This document shows positions 1-64,000 of a DNA stretch of 64,000 nucleotides, in pieces; the first letter of the stretch is position 1; each line of letters opens with the position of its first letter. Both the position numbers and the translations under genes were made by a program. The DNA comes from Pedobacter sp. BS3. GTDB lineage: Bacteria > Bacteroidota > Bacteroidia > Sphingobacteriales > Sphingobacteriaceae. Under the pieces are notes generated by a model, which made no database searches, had not been told where the DNA came from, and saw nothing but the letters and a program-made list of their open reading frames with translations. The stretch is from positions 1-64,000 of the forward strand of contig NZ_VTRT01000008.1 of the NCBI RefSeq assembly GCF_008274585.1, in the 5' to 3' direction.

Positions 1-77
1 TAGTATTATATTTGAAAACAGATGTAGGATTTAATGGCAGTAGGTTTGACCATTTACACAAAATTCTTCACAGGCTC

Positions 78-110
78 AAGGCCGGCTATTGAAACCGGCC
101 TTTGTTGTTT
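78..110 (+). terminator. Rho-independent terminator of an upstream plus-strand gene
   Basis: A perfect 8-bp stem (AAGGCCGG / CCGGCCTT) with a 9-nt loop is followed by a T-rich run on the plus strand. The minus-strand side has no T-run, so it serves a plus-strand gene that lies left of the window and converges on apbE. Confidence 0.75.
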
Positions 111-1127
111 TTATTGCAGTAGTTTATAAAATCCCTTTGTCGCTGTATCTGCCACAGAGCCATCCGGCCGGTGATAAATAAAATAGGCTTGCATATCTTT
201 GTGCCTTTTCATGAAGGCTAACGCTTCATTTATGTGCATACCCATTAACGGGCTATCGTAACCATCGGCGGTGATAGCATCCTTAGCTACAATGGTCACG
301 CTGATCATTTCATTTTGTATGGGATAACCTGTACGGGCATCCAGTAAATGCGATATCCGCTTATTCCCGTTTTGATAATATTTGCGGTAATTTCCTGCAG
401 TGGTAATGGCACCTTTTTTCAGCGTCATAATCCGCTCTATAACAGGTGCATCAAAACTGTTATCAGCCGGACCTTCAATACCTACTTTCATGTAAGTGCC
501 GTCAGGCTTTTTCCCTTTTACCCGGAGTTCTCCTCCTATTTCAGCCATATAACACCGGATTCCTTTTTTTTCCAGGAATAAAGCCAGCACATCCACGCTA
601 TAGCCCTGAGCAATGCCGTTCACATCCAGTTTTACACAGGGGTCATCCTTTATTAAGTGGTTGGCATTTAAATGAATCTTACCGGAACCGATACACTGCA
701 TTAAAGCTGATATGGTTGTTGAATCAGGCAAACCCGTTACCTTCTTCGTACCAAATCCCCATGCCCGTACCAACGGATATACGGTAATATCAAAAATTCC
801 GCCAGTCTCTTTGTACACCTCTAATGATTTCTTTGTTACTGCCTGCAAATACTTATCGGCTATCAGTCCGGACTGCGATTCGTTGAACCGGCTGATGAGC
901 GAATAGGGCTTATAGATAGAAAGTGAGCTGTCTATTTCTGCCAGCAGATTTTCAATGGCCGCTTTAGTGATGATACTATCTGTAGCATAATAAGTAACAT
1001 GGTAGGTTGTTCCCTGGGCATAACCGCTGATATGGTAAGGTTTTATACCTAATCCCGGTGTTGCGCCATAAAGCGCCAGTAAACAGGCCAGACATAAAGC
1101 AACATTCCGTATTGAGATATGAGACAT
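111..1127 (-). CDS. apbE: FAD:protein FMN transferase (ApbE family)
   Basis: Flavin transferases of this family cleave FAD and attach FMN covalently to a Thr of periplasmic or membrane redox proteins such as Nqr/Rnf subunits. The 338-residue length is normal for the family. Visible: an N-terminal hydrophobic export segment (about 8-25), the signature LDVNGIAQG (167-175), EIGGELRVKG (196-205) and HLLDARTGYP (260-269). The late metal-site segment, usually ADALxT-like, reads ADGYDS, so the usual Thr position is a Ser. It stands alone: the next gene upstream starts 235 bp away and belongs to another family. No flavoprotein target is seen nearby. Confidence 0.9.
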   Translation of the reverse strand: MSHISIRNVALCLACLLALYGATPGLGIKPYHISGYAQGTTYHVTYYATDSIITKAAIENLLAEIDSSLSIYKPYSLISRFNESQSGLIADKYLQAVTKKSLEVYKETGGIFDITVYPLVRAWGFGTKKVTGLPDSTTISALMQCIGSGKIHLNANHLIKDDPCVKLDVNGIAQGYSVDVLALFLEKKGIRCYMAEIGGELRVKGKKPDGTYMKVGIEGPADNSFDAPVIERIMTLKKGAITTAGNYRKYYQNGNKRISHLLDARTGYPIQNEMISVTIVAKDAITADGYDSPLMGMHINEALAFMKRHKDMQAYFIYHRPDGSVADTATKGFYKLLQ

Positions 1128-1361
1128 GAGATTTTAGATGTGAGAGGAGTTTAATTAGCCTACCCCTCTCCAAAGGAGAGAGCTATTAGTGCGCCCTGTC
1201 TTGTTTCTTGCTTCCATGTTCTTGCTTCTCACTTGAGCCTTTCGCCCTAAATCTCCTGCCTTAAACTTTTTCATGTTCCTTTAGCTTTATTCTTGCCTTA
1301 TATTATCGCTTTTGGACTATAAACTTAATTTTATATCTTTGATAACAAGCAATTATTATAA

Positions 1362-2759
1362 TTATTTTGCCATTGCCTTTTCAAGAGCCTGCGTAGTTGT
1401 ATAATATTTAGCGAGCATGTTGGGCACCTCCCATTCCGGCAGTTTACTTTCTCTAAGATACTGTAAAAATCGCTTAGTTACTTCAGCAAAATGAGCTTCA
1501 TGTCCTACTTTATAGCTATCCGGAATAACTACTTCCCAACCTTTAGCCGACTTTTTATATGCGATACCGGGATATGTTTTCTGCATTTCCTGAAAATTAT
1601 TTTGCAGAACCTGTTCGTAATTGCTGTTTATTCCATTTATGGGTTCTATGTACAATACTGGTTTATATTGTTGCTCTTTTCCCTGACGGATAATTAGATT
1701 AGCTTTACTGCCCCGCATAATAGAATAGTGCAAATCTCCGGCATTTTCAGGAGCTTCAAAATTCCAGGTAACAGATACCTTAGCATGCACTCCTTTTATC
1801 GTATAATTCATTTCCCCGTTAGCATATACATTCAAAACACTATCACGAATATCTTTGCGCAGAAAATCCGGAAAAGTATCTAACTGGGTAGATTGCCGGA
1901 ACTGGGAAAGATTTATGGGTGTTACCCAGCGCTTTGCCGACAACATTTGTATATCCTTACGATAGTCAAGACTTATGTCAGGAAAACACTCCCACTGTAT
2001 CAGGTCTACCAGGTGCGTGGTAACATCTACCAATCCATCTCCTTCCTGGCTTACATCATAATACCAGGCCGGACGGGTAAGTGGGACACCGGAAACAGTC
2101 TTGAAAAAATGATGCACACTTTCTTTGGTTACGGCTGGATACTCAACCGTACCTTTCTCTAACTGCCCGAATATTTCAGAACGTAATGAAAATTCTTTTT
2201 GCAGGATACTTGTAATCTCATACCGTTCCGTCATGATATCATATAATAGCACATTATTCTTCTTTGCAGATTCAAACGCTTTTTTCAACAGCTCAAAACC
2301 GGCAGAATTAATAGCCATTGGCTTATCGGCCAATACGTTCAGTCCAGCATCTACAGATTTCTTAATGTACGCTGTTTTCTCCTGATTATTACCAGCTATT
2401 ACAACCACATTACCGGCTTTTTCAACAAGCATCTTTTCAAAATAATTACTACCGGTATACACCTTCTCTACCCAATGCGTAGGGTCTTCAGCACGATTAT
2501 TATACGATTCGATAAGCTTCAAATGAGCTTTAACTTCCAATCCTTCGGGTGCATATACATGCACTACCGGGCTAACATTATTGTACATACTTTTTTGTAC
2601 CAATGCAGCATGAAAATGTCCCGGAGCTAATGTAATTAACCGGATAGAATCTACTTCTGAAGTGGCTCCGGAGCCTTGCTTATTGTTCTGACACCCGGTG
2701 TTTATAGCAATTACCATGCAAATGAATAGTGTTTTTTGTATTACGTTGGGAAATTTCAT
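1362..2759 (-). CDS. Gfo/Idh/MocA-family oxidoreductase, lipoprotein
   Basis: Predicted NAD(P)-dependent sugar or cyclitol oxidoreductase with an N-terminal Rossmann domain and a Gfo/Idh C-terminal domain. The signal peptide ends in a lipobox-like INTGC (Cys 23), so it is probably membrane-anchored outside the cytoplasm. The loop that normally carries EKP reads ADKPMAINS (about 145-153), keeping the catalytic-site Lys-Pro. The dinucleotide loop near residues 43-52 (TLAPGHFHAA) is not a clean GxGxxG, so cofactor binding may differ. It follows a 520-bp non-coding gap and has no full copy of the locus operator upstream, so its membership in the regulon is uncertain. Substrate unknown. Confidence 0.75.
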   Translation of the reverse strand: MKFPNVIQKTLFICMVIAINTGCQNNKQGSGATSEVDSIRLITLAPGHFHAALVQKSMYNNVSPVVHVYAPEGLEVKAHLKLIESYNNRAEDPTHWVEKVYTGSNYFEKMLVEKAGNVVVIAGNNQEKTAYIKKSVDAGLNVLADKPMAINSAGFELLKKAFESAKKNNVLLYDIMTERYEITSILQKEFSLRSEIFGQLEKGTVEYPAVTKESVHHFFKTVSGVPLTRPAWYYDVSQEGDGLVDVTTHLVDLIQWECFPDISLDYRKDIQMLSAKRWVTPINLSQFRQSTQLDTFPDFLRKDIRDSVLNVYANGEMNYTIKGVHAKVSVTWNFEAPENAGDLHYSIMRGSKANLIIRQGKEQQYKPVLYIEPINGINSNYEQVLQNNFQEMQKTYPGIAYKKSAKGWEVVIPDSYKVGHEAHFAEVTKRFLQYLRESKLPEWEVPNMLAKYYTTTQALEKAMAK

Positions 2760-3279
2760 ATTAAGTTAAAAGTTAAAACCGATAATATGGGTTTAGTTAA
2801 ACATATATAAGCTGTAAATACTAATCAGAGCCTTATAATGCGGGTACTTCAATCAAAGTATTTTGTAAAGCATGGCCAGAAATACGTGGGAACAGATAGC
2901 CCCGCTTTACGCTCATACTACACGGCCCCTCTCACATGCCCGGGCAAGCCTTAGCCACTAAGCAGGTATCCGCTCCAATCTGGTTTAGCTAACACAAGTC
3001 AGTGCTACTATTACTAAGAACATGTTTAAATTCCATAGCTGTGGTAATGTAGATGGACGGTGTCTCCACCGTCCATGGCTTCAGCCGCTGCTAGTGTCCT
3101 CACCAGCAGCAATAAAACCATTGCTTCATGAAATTTAAACATGTTTTATACTGGTATCAAGTACCGTATTGCGATAGTCTCCGCCATATTTCCATTATCA
3201 CTTCCAATCTTTTCTGATCGCAGACTATAGGCTATCTTACACCTCTTGCCATCCACTTGGAATAATAACCCTTTACTCA
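2760..3279. other. 520-bp non-coding gap with a repeat element
   Basis: No convincing coding sequence on either strand. It contains repeat element A (separate entry) and, nearer the 2759 start codon, a CGGGTAC half-site at 2841 resembling half of the locus operator. The remaining bases (about 2850-3015 and 3150-3275) show nothing I recognise. Confidence 0.6.
3019..3145 (+). repeat. Interspersed inverted-repeat element, copy A
   Basis: About 127 bp bounded by an 18-bp terminal inverted repeat (AACATGTTTAAATTCCAT / ATGAAATTTAAACATGTT, one mismatch). It encloses two hairpins: GGACGGTG-TCT-CACCGTCC type and GCTGCTAGTG-TCCT-CACCAGCAGC type. Its reverse complement aligns along its length with the elements at 8389 and 57791. 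It carries no ORF. Confidence 0.75.
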
Positions 3280-4635
3280 TTACACTTTAGGCTCCCAGCC
3301 AGGCTGATATTCACGACTCCAATATTTTAAAGCTTCTTTATTATTCAGAATATGCCCATTTTTAGGATCAATATGTAACAATCCGCCAGAACGTTGTGCA
3401 ATATTACCTAATTGCACTAATAAGGTACTTTGATGCCCACTAATAATATCAGCATTTAATGAAGTGCCTTTACGAATCCCTTCAAAAAAGTTTTGTATGT
3501 GTAATGCATCCAAAGCCTGTGATGGATTGGTCAGACTACCGGTATCCACTTTCACATCATTCTTTACTTCTTTAACTACGTTATTTTTCAGGTCATAAAT
3601 AGTATAACCATTAGTGCCATTTATCTGCATAGAGCCATTATCCCCATAGAAAATAACACCCACACTTGAACCCTCTACTGTCCGTCCGTTACAACTCCTT
3701 CCTTCCCAGGTAATGGCAGTATTATTATCAAACTCCATAGCGATTACCTGAGTATCAGGAGTTTCCCAATCGTCCTTATAACGATAACGTCCACCTGCCG
3801 AAGTTACTTTTGTAGGATAATCCACTTTTAGCCCCCACCTGGCAAGGTCAACCATGTGAGTACCATTATTCAACGCTTCGCCAGTTCCCCAGTGCCAAAA
3901 CCAGTGCCAGTTATAATGCAGCAGGTTATCTTTATACTGCCGACGAGGCGCCGGCCCCTGCCACAAATCAAAGTTGAGCCATTCGGGAACAGGAACAGCT
4001 TTCCCAATACCAATAGACGGACGATTGTTGGTATACCATGTTTTTGCAAAATAAGGTCGCCCGATTATGCCATCATGTAATTCTTTTATGGCTGCCTGAA
4101 CATTGGGCCATGAACGACGCTGGTTACCCATTTGGATAACATTTTTATATTTTTTTGTGGCTGCAATAAGAATTTCACCTTCGTTAGGGTTGTGGCTGCA
4201 TGGCTTTTCAAGATATACGTGTTTTCCAGCTTTCGAAGCTAAAATAGCTGCCGGGGCATGCCAGTGATCGGGAGCTGCAACCACCAGAGCATCTACATCT
4301 TTATATTCCAGGGCTTTCCTGAAATCGGGCTGGGCCTTGGGGCGCTTATTCTGTCTTTTCTCTACCTGACCAATACATCTGTCGGCTGCCCGACTATCCA
4401 CATCACAAACGTAAACTATTTCACAATTTGGCTGACTTGAGAAATTGTTAGCTAATGCTAATCCACGGGCATTTACCCCCATCATAGCCACTTTAATCCG
4501 ATCATTGGCTCCTAATATTCCAGCATAACTTTTAGCACTAAAACCGGGTAGAACACCACCAAAAGAAACGGCAGCGCCGCCAATTATTGCTTTTTTAATA
4601 AAATCTCTCCGTGTGTTTTCGCTTATTTCTTTCAT
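3280..4635 (-). CDS. Tat-exported Gfo/Idh/MocA-family oxidoreductase
   Basis: A 451-residue oxidoreductase with a twin-arginine signal (TRRDFIKKA, about 8-16) and a hydrophobic, small-residue-rich h-region. The Rossmann start is IKVAMMGVNARG (about 48-59) and the catalytic-site motif is YLEKPCSHN (about 142-150). Tat export suggests the nucleotide cofactor is bound before translocation, as in periplasmic glucose-fructose oxidoreductase. It is the third gene of a unit with another Tat-exported Gfo/Idh (13-bp gap) and a CE15-like hydrolase. That points to periplasmic oxidation of a released sugar. Which sugar cannot be read from the sequence. Confidence 0.85.
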   Translation of the reverse strand: MKEISENTRRDFIKKAIIGGAAVSFGGVLPGFSAKSYAGILGANDRIKVAMMGVNARGLALANNFSSQPNCEIVYVCDVDSRAADRCIGQVEKRQNKRPKAQPDFRKALEYKDVDALVVAAPDHWHAPAAILASKAGKHVYLEKPCSHNPNEGEILIAATKKYKNVIQMGNQRRSWPNVQAAIKELHDGIIGRPYFAKTWYTNNRPSIGIGKAVPVPEWLNFDLWQGPAPRRQYKDNLLHYNWHWFWHWGTGEALNNGTHMVDLARWGLKVDYPTKVTSAGGRYRYKDDWETPDTQVIAMEFDNNTAITWEGRSCNGRTVEGSSVGVIFYGDNGSMQINGTNGYTIYDLKNNVVKEVKNDVKVDTGSLTNPSQALDALHIQNFFEGIRKGTSLNADIISGHQSTLLVQLGNIAQRSGGLLHIDPKNGHILNNKEALKYWSREYQPGWEPKV

Positions 4636-4648
4636 AATTGATTATTTC

Positions 4649-5680
4649 TTACTTAGTAATTCCAGCTTTTTTAAATATTGAGTCTATACTTACAGAAGCT
4701 CCCCCTTTGACCTTGCTTTCATCAGCAGCTTCCATAAATGCACATATCTCCAGCGTTTCTTCCGGTTTTACCGGAACAATACCTGTCTGGAAGAATTGAA
4801 TAATTTGCTCTAACAATGGATTATAACCTTTAAAATCTCCCAGGGATACAGTAGCCTTTTCAGCAAATACAGTTCCGCCGTAGGCACTCTTTCCCGAACG
4901 TGTACCACGAAATGTACCAATACGATCATCCTCCCAAACACCTATTGTTACATCGGTATCGTCTGTATGTACCCGGCTTACTTGTTTACATCCGGTACCC
5001 ATTAAAGTAAACAATATCTCTACACCATGTATACCGTACCAGAAAAAATCAGGGTGTGTTTTTTCCAGTGTTGCCGGACTGTAGGTCTCTGCTCCTATAA
5101 TCTTACCGAGTTTACCAGCCTTAACATCGTCTATACCGGTTATATAACGAAGTGACGAAGATGAAAATACCGGAACATTATATCGCTGTGCTGCATCAAA
5201 TATGGCTTTTGCATCTTTTAATGAAGCTGCTATGGGCTTATCAATAAACAAACGTTTACCTGCTTTAATTACCGGCATAGCTTGTTCCAGATGTAAGCGT
5301 CCGTCATTGGTTTCCAACAGCACAACATCTACTTTTTTCAATAACTCAGAAATAGAGCTAACTATTTCTACCCCCATTTTTTTTACTTCTTCTGTGTAGC
5401 CCGGTATTCGTTCAACACTTTTGAGTATATCGTTGCTGCCCTTAGGATATGCCGCTACTATTTTGTATCCTCCATACTGAGGTCCGGCATTAAGATCATT
5501 TAATGTTCTGGTAAACGCTACGGCATGCGAGGTATCCAGGCCAATAATACCAATTCTTTTACCGGCTTCCTGTCTGTTGTTTTTTGCATACAACGGATCA
5601 ATTATACCCGATACACCGATACCAGCGCCGGCTATTGCTGCCATTTTAATAAAATCCCTGCGATTACAGTTCTCTTTCAT
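4649..5680 (-). CDS. Tat-exported Gfo/Idh/MocA-family oxidoreductase (short form)
   Basis: A 343-residue protein with a Tat signal (NRRDFIKMA, about 6-14). The Rossmann segment is RIGIIGLDTSHA (about 42-53), in which the usual GxGxxG is GLDTSH. The catalytic-site loop is FIDKPIAAS (about 145-153). The atypical glycine loop and short length suggest a divergent subgroup with altered cofactor binding or another reaction. It sits between a CE15-like hydrolase (23 bp upstream) and a second Gfo/Idh (13 bp downstream) and is probably cotranscribed with both from the operator-bearing region near 8156. Confidence 0.8.
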   Translation of the reverse strand: MKENCNRRDFIKMAAIAGAGIGVSGIIDPLYAKNNRQEAGKRIGIIGLDTSHAVAFTRTLNDLNAGPQYGGYKIVAAYPKGSNDILKSVERIPGYTEEVKKMGVEIVSSISELLKKVDVVLLETNDGRLHLEQAMPVIKAGKRLFIDKPIAASLKDAKAIFDAAQRYNVPVFSSSSLRYITGIDDVKAGKLGKIIGAETYSPATLEKTHPDFFWYGIHGVEILFTLMGTGCKQVSRVHTDDTDVTIGVWEDDRIGTFRGTRSGKSAYGGTVFAEKATVSLGDFKGYNPLLEQIIQFFQTGIVPVKPEETLEICAFMEAADESKVKGGASVSIDSIFKKAGITK

Positions 5681-5703
5681 ATTTTGTTATTTAAGATATT
5701 AAT

Positions 5704-8079
5704 TTATGGTTCCTGATTGATTAAATTACTATAAAAGGTAGCAACCTGACTATACATCGGCACCGTCATCCGGTTAATCTCCCTGGGCGTATCAAATTGT
5801 AACTGTTCCGGCTGCTGATATAATTTATACACTGATTTTACAGATGGCATGACTTTCCTAACAGCTTCCATATCTGTATATCGATCTAACACCGGCGAAA
5901 TGATCAGTAATGGTCGTGGAGCAATACAGGATATGATCTCCGGAAAATCGACTGGAACTTGCTGTGGATCTCCTGCATAAAAGCCCAACCGTGGGATAAA
6001 TCCGTGTAAATGAGAATAAGTACGTATACTTTCATATCGACCGTTACTTGTGCGCCAGGGCGAGAATGCTGCCACAACAGCCAGACCGGCTATACGATTA
6101 TCCTGCGCCGCAGCCATAAGCCCTACACTGCCGCCAATAGTATTGCCGAGCAAAAAAATATGCCTGCGGTCAATATCATTAAATGTTTCTAAAGCATCTA
6201 CACAAGCCCGGACATCACTTACCATTTTTCCCATTTTAGACCATTCCGGATAACGCTGATAAAAATAGGGAGCTTCCTGATTGCGGGTGCCGAAACCAAA
6301 CATATCAATGGCCATCACGGCAAATCCATGATTAACAAGCTCCTGGAATAACTTACTGTTACCATTGCCGCTATCTTTATCATAACCATACGCATAGCCA
6401 TGCGCATACGCATACTGATGCAGAAATATAACAACAGGTATCTTGCCATTGGCCTGAACTTTTTTATTGCCTGATTTATCCACTGGGTAATATAACATGC
6501 CGCTAATATGATCGCCAATTGCTGTATAGGGCCCTATATAAACCGCTTTTGCTCCGGCTATTTTCGGGCGACCTATAATACCGTCAATCCAGTCAACCCG
6601 TGCCGGTATAGTTGGTGCTATTTCACCAGGTTTTATCCCCGGAGGCTCATTTCCCAGTAACCACTGCAAATTATTCAGGAATTGTTTTTTATGTGCAGCA
6701 AAAATTGTTGTATCAGGGTAGCTTTCTTTTAAATGTACAGGAGTGATTTTTTGTGAAGCAAGCTTATCGGCTGTATGTTCGTTCTCCCAAACGGTGAAAG
6801 AATAATTATAATACAGAACGTTTTCCCAGGGAAACTGCTTCCGATTGAACTTAATATCTAAAAAATCAATGCTTCGTTCCACATCCCTGGCTGCTACCGC
6901 ATGCTCACCCATACGTGACAATACACCAATATTATCAGGTACACCGAGAAAACTATATACTTTTTTTACTGATTGGTAATTCTGCTCTGTTGACCAGGGA
7001 TTTAGCTGCCTTTCTACAATGGAATAATGCAGTAATAATATGCGGGGAGCAATAAGAGACAACAATAAATTCTGGTCAATGGGCAGTTTGTCTTCACGTC
7101 CAAAGAAAAATCGTAAACGTGGGTGAAACCAGTGTGCTGCATTGGCACAAATATCATCTAATGTTTGGTCACAATACTGCGGATCACTATAACGCCAGGG
7201 GGTAACGCCACCAGTTCCGCTACTGCTTGACACTACGGCAGCTATACGATCATCAAACGCTGCAGCCCATAATGATTGTTTCCCGTTACGGGAATGCCCG
7301 GTAATTGCAATTTGATTTTTATTGACTTCTTTACGGGTAACCAGATAATCTATTACCCGCGATGCCCCCCAGGCCCGACGCATTAAACAGGTAAAATCAT
7401 AATCAGGGTAAAGTGCCTGGTATGCCTGTGTATCATCCTTACTGTCTGCACCAGCATACACACAACCGATATATCCCCGCCTCACGGCCAATTGGGCCCA
7501 ATCACGATGAGTCCATTGTGTCATATATACCGGTAAAGGTCCTTTCTCTTCCGGGAGCATCAATTCAAAAGTCATTTTAGCCTTATAACCAGGGCCAAAA
7601 TGAAGCGTTATCAGTTGAATATGTGTTCTTTCCTCATACCCATCAGACAAAACTGTAACTTTAAAATCTTTAGGTGGTGGTGGAATTTTACCGGAAATCC
7701 AATATTGAAACTGTTCCTTTATCCACTGTCGCTTTGCTTCCCATTGCTGTAAGGTTTGAACAGGCTGGTTTCTGCCGTTTTGATTTAACACTAATGGATC
7801 GGGCAACATAGGGATGGATGGCATTTTGGAGAAATCGGGAGGCAACTCCCCTGAACGATGCAGCCATTCTAACCAGGTGCTGTCTTTCAATGTCACCCGT
7901 CGGCTGATAGACACACGATGATCCTTCGAAACATTAATAGTTAATATATCTTTCAAATAGGCTTTACGCTTGTCTACATCCGATTGTGCAAACAGCAAAA
8001 GCGGCATATATAACATGCTGAACAAGGTAATTTTTACTGAAATATTTTTTATAATCACTAACTGCCTGATTAAACTCAA
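5704..8079 (-). CDS. Secreted tandem alpha/beta-hydrolase, CE15-like plus degenerate second domain
   Basis: A 791-residue exported protein with two hydrolase domains. Domain 1 (about 110-415) has the nucleophile elbow GHSRNGK (261-267), as in CE15 glucuronoyl methylesterases (GxSRxGK), and a late GEHAVA His (about 391-396). It probably removes ester groups from uronic acids or a related acyl group. Domain 2 (about 500-785) has the fold signatures HQYAYAHG and IDMFGFG. Its elbow reads GNTIGG (645-650), with Thr in place of Ser, and I see no clear catalytic His near its C-terminus, so it is probably non-catalytic. The open frame begins at a TTG codon; a GTG at 8058 gives an equally good signal peptide. 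First gene of a three-gene unit behind operator 8156. Confidence 0.75.
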   Translation of the reverse strand: MSLIRQLVIIKNISVKITLFSMLYMPLLLFAQSDVDKRKAYLKDILTINVSKDHRVSISRRVTLKDSTWLEWLHRSGELPPDFSKMPSIPMLPDPLVLNQNGRNQPVQTLQQWEAKRQWIKEQFQYWISGKIPPPPKDFKVTVLSDGYEERTHIQLITLHFGPGYKAKMTFELMLPEEKGPLPVYMTQWTHRDWAQLAVRRGYIGCVYAGADSKDDTQAYQALYPDYDFTCLMRRAWGASRVIDYLVTRKEVNKNQIAITGHSRNGKQSLWAAAFDDRIAAVVSSSSGTGGVTPWRYSDPQYCDQTLDDICANAAHWFHPRLRFFFGREDKLPIDQNLLLSLIAPRILLLHYSIVERQLNPWSTEQNYQSVKKVYSFLGVPDNIGVLSRMGEHAVAARDVERSIDFLDIKFNRKQFPWENVLYYNYSFTVWENEHTADKLASQKITPVHLKESYPDTTIFAAHKKQFLNNLQWLLGNEPPGIKPGEIAPTIPARVDWIDGIIGRPKIAGAKAVYIGPYTAIGDHISGMLYYPVDKSGNKKVQANGKIPVVIFLHQYAYAHGYAYGYDKDSGNGNSKLFQELVNHGFAVMAIDMFGFGTRNQEAPYFYQRYPEWSKMGKMVSDVRACVDALETFNDIDRRHIFLLGNTIGGSVGLMAAAQDNRIAGLAVVAAFSPWRTSNGRYESIRTYSHLHGFIPRLGFYAGDPQQVPVDFPEIISCIAPRPLLIISPVLDRYTDMEAVRKVMPSVKSVYKLYQQPEQLQFDTPREINRMTVPMYSQVATFYSNLINQEP

Positions 8080-8155
8080 AGGATAATTAATATGGGATAA
8101 ACATCAATACTTAAAACAGAGCCTTATAAAGGCAAATTTTTCAGATTCTTGCAAA

Positions 8156-8169
8156 CGTTTACGTACCCG
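8156..8169. promoter_or_regulatory. LacI-type operator (CGTTTACGTACCCG)
   Basis: Near-palindrome matching the ten-member consensus YGKKTACGTACMCG with a central CpG. It lies 76 bp upstream of the CE15-like hydrolase gene. Confidence 0.8.
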
Positions 8170-8388
8170 AAAATATTAAATAGTAAATAAAAAAACAAAT
8201 TCATCTTAATAAAATGTTATGTGATATATATGTTAAAACGGACTTTGATATAATTTAACAATTGTTTTTTACCTGGTTTTGCATCGTGTATTACTGGCTA
8301 AGTAACAATATAATTACCTGAAAGGGCCCAACATCCTGAATAACCATTCACCACCGATATCAGGAAATATGGGCCCGATAATTATTAA

Positions 8389-8516
8389 AACATGTTTAAA
8401 TTTCACGAGATCATGTTTTTATAGCTGCTGGTGAAGGCACCAACAGCGACTGAGGCCATGAACGGTGTCTTATCAGCCCATTTACAATTACCACATACAT
8501 GAAATTCAAATATATT
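8389..8516 (-). repeat. Interspersed inverted-repeat element, copy B
   Basis: Opposite orientation to copy A. The left end AACATGTTTAAATTTCAC and right end ATGAAATTCAAATATATT form the terminal repeat; the internal GCTGCTGGTG-AAGG-CACCAACAGC hairpin is kept and the second hairpin is decayed. The element ends one base after the stop codon of the gene at 8518, so it forms that gene's 3' untranslated region. Confidence 0.7.
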
Positions 8517-8517
8517 C

Positions 8518-10557
8518 TTAGTTTTTCATCACTTTGATTTTTTGTACTGTACCATCTTGCTGAATTTCTATAATGTATATGCCATCAACCTGATTAGTCA
8601 AGTCGGCATTAAGAAAACTTCCGCTAACATTATCTTTCAGCAACACGGTCTGCCCGGATACATTGACTATTCTTATGGAGGCATTAGAGAATCCTCCCTT
8701 AGCTGCTATGGTTACTTTACCCTTGCTTGGATTAGGGTAAACTGCATTATTTCTTTGCTGTATTCTATTAGTAAGGGGCACTATATTAGCAGCATAGGCA
8801 AAATTACCATCAAAATCAACCTGTTTGAGCCTGTAATAGTTAACCCCAGGTAATGGATGGCTATCTGTATAACTATAGACTCTCCTGGTTGTTGAGCTTC
8901 CCCATCCGTCGAGTTTCTTTAACACGATGAAGTTAACATTATCAGTACTGCGTTCAAGCTCAAAATAGCTATTGTTTAATTCTGAAAGTGTAATCCAGGT
9001 TAATACATTGCCATCATTTGTTGCATGTCCATTAAAACTTTCTAATGTAACAGGCGTAGTTGTGGTTTGATTTATTTTTAAGATAAAGATATCCCAGCTT
9101 CCATCAACAAGTGTTAAGCTACCGGCATCTCCATACGCAGTTGTATGGCCAATACCTGTTATGTACACATTATCATCACCATCTACCTCTATGCCTACGG
9201 CCCGGTTTGTGCCAGAACTTCCATAATCTTTACCCCATATAGCTGAGCCATCTGTCCCGGAGAATTTTATTACGAAACTATTATCCTTATCTGCAACGGG
9301 TGCTGTTAGCGTAATATCATTCACACTCATTGAATTACGGAAATAACCGGCAACATACGCATTGCCTGCAGCATCCATAGCAACATTATAACCTGCATCA
9401 CTCGCAGCGCTGCCAAAATAACGGGCCCATTGATATGCACCGTCTGATGCCGCCAGTTTTACAACAAAAGCATCAGCACCACCACCAGAAGCTGAAACAT
9501 TGCCATTGCCAAAGTTTACCGTACCGGTAGAATAACCGGCAACAGCAACTTTCCTATCAGGTGCTGAGGCAGCGTCTACAGCTATGCTCAATACGTTCAC
9601 CGTACTTGCTGTATTTATTATTTGTTTTACCCACACAAAATCACCAGTACTATTTAACTTTAAAATGTAACCTGAATAAACAGAAGTACTTGGTGCACTA
9701 AGCGTTGCAGAACCTACACCCGGATCGAAATCAACGTTAGAACCCGTAAAGTTACCGGCAACATATATATTATTATCTACATCAGGAGTAATAGCATAGC
9801 TGGCGTCTGCAGATGTACCTCCTACTTGTTTTACCCATACAAAATCACCGGCTGCCGTTAATTTAAGTATAAACACATCCCGATCGCCTGACGACGTAAG
9901 AGATGCAACTCCATCATTGCTTGGATCAAAATCTATGGTACTTTCAAAATCACCACTTACGAGTATATTACCACTTTTATCCACGGCAATACCTGTCCCT
10001 GTTTCGGTAGTTAACGTACCCGTATTTGAAAATACTTTTACCCACACAAAACTACCATCTGCAGCTAACTTCAGTATAAAAATATCTGAGCCGGTAGAGC
10101 CTGCGGTTACACTACCACCACCAAAATTTATTGTACCAGCAAAAGAACCCGTAACATATACATTCTTATCGGCATCAACAGCTATCGCCCTGGAATAGGC
10201 ATGGCCTGAACCTGCAAAACCTTTTATCCACGTAAAATGGCCATCGGATTCTGACTTAGAGATATAAAATGCATTTATTGAGGAGCTTGTTCCGGGTGTA
10301 AAAGTGATTTCGGGGGTTCCGCCGAAATAACCTGCCGGTGTTGTAGTGCCATAATAGGAAGCTGTAGTATATACATTGCCGTCGGCATCTGTAGCTATAC
10401 GCTTACCATTATACTGACTGCCATATTCGGACTTGGCATTCCCAATCTGGCTTACCCATACTTCTGTAGGGGTTTGAGCTTGTCCCTGAGTGATACTCAG
10501 AACAAGCAAAAAGGTTCCAAACAGAGCCTTTTTGAGATTTAGTAATTGCTTTTTCAT
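8518..10557 (-). CDS. Secreted SBBP-type beta-propeller protein with T9SS sorting domain
   Basis: A 679-residue protein with a cleavable signal (MKKQLL start, Ala-rich cut near residue 27). It carries at least seven repeats of the form W(V/A)K-x(n)-D-x-x-GN-(V/I)-Y(V/I)-(A/T)G-x-F, many followed by (V/I)(D/N)F, which is the SBBP beta-propeller signature. A Fn3-like segment (about 510-590) leads to a type A type IX secretion C-terminal domain (PNPSKGKVTI near 606, ending KIKVMKN). It is therefore exported through T9SS to the surface or medium. It has its own operator 40 bp upstream. A role in binding the glycan is inferred from context only. Confidence 0.85.
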   Translation of the reverse strand: MKKQLLNLKKALFGTFLLVLSITQGQAQTPTEVWVSQIGNAKSEYGSQYNGKRIATDADGNVYTTASYYGTTTPAGYFGGTPEITFTPGTSSSINAFYISKSESDGHFTWIKGFAGSGHAYSRAIAVDADKNVYVTGSFAGTINFGGGSVTAGSTGSDIFILKLAADGSFVWVKVFSNTGTLTTETGTGIAVDKSGNILVSGDFESTIDFDPSNDGVASLTSSGDRDVFILKLTAAGDFVWVKQVGGTSADASYAITPDVDNNIYVAGNFTGSNVDFDPGVGSATLSAPSTSVYSGYILKLNSTGDFVWVKQIINTASTVNVLSIAVDAASAPDRKVAVAGYSTGTVNFGNGNVSASGGGADAFVVKLAASDGAYQWARYFGSAASDAGYNVAMDAAGNAYVAGYFRNSMSVNDITLTAPVADKDNSFVIKFSGTDGSAIWGKDYGSSGTNRAVGIEVDGDDNVYITGIGHTTAYGDAGSLTLVDGSWDIFILKINQTTTTPVTLESFNGHATNDGNVLTWITLSELNNSYFELERSTDNVNFIVLKKLDGWGSSTTRRVYSYTDSHPLPGVNYYRLKQVDFDGNFAYAANIVPLTNRIQQRNNAVYPNPSKGKVTIAAKGGFSNASIRIVNVSGQTVLLKDNVSGSFLNADLTNQVDGIYIIEIQQDGTVQKIKVMKN

Positions 10558-10596
10558 ATTTGTAATTATTTAAGAGTGATTAATTTAGCATATTAC

Positions 10597-10610
10597 CGGT
10601 TACGTACACG
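10597..10610. promoter_or_regulatory. LacI-type operator (CGGTTACGTACACG)
   Basis: Consensus match 39 bp upstream of the SBBP/T9SS gene at 10557; both half-sites are well conserved. Confidence 0.8.
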
Positions 10611-10653
10611 GTTATAAATCAATTGCTATAAAACTAGACCCAAACAAGGTATT

Positions 10654-12216
10654 TCATTGCTTTTCCGATCTTGCTTTAGCTACATCTGCGTTTGTTACTG
10701 CCCCAGCCTTATTACCAAAATGAGACCGGATATAAGTTGCCACCTGGGCAATATCCTGATCGCTAAGAAATTTAAACGAGGGCATTTCCTGATTATACTG
10801 AACACCTTTTACAGTGATTGTACCAGATATACCTTTCAGTAATATTCTTAATAGTTTATTCTTATCGTCCAGTACCTGGGCTGTTCCTTTAAGCGGAGGG
10901 AAAGTGCCGGGTATACCACTCCCGTCGCTTTTATGGCATGAAGCGCAATAATTACTATAGATTACCGCTCCGGTTGTGGCAACCTGCTTATTTTCTGCTT
11001 TTTCAGGTAGTGATTTTTTTGTTGATGGAGCCTTTGCAAGTTTTTTATCCGTCTTTATCTTATATATCCTGATAATTTTGTCATCCCCTGCTTTGGGGTA
11101 ACCTTCGCCAGGATTCCAGTCTCTGTTACTGGTTGACATATAAACATCACCGGAAGGTGATATACAAACATCGCGTAAACGCCCGAATTTATGGTCGAAG
11201 TATATTTTTTCATCCACCAACTTATTGCCTGCCGTATTTAGTTTCAGAATTCTGAACGTTTGTGTTTTCAAGGTAACCAGCAAGATGGAATTTTGCCATT
11301 CGGGAATGGCTGATGACTTATAATAATCAATACCGGCCGGCGCAATAACAGGTGTCCATGCTTTTATAGGTTCGGTAATAGGATGTATATTACAATATGT
11401 TTTCTCATCGGGCTGATCGCAGTACCCTTCAACATAAGGCCAGCCATAGTTACCGCCTTTCTTAATAATATTAAGCTCGTCTTCTATAGCATCACCATGC
11501 TCAGAGCTAAATAGAATGCCTTTGGAAGTATAAACTAACCCCTGGGGATTACGATGTCCGGAAGTCCAGATGGGGCTTCCGGGAATAGGGTTATCGGAGG
11601 GAATGGTACCATCAATATTGATACGCAATATTTTTCCGTTAAGGGAACTGCTATCCTGCGAATTTTTTGTCAGAGCAGCATACCCGGTAGACATCATAAT
11701 TTTGCCATCGGGCGCAATAACAACCCGTGAACCATTATGCCCGGTATGTCCAGGAATGTCTTTTAAGAGTACGATAGGATTAATCAACGTATCGGCAGTA
11801 TACGTGTACCGTACTAATTTTGACAGTATGGCGGTTCTTTCCTTATATGTATAATCGAAAAATATATAAGGTAGTTTTTTATCGGGATGGATAGCCATAC
11901 CCAATAAACCCAGGGAACGAATCCGGTAGACTTCGGGAATTTTTAGTAATAATTTTTTTTGCCCGGTAACCGGGTTTACTTTACTTACCGTGCCGCTCTG
12001 TTCGGTAAACCATATCCAATTATCCGGTCCCCAGGTAATTTCCCATGGCACATTGAGATTTGCGAGAATGGTTTGTGTACCAATTACCGTTGAATCAAGA
12101 GTTACAGTCAGTTCCGGAACTGGAATATTATTCCTGTTACTTAGCTTATTATTAGTGCAGTTAGTAGTGAGTATCCAAGCCATCCACAGCGTTAAGACAA
12201 AAAGTAAAATCTTCAT
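10654..12216 (-). CDS. Glucose/sorbosone-dehydrogenase-type sugar dehydrogenase fused to cytochrome c, lipoprotein
   Basis: A 520-residue periplasmic lipoprotein (lipobox TTNC, Cys 20). The N-terminal six-bladed propeller resembles PQQ-dependent soluble aldose dehydrogenases, with ITWGPDNWIWFTEQ, a GHTGHN segment, and EHGD and GGNYGWP. It is followed by a class I cytochrome c domain with CASCH (424-428) and a likely distal Met in QEMPSF (about 478). It should oxidise an aldose or oligosaccharide end and pass electrons through its own haem to the respiratory chain. It follows the CE7-like esterase gene by 14 bp and shares its operator. Use of PQQ is inferred from family resemblance; no pqq genes are in the window. 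Confidence 0.85.
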   Translation of the reverse strand: MKILLFVLTLWMAWILTTNCTNNKLSNRNNIPVPELTVTLDSTVIGTQTILANLNVPWEITWGPDNWIWFTEQSGTVSKVNPVTGQKKLLLKIPEVYRIRSLGLLGMAIHPDKKLPYIFFDYTYKERTAILSKLVRYTYTADTLINPIVLLKDIPGHTGHNGSRVVIAPDGKIMMSTGYAALTKNSQDSSSLNGKILRINIDGTIPSDNPIPGSPIWTSGHRNPQGLVYTSKGILFSSEHGDAIEDELNIIKKGGNYGWPYVEGYCDQPDEKTYCNIHPITEPIKAWTPVIAPAGIDYYKSSAIPEWQNSILLVTLKTQTFRILKLNTAGNKLVDEKIYFDHKFGRLRDVCISPSGDVYMSTSNRDWNPGEGYPKAGDDKIIRIYKIKTDKKLAKAPSTKKSLPEKAENKQVATTGAVIYSNYCASCHKSDGSGIPGTFPPLKGTAQVLDDKNKLLRILLKGISGTITVKGVQYNQEMPSFKFLSDQDIAQVATYIRSHFGNKAGAVTNADVAKARSEKQ

Positions 12217-12230
12217 AAGGTAACTTCTCT

Positions 12231-13520
12231 TTATTTTTTACCAGTTAATTTTTCCTGTAGCCAGCTATCCATTCGCACCCGCTGTTCGGGATTATACTGA
12301 TGTCCTGATTCCTTAATGATTAAAAGCTCTTTAGGCGCTTTAATAGTATTATAAACAGCATATGAGGTTGTTGGGGGACATGTCTCGTCATTAAACCCCC
12401 AGCTGTAAAAACCTGGTACTTTAATTAACCGGGCAAAATTTGCCATATCGTAATACTTAGAGGTTTGTATTTCTTTCTGGGTTACACGGCTGGCATCCTT
12501 AAGCATATGGGGCCAGCCACCGGCTCTGCCATGTAAATATCCAGTCAAATCAGAAAGCCCGGGGAAATAAGCAACCATATATTTGACCCGGTTATCTAAT
12601 GCAGTTGTTGCAATGGTAAGTGCTCCACCCTGGCTCCCACCTGCCACAGCCAGATCTTTCCCATCAAATTGCGGTAAGCTGCAGAGATAATCAACTGCCC
12701 GGATACATCCCATAAATACACGTTTAAAATAGTATTCATCCCTGTTATCATAATTAAACAACGGATAGCCCTTGAGCCGCCCGGCCGCAAGTTTTTTATA
12801 AATGCTATCCGGAAGTGTTAGGGGTAGGCCATGAATCTCTATACGAAGTACTATAAATCCTTTTTCTGACATAGAAATATCTGCGCTATAACGCCCTACA
12901 CCTGCTCCAGGAACCTTTAAAATAGCCGGATATTTACCTTCTTTTTTAGGTATACTCAATATACCGTAAATACGTGACCCAAGCCTGTAATTTTGAATAC
13001 CAACCTCATAAACATTTACAGTTTCAGTACATTTATCAGACAATAAGGTCATGTGTGCATCCATTGGGATTTTAGCAGCTTCCGCTTTAGCCTTGTTCCA
13101 GAAAGCCAGGAAGTCTTCCGGCATTTCTGTTGTAGGTCTAATATGTTCTGGTTCAAAGGCCGCGGTTGCTAATCCACGGTAATTTTTGCCTTCAATATTG
13201 GTTGTAACGATACAACGAAGAAAACCGGGCTCCTTTAAGGAGCCTCCATTTATGATCTGTTTTGCGTCTCCTAATATTAGATCACCTGTTGTAACAGGAG
13301 CCATACGTTCCAGGCCTATCTCATACTTAATATGAACGTCCTTTAAAGGTGTATTATCCTTCAATACTTCAACCGAAAATATTGCCTTCTCTCCGATTTT
13401 ATACACCCAGTCCGTATGATCTGCTATAACTCTAACTATTACAGATTGAGCAGAGACCCCACTGGGTTGTACAGCTGAAAGAAGACCAACCAGGATTAAT
13501 TTTAGCAATGATTTTGGCAT
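12231..13520 (-). CDS. Exported CE7-like acetyl esterase
   Basis: A 429-residue protein with a signal peptide (cut near 24), an N-terminal Ig-like domain (about 25-125) and an acetyl xylan esterase/cephalosporin deacetylase-like hydrolase domain. The triad is visible: Ser in GGSQGG (294-299), Asp in GFNDETCPP, and His in ESGHQY near the C-terminus. CE7 enzymes remove acetyl groups from oligosaccharides and are usually cytoplasmic and hexameric; the signal peptide and extra Ig-like domain suggest periplasmic work here. First gene of a two-gene unit with the sugar dehydrogenase-cytochrome fusion; an operator lies 91 bp upstream. Confidence 0.8.
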   Translation of the reverse strand: MPKSLLKLILVGLLSAVQPSGVSAQSVIVRVIADHTDWVYKIGEKAIFSVEVLKDNTPLKDVHIKYEIGLERMAPVTTGDLILGDAKQIINGGSLKEPGFLRCIVTTNIEGKNYRGLATAAFEPEHIRPTTEMPEDFLAFWNKAKAEAAKIPMDAHMTLLSDKCTETVNVYEVGIQNYRLGSRIYGILSIPKKEGKYPAILKVPGAGVGRYSADISMSEKGFIVLRIEIHGLPLTLPDSIYKKLAAGRLKGYPLFNYDNRDEYYFKRVFMGCIRAVDYLCSLPQFDGKDLAVAGGSQGGALTIATTALDNRVKYMVAYFPGLSDLTGYLHGRAGGWPHMLKDASRVTQKEIQTSKYYDMANFARLIKVPGFYSWGFNDETCPPTTSYAVYNTIKAPKELLIIKESGHQYNPEQRVRMDSWLQEKLTGKK

Positions 13521-13611
13521 GAATACTAATCAATTATATTGCGACCAAGTCTGAATTTATATCTACTTATAAATAAATTCTAAACCAGGCAGAAGTTGCC
13601 TTGAATAAAAT

Positions 13612-13625
13612 CGTTTACGTACCCG
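13612..13625. promoter_or_regulatory. LacI-type operator (CGTTTACGTACCCG)
   Basis: Identical to the copy at 8156. It lies between the beta-helix gene at 13736 and the CE7-like gene that it precedes by 91 bp. Confidence 0.8.
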
Positions 13626-13735
13626 AATTTGATCAATAAAAAATGAAATTCCAAATTATTTCGCATATTATAGTATCTTATAAGCATTATGTTCATTTCG
13701 TTAGGATATTCATACCATACATCACAGTGTTGCAA

Positions 13736-14938
13736 CTAATGACGATCATCGTAATATGCCAGTGCTGCTGCTTCTGTTGTAGCTACGCCCGCAGTAGTTA
13801 CCGCTGTACCGATACTGGCAATACCCGTCCACGGAGCAACAGCACCGTACCCACCCTGACAACGATAAAGCACATTATACTGAACATTGGTATTGGTATT
13901 TCCTGAAAACCGTATCTCATCGCCATCAAGGCCAAGGTCACTGGACATAATTGCTCTTTTTTGCGTAACCGTACCACTATTTAATGTGGCTGCATCAGTT
14001 GCAGATATCAAATGTGTACGCCCTGTTGGGTTATACCCACTATGGTGAAATACTACGTTATATCGTGTGCTCTGATCGCCCGAAGTACTGAAATTAAAAA
14101 TATTTTTTGTAATCATAAAGCTGGTACCAAATCGTTCATCTCCCGGATTTACATCATTAAATACCGGAATTTCTATGAATATAGGGTTTACGCCACCTGC
14201 ATAGGTTCCGTTAGATTTAAACGTATTCTCATATACAACTCCCTCAGTACTTATATCTCCACGAAAACGAACAAAGGAACCTGAACAATCGGTAAATGTA
14301 TTTTTAACCAGTTTTAAACGTGTTACGCCGTAAGCTCCATAAACCATGTGCGAATGAGAGTCTACCCCTACCCTGGTAAATGTACAATGTTTAACAATTA
14401 CATTGTCTGAACCTGAATAATGTACACCTAAAGCGCCATAATATGCGCTTTGTAAATCAACAAAATAACAGCTATCAATAGTAATATTCGGACTATTTGA
14501 AAATGTTACTGCATAATCTGTAACGTCTCCGGTAAATTTCAGACCGTGCATGAGTATATTTTTACAGTTGGTAAACGCAAAAATCTTAGCAACAGAACCA
14601 TTAAATACAGCTCCACCGGCTGTTCCTGCTGCTTTTAGTGTCAGTAAATTGGTGTTATGACCAATTGAGCCCAGGCTCACTGTAGAAGTTCTGGTATATG
14701 TGCCGTTAGCAAATACTACATCAACTGGTCCGGTTTGTAGTGAACTTTGGACATTTGTCCAGAAAGCGGCATTTAATGTGGTTGAGGTAGTAACATTGTA
14801 AGTAGTAGTGGCAAGCGTCTGAGATGTCTCTTTTTTCTTATTTTGGGAAAATGTCTCATTCTGCTTTAAAAGTGCTTCTCTTTTACAACTTACCAATCCA
14901 ATGGGAAGTGTGATAATAATTAATACGATCTTTTTCAT
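13736..14938 (-). CDS. Parallel beta-helix lipoprotein (paralogue 1 of 3), putative polysaccharide lyase
   Basis: A 400-residue lipoprotein (lipobox GLVSC, Cys 18) made of right-handed parallel beta-helix coils. It shares three family marks with the proteins at 28510 and 29635: an opening LNAAFW-x-x-VQ, a mid-helix GVDSHSHMVYGAY, and a late NDVNPGDERFGT. The fold recalls chondroitinase-B/alginate lyase (PL6), but I do not see the PL6 catalytic motif, so a lyase role is inference. It has no type IX sorting domain, unlike paralogue 3. It is the last gene of the susC unit, 83 bp after the propeller lipoprotein. Confidence 0.75.
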   Translation of the reverse strand: MKKIVLIIITLPIGLVSCKREALLKQNETFSQNKKKETSQTLATTTYNVTTSTTLNAAFWTNVQSSLQTGPVDVVFANGTYTRTSTVSLGSIGHNTNLLTLKAAGTAGGAVFNGSVAKIFAFTNCKNILMHGLKFTGDVTDYAVTFSNSPNITIDSCYFVDLQSAYYGALGVHYSGSDNVIVKHCTFTRVGVDSHSHMVYGAYGVTRLKLVKNTFTDCSGSFVRFRGDISTEGVVYENTFKSNGTYAGGVNPIFIEIPVFNDVNPGDERFGTSFMITKNIFNFSTSGDQSTRYNVVFHHSGYNPTGRTHLISATDAATLNSGTVTQKRAIMSSDLGLDGDEIRFSGNTNTNVQYNVLYRCQGGYGAVAPWTGIASIGTAVTTAGVATTEAAALAYYDDRH

Positions 14939-15021
14939 AATGATTTATTTTGTTTAGTTGACTTTTAAGTATTAATATCTCTATCTAACTCTACCTGCCG
15001 TATTGAATCAACAAGTGATTA

Positions 15022-17097
15022 TTATGGCTCGATTTTCCATAAGTCTAAAGAACGCTGAAAATATATCGCTCCGTTGTTACCTAATGCCAGGCTTGTTCCG
15101 GTTATATTGAGCATTGTTGGTTTCATCGACACCGGATCTAGGCTAAAAATTTGTCCGCCTATGCTACCGTAAAGCTTACCATTGGGGTGTACCAATAAAG
15201 CATCCGGACGCCACAGTACTCCATTGCGGGTATCATGACATATTTTATGTAGTGAAATAACCTTAAGTTCAACCGGATCAAAAACGAATAGCGTTCCGGC
15301 AGCAATTCCCCAGATATTTCCATCTGGGCCGTTAATTAAACAGGTAATTGCTTTTGCACCTGGCACTGGTATCAATTCGGTTTCTTTTGTATTGGTTAAG
15401 GGATTCCAAATAAACAATTTGGCTTCCAATGCCTCAGGCAGAATTCCTAATCCACCCCAGACAGAGGTACCACCAATCACCAATTTGTTTGCATATACCA
15501 GCGTAATAACAGATTGACCGGCTACAATATCTTTATAACTATTTAATTGTTTGGATTTTATATCATACTCAACTAATACCCCGCCGTTCTTACCATAGTT
15601 AGGAACGGTTCCCCAAAAAACCTTATTTAAATCCGGAATCCCCAGTGCGGCAAATGGCCTGTCTTGTCCCTGAACCTGCCCTATTTTATATGGATTGCCT
15701 TTTTCAATGTCCCACGGTTTTTCGGTATTATAAACATAGAATCTTCCATGAGGATAAATGCCGAAATACAGGTTTTTACCTAACCTATTTATACTTTCCG
15801 ATTGAGCTAATCCTCTATAAACCTCGGTTTTGCCTGTTGCGGGATCATATGCTGCATTAGAACCTGCTAAGTATCCGCCTGTCCATATCCTGCCGTCAGG
15901 ACCGGTAGCTGTTACATTTATACCTATAGGTTGTGCTGGAATATTTAATCTGACCATAGTTTTTTGACCCGTTTTTGGGTCGAATTTTATTAAATTTCCG
16001 TAGGTATTCAACAATACTAATACATTTTCAGAATCCCATGTTGCAGCAAGCGCATTGCTGCCGATTGGCATTATTTCTCTGGGTTGTCCGGTAGCATCTG
16101 AAAGATTATATGAATAAAGTTTTGCTCCTCCTGAATAATATATCTGTTGTTTTTGGGGAGCTTTAGTAACCGTTTTAACATACATATTGTCAGGCATGGA
16201 TGTAAAGTTTCTGGTACTGAGGTTATATATCAGGCTTTTTTTCACATTCTCTACAGTAAAAAAAATACAATCTCCACCTTTCAGGTTGTTTACCAACCCC
16301 ATATTGTAAACAAACTCGTTACGCTTATACTCTTCTGGTAATATGTCTCTTTTAATACCAGTTTTTACATCAAGTTCAATAAGATGAGCATGTGAACCTA
16401 TACCAGCATAAATTTTGTCACTAGCCTTATGATAGACCAGACTTCTTACATAGTTTTCTCCTTGAACCAAAGGGCCTTTACCAACATCACTAAAACCATC
16501 TTTTGGATGATAACGGAATACCCTGCAACTGGGATAAGAAGCACCGAATATTTCACCATTCTTGCCGGGTGTTAAATCCCAGAGATAACTTTCAGTACCT
16601 AAAGCCCTACCTACATTCTCTATTTTATCACTTCCGGGTTTATGCTTGTATAGATACCCACCGTAACCACCCGCCAGATACAGCCAACCGTCAGAAGAAA
16701 CGGTCAGATCCCAGGAGCCGTCGGTTTTATTTACCGGTAGATCAACCACCAATTTATAATCATTGGTATCGAAACCTAATAAATGTGCAGGAACTCCTCT
16801 AACTACCGTATATACCAGCTTCTTTCCGCTATCATCTTTGGCAAAAATGCTACCTTGTATTACCGCATCTTTTACCTGGGGTCCCAGGTTTGTCAGTTTT
16901 ATCTTATCGGATTGCAGCACTGTATCGCGATTGGGTATGAGATCTATTTTCGCTGGGATTTCATCGATCACCTTTACCTTTTCATTAAATGCAATGGCTG
17001 TTTTAACCGGATTCATTTTATAGAAATGATCCGGCTGATTTCTTTCTTCTCCGCATGCCAAGGATAACAGGCTGGTAAACAATATAAAACCATTCAT
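15022..17097 (-). CDS. Beta-propeller lipoprotein of unknown function
   Basis: A 691-residue protein with a short signal and lipobox SLAC (Cys 15). Repeated blades such as WDLTVSSDGWLYLAGG, WDLTPGKNGEIFGASY, GPDGRIWTGGY and GPDGNIWGIAAG indicate a seven- or eight-bladed propeller occupying most of the protein. An in-frame TGA directly before the ATG fixes the start. It lies between the GH5 gene and a beta-helix gene in the susC unit, so it is probably a periplasmic or surface enzyme or binding protein acting on the same glycan. I cannot assign a lyase or hydrolase family. Confidence 0.7.
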   Translation of the reverse strand: MNGFILFTSLLSLACGEERNQPDHFYKMNPVKTAIAFNEKVKVIDEIPAKIDLIPNRDTVLQSDKIKLTNLGPQVKDAVIQGSIFAKDDSGKKLVYTVVRGVPAHLLGFDTNDYKLVVDLPVNKTDGSWDLTVSSDGWLYLAGGYGGYLYKHKPGSDKIENVGRALGTESYLWDLTPGKNGEIFGASYPSCRVFRYHPKDGFSDVGKGPLVQGENYVRSLVYHKASDKIYAGIGSHAHLIELDVKTGIKRDILPEEYKRNEFVYNMGLVNNLKGGDCIFFTVENVKKSLIYNLSTRNFTSMPDNMYVKTVTKAPQKQQIYYSGGAKLYSYNLSDATGQPREIMPIGSNALAATWDSENVLVLLNTYGNLIKFDPKTGQKTMVRLNIPAQPIGINVTATGPDGRIWTGGYLAGSNAAYDPATGKTEVYRGLAQSESINRLGKNLYFGIYPHGRFYVYNTEKPWDIEKGNPYKIGQVQGQDRPFAALGIPDLNKVFWGTVPNYGKNGGVLVEYDIKSKQLNSYKDIVAGQSVITLVYANKLVIGGTSVWGGLGILPEALEAKLFIWNPLTNTKETELIPVPGAKAITCLINGPDGNIWGIAAGTLFVFDPVELKVISLHKICHDTRNGVLWRPDALLVHPNGKLYGSIGGQIFSLDPVSMKPTMLNITGTSLALGNNGAIYFQRSLDLWKIEP

Positions 17098-17200
17098 TCA
17101 GTTGTGATCTGTTTTCATCTACAATATTGGCTCTCTTTATGCTGAATCCAGAAGCTAAGAATTCTATTCTTTATTTGGTGCCCTTCATACTATTTTAAGC

Positions 17201-18328
17201 TCACTGCCGATTTACCAATATATCTACCAGATTAGGATATAGAACATTTAAATTCTCATCAACAATACTGTAGCCGGCACCTTTATAGTCAAACGATGTA
17301 CAAGGAGTCTTTTCTTCCTGCAAAATTCCAACAACATCACGATACCAGTTTGTGCGACTAGGCTCTGGCGTATTTTTTAATGTACCAAACTCACCGACAA
17401 ATACAGGTGCCTTCAATCGCTTAGCCATATTAATACCTTTCATTATCGCCGTCTTTAGCACCGTCCTGTCATAATACCGCTGCCCGGTAGACTGCCAGTT
17501 TACTGGTAACTGATCAATCCATTCCGATGGTACCAACTGTCCGGGATAGTTAATGGGGATATCCTGACGTCCGCCGGTAGTAGCTTGCAAACCGTAAGCC
17601 GTTAACAAATAAGGGCCGTAATAATGAAAGGTTAATAAGATATTATGATTATCAGGTAATTTAAGTGCATCGTATTTAACATCCCCAGCCGATGTACATA
17701 CGCCTACTACGATTGTTCGGTCTGGTTCAAGCGCCCGGATAGCACCGATTGCCATAGCGGCCACCCTGTTCCAGTTTTCCGGGTTAGCCGATACCGGCTC
17801 GTTCAGCAACTCATAAGCAACCATCGAGTCGGGATACTGAGCCAATTCGCCCGACAAATCTTCCCACAACTTTACAAACTTCCCTGGCTCATTCGGATCG
17901 GTGAACAAAGTGTTCTCTGTATTTGTAAACCGGTGATTACGGGTAATATGCAGATCGATCAAAGCCCGCATATTATATTTGATACACCATTGTATTGCCT
18001 GATGCAACAGATCAAATCCATATTGACGTATTTTTGTACCTTGAGCATCCCACAAAACCACTTCGTCTATACAGAGCCGTACATGATCAAAACCTAAGTC
18101 TGAGAGTAATTTTACGTCGCGTTCCTGAAAAAAGGCGCTCCGAAGCGCACTATTGTATTTCGGTGTTGAAAGCCACGAAGCCACATTTACCCCTCTCCTG
18201 ATTTCAAAAACATCCGTTTTCACATCCGGAGCAAGTGTTTCATTCTGACCTTGCCCTAAAGCGGTTCCTTTTTTACAGCCTGTCAATGCAATAAAAAGCA
18301 CGGAAATAATTAATACGATTTTTTTCAT
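17201..18328 (-). CDS. GH5-type glycoside hydrolase, lipoprotein
   Basis: A 375-residue protein with a lipobox (ALTGC, Cys 18) and a (beta/alpha)8 cellulase-family domain. Key sites: RRGVNVASWL near the start, HVRLCIDE, ALIDLHITRN, the acid/base Glu in YELLNEP and the nucleophile Glu in VFVGEFG. It hydrolyses an internal beta-glycosidic bond; GH5 includes endoglucanases, mannanases and exo-acting enzymes, and the subfamily cannot be read here. It follows susC, susD and the DUF5017-like gene and is separated from them by a 221-bp gap with a terminator-like hairpin, so it is probably expressed at a lower level than they are. Confidence 0.85.
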   Translation of the reverse strand: MKKIVLIISVLFIALTGCKKGTALGQGQNETLAPDVKTDVFEIRRGVNVASWLSTPKYNSALRSAFFQERDVKLLSDLGFDHVRLCIDEVVLWDAQGTKIRQYGFDLLHQAIQWCIKYNMRALIDLHITRNHRFTNTENTLFTDPNEPGKFVKLWEDLSGELAQYPDSMVAYELLNEPVSANPENWNRVAAMAIGAIRALEPDRTIVVGVCTSAGDVKYDALKLPDNHNILLTFHYYGPYLLTAYGLQATTGGRQDIPINYPGQLVPSEWIDQLPVNWQSTGQRYYDRTVLKTAIMKGINMAKRLKAPVFVGEFGTLKNTPEPSRTNWYRDVVGILQEEKTPCTSFDYKGAGYSIVDENLNVLYPNLVDILVNRQ

Positions 18329-18488
18329 GATGATTTATGCTGTTTAGTTATTTGGATATCATCAACAATACAAGTCTTGTCATTCCACCTTAGGCCATCA
18401 TGGTATAAATAACCCATTGATCGAAGCTCTGTGAAGTATCCGGATCGGGTTAAGATACAGCACTTGCCAGAATTCCATACGTTTAATT

Positions 18489-18522
18489 AAAAGAGGGATA
18501 ACAGAGCAATATCCCCCTTTTT
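18489..18522 (-). terminator. Intra-operon terminator/attenuator after the susCDE part
   Basis: On the minus strand a 12-bp stem (AAAAGGGGGATA / TATCCCTCTTTT, one G-U pair) with a loop of about 10 nt leads into TTTTAATT. It sits just after the DUF5017-like gene and before GH5, so it would leave the uptake genes more strongly expressed than the enzymes behind them. Confidence 0.55.
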
Positions 18523-18549
18523 ACGTTACAACCAATATTAACCAGATAT

Positions 18550-19470
18550 TTAAGGAACAATCTCTAAGTCAACTTCCTTTACTACCGTTCTGGCCTCTTT
18601 TATTGTAGCGTTTGTCGCTACAAACCGAGCCTTATAGCTGCCGGCCGTTGTATATGTATAGGAATAAGAATCCTGGTGGGCATCTGAATATCCTTTGACA
18701 TTCAATGGCCTGTCAGGACCCATATCTTTGCTCCCAACTTCCATGCCACTGCTTACACACCAGTCTTCGGTATAATCTGCCGTATTGCCAGCTGCGTTAG
18801 AACGAAGCGTGATAGTAGTTGAAGTAATGCCAGACCGGCCGGTAGTTTCTTTAGGACCGTAATAATATAACCCGAAGCCTGCTGTTGTTTGAGTAGCTAA
18901 AGTGGTTAGACCTAACACAGTATTGCTTTTAACTGCAAAATCTCTTATGGCCCATGTACGGCCTGTACCCTTTGTTGGATCGTAAATATACCTTAAACAA
19001 AAGTACATAGGCTTTCCATCCACCACCAGGTCACTGACATTAACCTGTCCGCCACTTATATAGGTTGCATTTGTTGCTAAGGTAAACCTATTGGTAATAT
19101 CTGTCCAGGTAGCCGCCTTAATATCATCAATGGTATATTTCCCATTAAAATCTGTTGATACTAAAATAGAGAACTGATCAGGCTGTACACCATAATTCAC
19201 GCTTGTTGACATAGTCACCGTAATATCTCCTGCCGGAAGAGTTCTTCCATCCCGGTAATCATAATCATTACCGATTTCGCCTGAATAAAAAGTAATAATG
19301 CCTGGATTGCCAGTAAGCTGAAAGTTAACTTCCTCACCTACTTTGTATTCTTTCTTCTCGGTAGTAATAGTTAAGTCCGGATCAGCCTCCAGATTTAACG
19401 ATGTATCACAAGACGCCATACTAAAGACGCCAAGTAACAGTACCAGATAATATTTTGATTTCATGATCAT
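18550..19470 (-). CDS. SusE-position surface lipoprotein (DUF5017-like)
   Basis: A 306-residue lipoprotein (lipobox SMASC, about Cys 21) directly after susD. After the Cys comes a beta-sandwich opening with EYKVGEEVNFQL and an ITFYSGEIGNDYDYR segment typical of the DUF5017 domain found in Bacteroidota polysaccharide loci. A second beta-rich domain follows (about 170-306). By position it is a surface glycan-binding protein accompanying SusC/SusD. Ligand specificity is not visible. The spacing to susD is 21 bp, consistent with cotranscription. Confidence 0.8.
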   Translation of the reverse strand: MIMKSKYYLVLLLGVFSMASCDTSLNLEADPDLTITTEKKEYKVGEEVNFQLTGNPGIITFYSGEIGNDYDYRDGRTLPAGDITVTMSTSVNYGVQPDQFSILVSTDFNGKYTIDDIKAATWTDITNRFTLATNATYISGGQVNVSDLVVDGKPMYFCLRYIYDPTKGTGRTWAIRDFAVKSNTVLGLTTLATQTTAGFGLYYYGPKETTGRSGITSTTITLRSNAAGNTADYTEDWCVSSGMEVGSKDMGPDRPLNVKGYSDAHQDSYSYTYTTAGSYKARFVATNATIKEARTVVKEVDLEIVP

Positions 19471-19491
19471 AATTATTTAAATGTTATTAGA

Positions 19492-21081
19492 TTACCATCC
19501 CGGATTTTGTGTCATTAACCTGTTTAGTGTAACCTCGGCAGCAGGTATAGGCCAGGTTAGCTGCTTTGGTGCAAGCGCATCTGCAAAACGGCTTCTATAA
19601 TATGGCGCCGCACCAAACACACGGTCTATATCCTGTAGTACACTCTGCATCTCAAAAGCAAATACTCCCCAACGGATCAGGTCAAACCTGCGTAACTGCT
19701 CAAAGGCAAGTTCTCTCATACGCTCATCTTGTAATTCACTCTTAAAACTTTGATAATCCATGTTGGATAAATCATATTGGTTTATATCAGTAGCTCCGGG
19801 CATTAATTTTCCAAATGCACGACGACGAACAAGGTTAATTGCGTTATAAGCAGAGTCTGTTGGATGCCCGCTTACTTCATTTTCTGCCTCAGCAAACATT
19901 AACAGGACGTCAGAGTAACGTAATAAGGGAAAATTTTCGGGGGTTTGTCCTGTCGCTTTAGGGGTTACAACTTCATATTCTCTTCGAAATTTAGCTGCTT
20001 GCCTATCATATAAACTACTTTCTGTAGTAGCTGTAATCATTGTTTTTGCCCCATTTGCACCGGTATTGTTATACGTAAAATTTGCAATACACCAGTCCCT
20101 TCGCAAATCACCAACCGCATATTTATAATACAGTTTGGCCGTAGCCTTCACTCCTCCGAAACCATTTCCTGTTGCTGTATTAGATGTGAGAGGTCCATTT
20201 GCAAAACCCACGTATCCTGTTTCTGTGTAGCTGTCTGTTCTGTTTCCCCAAAACTCTACCTCAAAAATACTCTCTTTGATGTCGTACTGATCCTGCGCAA
20301 TTTTTATAAAAATGTCAGAGTAATCTGGGTTAAGGGCATGTGCCGCCTGCGTATCTTCTATTACTTTCCGTGCCCATTCCCTGGCCTCCTTATATTTAGA
20401 GGTATCCTTTAATGGCTCTCCTGCCATGTATAAACATACCCTTGCCAAAATACCCCGCACTGCCGATTTGCTTACCCGTCCGCCAAATCCAATTTCGGTA
20501 ATTGACGGAACCAAGGCTTCGGCAGCTTTCATATCGGATAAGATCTGTGCGTATACTTCCGCTATAGTATTCCGGGCTGCATCGGTATTCTTAGCTGAAG
20601 CTATTGGTGTTGTAAAAATAGGCACACCGCCATATAATTGAACCAGAACAAAGTAATAATAACCTCTTAAAAACAGCGCCTCCCCTCTCATCCGGTCTCT
20701 CAAACTGACATCAAGAGACTGGTTCTTATCTACATTAGCGATAAAAACATTTGCCCGGTTAATACCCTGAAACAAAGATCGCCAGTTGGCTGCAACATCG
20801 GCATGACTCGATGAGTAATTAAAATATTGCGGCCCATTGATAGGAGTGTTTCTTGCAAAATAGCCTTCGTCTGACTCTATGCCCATACGGTATAGCCAAA
20901 CCGTACCATATACAGATCCTAACATATCGTATACCCCAGCCAATGCGGATGTCAGTTGAGCCTCTGTCTCATAATAATTTGTGGGCGCAAGAAAATCTTT
21001 TGGCTCCTTATCAAAGAACTTCTCACAGGAAGCAGTGGTTAAAACCACCGTAATCAAAACAAAATAAGTTATGTATTTCAT
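19492..21081 (-). CDS. susD: SusD-family glycan-binding outer-membrane lipoprotein
   Basis: A 529-residue lipoprotein (lipobox TTASC, Cys 19) with the SusD pattern. It starts CEKFFDKEPKDF, has an N-terminal TPR-like helical part (Y-x-x-E-A-Q-L, A-x-x-G-V-Y-D-M-L), an RGYYYF helix (about 139-144), and the late FPLLRYSDVLLMFAEAENE and ERMRELAFEQLRR segments, ending PIPAAEVTLN. It caps the SusC pore and captures oligosaccharide at the cell surface. It lies 21 bp downstream of susC. The symbol denotes the family, not starch specificity. Confidence 0.95.
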   Translation of the reverse strand: MKYITYFVLITVVLTTASCEKFFDKEPKDFLAPTNYYETEAQLTSALAGVYDMLGSVYGTVWLYRMGIESDEGYFARNTPINGPQYFNYSSSHADVAANWRSLFQGINRANVFIANVDKNQSLDVSLRDRMRGEALFLRGYYYFVLVQLYGGVPIFTTPIASAKNTDAARNTIAEVYAQILSDMKAAEALVPSITEIGFGGRVSKSAVRGILARVCLYMAGEPLKDTSKYKEAREWARKVIEDTQAAHALNPDYSDIFIKIAQDQYDIKESIFEVEFWGNRTDSYTETGYVGFANGPLTSNTATGNGFGGVKATAKLYYKYAVGDLRRDWCIANFTYNNTGANGAKTMITATTESSLYDRQAAKFRREYEVVTPKATGQTPENFPLLRYSDVLLMFAEAENEVSGHPTDSAYNAINLVRRRAFGKLMPGATDINQYDLSNMDYQSFKSELQDERMRELAFEQLRRFDLIRWGVFAFEMQSVLQDIDRVFGAAPYYRSRFADALAPKQLTWPIPAAEVTLNRLMTQNPGW

Positions 21082-21102
21082 GACACGTTCAATTTAACGG
21101 AT

Positions 21103-24100
21103 TTAAAATGTTGCTTTAAGTGCTACAACTACGGTTCTGGGAATTGGATACGCGGAAAAATCAAACCCTGGTGTTAAGTTTGTGTTTCGTACCGAAACCT
21201 CAGGATCCATACCTGAGTAATTTGTCCAGGTAACCAAGTTTTGTGCCGCAACACTTAAATTCAATTTATTAAGAGATAAATGCTTAATGTACTTTTGAGG
21301 AAGGTCATAACCCAGTGAAACTGTTTTTAACCTGAGGTATGAGCCATCTTCTAATACACGTGATGAATGATAGCCAACTACGCCTTGTCCGCCGGTTCTG
21401 AATAATGTACTATTGGGGTTATCAGGAGACCATCTGTTGGCATAAGTAGCGTACTGGTTCAGCCCCCCTCTGGGGTTGCCATTTCCATCAAACATCAGCC
21501 GGTTAGCATTATATATATCATTACCGTATGACCACTGGAAGAATATGTTCAGCGAAAAGGCTTTATAGTTCAAGTTATTATTAAACCCTCCGCTGTGAAC
21601 AGGTAGTCCCCGGCCGATAATGGTTAAATCATGCGGGTCAATTGTACCATCATTGTTCAGGTCTCGGTATTTGATATCTCCCGGCTGAACATTACCTGTA
21701 CCATTGTCAGAAACATTCTTTTTCAAATTATATACGCCCGGACTTGGATTGTCAAAATCATCATAAGTATACACCCCATCCCAGATATATCCATAAATCA
21801 TTCCCATAGGTCTGCCAATCTCGGATATATACAAGGGGTTGGCATTATACTGAGACTCGAAGGAAGGTGTTACAAAGAGTTTATCCTGGCCATCTGTTAA
21901 TGCTAATACCTTATTACGATTAAAGCTGATATTAAAGTTAGATAACCATGAGAAGTTTTTACTCTTAATATTAACGGTATTCAGCGTCAGCTCCAATCCA
22001 TCATTTCTTACACTTCCTATATTTTTAATTGCCGAGGTAAATCCTGTCGAGTTTGGTAATTGGGCTCTCAATAACAGGTCGCGTGTATTCTTCCGGTACA
22101 GGTCAACAGTCAAACCAATTCTATCTTTAAATAAACCAAAATCCCATCCAAGATCTATTTGCTCAGTTGTTTCCCATTTTAAATCTGCATTACCCAGATC
22201 AGATACAATTGCTCCCAGTACAGGAGTTGAATTATTCCATGAATAAGAAGCAGAGAAAGGAAGTGTTAAACTGGGAAAACGGTCATATTCACCCACACGA
22301 TTATTGCCTGTTAAACCATAGCTGAGCCTTAATTTAGATTCTGAGATAAAATCAAGATTTTTTAACCAAGGCTCTTCCTGCATATTCCAGGCAGCAGATA
22401 TAGAAGGGAAATAGCCCCATCTGTTCTCCTTACTAAATTTAGAAGAAGCGTCTGCTCGCATAGTGGCTGTGAGCAAGTATTTTGACTTATAACCATAATT
22501 TATCCTGGTATAACCTGAAAATAAAGAATACTCTGATAACAGTGCTGATGAGCTGTAGGTCGTTCCCTGGTCAATGCCACTCATACCCAGATTCTCGTTC
22601 GGAATTTGCTGATTAGCGTATCCATACGCGTTGTATTTAGACCCTTGAAAGGATACGCCACCCATCGCCGTTAATTTATGTACCTTATTAAAGGTCTTGG
22701 TATAGGTTAGGATATTTTCATTTGACAAAATAGTACGTTCATTATACCCTACACTTGCATTTATTCCACGACTATTAAAATAACTTATTAAGCTTCCCTG
22801 GGGGGTTTTTGAGTTATAAAAGTTTTCTGACCGACGGTTATAGGTACTAACCGTACCTGACATCTTTAATTGTAAATTTCTGTTTATATCGTATTGAATA
22901 TATGCGTTGGTTAAAAAATTAGTTGTAAATTTTTTATTATAAGCATTATTACTGGTTACTACAGGGTTAAATGCAGCATAATATTGAGTCAATGATTCTT
23001 CATCCATATCCTCATCCAGCAGGTTTACGCTATCGCTACTGGTAACAGGTCTGAACCCCCAGGCCCTACTAAGCAGATAAGTTGTATACGAGCTACCTTC
23101 ACCTTCGGCCACAACAGAACCAAAAGAGGTTTGCTTGGTCATATTAGCATTAATACCTGCTTTCAGTTTTTTGCTGATGACCTGGTCAACATTTACCCGC
23201 CCCTGATATTTATCATATCCCGTATTTATAATGATCCCATCCTGGCTATATGCAGAGGCCGAGATTGCATATTTTGTTTGTGCGGTTCCACCGCGAATAG
23301 CCAGGTTATGAATCCGGTTCAGGCTGTTACGAAAAATCTGATCCTGCCAGTTTATAGCCGCAATATTCTTATAATCATCAAGTGTACGGCCATTGGGATC
23401 GTATCTCGAATCAGTAGGTGAAATATCTGCCGGGGTATAAATTGCTTTATATGTTGATGACAGCTCTATCTCATATTTAACAAAATCGTATGGGCTCATT
23501 ACCGGTATGGTTTTTTGCACCTGCTGAAAGCCAAAAGAGTTATTAAAAGTTACTACCGGAGCTCCGACTTTTCCTTTTTTAGTTTCGATAATTACCACGC
23601 CATTAGCTCCACGTGCCCCGTATATAGCTGTTGCTGAAGCATCTTTCAGAATATTCATCGATTCAATATCATCAGGGTTAATGGCAGCATTGTCCGGATC
23701 TTCTACCGGAAACCCATCAATAACGTACAAGGGCGAGTTACTTTGAGTTAAAGAGTTATTACCCCTGATGACGATATTCAGTGCCTGCCCGGGCTGCCCG
23801 TCTGTAGCTGATACGTTGATACCCGCTACCCTACCAGCCAAAGATTCCTCAAAGGAACCAACGGGTGCCTTATTCATATCTTCTACCTTAACCTGTGCAA
23901 CAGATCCTGTAAGATCTGCACGCGTTGTTGTACCATAGCCAACTACAATTACTTCTTTTAATGCCTGGGCATCCGGGGTTAAAGAAATATTTAATGTGTT
24001 AGACCCAGCTACACTAATTGTTTTAGCCTGGTAACCCAAATATCTCACCTCGAGAATATCATGCGATACCGCCTGAATGGAATAAGCGCCATTGGCGTTT

Positions 24101-24297
24101 GTGCTAACTACCCGGTTTGTACCTCTAACCTTAATAGTGGCCCCGGGCAATGGTTGCTTTGTTTCTTCATCTACCACAATTCCTTTAATTGTTCTTAAAG
24201 TTTGTGCTCTACTTTGATGGGGACTGATTGATAAAAAGAGCAGTAATAAACTACTACAAAGCATCATTAATGAATAAATTGTGCTGTTTTTTGTCAT
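21103..24297 (-). CDS. susC: SusC-family TonB-dependent glycan transporter
   Basis: A 1064-residue outer-membrane protein. In order: signal peptide (to about 31), carboxypeptidase-regulatory-like domain (IKGIVVDEETKQPLPGATI), the SusC-type VIVVGYGTTTRADLTGSV start, plug domain with YVIDGFPVEDP and DASATAIYGARGANG, then a 22-strand barrel ending in a terminal aromatic (LKATF). It imports oligosaccharide using TonB energy, paired with the SusD downstream. Three LacI-type operators lie within 255 bp upstream, making it the most densely controlled gene of the locus. No anti-sigma-interacting N-terminal extension is seen, which fits control by a LacI-type repressor. Confidence 0.97.
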   Translation of the reverse strand: MTKNSTIYSLMMLCSSLLLLFLSISPHQSRAQTLRTIKGIVVDEETKQPLPGATIKVRGTNRVVSTNANGAYSIQAVSHDILEVRYLGYQAKTISVAGSNTLNISLTPDAQALKEVIVVGYGTTTRADLTGSVAQVKVEDMNKAPVGSFEESLAGRVAGINVSATDGQPGQALNIVIRGNNSLTQSNSPLYVIDGFPVEDPDNAAINPDDIESMNILKDASATAIYGARGANGVVIIETKKGKVGAPVVTFNNSFGFQQVQKTIPVMSPYDFVKYEIELSSTYKAIYTPADISPTDSRYDPNGRTLDDYKNIAAINWQDQIFRNSLNRIHNLAIRGGTAQTKYAISASAYSQDGIIINTGYDKYQGRVNVDQVISKKLKAGINANMTKQTSFGSVVAEGEGSSYTTYLLSRAWGFRPVTSSDSVNLLDEDMDEESLTQYYAAFNPVVTSNNAYNKKFTTNFLTNAYIQYDINRNLQLKMSGTVSTYNRRSENFYNSKTPQGSLISYFNSRGINASVGYNERTILSNENILTYTKTFNKVHKLTAMGGVSFQGSKYNAYGYANQQIPNENLGMSGIDQGTTYSSSALLSEYSLFSGYTRINYGYKSKYLLTATMRADASSKFSKENRWGYFPSISAAWNMQEEPWLKNLDFISESKLRLSYGLTGNNRVGEYDRFPSLTLPFSASYSWNNSTPVLGAIVSDLGNADLKWETTEQIDLGWDFGLFKDRIGLTVDLYRKNTRDLLLRAQLPNSTGFTSAIKNIGSVRNDGLELTLNTVNIKSKNFSWLSNFNISFNRNKVLALTDGQDKLFVTPSFESQYNANPLYISEIGRPMGMIYGYIWDGVYTYDDFDNPSPGVYNLKKNVSDNGTGNVQPGDIKYRDLNNDGTIDPHDLTIIGRGLPVHSGGFNNNLNYKAFSLNIFFQWSYGNDIYNANRLMFDGNGNPRGGLNQYATYANRWSPDNPNSTLFRTGGQGVVGYHSSRVLEDGSYLRLKTVSLGYDLPQKYIKHLSLNKLNLSVAAQNLVTWTNYSGMDPEVSVRNTNLTPGFDFSAYPIPRTVVVALKATF

Positions 24298-24338
24298 ATT
24301 AAATTTAGTTTAGGGATTAATATATATTCAATATTTTA

Positions 24339-24352
24339 TGTGTACGTACCCG
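24339..24352. promoter_or_regulatory. LacI-type operator, susC site 1 (TGTGTACGTACCCG)
   Basis: Closest of three susC operators, 41 bp before the start codon; one outer position is T instead of C. Confidence 0.8.
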
Positions 24353-24393
24353 TTAATTTCAGAAATAAACCAATTGCAGTTTATATTAAATAA

Positions 24394-24407
24394 CGGTTAC
24401 GTACCCG
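24394..24407. promoter_or_regulatory. LacI-type operator, susC site 2 (CGGTTACGTACCCG)
   Basis: Second susC operator, centred 55 bp upstream of site 1. Confidence 0.8.
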
Positions 24408-24538
24408 AAATAGATATTATCAAATTAGTTATTACTTTTACTGGCTCCATAATAAATAAAACAATTAAATATAAAGAAATAAGAGTTGTAATTTATCTTC
24501 TGTCCAATATGCTTCTGTAAATAAGCAAATTCACCAAT

Positions 24539-24552
24539 CGTTTACGTAACCG
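24539..24552. promoter_or_regulatory. LacI-type operator, susC site 3 (CGTTTACGTAACCG)
   Basis: Third susC operator, 145 bp from site 2 and 200 bp from site 1. It departs from the consensus at one position (A for C in TACGTAA). The spacing would permit a repression loop. Confidence 0.7.
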
Positions 24553-25025
24553 AATATATGAACTAAAAAAAATTTATGCAAGAAAAATGTTAATTTTTTG
24601 TTACTAACATCATATATTTTTTCAACAACATTTTTTATGTGCAACTATAAAAGTCATCATTCTTTTCGGTAGAGAAAGCCAGGACTGATTATATTTTGAT
24701 TTTCTGATAAGCAATCACTGCCTTACATCGTTTCTAATAAAGTTTCAGGATTCACCGATTTTTTTTAGAAATAACCTATTTTTTATGATTTTCCCAGATT
24801 ACAACTTTAACATTTGGTTCTTTACAATTCTTTGAGATCTTAATGCATTGGATGATATTATTTTAAAATAATGTATAGTTGAATATCGGATTATCATTTT
24901 CATACTCCTATTTTATAGCTAGAAACAGTATGTTAGCCTTTGTTGCTTCTAACAACAAACACACATTATCTTTTATAACGGCTGCTATTCAAATATCGCC
25001 AGTTTAGCTTCATCTGGTTATAAAG

Positions 25026-26090
25026 CTAATTCCGGTAGAACTCATAATTTTCTTTAGTGATAATATCAATTGGCATGAAGTAAATCTTATCAACGACAGA
25101 ATCGTGCACTAAGAAGTTGTATAAAGCCATTATTCCCCTGTAACCCTGCTCCTGGGGTTTCTGACATATTAAGAAATCAATAACACCTGATTTCAGATAT
25201 CCGATATTCTCTTTAAGGAAATCAAAACCTACCAAGGGAATATCCTTTATGTTTGCCTCCTGCAGATAATGAGCTACGAAAGAAACCCGTGAGTTGGTAA
25301 CAAAAATTGCCTTAATATGGTGATCTTTTAAAACAGCTATCAGGTTTCTTTTTACCGACAAATAGTCTGTTTCCCGAATATCCGTTTTTATGATCTCGTT
25401 ATTTTTTTTATTGTCGGCAAAATATGCTCTGAAGCCTTCTTCCTTCCGTAATACGTGGTGCTCAGTATCAATTTCTTTAGATATGTTTACTACCAATACT
25501 TTATCATTACTATTTACCAGAAAGCTAACCAGATGAGCCCCGAGATAACCGCTTCGGTATAAATGAGGTCCAATATAGCATAGGCTATTTTGGTTGGGGA
25601 TATCTGAGTTGATGAAAACGTAAGGTATTTGCCGTTGCTGACAGGCTTCTACAAATGCTTTTGATTCTTCAATAAACATCGGCGCCAGTAATACGCCTTG
25701 TACATTATTTTCTAACACTGTTTCGGCCTGTTTTACAAAAGAACTTCTGTCATTCTGGTCAAAAAAGTACTTCTCAATATTAATTCCATAAGGCTTTATT
25801 TCTGCTTCGGCCTGTATAATGCCATTAAGTGGAGCTTCCCAATAGTCTGTTTCTTCAGAAACAGCGGGAATCAAAGCGGCAAATTGTAATATTTTTTTGG
25901 ATGCTAATCTTCGGGCTAAAATATTAGGCTGATAGTTAAGCTCTTCAATAATGGCGTTGATTTTATCTTTGGTTTTTACCGAAACTCCTGTACGGTTATG
26001 TATCACCCTATCTACTGTTGCAATTGATACATTAGCTCTCCGTGCAATTTCTTTAACTCCAACAAGCTCTTTGTCCTTATTTTTTTTCAT
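25026..26090 (-). CDS. LacI-family transcriptional regulator of the locus
   Basis: A 354-residue repressor. The N-terminal helix-turn-helix reads VKEIARRANVSIATVDRVIHNR (about 11-32), followed by the hinge helix with ILARRLAS that inserts into the central CpG of LacI-type operators. The remaining 290 residues form a periplasmic-binding-protein-like sensor domain (Peripla_BP_4-like), suggesting a sugar inducer. It is the only LacI-type gene here and lies centrally between nagB and susC, among ten copies of a CpG-centred palindrome. Its own upstream region lacks that palindrome but has a directly repeated CAGTTAACC. The inducer is unknown. Confidence 0.92.
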   Translation of the reverse strand: MKKNKDKELVGVKEIARRANVSIATVDRVIHNRTGVSVKTKDKINAIIEELNYQPNILARRLASKKILQFAALIPAVSEETDYWEAPLNGIIQAEAEIKPYGINIEKYFFDQNDRSSFVKQAETVLENNVQGVLLAPMFIEESKAFVEACQQRQIPYVFINSDIPNQNSLCYIGPHLYRSGYLGAHLVSFLVNSNDKVLVVNISKEIDTEHHVLRKEEGFRAYFADNKKNNEIIKTDIRETDYLSVKRNLIAVLKDHHIKAIFVTNSRVSFVAHYLQEANIKDIPLVGFDFLKENIGYLKSGVIDFLICQKPQEQGYRGIMALYNFLVHDSVVDKIYFMPIDIITKENYEFYRN

Positions 26091-26097
26091 AATTTCT

Positions 26098-26134
26098 CAG
26101 TTAACCTATTATTTCATTAATGTTACAGTTAACC
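26098..26134. promoter_or_regulatory. Direct repeat CAGTTAACC upstream of the lacI-type gene
   Basis: Two exact 9-bp copies starting at 26098 and 26126 (28 bp apart), 7-44 bp before the regulator's start codon. The core GTTAAC is palindromic. It could be a binding site for another factor, but the sequence is AT-rich and chance is possible. Confidence 0.3.
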
Positions 26135-26292
26135 ACAATTATAACTTATGTAATTTTCAATTAACGAAACGGTTTGTCTCACAACGAAGATATAGAGAAT
26201 TATTTTTTCATGTATCATTTAGTATCACTTTCTGTCGAAATAGACTTGTATTTTATATTAATATGCGGATAACCGTATCAAATAAATATGGT

Positions 26293-27042
26293 CTATATAA
26301 GCGCACTGCTTTGCTTATCCAGAAATAAGATAGCTGCCGGATGTTTTCTTAAAATTGTGGAAGGATATTTTTCCTGGATATCTTTATTCAGTGTATTATA
26401 AACTGCTTTAGATTTTGTGCTTCCAGGCACCATACAATAAATATAATCAGCGTTTAGCAATGCCGGAATGGTTAATGTTAAGGCTTTAACTGGCACTAAA
26501 TCCAGATTTTTAAAGCAACCATCGTTTACCTGCTGCTGGCGACATTCCTGATCAAGCTCCACAACTTTTACCAGTTCGGTATCGTAAAAATTTGCTACTG
26601 GCGGATCATTAAAGGCCAAATGCCCATTCTCCCCTATCCCCATGCAGGTAATGTCAACCGGATGTTTCATTAACAGGTCGGCATACCTGTTACATTCTGC
26701 AGCAATATCCGTAGCATTTCCATTCAGGTAATACACTGCATTGAATGCAACTTTATCAAAAATCCGTTCTTTTAAAAAATTACCAAAGCCTTGCGGTGCA
26801 TCCGGACTGAGACCAATGTACTCATCCATGTGGAAAGCATTTATCTTGGACCAATCAATATCTTTTTGTATTAAGGCACTAAGGAACTCGTTTTGTGAGG
26901 GGGCGGCCGCAAAAATTACATTTATAAACGGTTTGCTTGTTAATAGTTCGTTTAGCTTGTCTGCTACCAGGGTAGCTGCACTTTCACCCAGCTGTTTTCT
27001 ATCTTCGTATATACGTATATCCAGATTTTCTATTTTTATCAT
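26293..27042 (-). CDS. nagB: Glucosamine-6-phosphate deaminase (NagB family)
   Basis: A 249-residue cytoplasmic isomerase/deaminase converting glucosamine-6-P to fructose-6-P and ammonia. Conserved sites: FHMDEYIGL (about 70-78, with the proton-transferring Asp), GIGENGHLAFNDPP (with the ring-opening His) and the late PGSTKSKAVY phosphate loop. The active-site segment reads ENGH...D where E. coli NagB has NDGH...E, placing it in the shorter Bacteroidota/Gram-positive-type group. It lies 29 bp downstream of nagA behind the operator at 28350. This links the locus to an amino-sugar component. Confidence 0.9.
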   Translation of the reverse strand: MIKIENLDIRIYEDRKQLGESAATLVADKLNELLTSKPFINVIFAAAPSQNEFLSALIQKDIDWSKINAFHMDEYIGLSPDAPQGFGNFLKERIFDKVAFNAVYYLNGNATDIAAECNRYADLLMKHPVDITCMGIGENGHLAFNDPPVANFYDTELVKVVELDQECRQQQVNDGCFKNLDLVPVKALTLTIPALLNADYIYCMVPGSTKSKAVYNTLNKDIQEKYPSTILRKHPAAILFLDKQSSALI

Positions 27043-27071
27043 CGTTATGATTTATATTTTAATATAATTAC

Positions 27072-28292
27072 TTAAACCACCGGACTATATTCACTGCTTT
27101 TTGAGTAGATTACTTTACCATTAATTATTGTTGTATCAATCATTATATCTTTATCAAATAACACAATATCTGCATCTTTTCCTTTAACCAACGACCCTTT
27201 ATTGGTATCAACTTTCATGATCACTGCGGGTGTAATCGTCATCATTTTTATGGCATCCAACAGTGGTACATCGGCAAGCTGTATCATGTTTTTTACTAAA
27301 CTATCGCAGGTAGCTACACTCCCGGCAAAAGCGCTTCTATCTGGTAGCTTGGCTACACCATCTTCTACAATAACACGCATACCATTATGCAGGCTTCCCA
27401 AAATGCTTTCACCGGGTGGCATACCGGCGCCCCGCATTGCATCTGTTACCAGGGCAATTCTGTCGGCACCTTTTATCTTGTATACTAATTTCAGCAAAGG
27501 CGGCGGCAAGTGCACACCATCAGCTATGAGCTCTACAGTCATAGCATCAATCAGGTATGCGCTCTCAATTACTCCGGCATATCTGAAAGCATTTCTCCGG
27601 GAAACTCCCGACATACATGAATAAAAATGGGTAGCATGAGTATATCCTTTTTCATAAGCCTCTAACACCTCTTCGTAGATAGCATCTGTATGTGCTATAG
27701 CGGCCAGAATATCCTGGGATTTTAGATATGCCCCCAGCTCCAAAGCGCCTTTCAGTTCCGGTGCAGCACTCCAACGTTTAACAACAGATGTATTTGCCAA
27801 AATTTGCTTATATTCATTGGGATCAGGATTACGGATATAACGTGCGTCCTGGGCACCCCGCTGTTTCATTGAAAAATAAGGCCCTTCAATATGCATCCCG
27901 ATAAATTGCGCTCCCGATTCGTTTTTGGCATCTGCCAGCTCATACAATTCCAGTGTCTTTAATAGATCATCATGTTCGCAACTTAATGTAGTTGGGGTAA
28001 GTGCCGTTGTTCCGTAACGGGCATGTGTATCGGCTATTTCCAAAAACGCATCAAGATTGTTATCCATAAAATCATGCCCGCCGCCACCATGCACATGTAT
28101 ATCAATAAATCCGGGTGAAATAAACTTACCGTGCGCATTAATTTCTATTGCATCATTAACATCAATATTATCCTTGCTTACTTCTATAATTTTACCCCGA
28201 TCAACAAGAACTGTACCTCCATTTATAATACGGTGTGGTGTTATAATTTGACCGTTATATATTTTTAATCTCCTGTTAGCTATTCCCTTCAT
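27072..28292 (-). CDS. nagA: N-acetylglucosamine-6-phosphate deacetylase (NagA family)
   Basis: A 406-residue amidohydrolase-superfamily enzyme that removes acetate from GlcNAc-6-P before NagB. Metal and catalytic motifs: GFIDIHVHGGGGHD (about 58-71), GMHIEGPYF, AIAHTDA, ATHFYSCMSG, LIADGVHLPP and the catalytic Asp in LVTDAM. The usual THLFNAM segment reads THFYSCM, so substrate contacts may differ from GlcNAc-6-P; another N-acyl amino-sugar phosphate is possible. First gene of a two-gene unit, with a perfectly palindromic operator 57 bp upstream. Confidence 0.88.
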   Translation of the reverse strand: MKGIANRRLKIYNGQIITPHRIINGGTVLVDRGKIIEVSKDNIDVNDAIEINAHGKFISPGFIDIHVHGGGGHDFMDNNLDAFLEIADTHARYGTTALTPTTLSCEHDDLLKTLELYELADAKNESGAQFIGMHIEGPYFSMKQRGAQDARYIRNPDPNEYKQILANTSVVKRWSAAPELKGALELGAYLKSQDILAAIAHTDAIYEEVLEAYEKGYTHATHFYSCMSGVSRRNAFRYAGVIESAYLIDAMTVELIADGVHLPPPLLKLVYKIKGADRIALVTDAMRGAGMPPGESILGSLHNGMRVIVEDGVAKLPDRSAFAGSVATCDSLVKNMIQLADVPLLDAIKMMTITPAVIMKVDTNKGSLVKGKDADIVLFDKDIMIDTTIINGKVIYSKSSEYSPVV

Positions 28293-28349
28293 AATAGGTA
28301 TCCGTAATAAAATCTCATTTTAATTAGTGTGGCTTTATTCTAAATAACT

Positions 28350-28363
28350 CGTGTACGTACACG
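28350..28363. promoter_or_regulatory. LacI-type operator, perfect palindrome (CGTGTACGTACACG)
   Basis: The only fully symmetric member of the ten-site set, 57 bp upstream of nagA. It defines the dyad axis at the central CpG. Confidence 0.88.
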
Positions 28364-28442
28364 AAAATAGGTTAATTTTAAATAATAACAAAATGTTTAT
28401 TGTGTATACACTTAAATTTCAGCCCATCAGTTTATATTGATC

Positions 28443-28497
28443 GTTGTGACCGGGTTGTTCTGCCTTTAAGCGCCGCAGACAAAAAACCGGGTACAAC
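28443..28497 (-). other. Nested inverted repeat downstream of a beta-helix gene
   Basis: An outer arm GTTGTGACCGG pairs with CCGGGTACAAC in 9 of 11 positions and encloses a perfect inner TCTGC/GCAGA stem. It lies 13 bp after the stop codon of the gene at 28510. There is no T-run after it, so it is more likely a 3'-end stabilising structure than an intrinsic terminator, or it may be chance. Confidence 0.3.
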
Positions 28498-28509
28498 AAA
28501 CATTCTTAC

Positions 28510-29628
28510 TTAATTAAAAAATATGCTAATATCGCCCCAACCACTCCATCCTTTAAATTGAGCACCATATTTAGGGAAACTACCCATTACAACTGTATGG
28601 GTTATATCAACATTTGTGTTGTTACTGATTTTTATATCGTCTGTGTTTACATCAAAATTTTGCCTGAGTAATCTTTTCTTTTCTTCAGGAGTACCGTTTA
28701 CCAGGATTTCACCTTCGGCGGCTGTTAAAAGATAGTGTTTGCCAACAGGGTCAAAGCCATAATGATGAAAAGCTATAGCATTTTTGGTATTTTTAAAGTG
28801 ATTGCCTGTAAAGGTATAATGAGTGGCAAACGTCTCATCCCCAGGGTCAATATTATTGAAAAGCGGAACCGAAATAAATGGATATACCGGGAATTTTTCA
28901 GTGCGCACAAATGTTGAGTTCTCCACATCTCCGTAATCACAATGGTCTCTAAAACGCACATAATCACCTGTACAATCTTCAAAATAACAGCCAACCACAT
29001 GAATATTAGAAGCGTAATGAGCATGATACATGAAATGAGAATGACTATCAATACCTACCCGCTTAAATGAACAATCTTTGTAGGTAACACTTGATGTGCC
29101 CTGCTGATGTACACCTGTTGCACCATAGATAATTCCTCTCATATCAGTCCAGGTGCAGTTATCTACCAATATATTTTCTGTCGTGTTGTCTTTACCTGAT
29201 GTTATCTGAAGTGCATAACCCAGCTTTCCACTGCCTGTAAAATTGAAGTTCCTGATAATAATATTTTGTGAATTTTTAACAGCCATCAATACTGATTGTT
29301 GTTTATAGCCAACAGGTACGGTGAACAAGGTATTCTGGCCATCACCTTCCAGTGTTAAAGCGTTTTTTTTATTGCCCATTTCTTCCAGTATAAACGGTTT
29401 TTCAGTATAGGCTCTTGCATAATCCCCGCTCATAAACTTTACTATTACAGGTTCTTTTCGCAGTGTTTTTTGAACTTCTATCCAAAACCCTGCGTTTAGA
29501 AAGTCTGCTGCATTCTCAACAGACATTCCATTACCGTTACCTTGTTTAACAGGAGCTGCGTACCGGATCATTGCCATACTATTTAATGAGGCAAATAGTA
29601 TCCAGAAAAGAAATAATCTAACTTTCAT
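28510..29628 (-). CDS. Secreted parallel beta-helix protein (paralogue 2 of 3)
   Basis: A 372-residue protein with a cleavable signal (cut near 20) and no lipobox, so probably periplasmic. The whole mature part is beta-helix, with the family marks LNAGFW-x-x-VQ, GIDSHSHFMYHAHY, GDYVRFRDHCDYGDV and NNIDPGDETFATHYTF. It is closer to paralogue 3 upstream (shared GDYVRFRD and CDYG blocks) than to paralogue 1. A polysaccharide lyase or glycosidase role is inferred from fold and neighbours. The gap to paralogue 3 is only 6 bp, suggesting a recent tandem duplication within the operon. Confidence 0.75.
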   Translation of the reverse strand: MKVRLFLFWILFASLNSMAMIRYAAPVKQGNGNGMSVENAADFLNAGFWIEVQKTLRKEPVIVKFMSGDYARAYTEKPFILEEMGNKKNALTLEGDGQNTLFTVPVGYKQQSVLMAVKNSQNIIIRNFNFTGSGKLGYALQITSGKDNTTENILVDNCTWTDMRGIIYGATGVHQQGTSSVTYKDCSFKRVGIDSHSHFMYHAHYASNIHVVGCYFEDCTGDYVRFRDHCDYGDVENSTFVRTEKFPVYPFISVPLFNNIDPGDETFATHYTFTGNHFKNTKNAIAFHHYGFDPVGKHYLLTAAEGEILVNGTPEEKKRLLRQNFDVNTDDIKISNNTNVDITHTVVMGSFPKYGAQFKGWSGWGDISIFFN

Positions 29629-29634
29629 TTTATA

Positions 29635-32226
29635 TTATTTAAAAAATCTTACACTTTGTTTCCGGTTACCGGCTATTAAAGAAGCTATATAAATTCCGCT
29701 ATTTAGGTTAGCCGGCAAGGTTACAGTTGTTTGGCCCCGGTTTAAACTTATGTTAGCTTCAGCTAATTTGCAACCCATAATATCGTATATAAAAATTTGT
29801 CCGGACATTATTCCATCAGCATAAATTGTTGCTATAAGATGGTTATCTACGGTAGCATATATATTGAACCCATTATGTTTTAAACCTGCATTAATAGCTA
29901 TTATTTTACCGGTGAATGTAGTTGTTCCATCCATATCAACCTGCTGTAACCGGTAATAATTAACTCCCTGAACGTAATTATCATCTATAAATGAATAGTT
30001 ATGCCTCTTGTCAGAATTTCCGGCCCCTGTTACGTTGCCTATCTTGTTAAAAACTGCGCCGTCAGTTGATTGCAGTATGTTAAAACGTAAATTATTCTGT
30101 TCAGAAACCGTTACCCAGTTTAACCTGATGCCTTTGTCAGATAAAATTCCTTCAAAAGAAACCAGGCTTACCGGAAGAGCTGCACTGGCAAAACCCATCC
30201 GGATACTACCCAAGGTGGCTGTAGCCGAGTTATCCTGAATTACGTTTGTTTCGCTATTTGTACCATGTAGCATGAAACTATTTATTACAGTACCCGTTGT
30301 AAGCTGGTTTGCAGGTAAGCCCGTTGTGTTTAACTTTACTCCATCTGCCCATATATCATAAGTTCGTGGAGTTACTATATATTCTATACCGTCTCGAACA
30401 TAGATATGATCAACCGCTGAATTATTACAGTAAATCTCTATATTATACAGTTGCCCACGTTTGAAAAAAGTATTATTTATTTCAGTGTATGAAGCATTAC
30501 CTGTTTCTTCCGTTTTTTTTCTGTACTGAAAACTAATGCGGGACGGATTACTTGTTTTTATCTCCCAACGGAAGGCGTTAAAGATTTCCGGATTTGAAGT
30601 GTTGCCGGTAGCCGTCAGGGTACTGGCATTGCTAAACATGCCGGCACTGCCAGGGGTACTGTTATTGCCTAATATCGCTGTCCAAATAGCACGTGTACTT
30701 GTACTATCATTAAACTCAATAGTAAAAAACAGACTGGCAACGGCCGATGTTCCATTAATATCATACATGGAAAATTTTGCCGGGTTGCCTGAGCCGGAAG
30801 CATTGATCTTCAACGTTGAATAACCGGGATCTGCATCTTGTAACGTAAAAATGGCGTTTGAACTGGGATAACCGACCCTGGTTACACCTCCGCCGTCAAC
30901 TGTTGGAATATAGGGCAAAAAACCGGGTGAACTTTGAGTAGATGTTGAATTAATGCCAACTGTTAACGGCGGTGTGCCTGTAAACACTTTACCCATATTG
31001 CCTGTGCCTGCCCCTAAGTTGTATGCCAGGCTTGTATTTTCGTTTTTCCATGTACCCGGGGTAGTGTTGGATGTAAGCTCCCAAGATAATGGAGTTGCGC
31101 TGGTATTTACCGTAGCTGTTATGTCGCCAATACCGGTCCAACCTTTTGATACTGCCCCATAGGCTGTTTTACTACTCATGGTCACTTTATAGGTTAATGA
31201 GCCGAATGTGTTATTATAAATCCTGACCTCATCGGTATTAATCTTAAAATTACCAAGCAACAAGCTTTTCTTTTGTACAGTTGTTCCTGATGTTAGAACA
31301 GCGCCTTCTGCCGCCGTTAACAGGTAGTTGCATCCTACGGGATCAAAGCCCTGACTTAAAAATCCAATAGGATATGAAATATTGCCGAAGCTATTTCCTG
31401 TAAAGGCATAATGTGTTGCAAAGGTTTCATCACCCGGATCAACATCATTAAAAAGCGGCATATTAATAAAGTAATAATCAGGGAAACCGCTGTTGCGAAT
31501 AAATGTGCTTCCTTTTACGACGCCATAATCGCAATTATCTCTAAACCGCACATAATCGCCTGTGCAATCCTCAAAATGGCAATCTATAATGCTGATATGG
31601 TGACAATCGTAAGCATTATAAATCATGTGCGAACCACTATTTAAACCAATTCGCTTAAACGTACAGTTTTTATAGGTAACGTAGCTCGTGCCTCCGTATG
31701 AGCAACCTGTTGCACCATAAACAATGCCACGCACATCTGTCCAGGTACAAGCTTCTATTAATATATTTTTAGTGAAATTTCCGGTGCTGCCCGATGTTGT
31801 TATACGTAGCACATAATTAATGCCTCCATTACCGGTAAAGTTAAAGTTTCTAACAGTGATATTCCTTGAATTACGGATATCTACCATTACCGGTTGTGTT
31901 GCATAACCAGTTGGAATTGTAAATATGGTATTTGTTCCATCACCCTGAAGCAATAAGGCATGTTGACCGTTCCCCATGCTTTCCAATACCAAAGGGGTCT
32001 CGGTATATGCACGCCTGTAATCTCCGGCCAGGAAATTAACTGTTACATCATCGTGCCGTAACAATAATTGCACATCCGACCAAAAAGCTGCATTCAGAAA
32101 ATCTGCCGCATTTATTGCCGATAGTCCGTTACCGCTACCCAGAGTGGCGGGCGCAACATACCGCACAAGCTGCCCATAACCCATGTACGGGATCAGCAAA
32201 CTCAGCCATAAGCATAATCTTTTCAT
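29635..32226 (-). CDS. T9SS-exported parallel beta-helix protein (paralogue 3 of 3)
   Basis: An 863-residue multidomain protein: signal peptide (to about 18); beta-helix domain (about 20-380) with LNAAFW, GLNSGSHMIYNAY and NDVDPGDETFAT; a central beta-sandwich that looks lectin- or laminin-like (about 390-680); a Fn3-like segment (LVSFEGILSDKGIRLNW); and a type A T9SS sorting domain ending GNRKQSVRFFK. It is the surface-exported counterpart of the two shorter paralogues. In the mid-helix motif the His-Ser-His of the others reads Ser-Gly-Ser-His, so one conserved position has changed. Fourth gene in the unit led by the cytoplasmic Gfo/Idh at 36086. Confidence 0.8.
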   Translation of the reverse strand: MKRLCLWLSLLIPYMGYGQLVRYVAPATLGSGNGLSAINAADFLNAAFWSDVQLLLRHDDVTVNFLAGDYRRAYTETPLVLESMGNGQHALLLQGDGTNTIFTIPTGYATQPVMVDIRNSRNITVRNFNFTGNGGINYVLRITTSGSTGNFTKNILIEACTWTDVRGIVYGATGCSYGGTSYVTYKNCTFKRIGLNSGSHMIYNAYDCHHISIIDCHFEDCTGDYVRFRDNCDYGVVKGSTFIRNSGFPDYYFINMPLFNDVDPGDETFATHYAFTGNSFGNISYPIGFLSQGFDPVGCNYLLTAAEGAVLTSGTTVQKKSLLLGNFKINTDEVRIYNNTFGSLTYKVTMSSKTAYGAVSKGWTGIGDITATVNTSATPLSWELTSNTTPGTWKNENTSLAYNLGAGTGNMGKVFTGTPPLTVGINSTSTQSSPGFLPYIPTVDGGGVTRVGYPSSNAIFTLQDADPGYSTLKINASGSGNPAKFSMYDINGTSAVASLFFTIEFNDSTSTRAIWTAILGNNSTPGSAGMFSNASTLTATGNTSNPEIFNAFRWEIKTSNPSRISFQYRKKTEETGNASYTEINNTFFKRGQLYNIEIYCNNSAVDHIYVRDGIEYIVTPRTYDIWADGVKLNTTGLPANQLTTGTVINSFMLHGTNSETNVIQDNSATATLGSIRMGFASAALPVSLVSFEGILSDKGIRLNWVTVSEQNNLRFNILQSTDGAVFNKIGNVTGAGNSDKRHNYSFIDDNYVQGVNYYRLQQVDMDGTTTFTGKIIAINAGLKHNGFNIYATVDNHLIATIYADGIMSGQIFIYDIMGCKLAEANISLNRGQTTVTLPANLNSGIYIASLIAGNRKQSVRFFK

Positions 32227-32299
32227 TGTATTGTATTTTAGGTTAAAGACTGTTTGTCCTGATGTAAAACGATATGTATTACCCGCAATTATTTAACCA

Positions 32300-33502
32300 T
32301 CACACTTCTCTTATCATGCGCTCAAGCTGCGTAATTCCAAGCATTAAAAACCGTGGGTGATGATAATTTTCAATGCGTGTCCCTTCTTCCTGAAAAGTCA
32401 TTTTTCTATCGCCACCAATATTCCAGAGCGCATATCCATACTTTTTAAGCGGATAATTATTTATAACATAAGTATATACTTTATCAAACCACCGGTAAGC
32501 CCATGCATCGCTACTGTGAGATATCAAAAGCAAAAGACCAACCAGCACTTCATGTTGCGCCCATAACACTTTCTCTAACAGCCATTTATTTTGTTCAACA
32601 CTCTCTAAACAATGAAAAACACCACCATAAACATCATCCCATGCAACTTCTACGTGACGTTTAAACAAAGCCGATGATTGGTCGAAAAGCGTACAATCTT
32701 TACGTCTGATAGCTTCGTCCATTATCATCCACAGCGCTTCAATAGCGTGACCGATATAAACAAATTGTGATAAAGAGCCGTCCGGAATACTCAAGTCATG
32801 GTTCAGAAATTCGATCATCAAGTTAAACTCTTTATTGAGATGCTTATTCAACAAGGCTTCAATACACCTGTCGGTCAAAGTTTTGATCTGCTCATCCGGC
32901 TGCTGTTTTAACAAACTGGTAGATAAATTTAACAGTATCATCCAATGCCCTAAAACCCGGGCTGCTTTGATAGTTGGCACATCTGATCGATAGTCAAAAT
33001 CATACACATAATTCTCACTGTCATATATCTCAACACATCGAAGTATAATTTCTTTGGCTTTATCTGTATACTCTTCTTTTCCTGTTGCCTGGGCATATTC
33101 TATGAATCCCCCGGCAATAAACAGATTTCCATATATATCGGGAGTATGCTCATCAAGCAATTCCCCCGTGCGGGTGTACGACCAGGGCCAGAACGGCTCA
33201 TCAGGTAATTTAATTTTCATTACTAGCTCTACTGTTTTCTGAACGATATCTAAGTACTTGATATTTTTGTCGATATGGTTATATAGAAATGAATAAACCC
33301 AGATTCCCCGACCGTCAAACCAGGTACGTTTATTGGTTGTTATGTTGTTCCCTGCCCTATCGGTATTACACATAAATCCACCATATTCATGATCGATAAT
33401 ATATTGATCCATAAATGGCAAAAAATCATCAAATAGATATTTTTTGTATTGCTCTAATAATTCGCCGGGAGTTAAACCCGCTAATTTGGGTAGCAGCTGC
33501 AT
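32300..33502 (-). CDS. N-acylglucosamine 2-epimerase (AGE) family protein
   Basis: A 400-residue cytoplasmic (alpha/alpha)6-barrel enzyme. Family marks include EYGGFMCNTDRAGN, KRTWFDGRGIWVYS, the EYAQATGK segment, NLMIEFLNHD and the late ENYHHPRFLMLG with catalytic-region His residues. Members interconvert C2 epimers such as N-acetylmannosamine and N-acetylglucosamine, or mannose and glucose, or epimerise cellobiose. With nagA/nagB in the same regulon, an N-acyl-hexosamine substrate is attractive but not proven. It lies 8 bp after the symporter gene. Confidence 0.85.
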   Translation of the reverse strand: MQLLPKLAGLTPGELLEQYKKYLFDDFLPFMDQYIIDHEYGGFMCNTDRAGNNITTNKRTWFDGRGIWVYSFLYNHIDKNIKYLDIVQKTVELVMKIKLPDEPFWPWSYTRTGELLDEHTPDIYGNLFIAGGFIEYAQATGKEEYTDKAKEIILRCVEIYDSENYVYDFDYRSDVPTIKAARVLGHWMILLNLSTSLLKQQPDEQIKTLTDRCIEALLNKHLNKEFNLMIEFLNHDLSIPDGSLSQFVYIGHAIEALWMIMDEAIRRKDCTLFDQSSALFKRHVEVAWDDVYGGVFHCLESVEQNKWLLEKVLWAQHEVLVGLLLLISHSSDAWAYRWFDKVYTYVINNYPLKKYGYALWNIGGDRKMTFQEEGTRIENYHHPRFLMLGITQLERMIREV

Positions 33503-33510
33503 ATTCTGTT

Positions 33511-34983
33511 CTATTTATCGCTGTTTAATGACATCAGTAACTTATCTGCCTCAGGCTTAAGTGTGGCTTTAGAAAGCATGCCCCAACCAATATAAATAAT
33601 CATAGATGTTATAATGGGTGCCGATATATCCAGAGCAAGGCTTTCGGTATTCAGGAATTTAGTTATAACAAAGGTTAATAAGCCTCCGAAAATAGACAGC
33701 AAGGCTGCCCGACTATCACAATGCTTAAAAGTTGGTAACAAACCGAATATCATTGGAACTGCTGTTGGACCAACCAAAGCTGCAAACCAGGAAATAATCA
33801 GTCCGAATACACCACCAAATGATTTTGATTGCAGCGCAATAATGATGGTTACGAGGATAAAAAGAAAAGTGGTTACACGAGCTATCAGCAACATTTTCCT
33901 GCTGCTATAGAATTTCACTTTTTTATATACTATAGGTAAAATATCGCGGGTTATAACTGCTGATATAGTATTGGCATCAGCTGCAGTCATTGCCAATGTA
34001 TTACCAAACATGGAGGCCAATAATAAGCCAATAAGGCCGTGGGGTAGAAACCGCATGGCCAGCAAGGGATAGGATTTAGTAGGGTCTGATAGGTTTTCTA
34101 AAAAAATTGGTGCAGCAAACATCGGGAAGAATAATACAAGTGGCCATATCAGGTACAACAGCATGGATAACATGGCTGCTTTACGGGCTTCGGAGCCCGA
34201 CGAGGATGATATAAACCGCGTTGCCAGATGCCATGTGCCGCCACTATAACTGAAGAAGCTTACAATCATATATGAAACGGCAAATCCAAATGTATAAGGT
34301 GAATTGAATAACGCTGAATGTGATGACGGCAGTTTATCCCACATGGTAAAGATACCATTCGCCCCGTCACCTAACTCCAATAAAACCATTATCAACATTA
34401 ATATTCCGGCAACAAACTGAATGAGGAAAGAGGCTAAATCATTAACCACATCAGCCCATAGGCCGCCCATCGTTATATAAACCATGCTTACGGCACCCAC
34501 AATTAAAATACCTGTGATAATAGGCAGACCAGTAAATGCATTAATTAAAATACCTATTGCTGCCCACTTTGCGCCTACATCAAATATTTTTATTAATACT
34601 CCGCTCCAGGCCATAACTTGCTGGGTTGGCAGGTTATAACGTAATGATAGATATTCTGTTGGCGATTGAATGCCTGCCTTGGAACGAAGCCGGGCCCAGC
34701 GGGGAGCGATAATAAATGTAGTGCCAATCATGGCTAAAGCAATACTTAATGCCCACCAGATATACAATGCAAAACCATGAGTATAAGCTATTGCTGCATA
34801 AGCTACAAATACAGCTCCGCTATACCCCGAAACATGATGTGAAACTCCTGACAGCCACCAGGGTAATTTACCACCTGCGGTATAAAAGTCGGCTGACGAT
34901 TTAATACGGCTGTATCCCCACAAGCCCATAGCTATGAGGATAAAAAAGTATACGGCTAATACAATGTAATCTATTCTTTCCAT
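33511..34983 (-). CDS. Sodium:solute symporter (SSS family)
   Basis: A 490-residue inner-membrane protein with about 13 predicted transmembrane helices, opening IDYIVLAVYFFILIAMG. Conserved: the SGYSGAVFVAYAAIAY helix, the PTEYLSLRYN loop, and AMTAADANTISAVITRDI with sodium-site small/hydroxyl residues. The family carries sugars, sialic acids, myo-inositol and other solutes with sodium. Its position between the AGE-family epimerase and a cytoplasmic Gfo/Idh indicates import of the monomer or small product of the locus. Specificity is not readable. Confidence 0.9.
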   Translation of the reverse strand: MERIDYIVLAVYFFILIAMGLWGYSRIKSSADFYTAGGKLPWWLSGVSHHVSGYSGAVFVAYAAIAYTHGFALYIWWALSIALAMIGTTFIIAPRWARLRSKAGIQSPTEYLSLRYNLPTQQVMAWSGVLIKIFDVGAKWAAIGILINAFTGLPIITGILIVGAVSMVYITMGGLWADVVNDLASFLIQFVAGILMLIMVLLELGDGANGIFTMWDKLPSSHSALFNSPYTFGFAVSYMIVSFFSYSGGTWHLATRFISSSSGSEARKAAMLSMLLYLIWPLVLFFPMFAAPIFLENLSDPTKSYPLLAMRFLPHGLIGLLLASMFGNTLAMTAADANTISAVITRDILPIVYKKVKFYSSRKMLLIARVTTFLFILVTIIIALQSKSFGGVFGLIISWFAALVGPTAVPMIFGLLPTFKHCDSRAALLSIFGGLLTFVITKFLNTESLALDISAPIITSMIIYIGWGMLSKATLKPEADKLLMSLNSDK

Positions 34984-35027
34984 TAAGTTTACTGATAATA
35001 ATTTATGTTAATTAATGATTTTATTAT

Positions 35028-36086
35028 TTATAGTGGTAACCGAATTGGTTGCCCGATTTGTGCACTTTTATATATGGCAAGGATAATTTCTACAGATTTA
35101 CGCCCATCGAATTCATCGACTAAAGGTTTTCTACCTGTACGAATAGCCTGAATCATATCTTCTATTTGTTCCAGATGTCCCATATAACTAATTGATAACG
35201 GATTGGAGACGCCACCTTCTGAAGCATTTGACAATGAGGCTGCCCTGATTTCTTCATCGTCATTGGCCGGATATTCAAATTGCCACTGAATGATATTATC
35301 GTTTTCTACAATGGCTGTTCCCTCAGTTCCCATGATCTCCAATCTCTTAAGTGTACCGGGATATACCGCTGTTGAACATTCAATAGTGCCTAAAGCTCCA
35401 TTAGTAAATCTAAGTAATGCTATGGCTGTATCTTCCACCTCAATGGATGTATGCTTAATATTGCCTGTATAAGCAAATACTGATTCTACCGGCCCCATAC
35501 ACCATTGTAATATATCTACTACATGAATGGCCTGATTCATTAAAGCACCACCGCCATCCAGGCCCCATGTTCCCCGCCATTTTCCTGAACGGTAATATTC
35601 AGCACTCCGGTTCCATTTTACATAAGCGCTACCCATAACCATTTTTCCAAAGCGACCAGCATCAATAGCTTTTTTTAAATGATTGTTACCCGGATAAAAA
35701 CGGCTTGGAAAAACAGCTGATATAATAACATGATTTAATTGTGCGGCATGGATTAGCTTATCAATTTTATCTAACGTTACCTCCAGAGGTTTTTCAATCA
35801 AGCAATGTTTTCCAGCTGTAATTGCCTTTAAAGCTGATTCTAAATGCGCTCCCGAAGGCGTACATATGCATACAATATCTAATTCTTCTATTTTAAGCAA
35901 ATCATCTATTGAAGAACAAGCTTTACAATGGTATTGCAAAGCAAATACCTCGGCTTTAGCCGGAGTTATATTATATACACCTAACAGTTTTGCACTAGTA
36001 ACAGCTTGAATAGCCTGTGCATGAATACTCGCTATTGCCCCGGTACCAATTATTGCAAAGCCAAACACCTTGTTGTATTCTTTCAT
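35028..36086 (-). CDS. Cytoplasmic Gfo/Idh/MocA-family dehydrogenase
   Basis: A 352-residue protein without an export signal. A clean Rossmann motif FAIIGTGAIAS (about 10-20), catalytic-site loop CLIEKPLEV (about 93-101) and the C-terminal domain's GGGALMNQAIHVVDILQW (Gly-rich strand with the catalytic His) are all present. It is the only Gfo/Idh member of the region predicted to be cytosolic, so it probably acts on the imported sugar with soluble NAD(P). It leads a five-gene unit (dehydrogenase, symporter, epimerase, two beta-helix proteins) with an operator 44 bp upstream. Confidence 0.87.
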   Translation of the reverse strand: MKEYNKVFGFAIIGTGAIASIHAQAIQAVTSAKLLGVYNITPAKAEVFALQYHCKACSSIDDLLKIEELDIVCICTPSGAHLESALKAITAGKHCLIEKPLEVTLDKIDKLIHAAQLNHVIISAVFPSRFYPGNNHLKKAIDAGRFGKMVMGSAYVKWNRSAEYYRSGKWRGTWGLDGGGALMNQAIHVVDILQWCMGPVESVFAYTGNIKHTSIEVEDTAIALLRFTNGALGTIECSTAVYPGTLKRLEIMGTEGTAIVENDNIIQWQFEYPANDDEEIRAASLSNASEGGVSNPLSISYMGHLEQIEDMIQAIRTGRKPLVDEFDGRKSVEIILAIYKSAQIGQPIRLPL

Positions 36087-36130
36087 AATCCTTTTGCATT
36101 TATCTGCTAAAATCCCATTTAATTACGCAT

Positions 36131-36144
36131 CGGTAACGTACCCG
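36131..36144. promoter_or_regulatory. LacI-type operator (CGGTAACGTACCCG)
   Basis: Lies 44 bp upstream of the Gfo/Idh gene at 36086; one position (A for T) departs from the consensus. Confidence 0.75.
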
Positions 36145-36281
36145 AAAATAAACAAAAAAAACCTATAAACAAGAATTTATATTTAGTTGGGGAAATAATT
36201 TATTAAAAAACACTATGTGTCATATACTTCTTTTTTTGCCTGTACGCGGATAAATTAATTTACCAATACGCACCGCATTTA

Positions 36282-37703
36282 TCAGCATTCCGGCAAACTT
36301 ACCGGTATGGTAACCGCCAAACCTCCATCGGATGTTTCCTTATATTTAATGCTCATATCTTTTGCAGTTTCCCACATGGCTTTTATTACGCCATCTAACG
36401 TAACTCTTGCATTTTGAGAATTAGTTTGTAAAGCAAGCTGAGAGGCAGTAATAGCTTTAATAGCTCCCATTGCATTACGCTCAATACAGGGAATCTGTAC
36501 CAGACCCGCTATCGGATCGCAAGTTAGCCCCAGATGATGCTCCATAGCAATTTCCGCTGCCATTAATACCTGCTGCTGCGAGCCTCCTAAGCATTCGGTC
36601 AACGCAGCTGCAGCCATTGCCGATGACACTCCAATTTCTGCCTGACACCCGCCCATAGCAGCCGAGATCGTCGCTCCTTTTTTAAAGAGACTGCCAATTT
36701 CAGACGCAGTTAGCATAAATCGTATTATACGATCAATATGAATGCCTTTATTGCAAAAAATTATATCATAGAATAATACTGCCGGTATAACGCCAGCAGC
36801 TCCATTTGTTGGTGCAGTAACTACACGCCCAAAAGCGGCGTTCTCTTCATTAACCGCCAGAGCAAAGCAGCTCACCCAATCCAGGATATATTGAAACTTA
36901 TTACCCGCCTTTCTGATTGCGGTTAACCAGCTATTAAAATCCGTATACTGAGTGGTATTAATAAGGTCTTTATTAATGGAAGCAGCACGGCGTATTACAT
37001 TTAAACCACCGGGTAATATACCCTCTGTATGACAGCCCCTGTATACACATTCATTCATTACCCGGAATATGTTTAAGACTCCTTCACGAATATCTGTTTC
37101 AGAACGCCAGGCCAACTCATTACGCATAATAATATCAGAAACTTTTAAACCCGACTGCAAACACCAATTTAACAGATCATCGGCGGTATGAATAGGAAAT
37201 GGCAATGTAACTTCAGTATTTAGAGAGGTTTTCTCATCAGGATTTATCACAAAACCACCGCCAATTGAATAATATGTTTGTGACAGGGCTTTTCCGTTCT
37301 GAAGAAAAGCCTGAAAGGTAACAGCATTAGGATGAAACGACAACTCCTCTTCAAATAGAAAGCAAATATCATCTGACGCAAACGTAATTTCTTTAAGTCC
37401 TCCAAGAAGTAATTGATGTGAGGTATAAATCTGCTGTACCTTTGAATTAATCCCGGATGTATCAAAGGTAACTGGATCATAACCGCTCAAGCCCAATAGC
37501 ACGGCTATATCTGTTCCGTGCCCCCTACCGGTTTTGGCTAATGAACCGTATAGTAAAATCTTAACCTGCTCAACACTTTCTAATGCCCGTTTTTGTCCAA
37601 GCCATACAACAAATTGTTGTGCAGCCCGCCATGGGCCAAGAGTATGAGAACTGGAAGGACCTATACCTATTTTAAAAATATCAAATACAGATATTTGTGT
37701 CAT
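36282..37703 (-). CDS. sdaA: L-serine ammonia-lyase, iron-sulfur type
   Basis: A 473-residue single-chain enzyme that converts L-serine to pyruvate and ammonia using a [4Fe-4S] cluster. The N-terminal beta domain has [16 protein letters not shown] and the alpha domain has [14 protein letters not shown]. Cluster-ligand candidates are Cys in MGGCQAE, LTCDP and QIPCIERN. Last gene of a nine-gene catabolic operon, 29 bp after the TonB receptor. Its presence suggests that serine or a serine-like 3-hydroxy-2-amino acid arises in this pathway, which is unusual for a glycan locus. Confidence 0.92.
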
Positions 37704-37732
37704 TGTTAACTAAATTTATTATTAACAGCTGT

Positions 37733-40087
37733 TTAATAATTAAAAAATAATTTTACCGAAATACCATACGTACGGGGGTTACCTAAATGCACAGCCCCGA
37801 AATCATAAGCATAATCAGCATATTTTTTATTCAGAATATTACTTCCCCAAAAAAACACTTCAGTCTTTGATATCGTAATACCTGTTCTGACATTAATTAA
37901 ACCATAACCTTTTTGCGCTATCGTATTAGCCATATCAAAAAACTGCTTCCCCAAATATTTCCATTCGCCATGTATTATTAGTTTCATTTTATCAGAAAGC
38001 CCATAGGTATCTTTCAATGCCAGTACCGATGTTATGATCGGTGTAAATAATTGTCGTTTGCCCTTTCGTGTAGATATTGAGCTGCCCATCGGGATGGCTG
38101 AGTTTTTATAGCGTGCATGTGTATAGCCGAAATTATATAGCAATTCAACATTTTTGAACGGAGTTGAAGACAACTCTACCTCAACTCCTTTACTGTTTAG
38201 CTTTCCTACGTTCTGGGTAATTACAACAGCATCAGGTAAAACTAATACCGGCAGTTGTGCATCGACTACACTGGTGAAAAAAAATGCAGTATTTAGTTTT
38301 AACCGGTTGTTCAAAAAGACATGTTTTGAACCTATTTCAAAATTATTACTATGTTCTGGTTTATAAGTATGTAACGGTAATTGTGCAGGATCTGAGGTTA
38401 ACTGCGATATACCACCAGCACGAAAGCCACGATTATAAGCTGCATAAATGTGATGATTATGATTGATATGATATATGACACTGGCTTTGGGCAATAATGC
38501 ATTAAAACTGACACCCGATGAAGTATCTGCCTGTGTAAGCATTGTCTCCTCTCCTTCCATCCGGGCTTCGCCCCGGACATACTGTGTTTTATATTCATTA
38601 TCATACCTTAATCCTAAACTACAATCAAGCTTTGGTATAATACTATAGGTAAGGTCGCCAAAAAACGCCAGTCCAAAACTATTTGATTTGTTGGTATTAA
38701 TACTTGTATAACCCGGATATGGAGCACCAACCAACGCTGCATCATCCCCAAAATGTGTACCTTGCTTTACGGGACTATACTGATAAAAAGAATAAGCGCC
38801 TAATGTCCACTTAACAGAAGATGATGCCGGCGAAGTAAAGCTGACTTCCTGAGTTAACACCTGTGCTTTATTCCATTTTCTGCCATAGTTGTTCACAATG
38901 GTAATTCCATCAATCGAAGAAAAGTCACCGTCTATAGGTTTGGTATAATAGCGATAATTGTATTGATAGGCGGTTTGTGAATTAAATATAACCCCGGCTC
39001 CAACATAACGAACGGTTAATGATGAATTAAATACGTTGTCTTTGAGCAACGTTAAAGCATTCTGATTTAATTGAAAAGGACTGTTAAGAGCAGTTATCAT
39101 TCCACTAACCAGTGGAAATGCTCCATGATTACGATTGATTACATGTTTTATGTTTAAGGTGTAAGACCATTGCGGACCGGCCAATAACTTAAGGTAATAA
39201 TTCCCCGAATAGCTACTCTGCCTGTCAAATCTCGAGTTATTATATTGATTAGTATAGAATCCGCCTTGTTTATCGTAGAGTCCGGCCACACCCCAAAAAA
39301 GTTTATTTTTTATGAGTGGAGATCGAAAGCTAAAACTATAACGTTGTAAACCGTAATTCCCCAGGTCAAGTCCAACATATCCTTCTGTCCTGTCTCCTGG
39401 TTGTTTGGTGATTATATTAATTACTCCGCCCATTGCATTTCTGCCGTACAATGTACCTTGTGGCCCTCTTAAAACTTCAATACGTTCTACGTCTTGTAAT
39501 TGTGCAATATAAGTATCTAATCCAAACTGGTTTACTCCGTCAATATAAGTAGCAACCGCCTGATCATACGAAGTGGTGGCTATACCACGTATAGAAGTAA
39601 CATTTCTGTAATCGCCGGAGCTTGATGAATACAGATTGGGAACTATTGCAGTGATATCTTTGATATCCCATAACTTATAATTATTAATTTGCTCTGAAGT
39701 AAGCGTAGTAATACTAACAGGTAATCGCTGCATTTCTTCATCTCTTTTTTGCGCCGTTACCAATACTTCGCTTAATGCCACATTTGCATCCTTTAAAACA
39801 ATTGTCAATGGCTCATTCTTATCTTGCACTTTTACTGATCGGTACACTGTTGTATATCCTACAGCACTTACCTGAAATATGTAACTGCCTTTAACAATAT
39901 CTTTTATGTTGAAATTGCCTAAGCTATCTGTTATGATATTTATCGTTGTATTGAGAATATATAAAGCAGCGCCGGAGATCGGCAGAGATTTATCATTCAA
40001 AACCAGTCCCTTAACAACAACCTGTTGTGCATTTATGGAGAAGCACCTGGTAAATAATAAAACAAACAGGTATACTACTTTCTTCAT
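37733..40087 (-). CDS. TonB-dependent receptor with carboxypeptidase-like N-domain
   Basis: A 784-residue outer-membrane receptor: signal peptide (to about 20), carboxypeptidase-regulatory-like domain (VVKGLVLNDKSLPISGAAL), TonB-box-like EVLVTAQKRDEE, plug with VERIEVLRGPQGTLYGRNA and GGVINIITK, then a beta-barrel ending in Phe-Asn-Tyr. It lacks a SusD partner and is of the shorter, catecholate-siderophore/FecA-like build rather than SusC type. Inside the nine-gene operon it probably imports a small ligand or breakdown product. Ligand unknown. Confidence 0.9.
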   Translation of the reverse strand: MKKVVYLFVLLFTRCFSINAQQVVVKGLVLNDKSLPISGAALYILNTTINIITDSLGNFNIKDIVKGSYIFQVSAVGYTTVYRSVKVQDKNEPLTIVLKDANVALSEVLVTAQKRDEEMQRLPVSITTLTSEQINNYKLWDIKDITAIVPNLYSSSSGDYRNVTSIRGIATTSYDQAVATYIDGVNQFGLDTYIAQLQDVERIEVLRGPQGTLYGRNAMGGVINIITKQPGDRTEGYVGLDLGNYGLQRYSFSFRSPLIKNKLFWGVAGLYDKQGGFYTNQYNNSRFDRQSSYSGNYYLKLLAGPQWSYTLNIKHVINRNHGAFPLVSGMITALNSPFQLNQNALTLLKDNVFNSSLTVRYVGAGVIFNSQTAYQYNYRYYTKPIDGDFSSIDGITIVNNYGRKWNKAQVLTQEVSFTSPASSSVKWTLGAYSFYQYSPVKQGTHFGDDAALVGAPYPGYTSINTNKSNSFGLAFFGDLTYSIIPKLDCSLGLRYDNEYKTQYVRGEARMEGEETMLTQADTSSGVSFNALLPKASVIYHINHNHHIYAAYNRGFRAGGISQLTSDPAQLPLHTYKPEHSNNFEIGSKHVFLNNRLKLNTAFFFTSVVDAQLPVLVLPDAVVITQNVGKLNSKGVEVELSSTPFKNVELLYNFGYTHARYKNSAIPMGSSISTRKGKRQLFTPIITSVLALKDTYGLSDKMKLIIHGEWKYLGKQFFDMANTIAQKGYGLINVRTGITISKTEVFFWGSNILNKKYADYAYDFGAVHLGNPRTYGISVKLFFNY

Positions 40088-40097
40088 TCCAGTTGCT

Positions 40098-40478
40098 TTA
40101 TTTCTTATCTAAAGAAAGGATATACCTTACTATTTTCTTGGCATCAATAACGGAAATTGAGGCATGAGGAGCCATTGGGATACTTCCCCATACACCGCTT
40201 CCACCTTTAATAATTTTATCGGCCAACATAGTAATATTGGAATTTGTTGCAGTATATTTTTTTGCAATATCTACATAAGCCGGGCCTACTAATTTCTCCT
40301 GGATTTTATGACATGCAAAACAATCTGCTTTTGCAATCAGTGCTTTTCCTTCTTCAATTCCGATGGTTGAAGTGCTTTGTATAGGATTTACTTTAGTAGT
40401 TTTAGGTTCTCCTTTCTGAGCGTACAGGTTGTGGCTCACAAAAACAATTAAGCATGCAAGAATTTTTCTGGTAATCAT
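40098..40478 (-). CDS. Small periplasmic c-type cytochrome
   Basis: A 126-residue protein with a signal peptide (cut near 20) and one haem motif, CFACH (about 54-58), with a likely distal Met in IPMAPH near the C-terminus. Class I cytochrome c of the c551/c552 type. It is placed between a beta-propeller dehydrogenase-like gene and a TonB receptor, 38 bp after the former, and probably accepts electrons from that protein or from the cupredoxin. Confidence 0.9.
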   Translation of the reverse strand: MITRKILACLIVFVSHNLYAQKGEPKTTKVNPIQSTSTIGIEEGKALIAKADCFACHKIQEKLVGPAYVDIAKKYTATNSNITMLADKIIKGGSGVWGSIPMAPHASISVIDAKKIVRYILSLDKK

Positions 40479-40516
40479 TTTATAAATAATGTGTTACTAA
40501 TTGGTTAACATTAAAG

Positions 40517-42013
40517 TTATTTTGATGGCAGCAGCTTATTAAGTGTATAACAAATCAGGGTATTGGCCAATGGCATGCCACTATTGCTTTTAATTTTATC
40601 AAGATTTAATTCATAAATGAACCCGGGTTCCAGGGTCTCTAATTCTAATGATACTTTTTTATGGTCGGCAGATAATTTTACACGCTTTACAGGAATGTTT
40701 GCCAATCCAAATTGCTTAGAACCATATTCTTTACGATACTCGTAATAATAATGACGAAACGTATAATTTTCAGGTTTAAGAGCCTCTGTTGAATCTACAG
40801 GCTGAGTAAACGTGAGATTAAAACCATCTGCCGTAAGATTCATTGAATAAATATCCATTGGCAGCACACCGGTGTACGTTATATGCTGAATACCTTCATC
40901 CCCAAGCCATCCATGCGAGTTCTGACCTACCCATAGGCTTCCATCCGGTGCAAAGGCCAAACGGTTATTCCCTTTGCGCAATCCCTGATTATCTATAAAC
41001 GGAATGCAGGCTCCCTGCAATTCCCCTCCAACTTTCTCCAGCATTACTCTTACAATGCGTTCCCGGTTCATTTCGCCTACTAAGAATTGCCCTGAAAATG
41101 GCCCGAACTTTCCCTTAGTATCATCGATTACTGGCTGTGTAGGCGAGTTTGCTATAATGCCATGTGGAAATAATACGGAAGCTTTAGTACGCATGTTATC
41201 CAGCTCTGCAACCGGGACAGCAAACGGCGATCCTTTATTCCAGTCTTTTTGCCAAACCAGGCTGGCGGGATGCCCGTAAAACTTACCTTCCTGAACGTGA
41301 TAAAATGTACTGGTCCCCAGCCAATCTCCCTGGTTATCTGTAGCAAATAAATTACCTTGAAGGTCAAACCCTATTCCATTAGGAGAACGAAATCCTGAAG
41401 CAAAAGGATGCAATTTTCCGTCGGGAGTTAACTTCATAATCCAGCCACGGTAAGGTACCGCAGAAAACATTTGCTTACGTCCGTCATCACCATCACGACC
41501 CAACAGGTTAATTTTTCCACGCACCTCTTTTCGTATTCTTCCTGCAGAAGATGACGCATTCAAGGCAATATATAAATTACCTTTTTTATCACTTACAGGC
41601 CCATAATTAAACTCGTGGTAATTTCCTGATATACCAAAATCGTCGGTAACTTTCTCGTATAGGTCAGCCTCTCCATCGCCATTGGTATCTTTAATCCTGG
41701 TTAATTCAGGCCTTTGCATAATCAACAATTCGGAGTTACTAATTACCAGTATCCCCAAAGGGTCGTGCAAACCTTCCGCAAACAGTTTCCATTCCCTGAT
41801 TTGCGGATTATAAATCATCACTTCACCCCTTGTAAAACAGGCAACCAGATTCCCGTTAGGTAAAAAAGCTAACCCTCCTACTTCACTGGTTAACCCGGCC
41901 GGCATCTCAATATTCTCTACAATATATGAGCTTACAGGAACCTGTTTATAGGGTACCGCCTCAACAAACAGACAAAAACATAATAATGCACCCAAAATTT
42001 GCTTATTTATCAT
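40517..42013 (-). CDS. Exported beta-propeller protein related to membrane-bound sugar dehydrogenases
   Basis: A 498-residue protein with a signal peptide. The six-bladed propeller (about 30-370) has LAFLPNGNLVACF, GDGEADLYEKV, ASGFRSPNGIGFD, LFATDNQGDWLG and APDGSLWVGQNSHGW, and is followed by an Ig-like C-terminal domain (about 385-495). The build matches PQQ/NHL-type heads of the large putative membrane-bound dehydrogenases of Bacteroidota and Planctomycetota. With cytochrome c and cupredoxin neighbours (38 bp and 7 bp), it is plausibly the oxidising subunit of a periplasmic redox chain. No cofactor can be confirmed. Confidence 0.7.
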   Translation of the reverse strand: MINKQILGALLCFCLFVEAVPYKQVPVSSYIVENIEMPAGLTSEVGGLAFLPNGNLVACFTRGEVMIYNPQIREWKLFAEGLHDPLGILVISNSELLIMQRPELTRIKDTNGDGEADLYEKVTDDFGISGNYHEFNYGPVSDKKGNLYIALNASSSAGRIRKEVRGKINLLGRDGDDGRKQMFSAVPYRGWIMKLTPDGKLHPFASGFRSPNGIGFDLQGNLFATDNQGDWLGTSTFYHVQEGKFYGHPASLVWQKDWNKGSPFAVPVAELDNMRTKASVLFPHGIIANSPTQPVIDDTKGKFGPFSGQFLVGEMNRERIVRVMLEKVGGELQGACIPFIDNQGLRKGNNRLAFAPDGSLWVGQNSHGWLGDEGIQHITYTGVLPMDIYSMNLTADGFNLTFTQPVDSTEALKPENYTFRHYYYEYRKEYGSKQFGLANIPVKRVKLSADHKKVSLELETLEPGFIYELNLDKIKSNSGMPLANTLICYTLNKLLPSK

Positions 42014-42020
42014 CGTGTTA

Positions 42021-43181
42021 TTATTTTTTCTTTGGAATTATCATCACAATAGTAAATTCTCTGGCCTGTTTGGCTGTTAGCTTTAGTTTACCATTTTCCC
42101 ATTCGCCGACAGATGAATGATAGATCACTTCTTGCTCAGAGCCTGAGACAAACCAAACTGCCTGATGCACTTTGGGAATTTTAAACGTGCGTACTAAGCC
42201 ACTCCCATCCATCTTTGGAGCTATCAATTCATACACATCCAAACCATTTAGGGTATAATGAAATTCCGGATACCTGTTAATTAGCCTGTATCCTTTATAA
42301 TCTACTTTTGGAATAGCATCAGCATATTTTACCCGCAACGGATAAGCTGTTGTATCTTTAAAGAAGATACTGCCAACAACATTGGCAAGAGCATCGCCTT
42401 TCCCTTTCCATAAATCTGAATTATCCAGAAAACCACCTTTCCAGGCAAATCTCAAACGGCAGGTGCCTGCATCCCAACAGTAAGATAAGTCTCTTGGCAG
42501 GCTAACTGCTATAGCAGCCGGGCTTGCTCCGTTAATAAACACGCGATATAGGTATGGCGCTAACGGTGTATATGGATGCAAAGGCTTATTCATTTCATGG
42601 TGGTCCTGATGCATATTCTGTACAGGCTTGTTCGCTGCAACAGGCTCTGCCTGTCGTCTACCGGGTGGTATATGCGTATCATTTCTAATATCCGGCAAAT
42701 TGGCATTAGTAGTTACATACATAGCACCATACATGATATAGCCATGTCCCGGGTACGTACACACATAAGGATAAATACCACCTTTCTCTGGCGCTGTAAT
42801 GTCTAATACCTTAGTTTGCTCCGGCGCTGTAACCGGAATAGCCCACATTACTTTTGATGATTTGGGAATATAATTCATCTCCGGCCCTTTATCGCCTAAT
42901 TGCAGCGCAGCATTAACCACATCTTCACGTGCATCAGGTTGGGTTATTACCAGATTATGATCCATATCATCCGTATTAGAAAAAACTATTTTGACTTTAG
43001 CGCCGGGATTAACTTTAAATCTTGGTAAGCTAAATTGCAATCCTGTTAATACATGAATGGATACAATGGTTGTATCTTGAGCACTGACCTGCAGAACCAG
43101 GCCTGATAACACTATAAAAGAAATCAAACCCTTATTTAAGAGATTGCACATCTGACGCTGCCAATATACCATCAATTTCAT
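42021..43181 (-). CDS. Exported cupredoxin-domain protein
   Basis: A 386-residue protein with a signal peptide (cut near 34; an internal Met 11 is an alternative start). The plastocyanin/azurin-like domain (about 40-155) shows a full type 1 copper set: His in MDHNLVI, Cys and His in VCTYPGHG, Met in YIMYGAM. The C-terminal half (about 205-380) is a domain otherwise seen fused to putative membrane-bound dehydrogenases, with a YRVFINGASP start. It probably carries electrons between the neighbouring propeller protein and the cytochrome. Gaps are 3 and 7 bp, so it is tightly coupled in the operon. Confidence 0.85.
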   Translation of the reverse strand: MKLMVYWQRQMCNLLNKGLISFIVLSGLVLQVSAQDTTIVSIHVLTGLQFSLPRFKVNPGAKVKIVFSNTDDMDHNLVITQPDAREDVVNAALQLGDKGPEMNYIPKSSKVMWAIPVTAPEQTKVLDITAPEKGGIYPYVCTYPGHGYIMYGAMYVTTNANLPDIRNDTHIPPGRRQAEPVAANKPVQNMHQDHHEMNKPLHPYTPLAPYLYRVFINGASPAAIAVSLPRDLSYCWDAGTCRLRFAWKGGFLDNSDLWKGKGDALANVVGSIFFKDTTAYPLRVKYADAIPKVDYKGYRLINRYPEFHYTLNGLDVYELIAPKMDGSGLVRTFKIPKVHQAVWFVSGSEQEVIYHSSVGEWENGKLKLTAKQAREFTIVMIIPKKK

Positions 43182-43184
43182 ATT

Positions 43185-44483
43185 TTAAAACTTAGTAGTA
43201 AACATTCCCTGGTAATGTGATGACTGCTTAAATATTCCTCCGTTGTCTAAATAAAAACTTTCATCCAATTCAAATATGCCGTTCTTTACTTTTGTCCACG
43301 AAGCATTTGCGCAAGGGTGATAATTCATCATAGTTTGCCAGTTACTGTAATTCATATCACCATTTATTTCCATCAATCCCATTTCAATACCCGGAAAAGG
43401 GGCTAAACGGGAGGCCATATTTTTATTCCAGTCTATTAATATAGGGTTAACCGTTAAATCGGCGCATAAACATGGTACATTATGTTTATGTGCCAACTGG
43501 GCCAGCTTTAATGATAAACTTAATGTTTTAGCAATACTTTTTAATACTAAAGCACTATAACCCTGTTGCAATCGTTTTAATGCACTGGCTTCATCATGAA
43601 TGCTTTCATCGCCTGCTATTCTCACTTCAATGTCAGATACATCTTCATCGTAATCTTCTTCAAACGGTTCCTCATATAACAAAATCTGGTCAAACGCTTC
43701 TATTTTTTTAGCATGCTCCAAATAGCTGAGTATACTCTCCTTAGTCTTATATCTGCCATTGGCATCCATCGTGTAAAGTAATCTGCCGTTGGATGTCTGG
43801 TGAGTACGCATATCCTTTAATGCGCAATGTATCTGCGTAAGTCTATCCTTATCTCTCTCCAGCATTTCATTCGGTGATCCCGGGTATCCGGTTTTAATTT
43901 TAAAAATAAAATAACCTTGCTGCGCTGCCCGTTGTATCTCAGCAACAGGCATATCATAAGAGACCTGATAGATTACTCCTATTTTGTTATTGCGATGAGA
44001 TAACGTATAGCCATAAGGTTCCGGGAGCATCGAGTGAAAATCTGAGTAATTATTTTCGGCAGCATATAACATCCAGGCGGCATTATCAATGCTTACCAAC
44101 GCATTGTAAATAAAATTTACATGTAAATCTGGTTTACCGGTTATCCTTTTAGCTGAATTTATAGTTTCGGGCAGCAGGTTGTCCAATAGCTCAACAGGAT
44201 TAGTAAATGTGCTCTTCCCAACCAATTTCAATACCTCACTAACCAGCGCATACATTAATGCATTACCCCCGGCCTCAGAGTAAGTTGTAAATAGTTTAGC
44301 ATCTCCATACAGAACGCTTTGCGTGGCCAGACCTATTTTATTGATACCTGAGTCTGACTCCAGTTTTGACACAATCTGCCATAATTCTGTAAGATAATTA
44401 CCTTTAAAGCCAAAAGGTCGCACCAGTTTCTCCCGTTCAAAATTTGAATCAGTGCGAAGAATCTGTATCTTTTTAATACTCAT
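43185..44483 (-). CDS. Enolase-superfamily enzyme (mandelate racemase/muconate lactonising type)
   Basis: A 432-residue cytoplasmic enzyme. The barrel residues are visible: KIK on strand 2 (IFKIKTGY), metal ligands in TMDANG, YEEPFEED and AGDES, and a second-side Lys in LVLKSIAKT. A Lys on each face is the arrangement used by epimerases and some acid-sugar dehydratases. It abstracts a proton next to a carboxylate. Reaction unknown: an aldonate/uronate dehydratase or an epimerase would fit the DHDPS-family aldolase encoded 20 bp upstream. Length is within the family's upper range. Confidence 0.85.
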   Translation of the reverse strand: MSIKKIQILRTDSNFEREKLVRPFGFKGNYLTELWQIVSKLESDSGINKIGLATQSVLYGDAKLFTTYSEAGGNALMYALVSEVLKLVGKSTFTNPVELLDNLLPETINSAKRITGKPDLHVNFIYNALVSIDNAAWMLYAAENNYSDFHSMLPEPYGYTLSHRNNKIGVIYQVSYDMPVAEIQRAAQQGYFIFKIKTGYPGSPNEMLERDKDRLTQIHCALKDMRTHQTSNGRLLYTMDANGRYKTKESILSYLEHAKKIEAFDQILLYEEPFEEDYDEDVSDIEVRIAGDESIHDEASALKRLQQGYSALVLKSIAKTLSLSLKLAQLAHKHNVPCLCADLTVNPILIDWNKNMASRLAPFPGIEMGLMEINGDMNYSNWQTMMNYHPCANASWTKVKNGIFELDESFYLDNGGIFKQSSHYQGMFTTKF

Positions 44484-44503
44484 TGATAGTATTGCTTCGT
44501 ATT

Positions 44504-45580
44504 TTAAACCTTGACCGGATTTTCACTGCGAAGCCATTCTGCTACAAAAGCATCATCTGTAAGATGTGGATAAGCTGAGCATACACGATCTATTTCTTCC
44601 ATCTGCCCTGCAGAAAGCTCTTCCTGCGGATTTAAACACCAGCGCCCGTCTAATAGCCCCTGCCTGCGTAGTACCTCATGAATACCCGGGATGCAGCCAT
44701 GAAAACTGTGCGCCGAATCAAATATGGCCGCGTTCATATCTGTAACCTGAATTCCTTTGGTAAGCAGATCTGCCATATCGCCCCTGCCAGAGGCTTTGCA
44801 GTTCTTAATTTCTTTTAATAGCTGTACAGCGGCATGGGTCCATACCGCCCAATGACCTAATAAACCGCCAACAAATTCTTTTTCTACCGTTTTACCATTT
44901 ATTGTAAAACGATAGGTTGTTAACAAATCAGCAATAATATTATCATCATTACCGGTATACAACGCAATTTCGTTGCTACGACTTGAATGACACACGGCCC
45001 TTACTACGTCCAGGGTTTGATAACGGTTAAAGGCGGCTACCTTTATGGCCTCAATATTGGCAATTTCGGCAAATTCAAGCCAGAAGTCATAGCTAAAAAT
45101 TCTCCCCCCGACACTGGGTTGCAGATAAAAGCCAAATACCGGAATTACAGCTGCAACGGCACGCACCCGGTCAAGTATTTGTTGTTCTGTCCAATTTTGT
45201 AGGCCACCCATGCTAAGCAAACCCAGATCGTAATTATATTTAATTGCAAGTTCAGCTTCCTTAACAGCCTGTTCTGTTGGTCCACAAATACCGGCAACCT
45301 TAATAAAAGGATATAACAATTGTGCTTTCTCTACTTCTTCAGCAGCCAGCATTAATACGGTTTCATACAGATTCACTTTAGGGTCCCTGATTTCAAACTG
45401 TGTACTATGTACACCTACTGCTATTCCACCCGCTTCTGCGGCTATGTAATAACGGGTTAATCTACGCTGGTGGGCTTCATCAAGCCTGCGCTTTTCATTC
45501 AGTGCCAACGGATGAGCAGGTATCACTGTACCGGCGTGCAGTAGATCTCTTTTGTTCTTTCTTAATGCTTGCATTATCAT
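44504..45580 (-). CDS. Dihydrodipicolinate synthase-family (DHDPS/NAL) aldolase
   Basis: A 358-residue class I aldolase-type TIM barrel. The Schiff-base Lys is in IEAIKVAAFN. The N-terminal half has TRYYIAAEAGGIAVG where the family usually has GTTGE, so the carboxylate-binding loop is altered. It is about 55-60 residues longer than classical DHDPS or NanA. In this operon it should cleave or form a 2-keto acid, possibly releasing pyruvate. A single base separates it from the SDR downstream partner, implying tight coupling. Substrate unknown. Confidence 0.82.
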   Translation of the reverse strand: MIMQALRKNKRDLLHAGTVIPAHPLALNEKRRLDEAHQRRLTRYYIAAEAGGIAVGVHSTQFEIRDPKVNLYETVLMLAAEEVEKAQLLYPFIKVAGICGPTEQAVKEAELAIKYNYDLGLLSMGGLQNWTEQQILDRVRAVAAVIPVFGFYLQPSVGGRIFSYDFWLEFAEIANIEAIKVAAFNRYQTLDVVRAVCHSSRSNEIALYTGNDDNIIADLLTTYRFTINGKTVEKEFVGGLLGHWAVWTHAAVQLLKEIKNCKASGRGDMADLLTKGIQVTDMNAAIFDSAHSFHGCIPGIHEVLRRQGLLDGRWCLNPQEELSAGQMEEIDRVCSAYPHLTDDAFVAEWLRSENPVKV

Positions 45581-45581
45581 A

Positions 45582-46598
45582 TTAAAACTTACCCTTTCTT
45601 TCCTGAAAATGTGTCGGCTTATTTAGAATTTCACCCCCTTGTTGCAACCATGCAGCTATCAATTCTATCATTTGCCGAACGCTTACCCTTGGGTATCCAA
45701 ATAAACGATGCGCCTCTGAAGCATTATTTAGTAGCGCTGTTGGTTGTACCTCGTTTTCAAATACGGGCTCTTTTTCAAATATTAACCCAAATTGCTCCGC
45801 AAGCCACTTTACCGATAGTGTTTCAGGACCGGTTACATTTAGTATTTTAGCCGGCACATCGCAATGTTTTAAAGCCCTGATAGCTATTTCATTGGCATCA
45901 CCCTGCCAGATTACATTGACATTACCTGTTGTTAAATCAATTGGCTTACCTTCTAATACAGATTTTGCAATTTCAAGTAATACACCATAGCGCAAATCAA
46001 TGGCATAATTGAGCCGGTAAATCAACGTAGGAATATTGTAAGTTTGAGAGAAGTATTGAAAAATCCGTTCTCTGCCCAGGCAAGATTGGCCATATTCACC
46101 TATCGGCGATACCGGGTAATCTTCTGATGGCCCGCCTGATGTAACAGAGACAAAAGGATATACATTTCCGGTTGAAAAAGCCACAATTCTGGAGTTTTTA
46201 TACCGTTCTGCCACCCGGCCAGGTAAATAGGCGTTCATGGCCCAGGTAAAAGCTTCTTTACCGGTCGTTCCAAACTTATTACCTGCCAGATAAAGCACAT
46301 TTGATGCATCAGGTAAGGCGGCAAGGTGTTTTTCATTAAGCAGATCGGCAACAATGGTTTCAATCCCGTTAGCTTCTAATTCAGCCTTTGTCTCTGCATC
46401 TGAAAAGCGGGATACACCGATAATACGTTTACTTGTACCAGCCTTAGCTGTAGCCTGACGGGCCAGCTTAGCCATAGCAGGCCCCATTTTTCCACCTACA
46501 CCCAGAATAATAATATCGCCCTCAATATCGCAAATATCGGCAACAAGCGCATCTGATGGTTTTAACAGTTCCTGTTCTAATACTTCTAATTCAGTCAT
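45582..46598 (-). CDS. NAD-dependent epimerase/dehydratase-like SDR with altered catalytic motif
   Basis: About 338 residues from the ATG at 46598; upstream in-frame codons overlap the preceding gene and look non-native. Extended SDR fold with a Rossmann loop GVGGKMGPAMA (about 31-41 of this start) and the Tyr motif EYGQSC. The usual YxxxK reads Tyr-Gly-Gln-Ser-Cys, so the catalytic Lys is replaced by Cys. It may bind nucleotide but catalyse poorly or by another route. It lies between the Nramp-related transporter (13 bp) and the DHDPS-family aldolase (1 bp). Confidence 0.8.
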   Translation of the reverse strand: MTELEVLEQELLKPSDALVADICDIEGDIIILGVGGKMGPAMAKLARQATAKAGTSKRIIGVSRFSDAETKAELEANGIETIVADLLNEKHLAALPDASNVLYLAGNKFGTTGKEAFTWAMNAYLPGRVAERYKNSRIVAFSTGNVYPFVSVTSGGPSEDYPVSPIGEYGQSCLGRERIFQYFSQTYNIPTLIYRLNYAIDLRYGVLLEIAKSVLEGKPIDLTTGNVNVIWQGDANEIAIRALKHCDVPAKILNVTGPETLSVKWLAEQFGLIFEKEPVFENEVQPTALLNNASEAHRLFGYPRVSVRQMIELIAAWLQQGGEILNKPTHFQERKGKF

Positions 46599-46611
46599 CT
46601 TAAATTTATTA

Positions 46612-47877
46612 TTAAAAAAATAGTTCCTTAACATTAATAGCGGCCAATAATATGAGGATGATAAGCCCCAGGAAACCAAATATTTTTACGGTAACAGTGC
46701 TCGTGTGTTTTCCCATAATTGCGGTATCATTAGCAATGGCAAACATGGTTATTCCAATAAATGGTACAATAAGAATGGTAATACTTTGAGCCAGAATAAT
46801 AAGCTCAAGCGGAAGTTTACCAAAGATAATAGCTATAGCCGCACCAATACACATAACCGCCGCAATAAGATACTTAACCTTTTTTGAATTAAGCTGGTTC
46901 CCAAAACCAACGGCGTCGCCTAATAATGTACCACCTAATGAAGCGTTGCCAACAAGTGCAGAAAAGGAAGCCCCAAATAAACCACATAAAAAGAGTTTAG
47001 CTGCATTTTTACCGAAAAGTGGCTCTAATGCTTTGGCCATGTCTGTGGCGCTGTTCAATTTTATACCCTTAGGAAATAAAACTGTAGCCGCACAAAGCAA
47101 AACAATGGTAGCCATTATCCCCAATATGATAATCCCGGTAAGGCTGTCTGTGCTTGATTGCTTTACTTTGGGGTTAATGCGTTTTCTCTCCTGAACAAGA
47201 TAGGATTGATAAAATGCCCCTACTACTGAAAAGCTCGAGGCAATAAAAGCAATGATAAGTTCCAAAGAATGGTCGGGAATCAGGGGAACAAAGCCCGGCA
47301 GAACGGTATATAGAACCGGTTCTACCCGTACTACAGTGGTAGTAAACGCTATAAGCATCAGCCCTACAAGAAGCATCATTATTTTCTCGAGGGTTTTATA
47401 AAATCCTTTAAAAAACAATAACCCAATTGCGACGATGTTGAAAATCACGATCCATTGTACAGGCGATGTTTGCGTTAATTCTCCGATAGCAATACCGATG
47501 CCGATTGAATTGCCTGCCTGAAATGAGGCTGCTACCATAAAAATCCCTATGCCGATAGCAACCGAAACCCGCTTTCCCCATTTTTGCCGGATGGTGGTTA
47601 ATAATGACTGATTAGTTGCAATGCCAATTCTTGCCGACATAGAGGTAAAAACCGCCATAAAAAATATAGCTACCACAATAACCCATAACAAGGTATACCC
47701 ATATTCGGCCCCCAACTTGGAAGCTATGGTTATTTTACTTGGGCCGAAAACCAGAGCTGCAGTTATAATTCCAGGACCTAAAGAAAGAAACCACTTTCTG
47801 ATTTTATGAAATATATCTGATTTTAGATTACCCTTATGATGGCCCATGCTTTTTACCTGAACTGATTCCGTTTTCAT
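46612..47877 (-). CDS. Nramp-related transporter lacking canonical metal-site residues
   Basis: A 421-residue inner-membrane protein with about 11 transmembrane helices and clear Nramp homology (LGPGIITAALV, AEYGYTLLWV, SARIGIATNQSL). Where true Nramps have DPGN in helix 1 it has GPSK, and where helix 6 has the MPH motif it reads VVGA. All three side-chain ligands for Mn/Fe are therefore changed. It is the first gene of a nine-gene catabolic operon with an operator 26 bp upstream. A metal role is doubtful; transport of an organic acid, amino acid or magnesium is more likely. The His-rich N-tail (GHHKG) is notable. Confidence 0.85.
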   Translation of the reverse strand: MKTESVQVKSMGHHKGNLKSDIFHKIRKWFLSLGPGIITAALVFGPSKITIASKLGAEYGYTLLWVIVVAIFFMAVFTSMSARIGIATNQSLLTTIRQKWGKRVSVAIGIGIFMVAASFQAGNSIGIGIAIGELTQTSPVQWIVIFNIVAIGLLFFKGFYKTLEKIMMLLVGLMLIAFTTTVVRVEPVLYTVLPGFVPLIPDHSLELIIAFIASSFSVVGAFYQSYLVQERKRINPKVKQSSTDSLTGIIILGIMATIVLLCAATVLFPKGIKLNSATDMAKALEPLFGKNAAKLFLCGLFGASFSALVGNASLGGTLLGDAVGFGNQLNSKKVKYLIAAVMCIGAAIAIIFGKLPLELIILAQSITILIVPFIGITMFAIANDTAIMGKHTSTVTVKIFGFLGLIILILLAAINVKELFF

Positions 47878-47903
47878 TAGTGATTATCAAAAATTTACAA
47901 TAT

Positions 47904-47917
47904 TGTTTACGTACCCG
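47904..47917. promoter_or_regulatory. LacI-type operator (TGTTTACGTACCCG)
   Basis: Lies 26 bp upstream of the Nramp-related gene, the shortest operator-to-gene distance in the set. It would control the nine-gene operon down to sdaA. Confidence 0.8.
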
Positions 47918-47952
47918 GTTAAAATCTAAATAGATTTATGCATGACTATCAA

Positions 47953-50316
47953 TTATAAAACAACTTCAGGTTCAAGCTCATGATGACATTTCAACATAAC
48001 AATAAATTGTTGCTTAAGCGCAATATGCTTGCTCTTGTAATAGTTTAGCAGATCACGGCCTAAAATTGTATTTAAGTGATTAAAACGTACTTTTTTGTTA
48101 ACCTGGACAAAACCTATGTGATCGGCTAATTCAGGTTTCAACACACCGCTCACAACCGGAGCATGCAATGTACAATTCGTAAAGAATGTTCCTAAACTTG
48201 CAGATAAGCTATAAAAAATTGTATTAGCATCTTTAATTACGGGCTGAAATAAACAACTAGCGAATGTAAGCCGACCAGGCATTTCATTTTTTAAACTGCC
48301 AGTTAGCCGTGATACACTGCAATGTTCTATAGAAATAGCTGCGATATTGCCACCAAAATCGGCATTCAGGCCCTTACAATCTCTTATATAGATTTCCGGA
48401 TATAAGGCATATTCATCTTTATACTTTTCACCCTTTTTATTGCGGATACTGATATGCAGCCTTTCATTTTCATCCGGTTCTTCCAATTGTACATTATCAA
48501 ATACCATACGAACGTTGGATTCAAACCTCACGCCATCATAATGCCCTTTGCGACCAATATCATAGCCCTGCGGATCTGGTATTGTTAATAGCCGGACTCC
48601 CCTTGTTCTTCCTTCGACTAACACATTTCTAAATACTATATCACGTGGAAAAAAAAGACGTTGTCCCTGCTTCATCCTGGAGAAATCAGGAATGTGCATT
48701 AGCCACAACGATTTGTTAGCATCAGTTACAGCATTATAATCAATAATCAGGTTTTCTACCGTAATAGAACGTCCAAACCCTATTGGATATTTATAGTTAA
48801 AATCCATTGGATTAAAATCCAGAAAAGCGGTTTCTGCGGCAGTAGCCGGAATAAACCGGCAATTATAAATCCGGATAGGTCCATCCCATTTTGAACCAAA
48901 ATCCCGACGGAAATTTATAAAGCTTCTGCTGTAGCAGGACGTATTTTCGAGTAACAATTCGCCACCACCGGTTACTGAAATCCCCCTATATCCTATTTCA
49001 GAATCTTTAATATGTAAGTTCCAGCAATGAAAATGTACATCCACACGATTTAAACGGCAATTCTGTACTTTAAAGTTTTTGTTCAGATTTGTTCCAAATA
49101 CCCCCCAATGTACCGGTCCACCTTCGGCGGTAACATTGCGAAAAAGACCGTTCAGCATCCGGGCTGCACTTATGCCATACGTACCGGCGGGTACATCGTG
49201 CACTGTCCCTTCCCTGTCCTGCTCAAACGGAATGAGATGTACATTTTCCAGGGTAAAATCAAATACTTTAGAGATGGCATAAAAACCGCCACGCGGACTT
49301 GATGCCACATCGGCTTTACCTTGCTCTAAACCAATATACTGGTTACGAATAATTGTACGACTACGGTTAATACCAAATCCGCACTTGAGATAGGTTTTGC
49401 CCGGACTGTTTCCTGATAGATAAAACGTTCCACCATCAATTATAAGATAATTATCGTCTGCCGGATAAGCTGTTAAGCTGGTGTAATTCTTAAACTCCCA
49501 GGCAATATCGCCTATTATTTCACCATGTTCGGCTACATAAAACAGTTCTTCCCTGGCCCAGGATTGCCCTGTAAACTTTGCTCCTGACCGGAATCCTATA
49601 CGATCATTATTATCAGCAACAATAATCAGTGAATTTTTGTATGGTGCAAGCTCCGGGATACGCTTAGTACCGGGCTTTAACACTGCCAGAAAATTCTTTC
49701 TGTCCGTATCGTTAAGCTGTATGGTAACTGGTGTTTTTTTACTGTTTATCTGAAACCGTGGTAATTTACTATTAAAGGCCTCATTTATATGAAAGATAGT
49801 ACTTCCCCATTGCACATTATTCAATATTGGAATATTACCGGTTTTTTCAATCCAGTATTCACCACTAAGATTTATTACAGGGATATTTTTTGTATTAGCG
49901 TAGGTATGAGCCTGCTTTATCTGGACACCATCATCGTTTTTTCCATCACCAACAGCCCCGAACATTTTATAGTTTACACTGCTTACATTGATCAATACTG
50001 CACTTAGATTGTTATCCAAACTTAGTTCTGCACCGTCAGATTCTTTTTGTTTCCGAACAACATATTCAGTTGCACCACCATCGCCAACGGTATAATAACC
50101 TAAAGTACGTACCAAAGTACCCTCCCGTAATGAAATATCTTGTTTTAACTCATTAACAGTATGATATAATTTATATACCACCTTATCGGTATGAACCAAA
50201 ACATTAGTTCTCTCTGAAAAAGCCGCCGCCGGTGTAACGGATAAAGAAGTAATACCAAGTACTTTGAGTGCTTTACGCCGGTTGAAAAAATTGCCAGTCT
50301 TGTTATTTTGTTCCAT
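47953..50316 (-). CDS. Tat-exported pectate-lyase-like/GH28-like beta-helix protein
   Basis: A 787-residue protein with a Tat-type start (FNRRKALKVLG, about 12-22). After an N-terminal cap comes the pectate_lyase_3/GH28-type opening VNYKMFGAVGDGKNDD (about 112-127), then a long right-handed beta-helix of about 600 residues with coils such as GTYGISAARMLNGLFRNV and LHIKDSEIGYRGIS. It probably cleaves or binds the polysaccharide in the periplasm. It is longer than typical GH28 enzymes and I cannot place the acidic catalytic residues. Last gene of the Gfo/Idh-esterase unit starting at 52483. Confidence 0.75.
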   Translation of the reverse strand: MEQNNKTGNFFNRRKALKVLGITSLSVTPAAAFSERTNVLVHTDKVVYKLYHTVNELKQDISLREGTLVRTLGYYTVGDGGATEYVVRKQKESDGAELSLDNNLSAVLINVSSVNYKMFGAVGDGKNDDGVQIKQAHTYANTKNIPVINLSGEYWIEKTGNIPILNNVQWGSTIFHINEAFNSKLPRFQINSKKTPVTIQLNDTDRKNFLAVLKPGTKRIPELAPYKNSLIIVADNNDRIGFRSGAKFTGQSWAREELFYVAEHGEIIGDIAWEFKNYTSLTAYPADDNYLIIDGGTFYLSGNSPGKTYLKCGFGINRSRTIIRNQYIGLEQGKADVASSPRGGFYAISKVFDFTLENVHLIPFEQDREGTVHDVPAGTYGISAARMLNGLFRNVTAEGGPVHWGVFGTNLNKNFKVQNCRLNRVDVHFHCWNLHIKDSEIGYRGISVTGGGELLLENTSCYSRSFINFRRDFGSKWDGPIRIYNCRFIPATAAETAFLDFNPMDFNYKYPIGFGRSITVENLIIDYNAVTDANKSLWLMHIPDFSRMKQGQRLFFPRDIVFRNVLVEGRTRGVRLLTIPDPQGYDIGRKGHYDGVRFESNVRMVFDNVQLEEPDENERLHISIRNKKGEKYKDEYALYPEIYIRDCKGLNADFGGNIAAISIEHCSVSRLTGSLKNEMPGRLTFASCLFQPVIKDANTIFYSLSASLGTFFTNCTLHAPVVSGVLKPELADHIGFVQVNKKVRFNHLNTILGRDLLNYYKSKHIALKQQFIVMLKCHHELEPEVVL

Positions 50317-50357
50317 ACTGATTCTGTTTCTATACTATATCACGGCTCAACAAACTA

Positions 50358-51218
50358 TTAAAGTTTTTGTAAGAATGAAACTAATTCCCCCATTCTCTCA
50401 TTGGTTATCAGGTCATATCTGGCATGCCCTTTCCCTTTCATTATATGTATTTCCGTTTTAGAATTTCCTATTTCATCCATACGCTTTTTTAATGCATACG
50501 CATAGTCAATGTGGATGAGTTTATCCTCATCGCCATGAAATATCAACAATGGAGGAGCACCTTTTTTTATTACATCTGAAGTTTCCAACCCTCCCCACAA
50601 GTCAACAACCGCCTTAATCTTCAGTATATTTTGGTTCGAGGCATAAGCTGTATACAATGCAGTTATAGCTCCGGCAGAACCACCGGAAATTACTATTGAA
50701 GATGAATTTAAATTATGGGCTTTAGTATGTTGTTTTATCCACGCTAATGCCATTTGAGCATCCTCAGAAGCGATTTTAATAGCCTTTTCAAGCGCAGGGT
50801 TAAATTTCCCATCCGACGGAAGGCCTTTTGACATATTTGCACTACAACTGGCTCCAGGTATTTTATGATGCTTTAAATACAACCGGTAATTAATTGAAAC
50901 TACTGCATAGCCGAAAGAAGCCAGTTTAGAACAGAACGCCTCTGTCCCCTTTTTATCGCCACCGCTAAAACCACCGCCATGAATAAACAGGTATACGGGT
51001 AATGTTCCTTTAACAATAACAGGCATATACAAATCAAGTGTCCTGTCAGATGAGGTATCACTACCTATAGAATCTGGCCGGACAGCATATCGTATATTTC
51101 GGTAAATATTTACTTCTCTCCTGTTTTTTACTGCTACCTTTAAAGATTGTATGCCCGGATGGGCAGAAGAAACAGGTGTACAAAGAGCCAGCACTACTAA
51201 GCATATATAATATCTCAT
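50358..51218 (-). CDS. Exported alpha/beta-hydrolase esterase (BD-FAE/HSL-like)
   Basis: A 286-residue protein with a signal peptide (cut after SSA, about 19). It has the oxyanion-hole motif FIHGGGFSGG, nucleophile elbow ISGGSAGA, acid in FHGDEDKL and His in GKGHARYD, so the triad is complete. The family removes acetyl or feruloyl groups from carbohydrates. It adds a third deacylating activity to the locus beside the CE7-like and CE15-like proteins, which argues for a heavily acylated glycan. It is 53 bp from a Tat Gfo/Idh gene and 41 bp from the pectate-lyase-like gene. Confidence 0.85.
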   Translation of the reverse strand: MRYYICLVVLALCTPVSSAHPGIQSLKVAVKNRREVNIYRNIRYAVRPDSIGSDTSSDRTLDLYMPVIVKGTLPVYLFIHGGGFSGGDKKGTEAFCSKLASFGYAVVSINYRLYLKHHKIPGASCSANMSKGLPSDGKFNPALEKAIKIASEDAQMALAWIKQHTKAHNLNSSSIVISGGSAGAITALYTAYASNQNILKIKAVVDLWGGLETSDVIKKGAPPLLIFHGDEDKLIHIDYAYALKKRMDEIGNSKTEIHIMKGKGHARYDLITNERMGELVSFLQKL

Positions 51219-51271
51219 GACCTACTTTTTAAGCATTTGCCAAAGTTTTTGAGAATATGATAAAACTGTTT

Positions 51272-52483
51272 TTATATTGAATATTCAGGTTTCCAAACTT
51301 GTACATTACCAGTATCTGCCGCATTATTTCCCATATGTACAGCTATAGCTGCATTCTTACCTGTGTATTCATTTGATACTGGCTTTTTACCGTTACGAAT
51401 GCATTCGGCAAAATCAAGTAATGCATACACTGTAGGATCACGCTTGAGGCCATCAGTATTCTCAAACTTAACAGGCACCCCCTCTCCTTGTGTCCACGCC
51501 TCTATAGTTGCCCCTGTAACACCGTCAACTGTACCCAATTGTTTTTTCTTAGCTTCCGGGTATAAAAATGCCTGATCACGTTGTATCTCAATGGTACCTT
51601 TTGTGCCCAATATCCGGATAGAATAGCCTCTAAATTCATTGGTTAATATGGATGATACACTAGATTTTATTCCCCCGGGGTATTCATATATCATACGTAC
51701 ATTATCATTGGTTTCCCGGCCGTCTTTCCAGTAATCAATTCCTCCAAAGCCGGTAACTTTCAACGGATGACTGTTCAGCATCCAGTTTACAATATCGATC
51801 TGGTGTGCGCTTAATTCTGCAAGTAAACCGCCCGAATATTCCCGATACATACGCCAGTTAACCTGTCGTTCTGTTTTTAGATCCTTCACGGGCCTCCTCC
51901 AATCTGAATTACGATGATATTGACATTCAAAGTGCATGACCGTTCCGAGCCAGTTTTGATCTAATATTTCTTTAATTTTATGATACAAACCAAAATAACG
52001 ATATTGATGTCCAACCTGTAATGCCAGTTTGGAGTTCTTCATCTTTTTAACCAGAGAAAGTGCCTGGTCAATAGAATATGTCATTGTTTTCTCTACATAC
52101 ACATGCTTACCGGCATCAAGCGCATCTACAACCATCTGATAATGCAGATAAAGCGGCGTAGCAATAATCACAGCATCAATATCTTTATTTTCAAGCAACC
52201 TATGATAATCTGTATAGGATTTTGCACCCGGGGCACTTAAGGTTAACCCACGTTTCAGATTCTCATCTACAATATCACAACAGGCTATCAATGATATACC
52301 CGGTAAACCTTTAAGCAGTTGTGCATGACCTGTACCTCTTTGCCCAATACCAATTAAACCAATCCGTACGGTATTGTCATTATTGTTTTTACCTAACGCG
52401 GGAATGCCCAGAGTAGTCAATCCTGCTATAGCTAAAGTACCTGTAGTTATAAATTTTCTGCGTGAAATATTATTATCTGTCAT
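51272..52483 (-). CDS. Tat-exported Gfo/Idh/MocA-family oxidoreductase
   Basis: A 403-residue protein with a Tat signal (SRRKFITTG, about 7-15). The Rossmann loop is RIGLIGIGQRGTG (about 36-48) and the catalytic-site segment is YVEKTMTYS, where the usual EKP is EKT: the Pro is replaced. Downstream GGLLAELSAHQIDIVNW keeps the catalytic His. Periplasmic sugar oxidation is likely. It leads a three-gene unit with an esterase and a pectate-lyase-like protein; an operator lies 32 bp upstream. Confidence 0.85.
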   Translation of the reverse strand: MTDNNISRRKFITTGTLAIAGLTTLGIPALGKNNNDNTVRIGLIGIGQRGTGHAQLLKGLPGISLIACCDIVDENLKRGLTLSAPGAKSYTDYHRLLENKDIDAVIIATPLYLHYQMVVDALDAGKHVYVEKTMTYSIDQALSLVKKMKNSKLALQVGHQYRYFGLYHKIKEILDQNWLGTVMHFECQYHRNSDWRRPVKDLKTERQVNWRMYREYSGGLLAELSAHQIDIVNWMLNSHPLKVTGFGGIDYWKDGRETNDNVRMIYEYPGGIKSSVSSILTNEFRGYSIRILGTKGTIEIQRDQAFLYPEAKKKQLGTVDGVTGATIEAWTQGEGVPVKFENTDGLKRDPTVYALLDFAECIRNGKKPVSNEYTGKNAAIAVHMGNNAADTGNVQVWKPEYSI

Positions 52484-52515
52484 ATTTAAAGGTTAAAATA
52501 GCATTAAATCAATAT

Positions 52516-52529
52516 TGTGTACGTACCCG
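52516..52529. promoter_or_regulatory. LacI-type operator (TGTGTACGTACCCG)
   Basis: Identical to susC site 1. It marks the upstream edge of the regulon, 32 bp before the Gfo/Idh gene at 52483. Confidence 0.8.
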
Positions 52530-52594
52530 AAATTACAGGTATTTTTATTAAAAGCAAATTTTAATTGGAAATATTTTATTCTGCAACAAATTTA

Positions 52595-53761
52595 TTACCG
52601 TCCCACCAACCTCGCCACAAACATGGTGTCCGCCTTGGTTTCGTAGCCTGCTATCAATTGCTGTTCTTCTGCGATAAGGTTAAACTGCTCTTCGAGGTAG
52701 GCTACTACATCTTCATTTTCAGCCCTAAAAGCAGAACAGGTAATATAAATTAAAGGCTTACCGGGCTTAAGATAAGGCAGCACATTGCCGGCAATAGTTT
52801 TTTGGAGGTTCTGAAAAAAATCGATACGCGATTCGTTAAACTGACTGATCATTTCCGGCGTACGTCCCCAGGTACCCGAGCCGGAACACGGTGCATCGAG
52901 GATGATACCGTGAAAAGCATAATGATGCAGAATTTGCGCTTGGTTTTGTGTCAGATCAAGCTGCTTACGCTGAAAGCGGCGTAACCCCGCATTAAAAAAG
53001 CGCTGTTCTAAATTATTCAGAACGCTTTCGCGGATATCGGACACCAGTAACTGAATATCGGGCTGTTGATCAAACAACAATAATGATTTTCCACCAGAAG
53101 CCGCACAGGCATCCCACCAGTATTCAGACGCAGACGGTTTAAAATAATTCCCGGTCTGCTGCGATGAAAGATCCTGAACCTCGAATAAGGCATGTCCGGA
53201 AGGAAAAAGCTGATCGAGCTTTGTACCATTAGCCAGCCGCAACGCACTCTCTCCTTCTTCGTGGTAAAGGACACCAGCTTCATCTAACCTCGATTTAACA
53301 ATACCTTCTTTACCCCGACGCAGGCGAATAAACAGGTCGGGTTGAATAAAAAACGAACGAAGAAAACATTCTTTATCGATGCCGGCAGATAAATAGCCGG
53401 TAAAAGGAAAAACCTGGTCTAAACGGAAAGTTGTCTGATTTTCAAGCCAGGTAATTTTTTCTGCCAGGGGCAATGCTATGTTTTGGTTAAGCTCCGGAGA
53501 AAAGTGTGCAAGAAAATCCTGCGGGGCAGTATGACATAGAAATTCGGCAATAAATAAGCGTTCCTGAACAGACAAATCAGTACAAGCCTTTCCTAACCTG
53601 AAATAATTATACAGCAACCGGGAGGCCGTGCGCCGGTCAGATGAGCCCATTTGCTTGTGCTGCCGGAAATAGCCCGGCAGGAATTTTGCCAGAGGTTCAT
53701 CCTGCGGATAAACCTCTAGTATTTTTAAAAATGTACGTAAATGCTGCTCAGAATATTTCAA
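52595..53761 (-). CDS. RsmB/NOP-family RNA cytosine-C5 methyltransferase
   Basis: A 388-residue SAM-dependent enzyme methylating cytosine C5 in rRNA or tRNA. The SAM loop WDACAASGGKS (about 213-223), motif IV DAPCSGSGTWG and motif VI ITCSAFRAEN supply the two catalytic Cys residues. It lacks the N-terminal NusB-like domain typical of full-length RsmB, having instead a helical cap (about 1-120). A housekeeping gene outside the glycan regulon; the target base is unknown. Confidence 0.88.
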   Translation of the reverse strand: MKYSEQHLRTFLKILEVYPQDEPLAKFLPGYFRQHKQMGSSDRRTASRLLYNYFRLGKACTDLSVQERLFIAEFLCHTAPQDFLAHFSPELNQNIALPLAEKITWLENQTTFRLDQVFPFTGYLSAGIDKECFLRSFFIQPDLFIRLRRGKEGIVKSRLDEAGVLYHEEGESALRLANGTKLDQLFPSGHALFEVQDLSSQQTGNYFKPSASEYWWDACAASGGKSLLLFDQQPDIQLLVSDIRESVLNNLEQRFFNAGLRRFQRKQLDLTQNQAQILHHYAFHGIILDAPCSGSGTWGRTPEMISQFNESRIDFFQNLQKTIAGNVLPYLKPGKPLIYITCSAFRAENEDVVAYLEEQFNLIAEEQQLIAGYETKADTMFVARLVGR

Positions 53762-53823
53762 AAGGAAAAATTAAAATAACAATCAACTGAAAATTAATCA
53801 ATTATTCAAAATCACAGACAGAA

Positions 53824-53960
53824 CTAAAAAGCTCGGAACCCCGTCACCCTGAATTTATTTCATCCCGAAACTTCGGGATGAAAGCGGCGCTTATACTACT
53901 ATTTAGGAGATTCCGGGTCCCCCGAGTACTCGGGGCGGAATGACGGCAGGAGCTTTTTAG
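53824..53960. repeat. Composite hairpin element between rRNA methyltransferase and guaA
   Basis: An outer perfect 11-bp inverted repeat (CTAAAAAGCTC / GAGCTTTTTAG) encloses CCGTCA / TGACGG arms and two strong hairpins: CATCCCGAA-AC-TTCGGGATG at 53861 and the 16-bp palindrome CCCCGAGTACTCGGGG at 53920. It resembles REP/BIME-like intergenic elements. It lies upstream of the methyltransferase start and downstream of guaA, so it may end or stabilise the guaA transcript. Confidence 0.65.
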
Positions 53961-54042
53961 CTCCTTAACTTGACGCATATACGACCATTCGGGATACAGG
54001 ACTCAACTTTTTACTTTTGACTTCCCACTTTTAACTTCATTG

Positions 54043-55572
54043 TTATTCCCACTCAATGGTGGCAGGTGGTTTTGAACTGATATCATACACAACCCGGTTT
54101 ATCCCTTTTACATTATTAATGATATCGTTGGATATTTTGGCCAGCAAACCATAAGGCAAATGACTCCAGTCGGCAGTCATGCCATCAACAGAGCCAACGG
54201 CACGCAGACAAATCACATTTTCATACGTACGCTCATCACCCATCACACCAACCGATTGTACGGGCAGGTAAATAGCGCCGGCCTGCCAAACCTTATCATA
54301 CCAGCCGCTTTCCTTTAAATTATTAATGTAAATCGCATCCGCTTCCTGCAAAATGGCAACTTTTTCAGGCGTAATATCACCTAAAATACGGATAGCAAGG
54401 CCAGGGCCAGGGAACGGATGGCGCCCCAATATCGTATCATCTATATCTAAAGCCTTACCTACCCTCCTCACTTCATCTTTAAATAAGGTATTTAATGGCT
54501 CTACCACTTTCAGTTTCATGTAATCGGGTAAACCACCTACATTATGATGCGACTTGATAGTAGCCGAAGGCCCTTTCACCGAAACCGATTCAATTACATC
54601 CGGGTAAATAGTGCCTTGTCCAAGCCATTTTACATCCTGAACCTCGTGGGCCGCATCGTCAAAAACCTCGATAAATACCCGGCCAATGGTTTTGCGCTTC
54701 TTTTCAGGATCACTTATTCCTGCAAGCTGGCTCAGGAAACGCTCTTTGGCATCGATGCCACGTACATTGAGCCCCATGTGACGGTATGAATCCAGCACCT
54801 GCTGATATTCATTTTTGCGCAACAAACCATTATCCACAAAAATACAATGCAGGTTCTTCCCGATGGCTCTGTGCAGCAATACCGCTGCAACCGAAGAATC
54901 TACACCACCGGATAAACCCAATACAACTTTATCATTACCCAATTTCTCCTGTAATGATGCAATAGTAGTTTCAATAAACGAATCGGCGGTCCAGTCCTGC
55001 TTGCAGCCACAGATTTTCACCAGGAAGTTTTCAAGCAGTTGCTTCCCGTCAATACTGTGCGTTACTTCGGGGTGAAACTGGATACCATACGTTTTAGTGC
55101 CTTTTACATGATAAGCGGCAACTTTTACCGTATCGGTACTGGCAATAATTTCAAAATCGTCAGGAACCTGTGCAATAGTATCACCATGCGACATCCACAC
55201 CTGCGATTCCTTTTCTATACCACTTAATAATAAGTTTCCAGGTTCAATATATTGCAGATTTGCCCGGCCATATTCGCGTATGGTTGACGGAACTACTTCG
55301 CCACCTGAATGCTGGGCAATGTACTGTGCCCCATAACAAACACCTAACACCGGAAACCGTGATTCAAGTGATTTAAAATCAACCTGCGGCGCATCGGCCT
55401 GGCGTACCGAACAGGGACTTCCCGAAAGAATTACGCCTTTTACAGCTTCATCAAATTGCGGCAGGTGATTGAAAGGATGTATTTCGCAGTAAACGTTGAG
55501 CTCTCTGACTCTGCGGGCTATCAGTTGTGTGTATTGCGACCCGAAGTCAAGAATGATAATTTTTTCTTGCAT
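54043..55572 (-). CDS. guaA: GMP synthase (glutamine-hydrolysing)
   Basis: About 509 residues from the ATG at 55572, the last step of GMP synthesis (XMP + Gln + ATP). The class I amidotransferase domain has [17 protein letters not shown], nucleophile Cys in GVCYGAQ and the His/Glu pair in QFHPEVTHS. The ATP-pyrophosphatase P-loop is GLSGGVDSS (about 223-231), and the C-terminal dimerisation domain ends KPPATIEWE. An in-frame TTG 15 bp further upstream is rejected because the -7 promoter element lies across it. Confidence 0.97.
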
Positions 55573-55575
55573 GGG

Positions 55576-55607
55576 CAAAGATAGCAAATTTGTTGTCAGC
55601 CCAAAAA
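55576..55607 (-). promoter_or_regulatory. guaA promoter of the Bacteroidota type
   Basis: On the minus strand a TTTTTG (-33) is followed, 18 bp later, by TATCTTTG (-7, consensus TAnnTTTG). The -7 box ends only 3 bp before the guaA ATG, so transcription would start at or within a few bases of the start codon. Confidence 0.6.
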
Positions 55608-55715
55608 GCTAAAAGCAGAAAGCTAATTATCATTGGCTGTTAGCTAATAGCTGTTAGTCTTCTGTCCACTATCCACTGTCAATTATCAACTGCACAACTG
55701 TATGTTAGCCACTCG

Positions 55716-56168
55716 CTACTTCACCTTCTTCAGCATATAACTCAGTTTTGAGGTAATGGGACGGCCATCCTTGTCAAGCATATAAAGGTATTTCGGCTTA
55801 GCCGAATATTGTACATAATAACGCTTATTCTGCGGATTGCTTTCATCGAGTATCACTACAAGCGCACGCTTATCTTTTTGAAAACCATTTCGCACCGTGT
55901 AACTGCCACGTGTCATAAAAGGAGTTCCATTATCCTTTTTCAGGTATTTCTCGCTTAAAGAATAGGTACTGTCGGCAAACAGAACCAGTCTGGTATCAAT
56001 ACCCGCACAATCAGCACACGGAAGAACGCCCGCAAACGAATTTGTCACCGGTTTCTCACTTAACGAATCAGCAAGCGAGGGATCGGTATCGCCTTGTAAC
56101 TTCACTTTATCATTACGGTGACAACCAAGCACACCCAACAGAAAAAACAATACCATGCAATGCTTCAT
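55716..56168 (-). CDS. NlpE-like lipoprotein
   Basis: A 150-residue lipoprotein (lipobox LLGVLGC, Cys 16) with the NlpE N-terminal domain: AGVLPCADCAGIDTRLVLF, where CxxC is the conserved pair, followed by TYSLSEKYL and TRGSYTV. NlpE senses surface adhesion, copper stress and lipoprotein trafficking in enterobacteria; in Bacteroidota the role is unclear. Stand-alone gene between guaA and an exported protein of unknown role. Confidence 0.85.
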   Translation of the reverse strand: MKHCMVLFFLLGVLGCHRNDKVKLQGDTDPSLADSLSEKPVTNSFAGVLPCADCAGIDTRLVLFADSTYSLSEKYLKKDNGTPFMTRGSYTVRNGFQKDKRALVVILDESNPQNKRYYVQYSAKPKYLYMLDKDGRPITSKLSYMLKKVK

Positions 56169-56345
56169 TTTATTCAGGCTATGCCTAATAAAACAAATGC
56201 AGCAAAAAAAGTTTTTGCTTATAACAAATAATAAGTGGCTAAGAAAAAACCGAAGGGCTTATTAATACTTTAAAAAAACATACTAATAATTGAAACCTGG
56301 CAAAATGTAGTGCCTGCAAGTCTTTACTACCCTGCCATTACCCGT

Positions 56346-57770
56346 TTATAACGGTATTATGCCACCGCCACCACAGCTTTGGCAACCGTGCGTATAGGTG
56401 GTGGTTTCGGTTATTATTCTTCCTTTGCTCAATGTTTGGTCAATTTCGTGTTCTTTATACGTTTGAGTTGCTCCCTTGCCCTGGCAGTACGGGCATACCT
56501 TGTAACCTTTAATGCTTTTGTACATTGCTTTGTTTTCCAGATTGTCTATTTTCTCGAAAGCCTGTAAATTACCTGCACTTGTAATAGCTTCTAAACTTAC
56601 CATGCCGCCTTTATAAGCAGCTTTTTCGGGCTGTAGCTTGTATATACGCAGTGTTTTTTGGTTGATAACGTAGCTGCCGTTAAACGATAGCATGTTAACC
56701 CTTTGCTTTAGCTGGTTTTCTGGTAAATTATTTATTTGCGCCTGCTGTTGCGCTTTCGCCTTGCCCTGGTCAAGAATGGCCTGTGCGCTGGCAATGACAT
56801 TCGCAGAACTGTTTGTCAATTCAAAGCTGTCTAAAAGCTGCCCGGTCAGGTAGTTGTAAGTATTTACGAAAGACAGACTCATATCGCTGTTATCAACCAT
56901 CCGCTTATGCTCCAGCACCTTAACAATAGTATTTTCGGGCGAGATAAAGCAAATTTTTGTTTTCGCCCAATGAATACTTTGGGGGTTGGCAATAGGGAAC
57001 GATTTTATCTCTTTATCATCCTGATCCCTGCATTTAATAAAATTAGTAGTAACTCCTTCATTTCCCGTTATGCTAACCAGTTCTACCTTATGGTATTTCA
57101 GATTTTCCTCGCCCTTTACCACGTATCTTCCCAACTGGGTGTTGTAGTAACTTTTAGGGTCGACAACATCTCCATCTACAAATTTCTTTTCTTTAATGCT
57201 ATAGTATCGGTTGTCTTTACGGTTCTCATGGAAATTTTTGTCCTGTTGGGTAATTACAATCAGCTCTCCCTTTTCCGCCAGGTGAATACGGTACATCTTA
57301 TCCGCTATTTTCTCTTTTTCGAGGGTTTTAGGGTCTATGATGTATAAAATATTCTGGTTTCTGCCCTGATTGGGCTGTATCACGGGTATGCGTCCGTCCG
57401 ATGCAAATTGGAGCTGCCCCCATCCCCAGCCAATATACCTAAAGGTGTTCAGGTCGATTAATGCGGCCCAGGGCCTGACATCTGAAGGGTTCTTTTTTAT
57501 CAGGTAATTTAATCCTGGATCAGTATTGGCGCCTTCGAAAAGACCGAGATCCCTAAATCCGCCCAAGTCAGCGGCTTTCTTTATCCATATTGTTTTTTTC
57601 TGAGGGTAATCCCACAAAACGGCTTCATCAAGTGACATCGTCAAACAGCGTTTACCGTCGCTGCTGAAAAAGACTTCCCATACTGCAGATGATGGTGTGT
57701 GCGCTCCCGATTGTGCATACAGCATTAGGCTATTTACCATAATGACGAGTATAAACAGTATCTTTTTCAT
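56346..57770 (-). CDS. Exported beta-propeller-like protein with a C-terminal DnaJ-type zinc motif
   Basis: A 474-residue protein with a signal peptide (cut near 19). Most of it looks like WD-type blades (AVWEVFFSSDGKRCLTMS, RYIGWGWGQLQFASDGR), with a Gln-rich helix (about 335-350). The last 45 residues carry CPYCQGKG and CQSCGGGG, two CxxCxGxG motifs as in the DnaJ zinc domain, separated by about 30 residues. That domain is normally cytoplasmic, so it is unusual on an exported protein. Unrecognised overall; the next gene downstream is the NlpE-like lipoprotein. Confidence 0.65.
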   Translation of the reverse strand: MKKILFILVIMVNSLMLYAQSGAHTPSSAVWEVFFSSDGKRCLTMSLDEAVLWDYPQKKTIWIKKAADLGGFRDLGLFEGANTDPGLNYLIKKNPSDVRPWAALIDLNTFRYIGWGWGQLQFASDGRIPVIQPNQGRNQNILYIIDPKTLEKEKIADKMYRIHLAEKGELIVITQQDKNFHENRKDNRYYSIKEKKFVDGDVVDPKSYYNTQLGRYVVKGEENLKYHKVELVSITGNEGVTTNFIKCRDQDDKEIKSFPIANPQSIHWAKTKICFISPENTIVKVLEHKRMVDNSDMSLSFVNTYNYLTGQLLDSFELTNSSANVIASAQAILDQGKAKAQQQAQINNLPENQLKQRVNMLSFNGSYVINQKTLRIYKLQPEKAAYKGGMVSLEAITSAGNLQAFEKIDNLENKAMYKSIKGYKVCPYCQGKGATQTYKEHEIDQTLSKGRIITETTTYTHGCQSCGGGGIIPL

Positions 57771-57790
57771 TTTTTGGATTTGCGTATTGC

Positions 57791-57921
57791 AATATGCATA
57801 TTTCTGAAATAGCAGACAATTTGCTGCGTTTTACTGCTGGCGCCACCAGCAGCAGCTAAATCATGGACGGTGTCTTCACCATCCATTTACAATGATCACA
57901 TCTATGAAATTTAAACCTGTT
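57791..57921 (-). repeat. Interspersed inverted-repeat element, copy C
   Basis: Same orientation as copy B. The CTGCTGG / CCAGCAG hairpin, the ATGGACGGTG-TCTT-CACCATCCAT hairpin and the right terminal ATGAAATTTAAACCTGTT are kept; the left end is worn. It begins immediately after the stop codon of the lipoprotein gene at 57922, as copy B does after its gene. Confidence 0.65.
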
Positions 57922-58796
57922 CTAAGGTATAGTAACCTCAAAAGTAACTTCATTAATCTTGCTTCCTCCATTTAACATGTCGAACCATTGTTCCACTACC
58001 TTGGTGATGTTGCCATTAGCATCAAAGGTGTAGGCGAGTGTTATTTTCATGTTTTGACTGGCATTCTGACGAACAATTTCAACGGGGTGGTTTTTCGACA
58101 AAGGTATCAACTGAGGGACCGTGCCTGCCCAAATCATTGGCAAGGCATCTGAGAAATCGCCAAACAGCAGCGCCAGAAGCTCAGGTTGCAGATAGGCTTT
58201 ATTCGTCTTGTTGTCGTAGGTTACGGTCATGTTGGTAACAAGCGAGCCGTCTGTCTGCTTTACTTTGGTTACATTGCCGGCAGCATCGTAGGTAAACTCG
58301 CGGGTAGAAGCATTGCTGATACTGCCAGTGGTTGTACGGTAGCGGTTCCATTGTTCAATACGTCCGCTGGCATCGTACTCTGCCTCCACATTCCATATTT
58401 GGTTAGGGTTACTGCTGTATACATCAGTTGACTTTTGGTAGCGCCCCTGACTGTTATAGGTTACGGTGAAAGTACGTTTAATTCCGCCGTCCATGTCTAT
58501 CTCTATCTTGCTAAGCTTGCCGGCATCGTAAGTTATGGTGCTGATATTGGTTACTTTTACCGGACTGGTGTTCAACTGCTCCCACTTTATGGTTTTTAGT
58601 TTCTCATCGGCAGAGGTGTACGTCCAGCGAAATTGCGGGGTAGTACCGCTAATTTTCGTAATAGATGCGTAGGGCACGGTTACCGAAGCGGGATTGTTAT
58701 TCGGATCGGGGTCTGTTTTTTCTTTTTTTTTTTACATCCGCCAACAAAGGTTAACGCTGCAAGGCCGGTAGCCAATAAAAATAATCTTGTTTTCAT
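57922..58796 (-). CDS. Lipoprotein with YD-repeat-like domain, reading frame broken at A11
   Basis: From the ATG at 58796 comes a good signal and lipobox (MKTRLFLLATGLAALTFVGGC), then CKKKK encoded by eleven A residues. In that frame a stop follows after 16 more codons. Adding one A, or a -1 shift at A-AAA-AAG, continues into a 251-residue open frame with no stop. That part is beta-rich with YDASGRIEQWNRY, TYDAAGNVTKVKQ and TYNSQGRY, the YD/RHS-like or DUF4595-like repeat of Bacteroidota lipoproteins. The whole protein would have about 291 residues. A GTG at 58677 would give a form without an export signal, which is less likely. Probably functional through slippage, or a sequencing error. Confidence 0.7.
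58716..58733 (-). other. Slippery A11-G-A6 tract
   Basis: On the coding strand eleven A, one G and six A follow the lipobox Cys codon. The zero-frame codons place A-AAA-AAG in the exact phase used by dnaX-type -1 frameshifting, and the length also favours transcriptional slippage. Confidence 0.6.
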
Positions 58797-58813
58797 GGTA
58801 TTTAGTTGTTGAG

Positions 58814-59311
58814 TTAGTCAAAATTTACTTCGGCAAAGCCGATGTGGGGCATACAGGCCTTACATTTTTCCAAATCGGTCATTTTGCTGCGGCCTTTTGG
58901 CAAACATCCCCTCAGTTCGAGATTGAACCTTATCCAATAGTTGGCGCCCAGCCGGTTAAAATGAGCCAGATTGTTGTAGTTCAGGTCTTTCCATCCGCCG
59001 CCCATTACCAAACCAACATAACCCGTTAATTTTTTAGGCCCTTTGTTGGTGATCTGTACCTCAAATTTCCCGGTAGTGCCGTAGTGTTTTATTAATTTAC
59101 AGGTAATCTCTACCTCTTGTGTACCTCCCCAATGCGATTTTAGCACCATAGTTTGCGGTGCGCTCCACGAGGTATCGCTTTGCGGCATGTTTAAAGGTGC
59201 AAGTTGGGCGTTGCTGCTATACGTAATGGCAAATAGCAAAATGGCTGTTGCCACCAGGGTTTTTGTTAGATGTTTCACTGTTTTTTTGTTTTTAATGTTG
59301 AATAAAGTCAT
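58814..59311 (-). CDS. Exported protein of unknown function
   Basis: About 165 residues from the ATG at 59311; an earlier in-frame TTG overlaps the preceding stop and is less likely. Signal peptide with a hydrophobic core (LVATAILLFAITYSSNA). The mature part is beta-rich with VEITCKLIKHYG, GGGWKDLNYNNLAHFNRLG and a C-terminal CKACM pair. No family recognised. It follows the outer-membrane-like gene at 59338 by 26 bp and precedes the YD-repeat lipoprotein by 17 bp, so the three probably form an operon. Confidence 0.65.
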   Translation of the reverse strand: MTLFNIKNKKTVKHLTKTLVATAILLFAITYSSNAQLAPLNMPQSDTSWSAPQTMVLKSHWGGTQEVEITCKLIKHYGTTGKFEVQITNKGPKKLTGYVGLVMGGGWKDLNYNNLAHFNRLGANYWIRFNLELRGCLPKGRSKMTDLEKCKACMPHIGFAEVNFD

Positions 59312-59337
59312 ATATCGCAGATAGTGTGGTTTTCGGG

Positions 59338-60126
59338 TCAAAGTATAAATCCTACCATGATGTCTAACCTGTTCGAGGCATCGTTTCTAATCCCTCTGTC
59401 AACTAAAGCATTGTAGCGTACTCCGGCAAACATTTGTTTATTGGTATTAAAATCTGCACCGAGGGTAAAGAAATGTGGTTTGGGATATTTAGGGTCGGTT
59501 TCTTTGCTCTTTATGCCGTTTACCAGGCTGATGTCGTAGTTAGTATAAGCGTCAATCCAGCACCATTTGGCAGGGACGTACGATACCATAACGGCAGGGC
59601 CGGCAGCAAGGTAATAGCCCCAGGGATCCTCCTTTACGCCGTTAACCCTTGACCCGTAAATATAATCGCCGCCCGAAATGCCGGCCGAGAACAAAAACCT
59701 GTCTTTGGTTACGATGTTTTTACAATATTGCGCCCAGCCAAAATAACCGCCGCCATGGGCATGGTCTTTCCAGGCGTGTTTGCGTGTAGTGGGCACTACA
59801 CCATTCTTAACGGCTTGTGCGGTTTCGTAGGTTTCAGGAAATATCCATAACAGGTCGCCCAGCGTAGGATTTACGTATCTTAACCTGAAGCCGCCCTTAC
59901 CGAGCTCGTTTTTGAATATGCCGATATTCAGGGAATATGCCGAGTACGAAACCGTATATTTCGAAGCCACATCGGTAAACCTGCCGTAAAGCCTGAACCG
60001 GCTTTCGGTAAAAAGTTTTTTGCCGCTTTTATTCTGTATATCAGAAAAACGTTGGCCATTAGCCACATACGCCTGTGTTATAGCTAATAAAGCAACGAAT
60101 GCTGTGAGTGTAACGGGTCTTTTCAT
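59338..60126 (-). CDS. Outer-membrane beta-barrel-like protein of unknown function
   Basis: A 262-residue protein with a signal peptide (cut near 24, NGQ). Alternating hydrophobic/polar strands with aromatic girdles (YTVSYSAYSLNIGIF, GYYLAAGPAVMVSYV, IDAYTNYDISLVNG, FAGVRYNALVD) and a terminal IMVGFIL ending in a hydrophobic residue indicate an 8-12-strand barrel. Most likely an outer-membrane protein; ligand and role are unknown. First gene of a probable three-gene operon. Confidence 0.65.
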   Translation of the reverse strand: MKRPVTLTAFVALLAITQAYVANGQRFSDIQNKSGKKLFTESRFRLYGRFTDVASKYTVSYSAYSLNIGIFKNELGKGGFRLRYVNPTLGDLLWIFPETYETAQAVKNGVVPTTRKHAWKDHAHGGGYFGWAQYCKNIVTKDRFLFSAGISGGDYIYGSRVNGVKEDPWGYYLAAGPAVMVSYVPAKWCWIDAYTNYDISLVNGIKSKETDPKYPKPHFFTLGADFNTNKQMFAGVRYNALVDRGIRNDASNRLDIMVGFIL

Positions 60127-60317
60127 AATGTAATTGTTTTTCCATTAAAATTTGACGATATAAAATTCAAAAACACATTTCCTCTCGTCTATACCCAGAA
60201 ATACGGATATTACGTAACAGGAAAATCGCATTTTATTTATGGACTAAATATCCATATAGCTGCCCATAAGGGTTAGCATCGGGAGGCGTAAAGAAGTCTA
60301 ATCTTGGTAAGTTTGTA

Positions 60318-61514
60318 CTAATTGAGGGGCAATGAGTGCTCATCTTTAAAAGCCTGCGGGGTTTTGCCCACCTGCTTTTTGAACACTGAAAAAAACGAAG
60401 CCCGCGAATTGAAGCCGGATGCTTCGCCAATATATTCTATTTTATAGTGCCGGTAATCCGGGTGAACCAATAGTTGTTTTGCTTCTTCAACACGGTAATG
60501 GTTTACCATTTCAAAAAAGGTCATTTTTAGCCGGCTATTGATAAAGCCGGATAATACTGCCGGGCTAACAGACAGTATTGCAGCTACATCGTGCAGCTTT
60601 AGCCCGGGCCTCACATGTATCTTCTGGCACTGAAACAGCTCATTCAGCCTGGCGTTTACCTCATTGATAAATTCATCTTCGTATACCGGCGACTGCCGGC
60701 GCTGTTTATTTGAGGCTTCAACTTCTTCAATAAAGCTATTAAGCGGCGCCGCTGCGGCCGTATATGCCTGATATTCCGGCTTGCTATATATTACGTGGTA
60801 AGAAAGCCCCTTGTATATCATGAAACCGTACATGATAAGGGCTGTAACGGGGGTTGCAATTAAATCGGAGTAAATATGGGCTTTGCCTGTTATGACCACA
60901 GGTAATGAATAGGCCAGCAATAACAAAATATTTACTGATATGATACAGATCAAAAATGCTTTCTGCCACTTTACAGAAGTTTCTGTTTCGGATATACCTA
61001 AATCAAGCGCCCGTGCTTCGTACACCTTCGTTCTTCGCCAGGCTATGTACAGGTAAATACCAATGTGGATAAGCAGGAACAGGTTGATGCAATTAATATA
61101 AGTATTGTTACCTGCAAGCACATCGTTAAAAACCCTAATTAACTCGTTACCGGGAATGAATAGATAATATACGGAGCTTGTAAAAACTATTAAGGCAGGT
61201 ACAAAGTGCAGTATTTTACCGGCCGCCGCATTGCCGCCTTTTCCCTGTATAAAGTGCAGGTACGACAACAGCACAGGCCCAAAAGTAAGGTTTATACCGA
61301 TGTTTACCGGAGCCAGAAATAACAGGTTATGCTTGCGGAAAATAATAAAGATTGCATTGATCATGATGGTAATAGCCGGGTATAGCAGTAAAAAACCAAG
61401 AAAAATATTAGCTTTTATGTTATTCTTTCTGAAGAATAAGCCGCATGAAACGGTTAGCAACACGATGGTTGCCAGTAGGTTCAATTGTAAGATGAGCGTA
61501 TTTGAGATATACAT
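60318..61514 (-). CDS. Membrane-bound AraC-family transcriptional regulator
   Basis: A 398-residue protein. The N-terminal 240 residues hold about seven transmembrane helices (starting TLILQLNLLATIVLLTVSCGLFF, quoted only in part: ATIVLLTVSCG). The C-terminal AraC domain (about 300-390) has LKLHDVAAILSVSPAVLSG as the first helix-turn-helix and IGEASGFNSRASFFSVFKK as the second. The build suggests a membrane sensor acting directly on DNA. Its likely target is the nearby three-gene exported cluster, but this is only positional. Confidence 0.9.
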   Translation of the reverse strand: MYISNTLILQLNLLATIVLLTVSCGLFFRKNNIKANIFLGFLLLYPAITIMINAIFIIFRKHNLLFLAPVNIGINLTFGPVLLSYLHFIQGKGGNAAAGKILHFVPALIVFTSSVYYLFIPGNELIRVFNDVLAGNNTYINCINLFLLIHIGIYLYIAWRRTKVYEARALDLGISETETSVKWQKAFLICIISVNILLLLAYSLPVVITGKAHIYSDLIATPVTALIMYGFMIYKGLSYHVIYSKPEYQAYTAAAAPLNSFIEEVEASNKQRRQSPVYEDEFINEVNARLNELFQCQKIHVRPGLKLHDVAAILSVSPAVLSGFINSRLKMTFFEMVNHYRVEEAKQLLVHPDYRHYKIEYIGEASGFNSRASFFSVFKKQVGKTPQAFKDEHSLPLN

Positions 61515-61706
61515 GGCGTTAAGTTAGCAGTAATGGATTAAAGGTATAAAAGTTTCCGTTTTTTAAGCATCAGGCTAAACAACGAAAGAACCTTTCACCT
61601 TTTTACCCCGAAAGGTCGGGGTTTTCCCACACTGCCTGTCCCCAGAGGAACGATTCGCGGATTCAACTTTTTATTTCTGAATTTTTATTTTTGAATTTTG
61701 AATTTC

Positions 61707-61714
61707 TACTTTTG
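61707..61714 (+). promoter_or_regulatory. Possible -7 element of the merR promoter
   Basis: TACTTTTG matches TAnnTTTG and ends 20 bp before the merR ATG. It lies in a T-rich run of near-repeats (TTTTGAATTTTGAATTT), where such matches arise easily, and no good -33 element is seen. Confidence 0.35.
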
Positions 61715-61734
61715 AATTTTGACTTGACACGATC

Positions 61735-62070
61735 ATGCCTTATAAAGAACGCGATATCAATAAGTTATACTATACCATGGGCGAAGTGACCGAGATGTTT
61801 GAAGTAAACGCCTCTCAGATAAGGTTTTATGAACGTGAGTTTGATATCTTACAGCCTAAGAAAAACAAAAAAGGCAACCGGTTATTCTCTCCTGAAGATG
61901 TTGATAACCTGAAAATTATTTTTCATCTGGTAAAAGAAAAAGGATACACGTTACAGGGTGCAAAGGAACACCTGAAATCCAATAAAGATACGGCTAAGGA
62001 TAATCAAAAGATCATCAATTCGTTAGAGCGTATAAAGCAATTTTTGCTTAATGTAAAAGAGCAGTTGTAA
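61735..62070 (+). CDS. MerR-family transcriptional regulator
   Basis: A 111-residue protein with the winged-helix MerR start YTMGEVTEMFEVNASQIRFYERE (quoted in part: QIRFYERE), then NRLFSPEDVDNLKIIFHLV and a short coiled-coil helix. It lacks an effector domain and metal-binding Cys residues, as in the small stand-alone MerR proteins common in Bacteroidota. It precedes the lipid kinase by 12 bp, so the two are likely cotranscribed. Confidence 0.88.
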   Translation: MPYKERDINKLYYTMGEVTEMFEVNASQIRFYEREFDILQPKKNKKGNRLFSPEDVDNLKIIFHLVKEKGYTLQGAKEHLKSNKDTAKDNQKIINSLERIKQFLLNVKEQL

Positions 62071-62082
62071 ACGGCAGAGTGT

Positions 62083-62964
62083 GTGAAAGTCCTTTTTGTC
62101 ATTAATCCAAAATCAGGACGCCAACCTGTAGCAAACCTGGAAAGCCAGATTGCTGATGCGGCGGCACAGAGTGGATTTGAATACCAGGTGCACCTGATGG
62201 AAGCATCCAATGAGGAGCAACGAATTTCCCGGCTGATAAAAACGTACCGCCCTGAAATTGTAGCCGGCGCCGGCGGAGACGGCACCATTAACCTGCTGGC
62301 CCGCATTTTAAAACACACGCCCGTTAAATTATTAATTCTTCCTATTGGGTCGGCTAACGGAATGGCCCGTGAGCTGCAGCTTGGCAATCATATTGATGCC
62401 TTGCTGCAGCTGATCTCTTCCGGGAAGACCATTGCTATTGACCTGCTACAGGTAAACGGTCATATCTGCATACATCTGGCAGATGTTGGCCTGAATGCCC
62501 GCATTGTTAAACGCTTTGAACTGGACACCCGCCGCGGATTGCTAACTTATGCCCGGCATCTGTTCAGGGAAGTGTTCTTACTCAAAACCTACAAATTTAT
62601 TATCCGCAGCAATGACCTGGAAAGCCTGCACAAAGCTGTATCGCTAACTTTTGCCAATGCTTCCAGGTATGGGACTGGCGCCGTGATCAATCCTATTGGC
62701 CGAATCAACGATGGTAAGTTCGAATTGGTAATTGTAAAACCCTTCCCGAAGATCTACTTGTTTGCCATCGCCTGGAAAATGTTCAGGGGAACCCTGCAAA
62801 CATCCGATTATGTGAAAGTGATCAGTTGCTCCGAAGCGCATATCATCTCGTCACGGAAAACCACCTTACAAATTGACGGTGAGGTAATTGGCAAGGTTAA
62901 ACGGATATCTGTTGAAATATTGCCCCAGGCATTACAGGTAATCGTTCCACCGGAATCGTTGTGA
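62083..62964 (+). CDS. Diacylglycerol/lipid kinase family protein (YegS/DgkB-like)
   Basis: A 293-residue enzyme beginning at GTG (KVLFVINPKSGRQ). It has the ATP-site GAGGDGTINLLARIL (about 63-77), IGSANGMARELQL (about 88-100) and a C-terminal beta-sandwich with LQIDGEVIG. The family phosphorylates diacylglycerol or other lipids at the inner face of the membrane. The second motif reads SANGMA instead of the commoner GTxNDFA. It follows merR closely. Confidence 0.88.
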   Translation: MKVLFVINPKSGRQPVANLESQIADAAAQSGFEYQVHLMEASNEEQRISRLIKTYRPEIVAGAGGDGTINLLARILKHTPVKLLILPIGSANGMARELQLGNHIDALLQLISSGKTIAIDLLQVNGHICIHLADVGLNARIVKRFELDTRRGLLTYARHLFREVFLLKTYKFIIRSNDLESLHKAVSLTFANASRYGTGAVINPIGRINDGKFELVIVKPFPKIYLFAIAWKMFRGTLQTSDYVKVISCSEAHIISSRKTTLQIDGEVIGKVKRISVEILPQALQVIVPPESL

Positions 62965-63031
62965 CAAGTTGTATGCCCAACCTGTTAACCAAGCTTTCGG
63001 ATTCATCGACGGTAGTTTTGACTTTTGACTT

Positions 63032-64000
63032 CTAAAGTATCTGCTTCTCATACGCCAGCTCCCCTTCTTTACGGATATGGTTCACTACCCACGATGATAA
63101 ATAAACCGAACCATCCGGCTGAAATACCAGCTTAAAAAAACCCTTTGCCTTTCTGCCAAATTCGAGATATTTACCTTCCTGGATCACATATTTCAGCTTT
63201 GACCCTGCCCCGCTAATGATGAAGTGATTATTGTTTTTGCAGATATATTGCAGGTTATGTTCATGCCCCGAAGCATAGATCAGGTTGCTGTACCGTGAAA
63301 AAATAGCTTTCATCTGCTTACGCAGATTACGGTATCGCGGATGCGCCATATCTTCCTCTGCACCAATAAACTTACGGTAAAGCGGTAGCAATGAACCGAT
63401 AATCGGCAATGGAATATAAGCATCTTTATCATAGATGGTTAAAGGGAATAAATGATGTTTTAGTTTAAATCGCCCGCCGTGAATGGCGTAGCTGTACACC
63501 GGGTGATGCCCGGCTATAACAACACGCTTATTCCTGTTCTTTTCAAGTATCTGCTCCAGAATAGTAAAGAAATCATCTTCAGACGCGGCCCGGCAACCGT
63601 ACCGCTGTCCTATCGGGCGAACACCTTTTTGCATCCACCACTGGGTGTTAATGAGCACAATGCTCAGTTTATCATTTATAGAAACTTCGGTTGGGCCGGG
63701 GCATCCCTTACTCGGCAGGAAGATATTTTTACCGTCAAAGAGTTTCTCCAGGTATTTTTCCTGCCGCAGGATATAATCATAGCCGTCTTTACGCCCTTTA
63801 TTCCAATCGTGATTACCCGGGATAAACAGCACTTTACCCGGATAATCCTTTAATGCTTCGTGATGCGCTTTCAGGATCGCTTCGGCAGCTTTTCTAAGCA
63901 GATGCCCTTTTGGGGGAAGACCACGGGGATAAATATTATCTCCCAGGAAAATAATAGCTGATAAATGATTTGGCTGAATATGGCTGTGAAGCATTTCCAG
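63032..64000 (-). CDS. Metallophosphoesterase, 5' end beyond the window
   Basis: The frame stays open to the window edge, two codons past the first Met. Visible calcineurin-type motifs are FLGDNIYPRG, LFIPGNHDWNKG, VIAGHHPVYS and YASGHEHNLQY; the first metal motif (DxH) should lie off the edge. About 320 residues are seen. It probably hydrolyses a phosphoester, and some relatives (PhoD/purple-phosphatase-like) are exported, but the N-terminus that would show this is missing. Confidence 0.85.
   Translation of the reverse strand: MEMLHSHIQPNHLSAIIFLGDNIYPRGLPPKGHLLRKAAEAILKAHHEALKDYPGKVLFIPGNHDWNKGRKDGYDYILRQEKYLEKLFDGKNIFLPSKGCPGPTEVSINDKLSIVLINTQWWMQKGVRPIGQRYGCRAASEDDFFTILEQILEKNRNKRVVIAGHHPVYSYAIHGGRFKLKHHLFPLTIYDKDAYIPLPIIGSLLPLYRKFIGAEEDMAHPRYRNLRKQMKAIFSRYSNLIYASGHEHNLQYICKNNNHFIISGAGSKLKYVIQEGKYLEFGRKAKGFFKLVFQPDGSVYLSSWVVNHIRKEGELAYEKQIL

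Follow-up and report, generated by a model that had tools for sequence, protein, structure and literature searches.

Nramp-related proteins that lack the metal ligands have been described as an outgroup of Slc11 (PMC9606685, PMC10606218, PMC4072509, PMC12873925), and a published tree places Nramp-related proteins as a paraphyletic set at the base of the canonical Nramps (PMC12873925). PxpT of C. glutamicum, an Nramp-family protein 50% identical to YcsG, is reported to be required for growth on 5-oxoproline: deletion of pxpT stops this growth and complementation restores it, metal transport not being excluded by the authors (PMC13274462). YcsG of B. subtilis has been reported as a Mn importer and renamed MntG (PMC10448178), and some NrmT proteins are described as lacking an M-box riboswitch (PMC4072509). 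The Bacteroides genes treated in the relevant part of PMC10434189 are unconnected to the present gene set.

Here we analyzed a clade of such proteins from Bacteroidota, starting from the member encoded in a stretch of 64,000 nucleotides of Pedobacter sp. BS3 (contig NZ_VTRT01000008.1, positions 1 to 64,000; hereafter the window). Public annotation gives such genes, the plasmid relatives included, the name “Nramp family divalent metal transporter”. We argue that it is probably an inner-membrane secondary transporter of Nramp (LeuT-like) fold that would import not a metal but an organic compound formed when glycans are broken down, most likely an anionic acid derived from a sugar, in which case a class of glycan-catabolic importers has been misnamed.

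The transporter gene and its predicted fold

The gene lies at 46612..47877 on the minus strand (the first-pass annotation had the coordinates right and left the strand unstated) and encodes an Nramp-related transporter of 421 amino acids. The protein matched PF01566 with 232 bits against a cut-off of 29.8 (E-value 1.4e-68), covering profile positions 4-355 of 357, and passed the cut-off of the NCBIfam model Nramp_1 (“Nramp family divalent metal transporter”, 106 bits vs 50); it scored under the cut-offs of both MntH-type models, PRK00701 and TIGR01197. The nearest PDB sequence was that of EleNRMT (7qia, E-value 7e-28), with DraNramp second. Structure prediction, proposed as a check in the first-pass annotation, was performed with AlphaFold (AF2) from a 30-sequence alignment and yielded a model with a pLDDT of 84.3 and a pTM of 0.83. 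This model matched Nramp structures with Z scores of 35.1-45.6, ahead of ApcT (Z 31.6) and then other carriers of the ApcT superfamily. Since its superposition on solved Nramps spans 334-396 residues, the transport fold appears whole, and by this model the protein has the complete Nramp fold, its site being altered.

The host genome encodes two PF01566 proteins, the window gene and a canonical Nramp located on another contig (a 632-amino-acid frame with the motifs MDPGN and MPH). A PHROGs search returned no match, on which ground a phage origin of the locus was rejected. We also scanned the window with Rfam, finding no family at its gathering score, as well as six clade loci, where tRNA was the single match and no riboswitch was found; control by a metal riboswitch was rejected for these sequences.

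The central site

Residues of the site were counted in 111 distinct clade proteins (those of the 99 neighborhood loci described below, 11 further proteins and the window protein), with the register set by alignment to DraNramp and EleNRMT. At the position of the TM1 motif DPGN the window protein has G45-P46-S47-K48 (47734..47745, minus strand), which is the GPSK of the first-pass annotation. The Asp is replaced by Gly in 111/111 proteins and the Asn by Lys in 108/111 and by Ser in 3/111, so that the motif reads GPSK in 108 and GPGS in the other 3. The proteins with Ser for Lys48 are the three deepest-branching clade members (L054, L166 and L167), and an anion-binding lysine is therefore not universal. 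In TM3, Q120-A-G-N123 (47509..47520, minus strand) aligns with the DraNramp acids Asp131 and Glu134, which are replaced by Gln and Asn respectively, each in all 111 proteins. In TM6, S214-S-F-S217-V-V219 (47221..47238, minus strand) aligns with A-T-V-M-P-H, pairing M-P-H with S217-V218-V219; the sequence VVGA previously proposed for MPH was off by one in register, which leaves the conclusion drawn from it unchanged. The Met is Ser throughout (111/111), and the His is Val in 106/111 and retained in 0/111. The TM10 glutamine (Gln378) is kept in 110/111, the remaining protein having a gap.

The charged residues conserved at 90% or more within the model helices are K48, R83, E133, E164 and D321. 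We searched the 111 proteins for ligands moved to nearby positions, the case that had been named in advance as refuting the idea; no conserved acid was displaced into TM1 or TM6, and shifted metal ligands were rejected. The clade thus lacks the hallmarks of canonical Slc11/Nramp proteins (TM1 DPGN, TM6 A-x-x-M-P-H and the TM3 acids) and also the NRMT site DxxG-TxxA/T (motif as given in PMC8806188), the Asp of which is missing in 111/111. The alignment confirms that the absence of the metal ligands is real and not due to chance.

The operon in the window

Calculated from the coordinates, the transporter gene and the genes downstream of it through the serine dehydratase gene form a run of nine genes on the minus strand, none of the gaps exceeding 38 bases. 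Directly after the transporter comes a gene for an SDR/epimerase-family protein, hereafter EPI (45582..46598, assigned by Pfam and alignment), for which we used the ATG located 13 bases past the transporter stop as the start, the ORF list giving a longer frame with a TTG start at 46679. It is followed by the gene for a DHDPS-like class I aldolase/lyase of 358 amino acids that keeps the Schiff-base Lys and the Tyr (44504..45580). The run then continues with an enolase-superfamily enzyme (MR_MLE_C, 43185..44483), a protein with copper-binding (azurin-like) and DUF6797 regions (42021..43181), a PVC-type heme-binding/DUF7133 beta-propeller-like protein (40517..42013, under the NCBIfam cut-off), a cytochrome c (40098..40478), a TonB-dependent receptor (37733..40087) and an L-serine dehydratase (36282..37703), all on the minus strand and, apart from the PVC-type protein, assigned by Pfam. 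The azurin/DUF6797, PVC-type heme-binding and cytochrome c genes at 40098-43181 point to an oxidation step in the periplasm that is coupled to electron carriers.

Upstream of the transporter gene are three more codirectional genes, separated by gaps of 75, 41 and 53 bases: a large protein that is pectate-lyase-like by sequence alone, with no Pfam match at an E-value of 0.01 (47953..50316), an alpha/beta-hydrolase esterase (BD-FAE, 50358..51218) and a Gfo/Idh/MocA oxidoreductase (51272..52483), the latter two assigned by Pfam and all three on the minus strand. Next upstream of the Gfo/Idh/MocA gene, 111 bases off, is an RsmB-like ORF named by its sequence. The first-pass annotation had placed the transporter in one operon with an aldolase, an enolase-type enzyme, an SDR and a serine dehydratase, which agrees with the nine-gene run (three of these being assigned by Pfam and the aldolase by fold); it also had the transporter heading the operon, which the three preceding genes contradict. 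Among the neighboring genes scanned with Pfam, no oxoprolinase was found.

Gene order across Bacteroidota

We searched a sample of 151 genomes of the family and found an Nramp match in 137; at least 35 of the 151 carry at least 40 full-length clade members (at least 438 bits), the window member included. For 39 more full-length members and a broken copy we retrieved the surrounding DNA (up to 20 kb each), and we added 80 loci from a genome-contig collection, which were the best 80 of 215 loci encoding relatives and were all from Bacteroidota by title. Of these 120 loci, 20 were discarded as duplicates (using the last 250 Nramp residues) and one, L130, because it lay at a contig end with no ORF, yielding 99 distinct loci without the window, of which 78 came from the genome-contig collection and the remainder from the family sample. 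These 99 loci are related, and the counts below are not independent.

Combining ORF calling with tblastn, we found the transporter, EPI and DHDPS-like genes in series in 92/99 loci. By ORF calling on its own, EPI was the next downstream gene in 89/99 and was followed by the DHDPS-like gene in 86/99; a tblastn search on 13 problem loci raised these counts to 93/99 and 92/99, one of the 93 loci ending at a contig edge after EPI. The median gap is 16 bases between the transporter and EPI genes (89 loci) and -1 between the EPI and DHDPS-like genes (86 loci); in locus L129 a gap of 372 bases precedes EPI. The six loci without EPI comprise two with NagA and NagB genes (L098 and L132), three with neither partner (L104, L115 and L116) and one broken copy (L072). 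Broken copies of the clade transporter are what L072 holds (G092:C56), and the same contig also carries an intact copy. As a control, a canonical Nramp gene was found within 20 kb of a DHDPS-like gene in 0/28 genomes picked among those having both.

The next gene upstream of the transporter encodes a sugar dehydrogenase (GSDH)-cytochrome c protein in 42 of the 99 loci; in the others it is unlabelled (12), on the opposite strand (12), SusD-like (7), LacI-like (7), a sodium:solute symporter (SSF) gene (6), of Gfo/Idh type (6) or of other kinds. Within seven genes of the transporter, BLAST labels identified GSDH-cytochrome c in 55 loci, SusC-like in 58, LacI-like in 18, NagB-like in 17, ENO in 15 and NagA-like in 10, and clusters of GH20 hexosaminidases and of MFS proteins were near it in 9 and 16 loci respectively. 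The SSF genes directly upstream in 6/99 loci and the MFS genes near in 16/99 mean that other importers coexist with the Nramp protein. In the window itself, the GSDH-cytochrome c gene is about 34 kb from the transporter gene. Upstream of the transporter the gene content has been reshuffled, while the core of three genes is retained.

In genus g21, seven genomes have EPI-DHDPS-ENO and no clade Nramp, the corresponding stretches giving nothing beyond weak 63-residue Nramp matches, in 5 of the seven. Two more g21 genomes have the Nramp and the EPI-DHDPS pair at separate loci (L035/L222 and L036/L221). Because these g21 genomes either lack a clade Nramp or carry both apart, an Nramp next to the pair is not needed for the pair to work. 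In Daejeonella (L035/L098 and L036/L132), the clade Nramp is followed by NagA and NagB, with the EPI-DHDPS pair elsewhere in the genomes (L222 and L221). In two of the seven g21 genomes (L172 and L181), an NRMT-like Nramp with the motif DDDPSG follows GSDH-cytochrome c and KELCH genes, which makes a metal role in such a setting thinkable; in other genera, the clade Nramp module is found near GSDH-cytochrome c/KELCH-type genes, the spot taken by the NRMT-like gene in these two loci.

The partner enzymes

The DHDPS-like protein had no PF00701 or NCBIfam match at an E-value of 0.01. When its profile was searched against the PDB, N-acetylneuraminate lyase came first (E-value 4e-7) and DHDPS next, and its predicted structure (pLDDT 90.8) had N-acetylneuraminate lyases as top PDB fold matches (E-value 3e-13). 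The Schiff-base lysine K180 and Y152 are invariant in 19/19 aligned proteins and in 7/7 plasmid homologues, and the protein is modelled with the TIM-barrel fold of NAL and DHDPS. Substrates in the DHDPS/NAL superfamily are 2-keto acids.

EPI is a remote SDR relative in which the catalytic YxxxK reads Y-x-x-S-C or -T. The Lys is missing in 20/20 aligned proteins and in all 8 of the plasmid-comparison set, so that EPI may differ from ordinary dehydrogenases and may catalyse a reaction that is not typical of SDRs. The PDB relatives of the partner enzymes are remote, and the enolase-type gene had no PDB relative at an E-value of 0.01. The EPI family is spread across Bacteroidota, Bacillota, Actinomycetota, Pseudomonadota and Planctomycetota (homologues L257-L263), and the DHDPS-like family also spans five phyla.

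Importers beside the enzyme pair in other phyla

A tblastn search with the DHDPS-like protein matched 20 plasmid records, none of them from Bacteroidota by name; the comparison of importers that follows rests on the 7 of these 20 records that we opened. In 7/7, a homologue of EPI (48-63% identical) adjoins the DHDPS-like gene (52-68% identical) or is one gene off. A tblastn search with six Nramp proteins found no Nramp in these seven stretches, and a different importer is near the pair in 5/7 records. A carbohydrate ABC importer stands beside the pair in Paenibacillus and Streptomyces. In Nitratireductor it is a tripartite tricarboxylate transporter, together with Gfo/Idh and mandelate-racemase-type genes, and a peptide-type ABC system is also next to the pair on the opposite strand; the mandelate-racemase-type protein and the enolase-type protein of the window had no BLAST match to each other. 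In Sulfitobacter and Tistrella, an ABC permease, ATPase and binding protein surround the pair, and in Mesobacillus and Aquisphaera the stretch read, with an incomplete gene table, had no annotated importer. From the organic-solute importers found in 5/7 records, the Nramp protein seems to fill their slot in Bacteroidota.

Relatives and ancestry of the clade

Plasmid matches of the transporter included haloarchaeal proteins 33-35% identical to it, encoded beside Gfo/Idh oxidoreductase and BNR-4 or amidohydrolase genes. An Nramp gene of Neorhizobium (Rhizobiales) adjoins a PF00701 DHDPS-family gene and a LacI regulator. Other ligand-less haloarchaeal Nramps (L236 and L237) are followed by hydantoinase/oxoprolinase A and B genes and are possible archaeal counterparts of PxpT. 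In a 49-row tree, a single group (support 100/97) holds the clade together with the Gfo-linked haloarchaeal proteins and that of Neorhizobium, separate from the canonical Nramps (100/100) and from the NRMT-like proteins (100/100, labelled by their DDDPSG-type motif), and the oxoprolinase-linked haloarchaeal Nramps fall outside the group that holds the clade. All 25 group members have Gly at the Asp position, and Lys48 is confined to the main branch. The grouping of the clade with the haloarchaeal proteins has modest support (90/48), and depth in the tree is unsure because of such modest supports, of long branches that meet and of the midpoint root.

The first-pass annotation had spoken of a recruited Nramp fold whose Asp, Asn and Met ligands were all lost. 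The absence of the three holds across the 111 clade proteins, and what lacks support is the history: relatives with Gly for Asp branch apart from the canonical Nramps and the NRMTs, which does not favor recruitment. Ligand loss was rejected, since the relatives in the group also lack the Asp and the published tree roots such proteins below the canonical Nramps (PMC12873925). On these aligned sequences, with Gly in the nearest relatives and the basal position reported for such proteins, the metal ligands were probably never present rather than lost.

A wider reading, which we put forward tentatively, is that the broad group of Nramp-related proteins (Bacteroidota, Gfo-linked haloarchaeal and DHDPS-linked Rhizobiales) might consist of dedicated importers of sugar-derived organic acids, with the main-branch Lys at the spot of a metal ligand; taken with PxpT, this could make organic solutes the original cargo of the Nramp fold and metal transport a derived trait.

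Proposed function

An organic nutrient is probably transported, and not a metal, because the site has none of the known metal-binding residues and because the protein is encoded in a sugar-breakdown operon, where it seems to hold the slot of the sugar or organic-acid importers of several other bacteria. Periplasmic enzymes of the locus would release the compound from a glycan, the GSDH-cytochrome c sugar dehydrogenase (next upstream in 42/99 loci) may oxidise it, and the transporter would then bring it in, presumably with a coupling ion, via a central TM1/TM6 site where Lys48, Ser214, Ser217, Gln120, Asn123 and Gln364 are predicted to occupy or adjoin the former ligand positions. The SDR-like EPI and the DHDPS-like class I aldolase would process the imported compound. 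Our best guess for the substrate is a sugar-derived acid, given the site Lys, the tricarboxylate-type importer found elsewhere, the 2-keto-acid enzyme family and the sugar dehydrogenase upstream in 42/99 loci. The central first-pass idea, transport of an organic substrate by an Nramp fold in the service of this pathway, thus gains indirect support from the gene order, the invariant non-metal site and the other importers, and it loses the words recruited, lost and heading.

In place of an acid, the protein could import a neutral compound, either an amino sugar (GlcNAc-like) or a sugar (3-keto). The order Nramp, NagA, NagB in the two Daejeonella loci is as compatible with a neutral amino sugar as with an acid, and a neutral substrate is also in keeping with the GH20 cluster in 9 loci, the NagB-like gene within seven genes in 17/99, the Gfo/Idh-like genes common in the loci, the 3-keto-disaccharide hydrolase in the g21 locus L221 and the carbohydrate ABC importers of Paenibacillus and Streptomyces. 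We nevertheless consider it rather unlikely: the site has Lys in 108/111 proteins, the importer beside the pair in Nitratireductor is of tricarboxylate type, the DHDPS/NAL superfamily generally works on 2-keto acids, and a neutral sugar could be served by the putative MFS and SSF transporters (near in 16/99 and directly upstream in 6/99 loci).

That the protein imports a divalent metal through a new site, supplying operon enzymes such as the enolase-type enzyme, the deacetylases and the sugar dehydrogenase, we regard as very improbable. The site has no acidic or soft ligand and has Lys in 108/111 proteins, neither the window nor six clade loci gave a riboswitch match, a separate canonical Nramp is encoded by the host, and organic-solute importers stand beside the same enzyme pair elsewhere; these points outweigh the PF01566 membership, the conserved TM10 Gln, the report of YcsG as a Mn importer (PMC10448178) and the NRMT-like Nramp beside a dehydrogenase in L172 and L181. 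That the protein exports its substrate or senses it for the operon, as the absence of the canonical TM3 proton-path acids might suggest, can be largely dismissed, given a model that superposes on solved Nramps over its transport fold and the importers with binding proteins that accompany the pair elsewhere.

Import of a sugar-derived acid by the clade, if correct, offers a route to what ligand-less Nramp-related proteins carry and bears on whether the metal specificity of Nramps arose from organic-solute carriers. A direct way to the substrate is offered by the partner enzymes, which are fixed, and by the importers, which differ in other phyla.

Comparison with known systems

Like the canonical Nramp/MntH proteins (DraNramp and BfraNramp), the clade has the Nramp fold and the TM10 Gln; unlike them, it has neither DPGN nor MPH nor the helix 3 acids. 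With EleNRMT and the NRMTs it shares PF01566, the fold (Z 45.1) and the lack of the canonical TM6 Met and of the proton path. EleNRMT, however, keeps Asp55 in TM1 and Glu133 in TM3 and is reported to carry Mg and Mn (PMC8806188), whereas the clade is without both residues. PxpT and YcsG resemble the clade in family and fold (YcsG entry 9a52, Z 41.6) and in standing in a catabolic operon, theirs encoding 5-oxoprolinase, which acts on an organic acid; they differ in that the operon is another one and, for YcsG, in a disputed substrate (Mn in PMC10448178).

The closest description is that of the “orphan” Slc11 outgroup (Cellier; BfraNramp preprint), PF01566 proteins said to be without the substrate-specificity motif and the proton path (PMC9606685, PMC10606218, PMC12873925), and by this description the clade most likely belongs to that orphan, ligand-less group. 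The passages describing the orphan proteins give no substrate, gene context or link to Bacteroidota glycans, whereas the clade has a defined catabolic setting. In the literature that we searched, which was largely open-access, we found, by title and abstract, no report of an Nramp clade in glycan or DHDPS operons, nor of transport by this clade. As far as that literature goes, and judging from sequence, what appears new here is a ligand-less Nramp-related protein with a defined catabolic setting.
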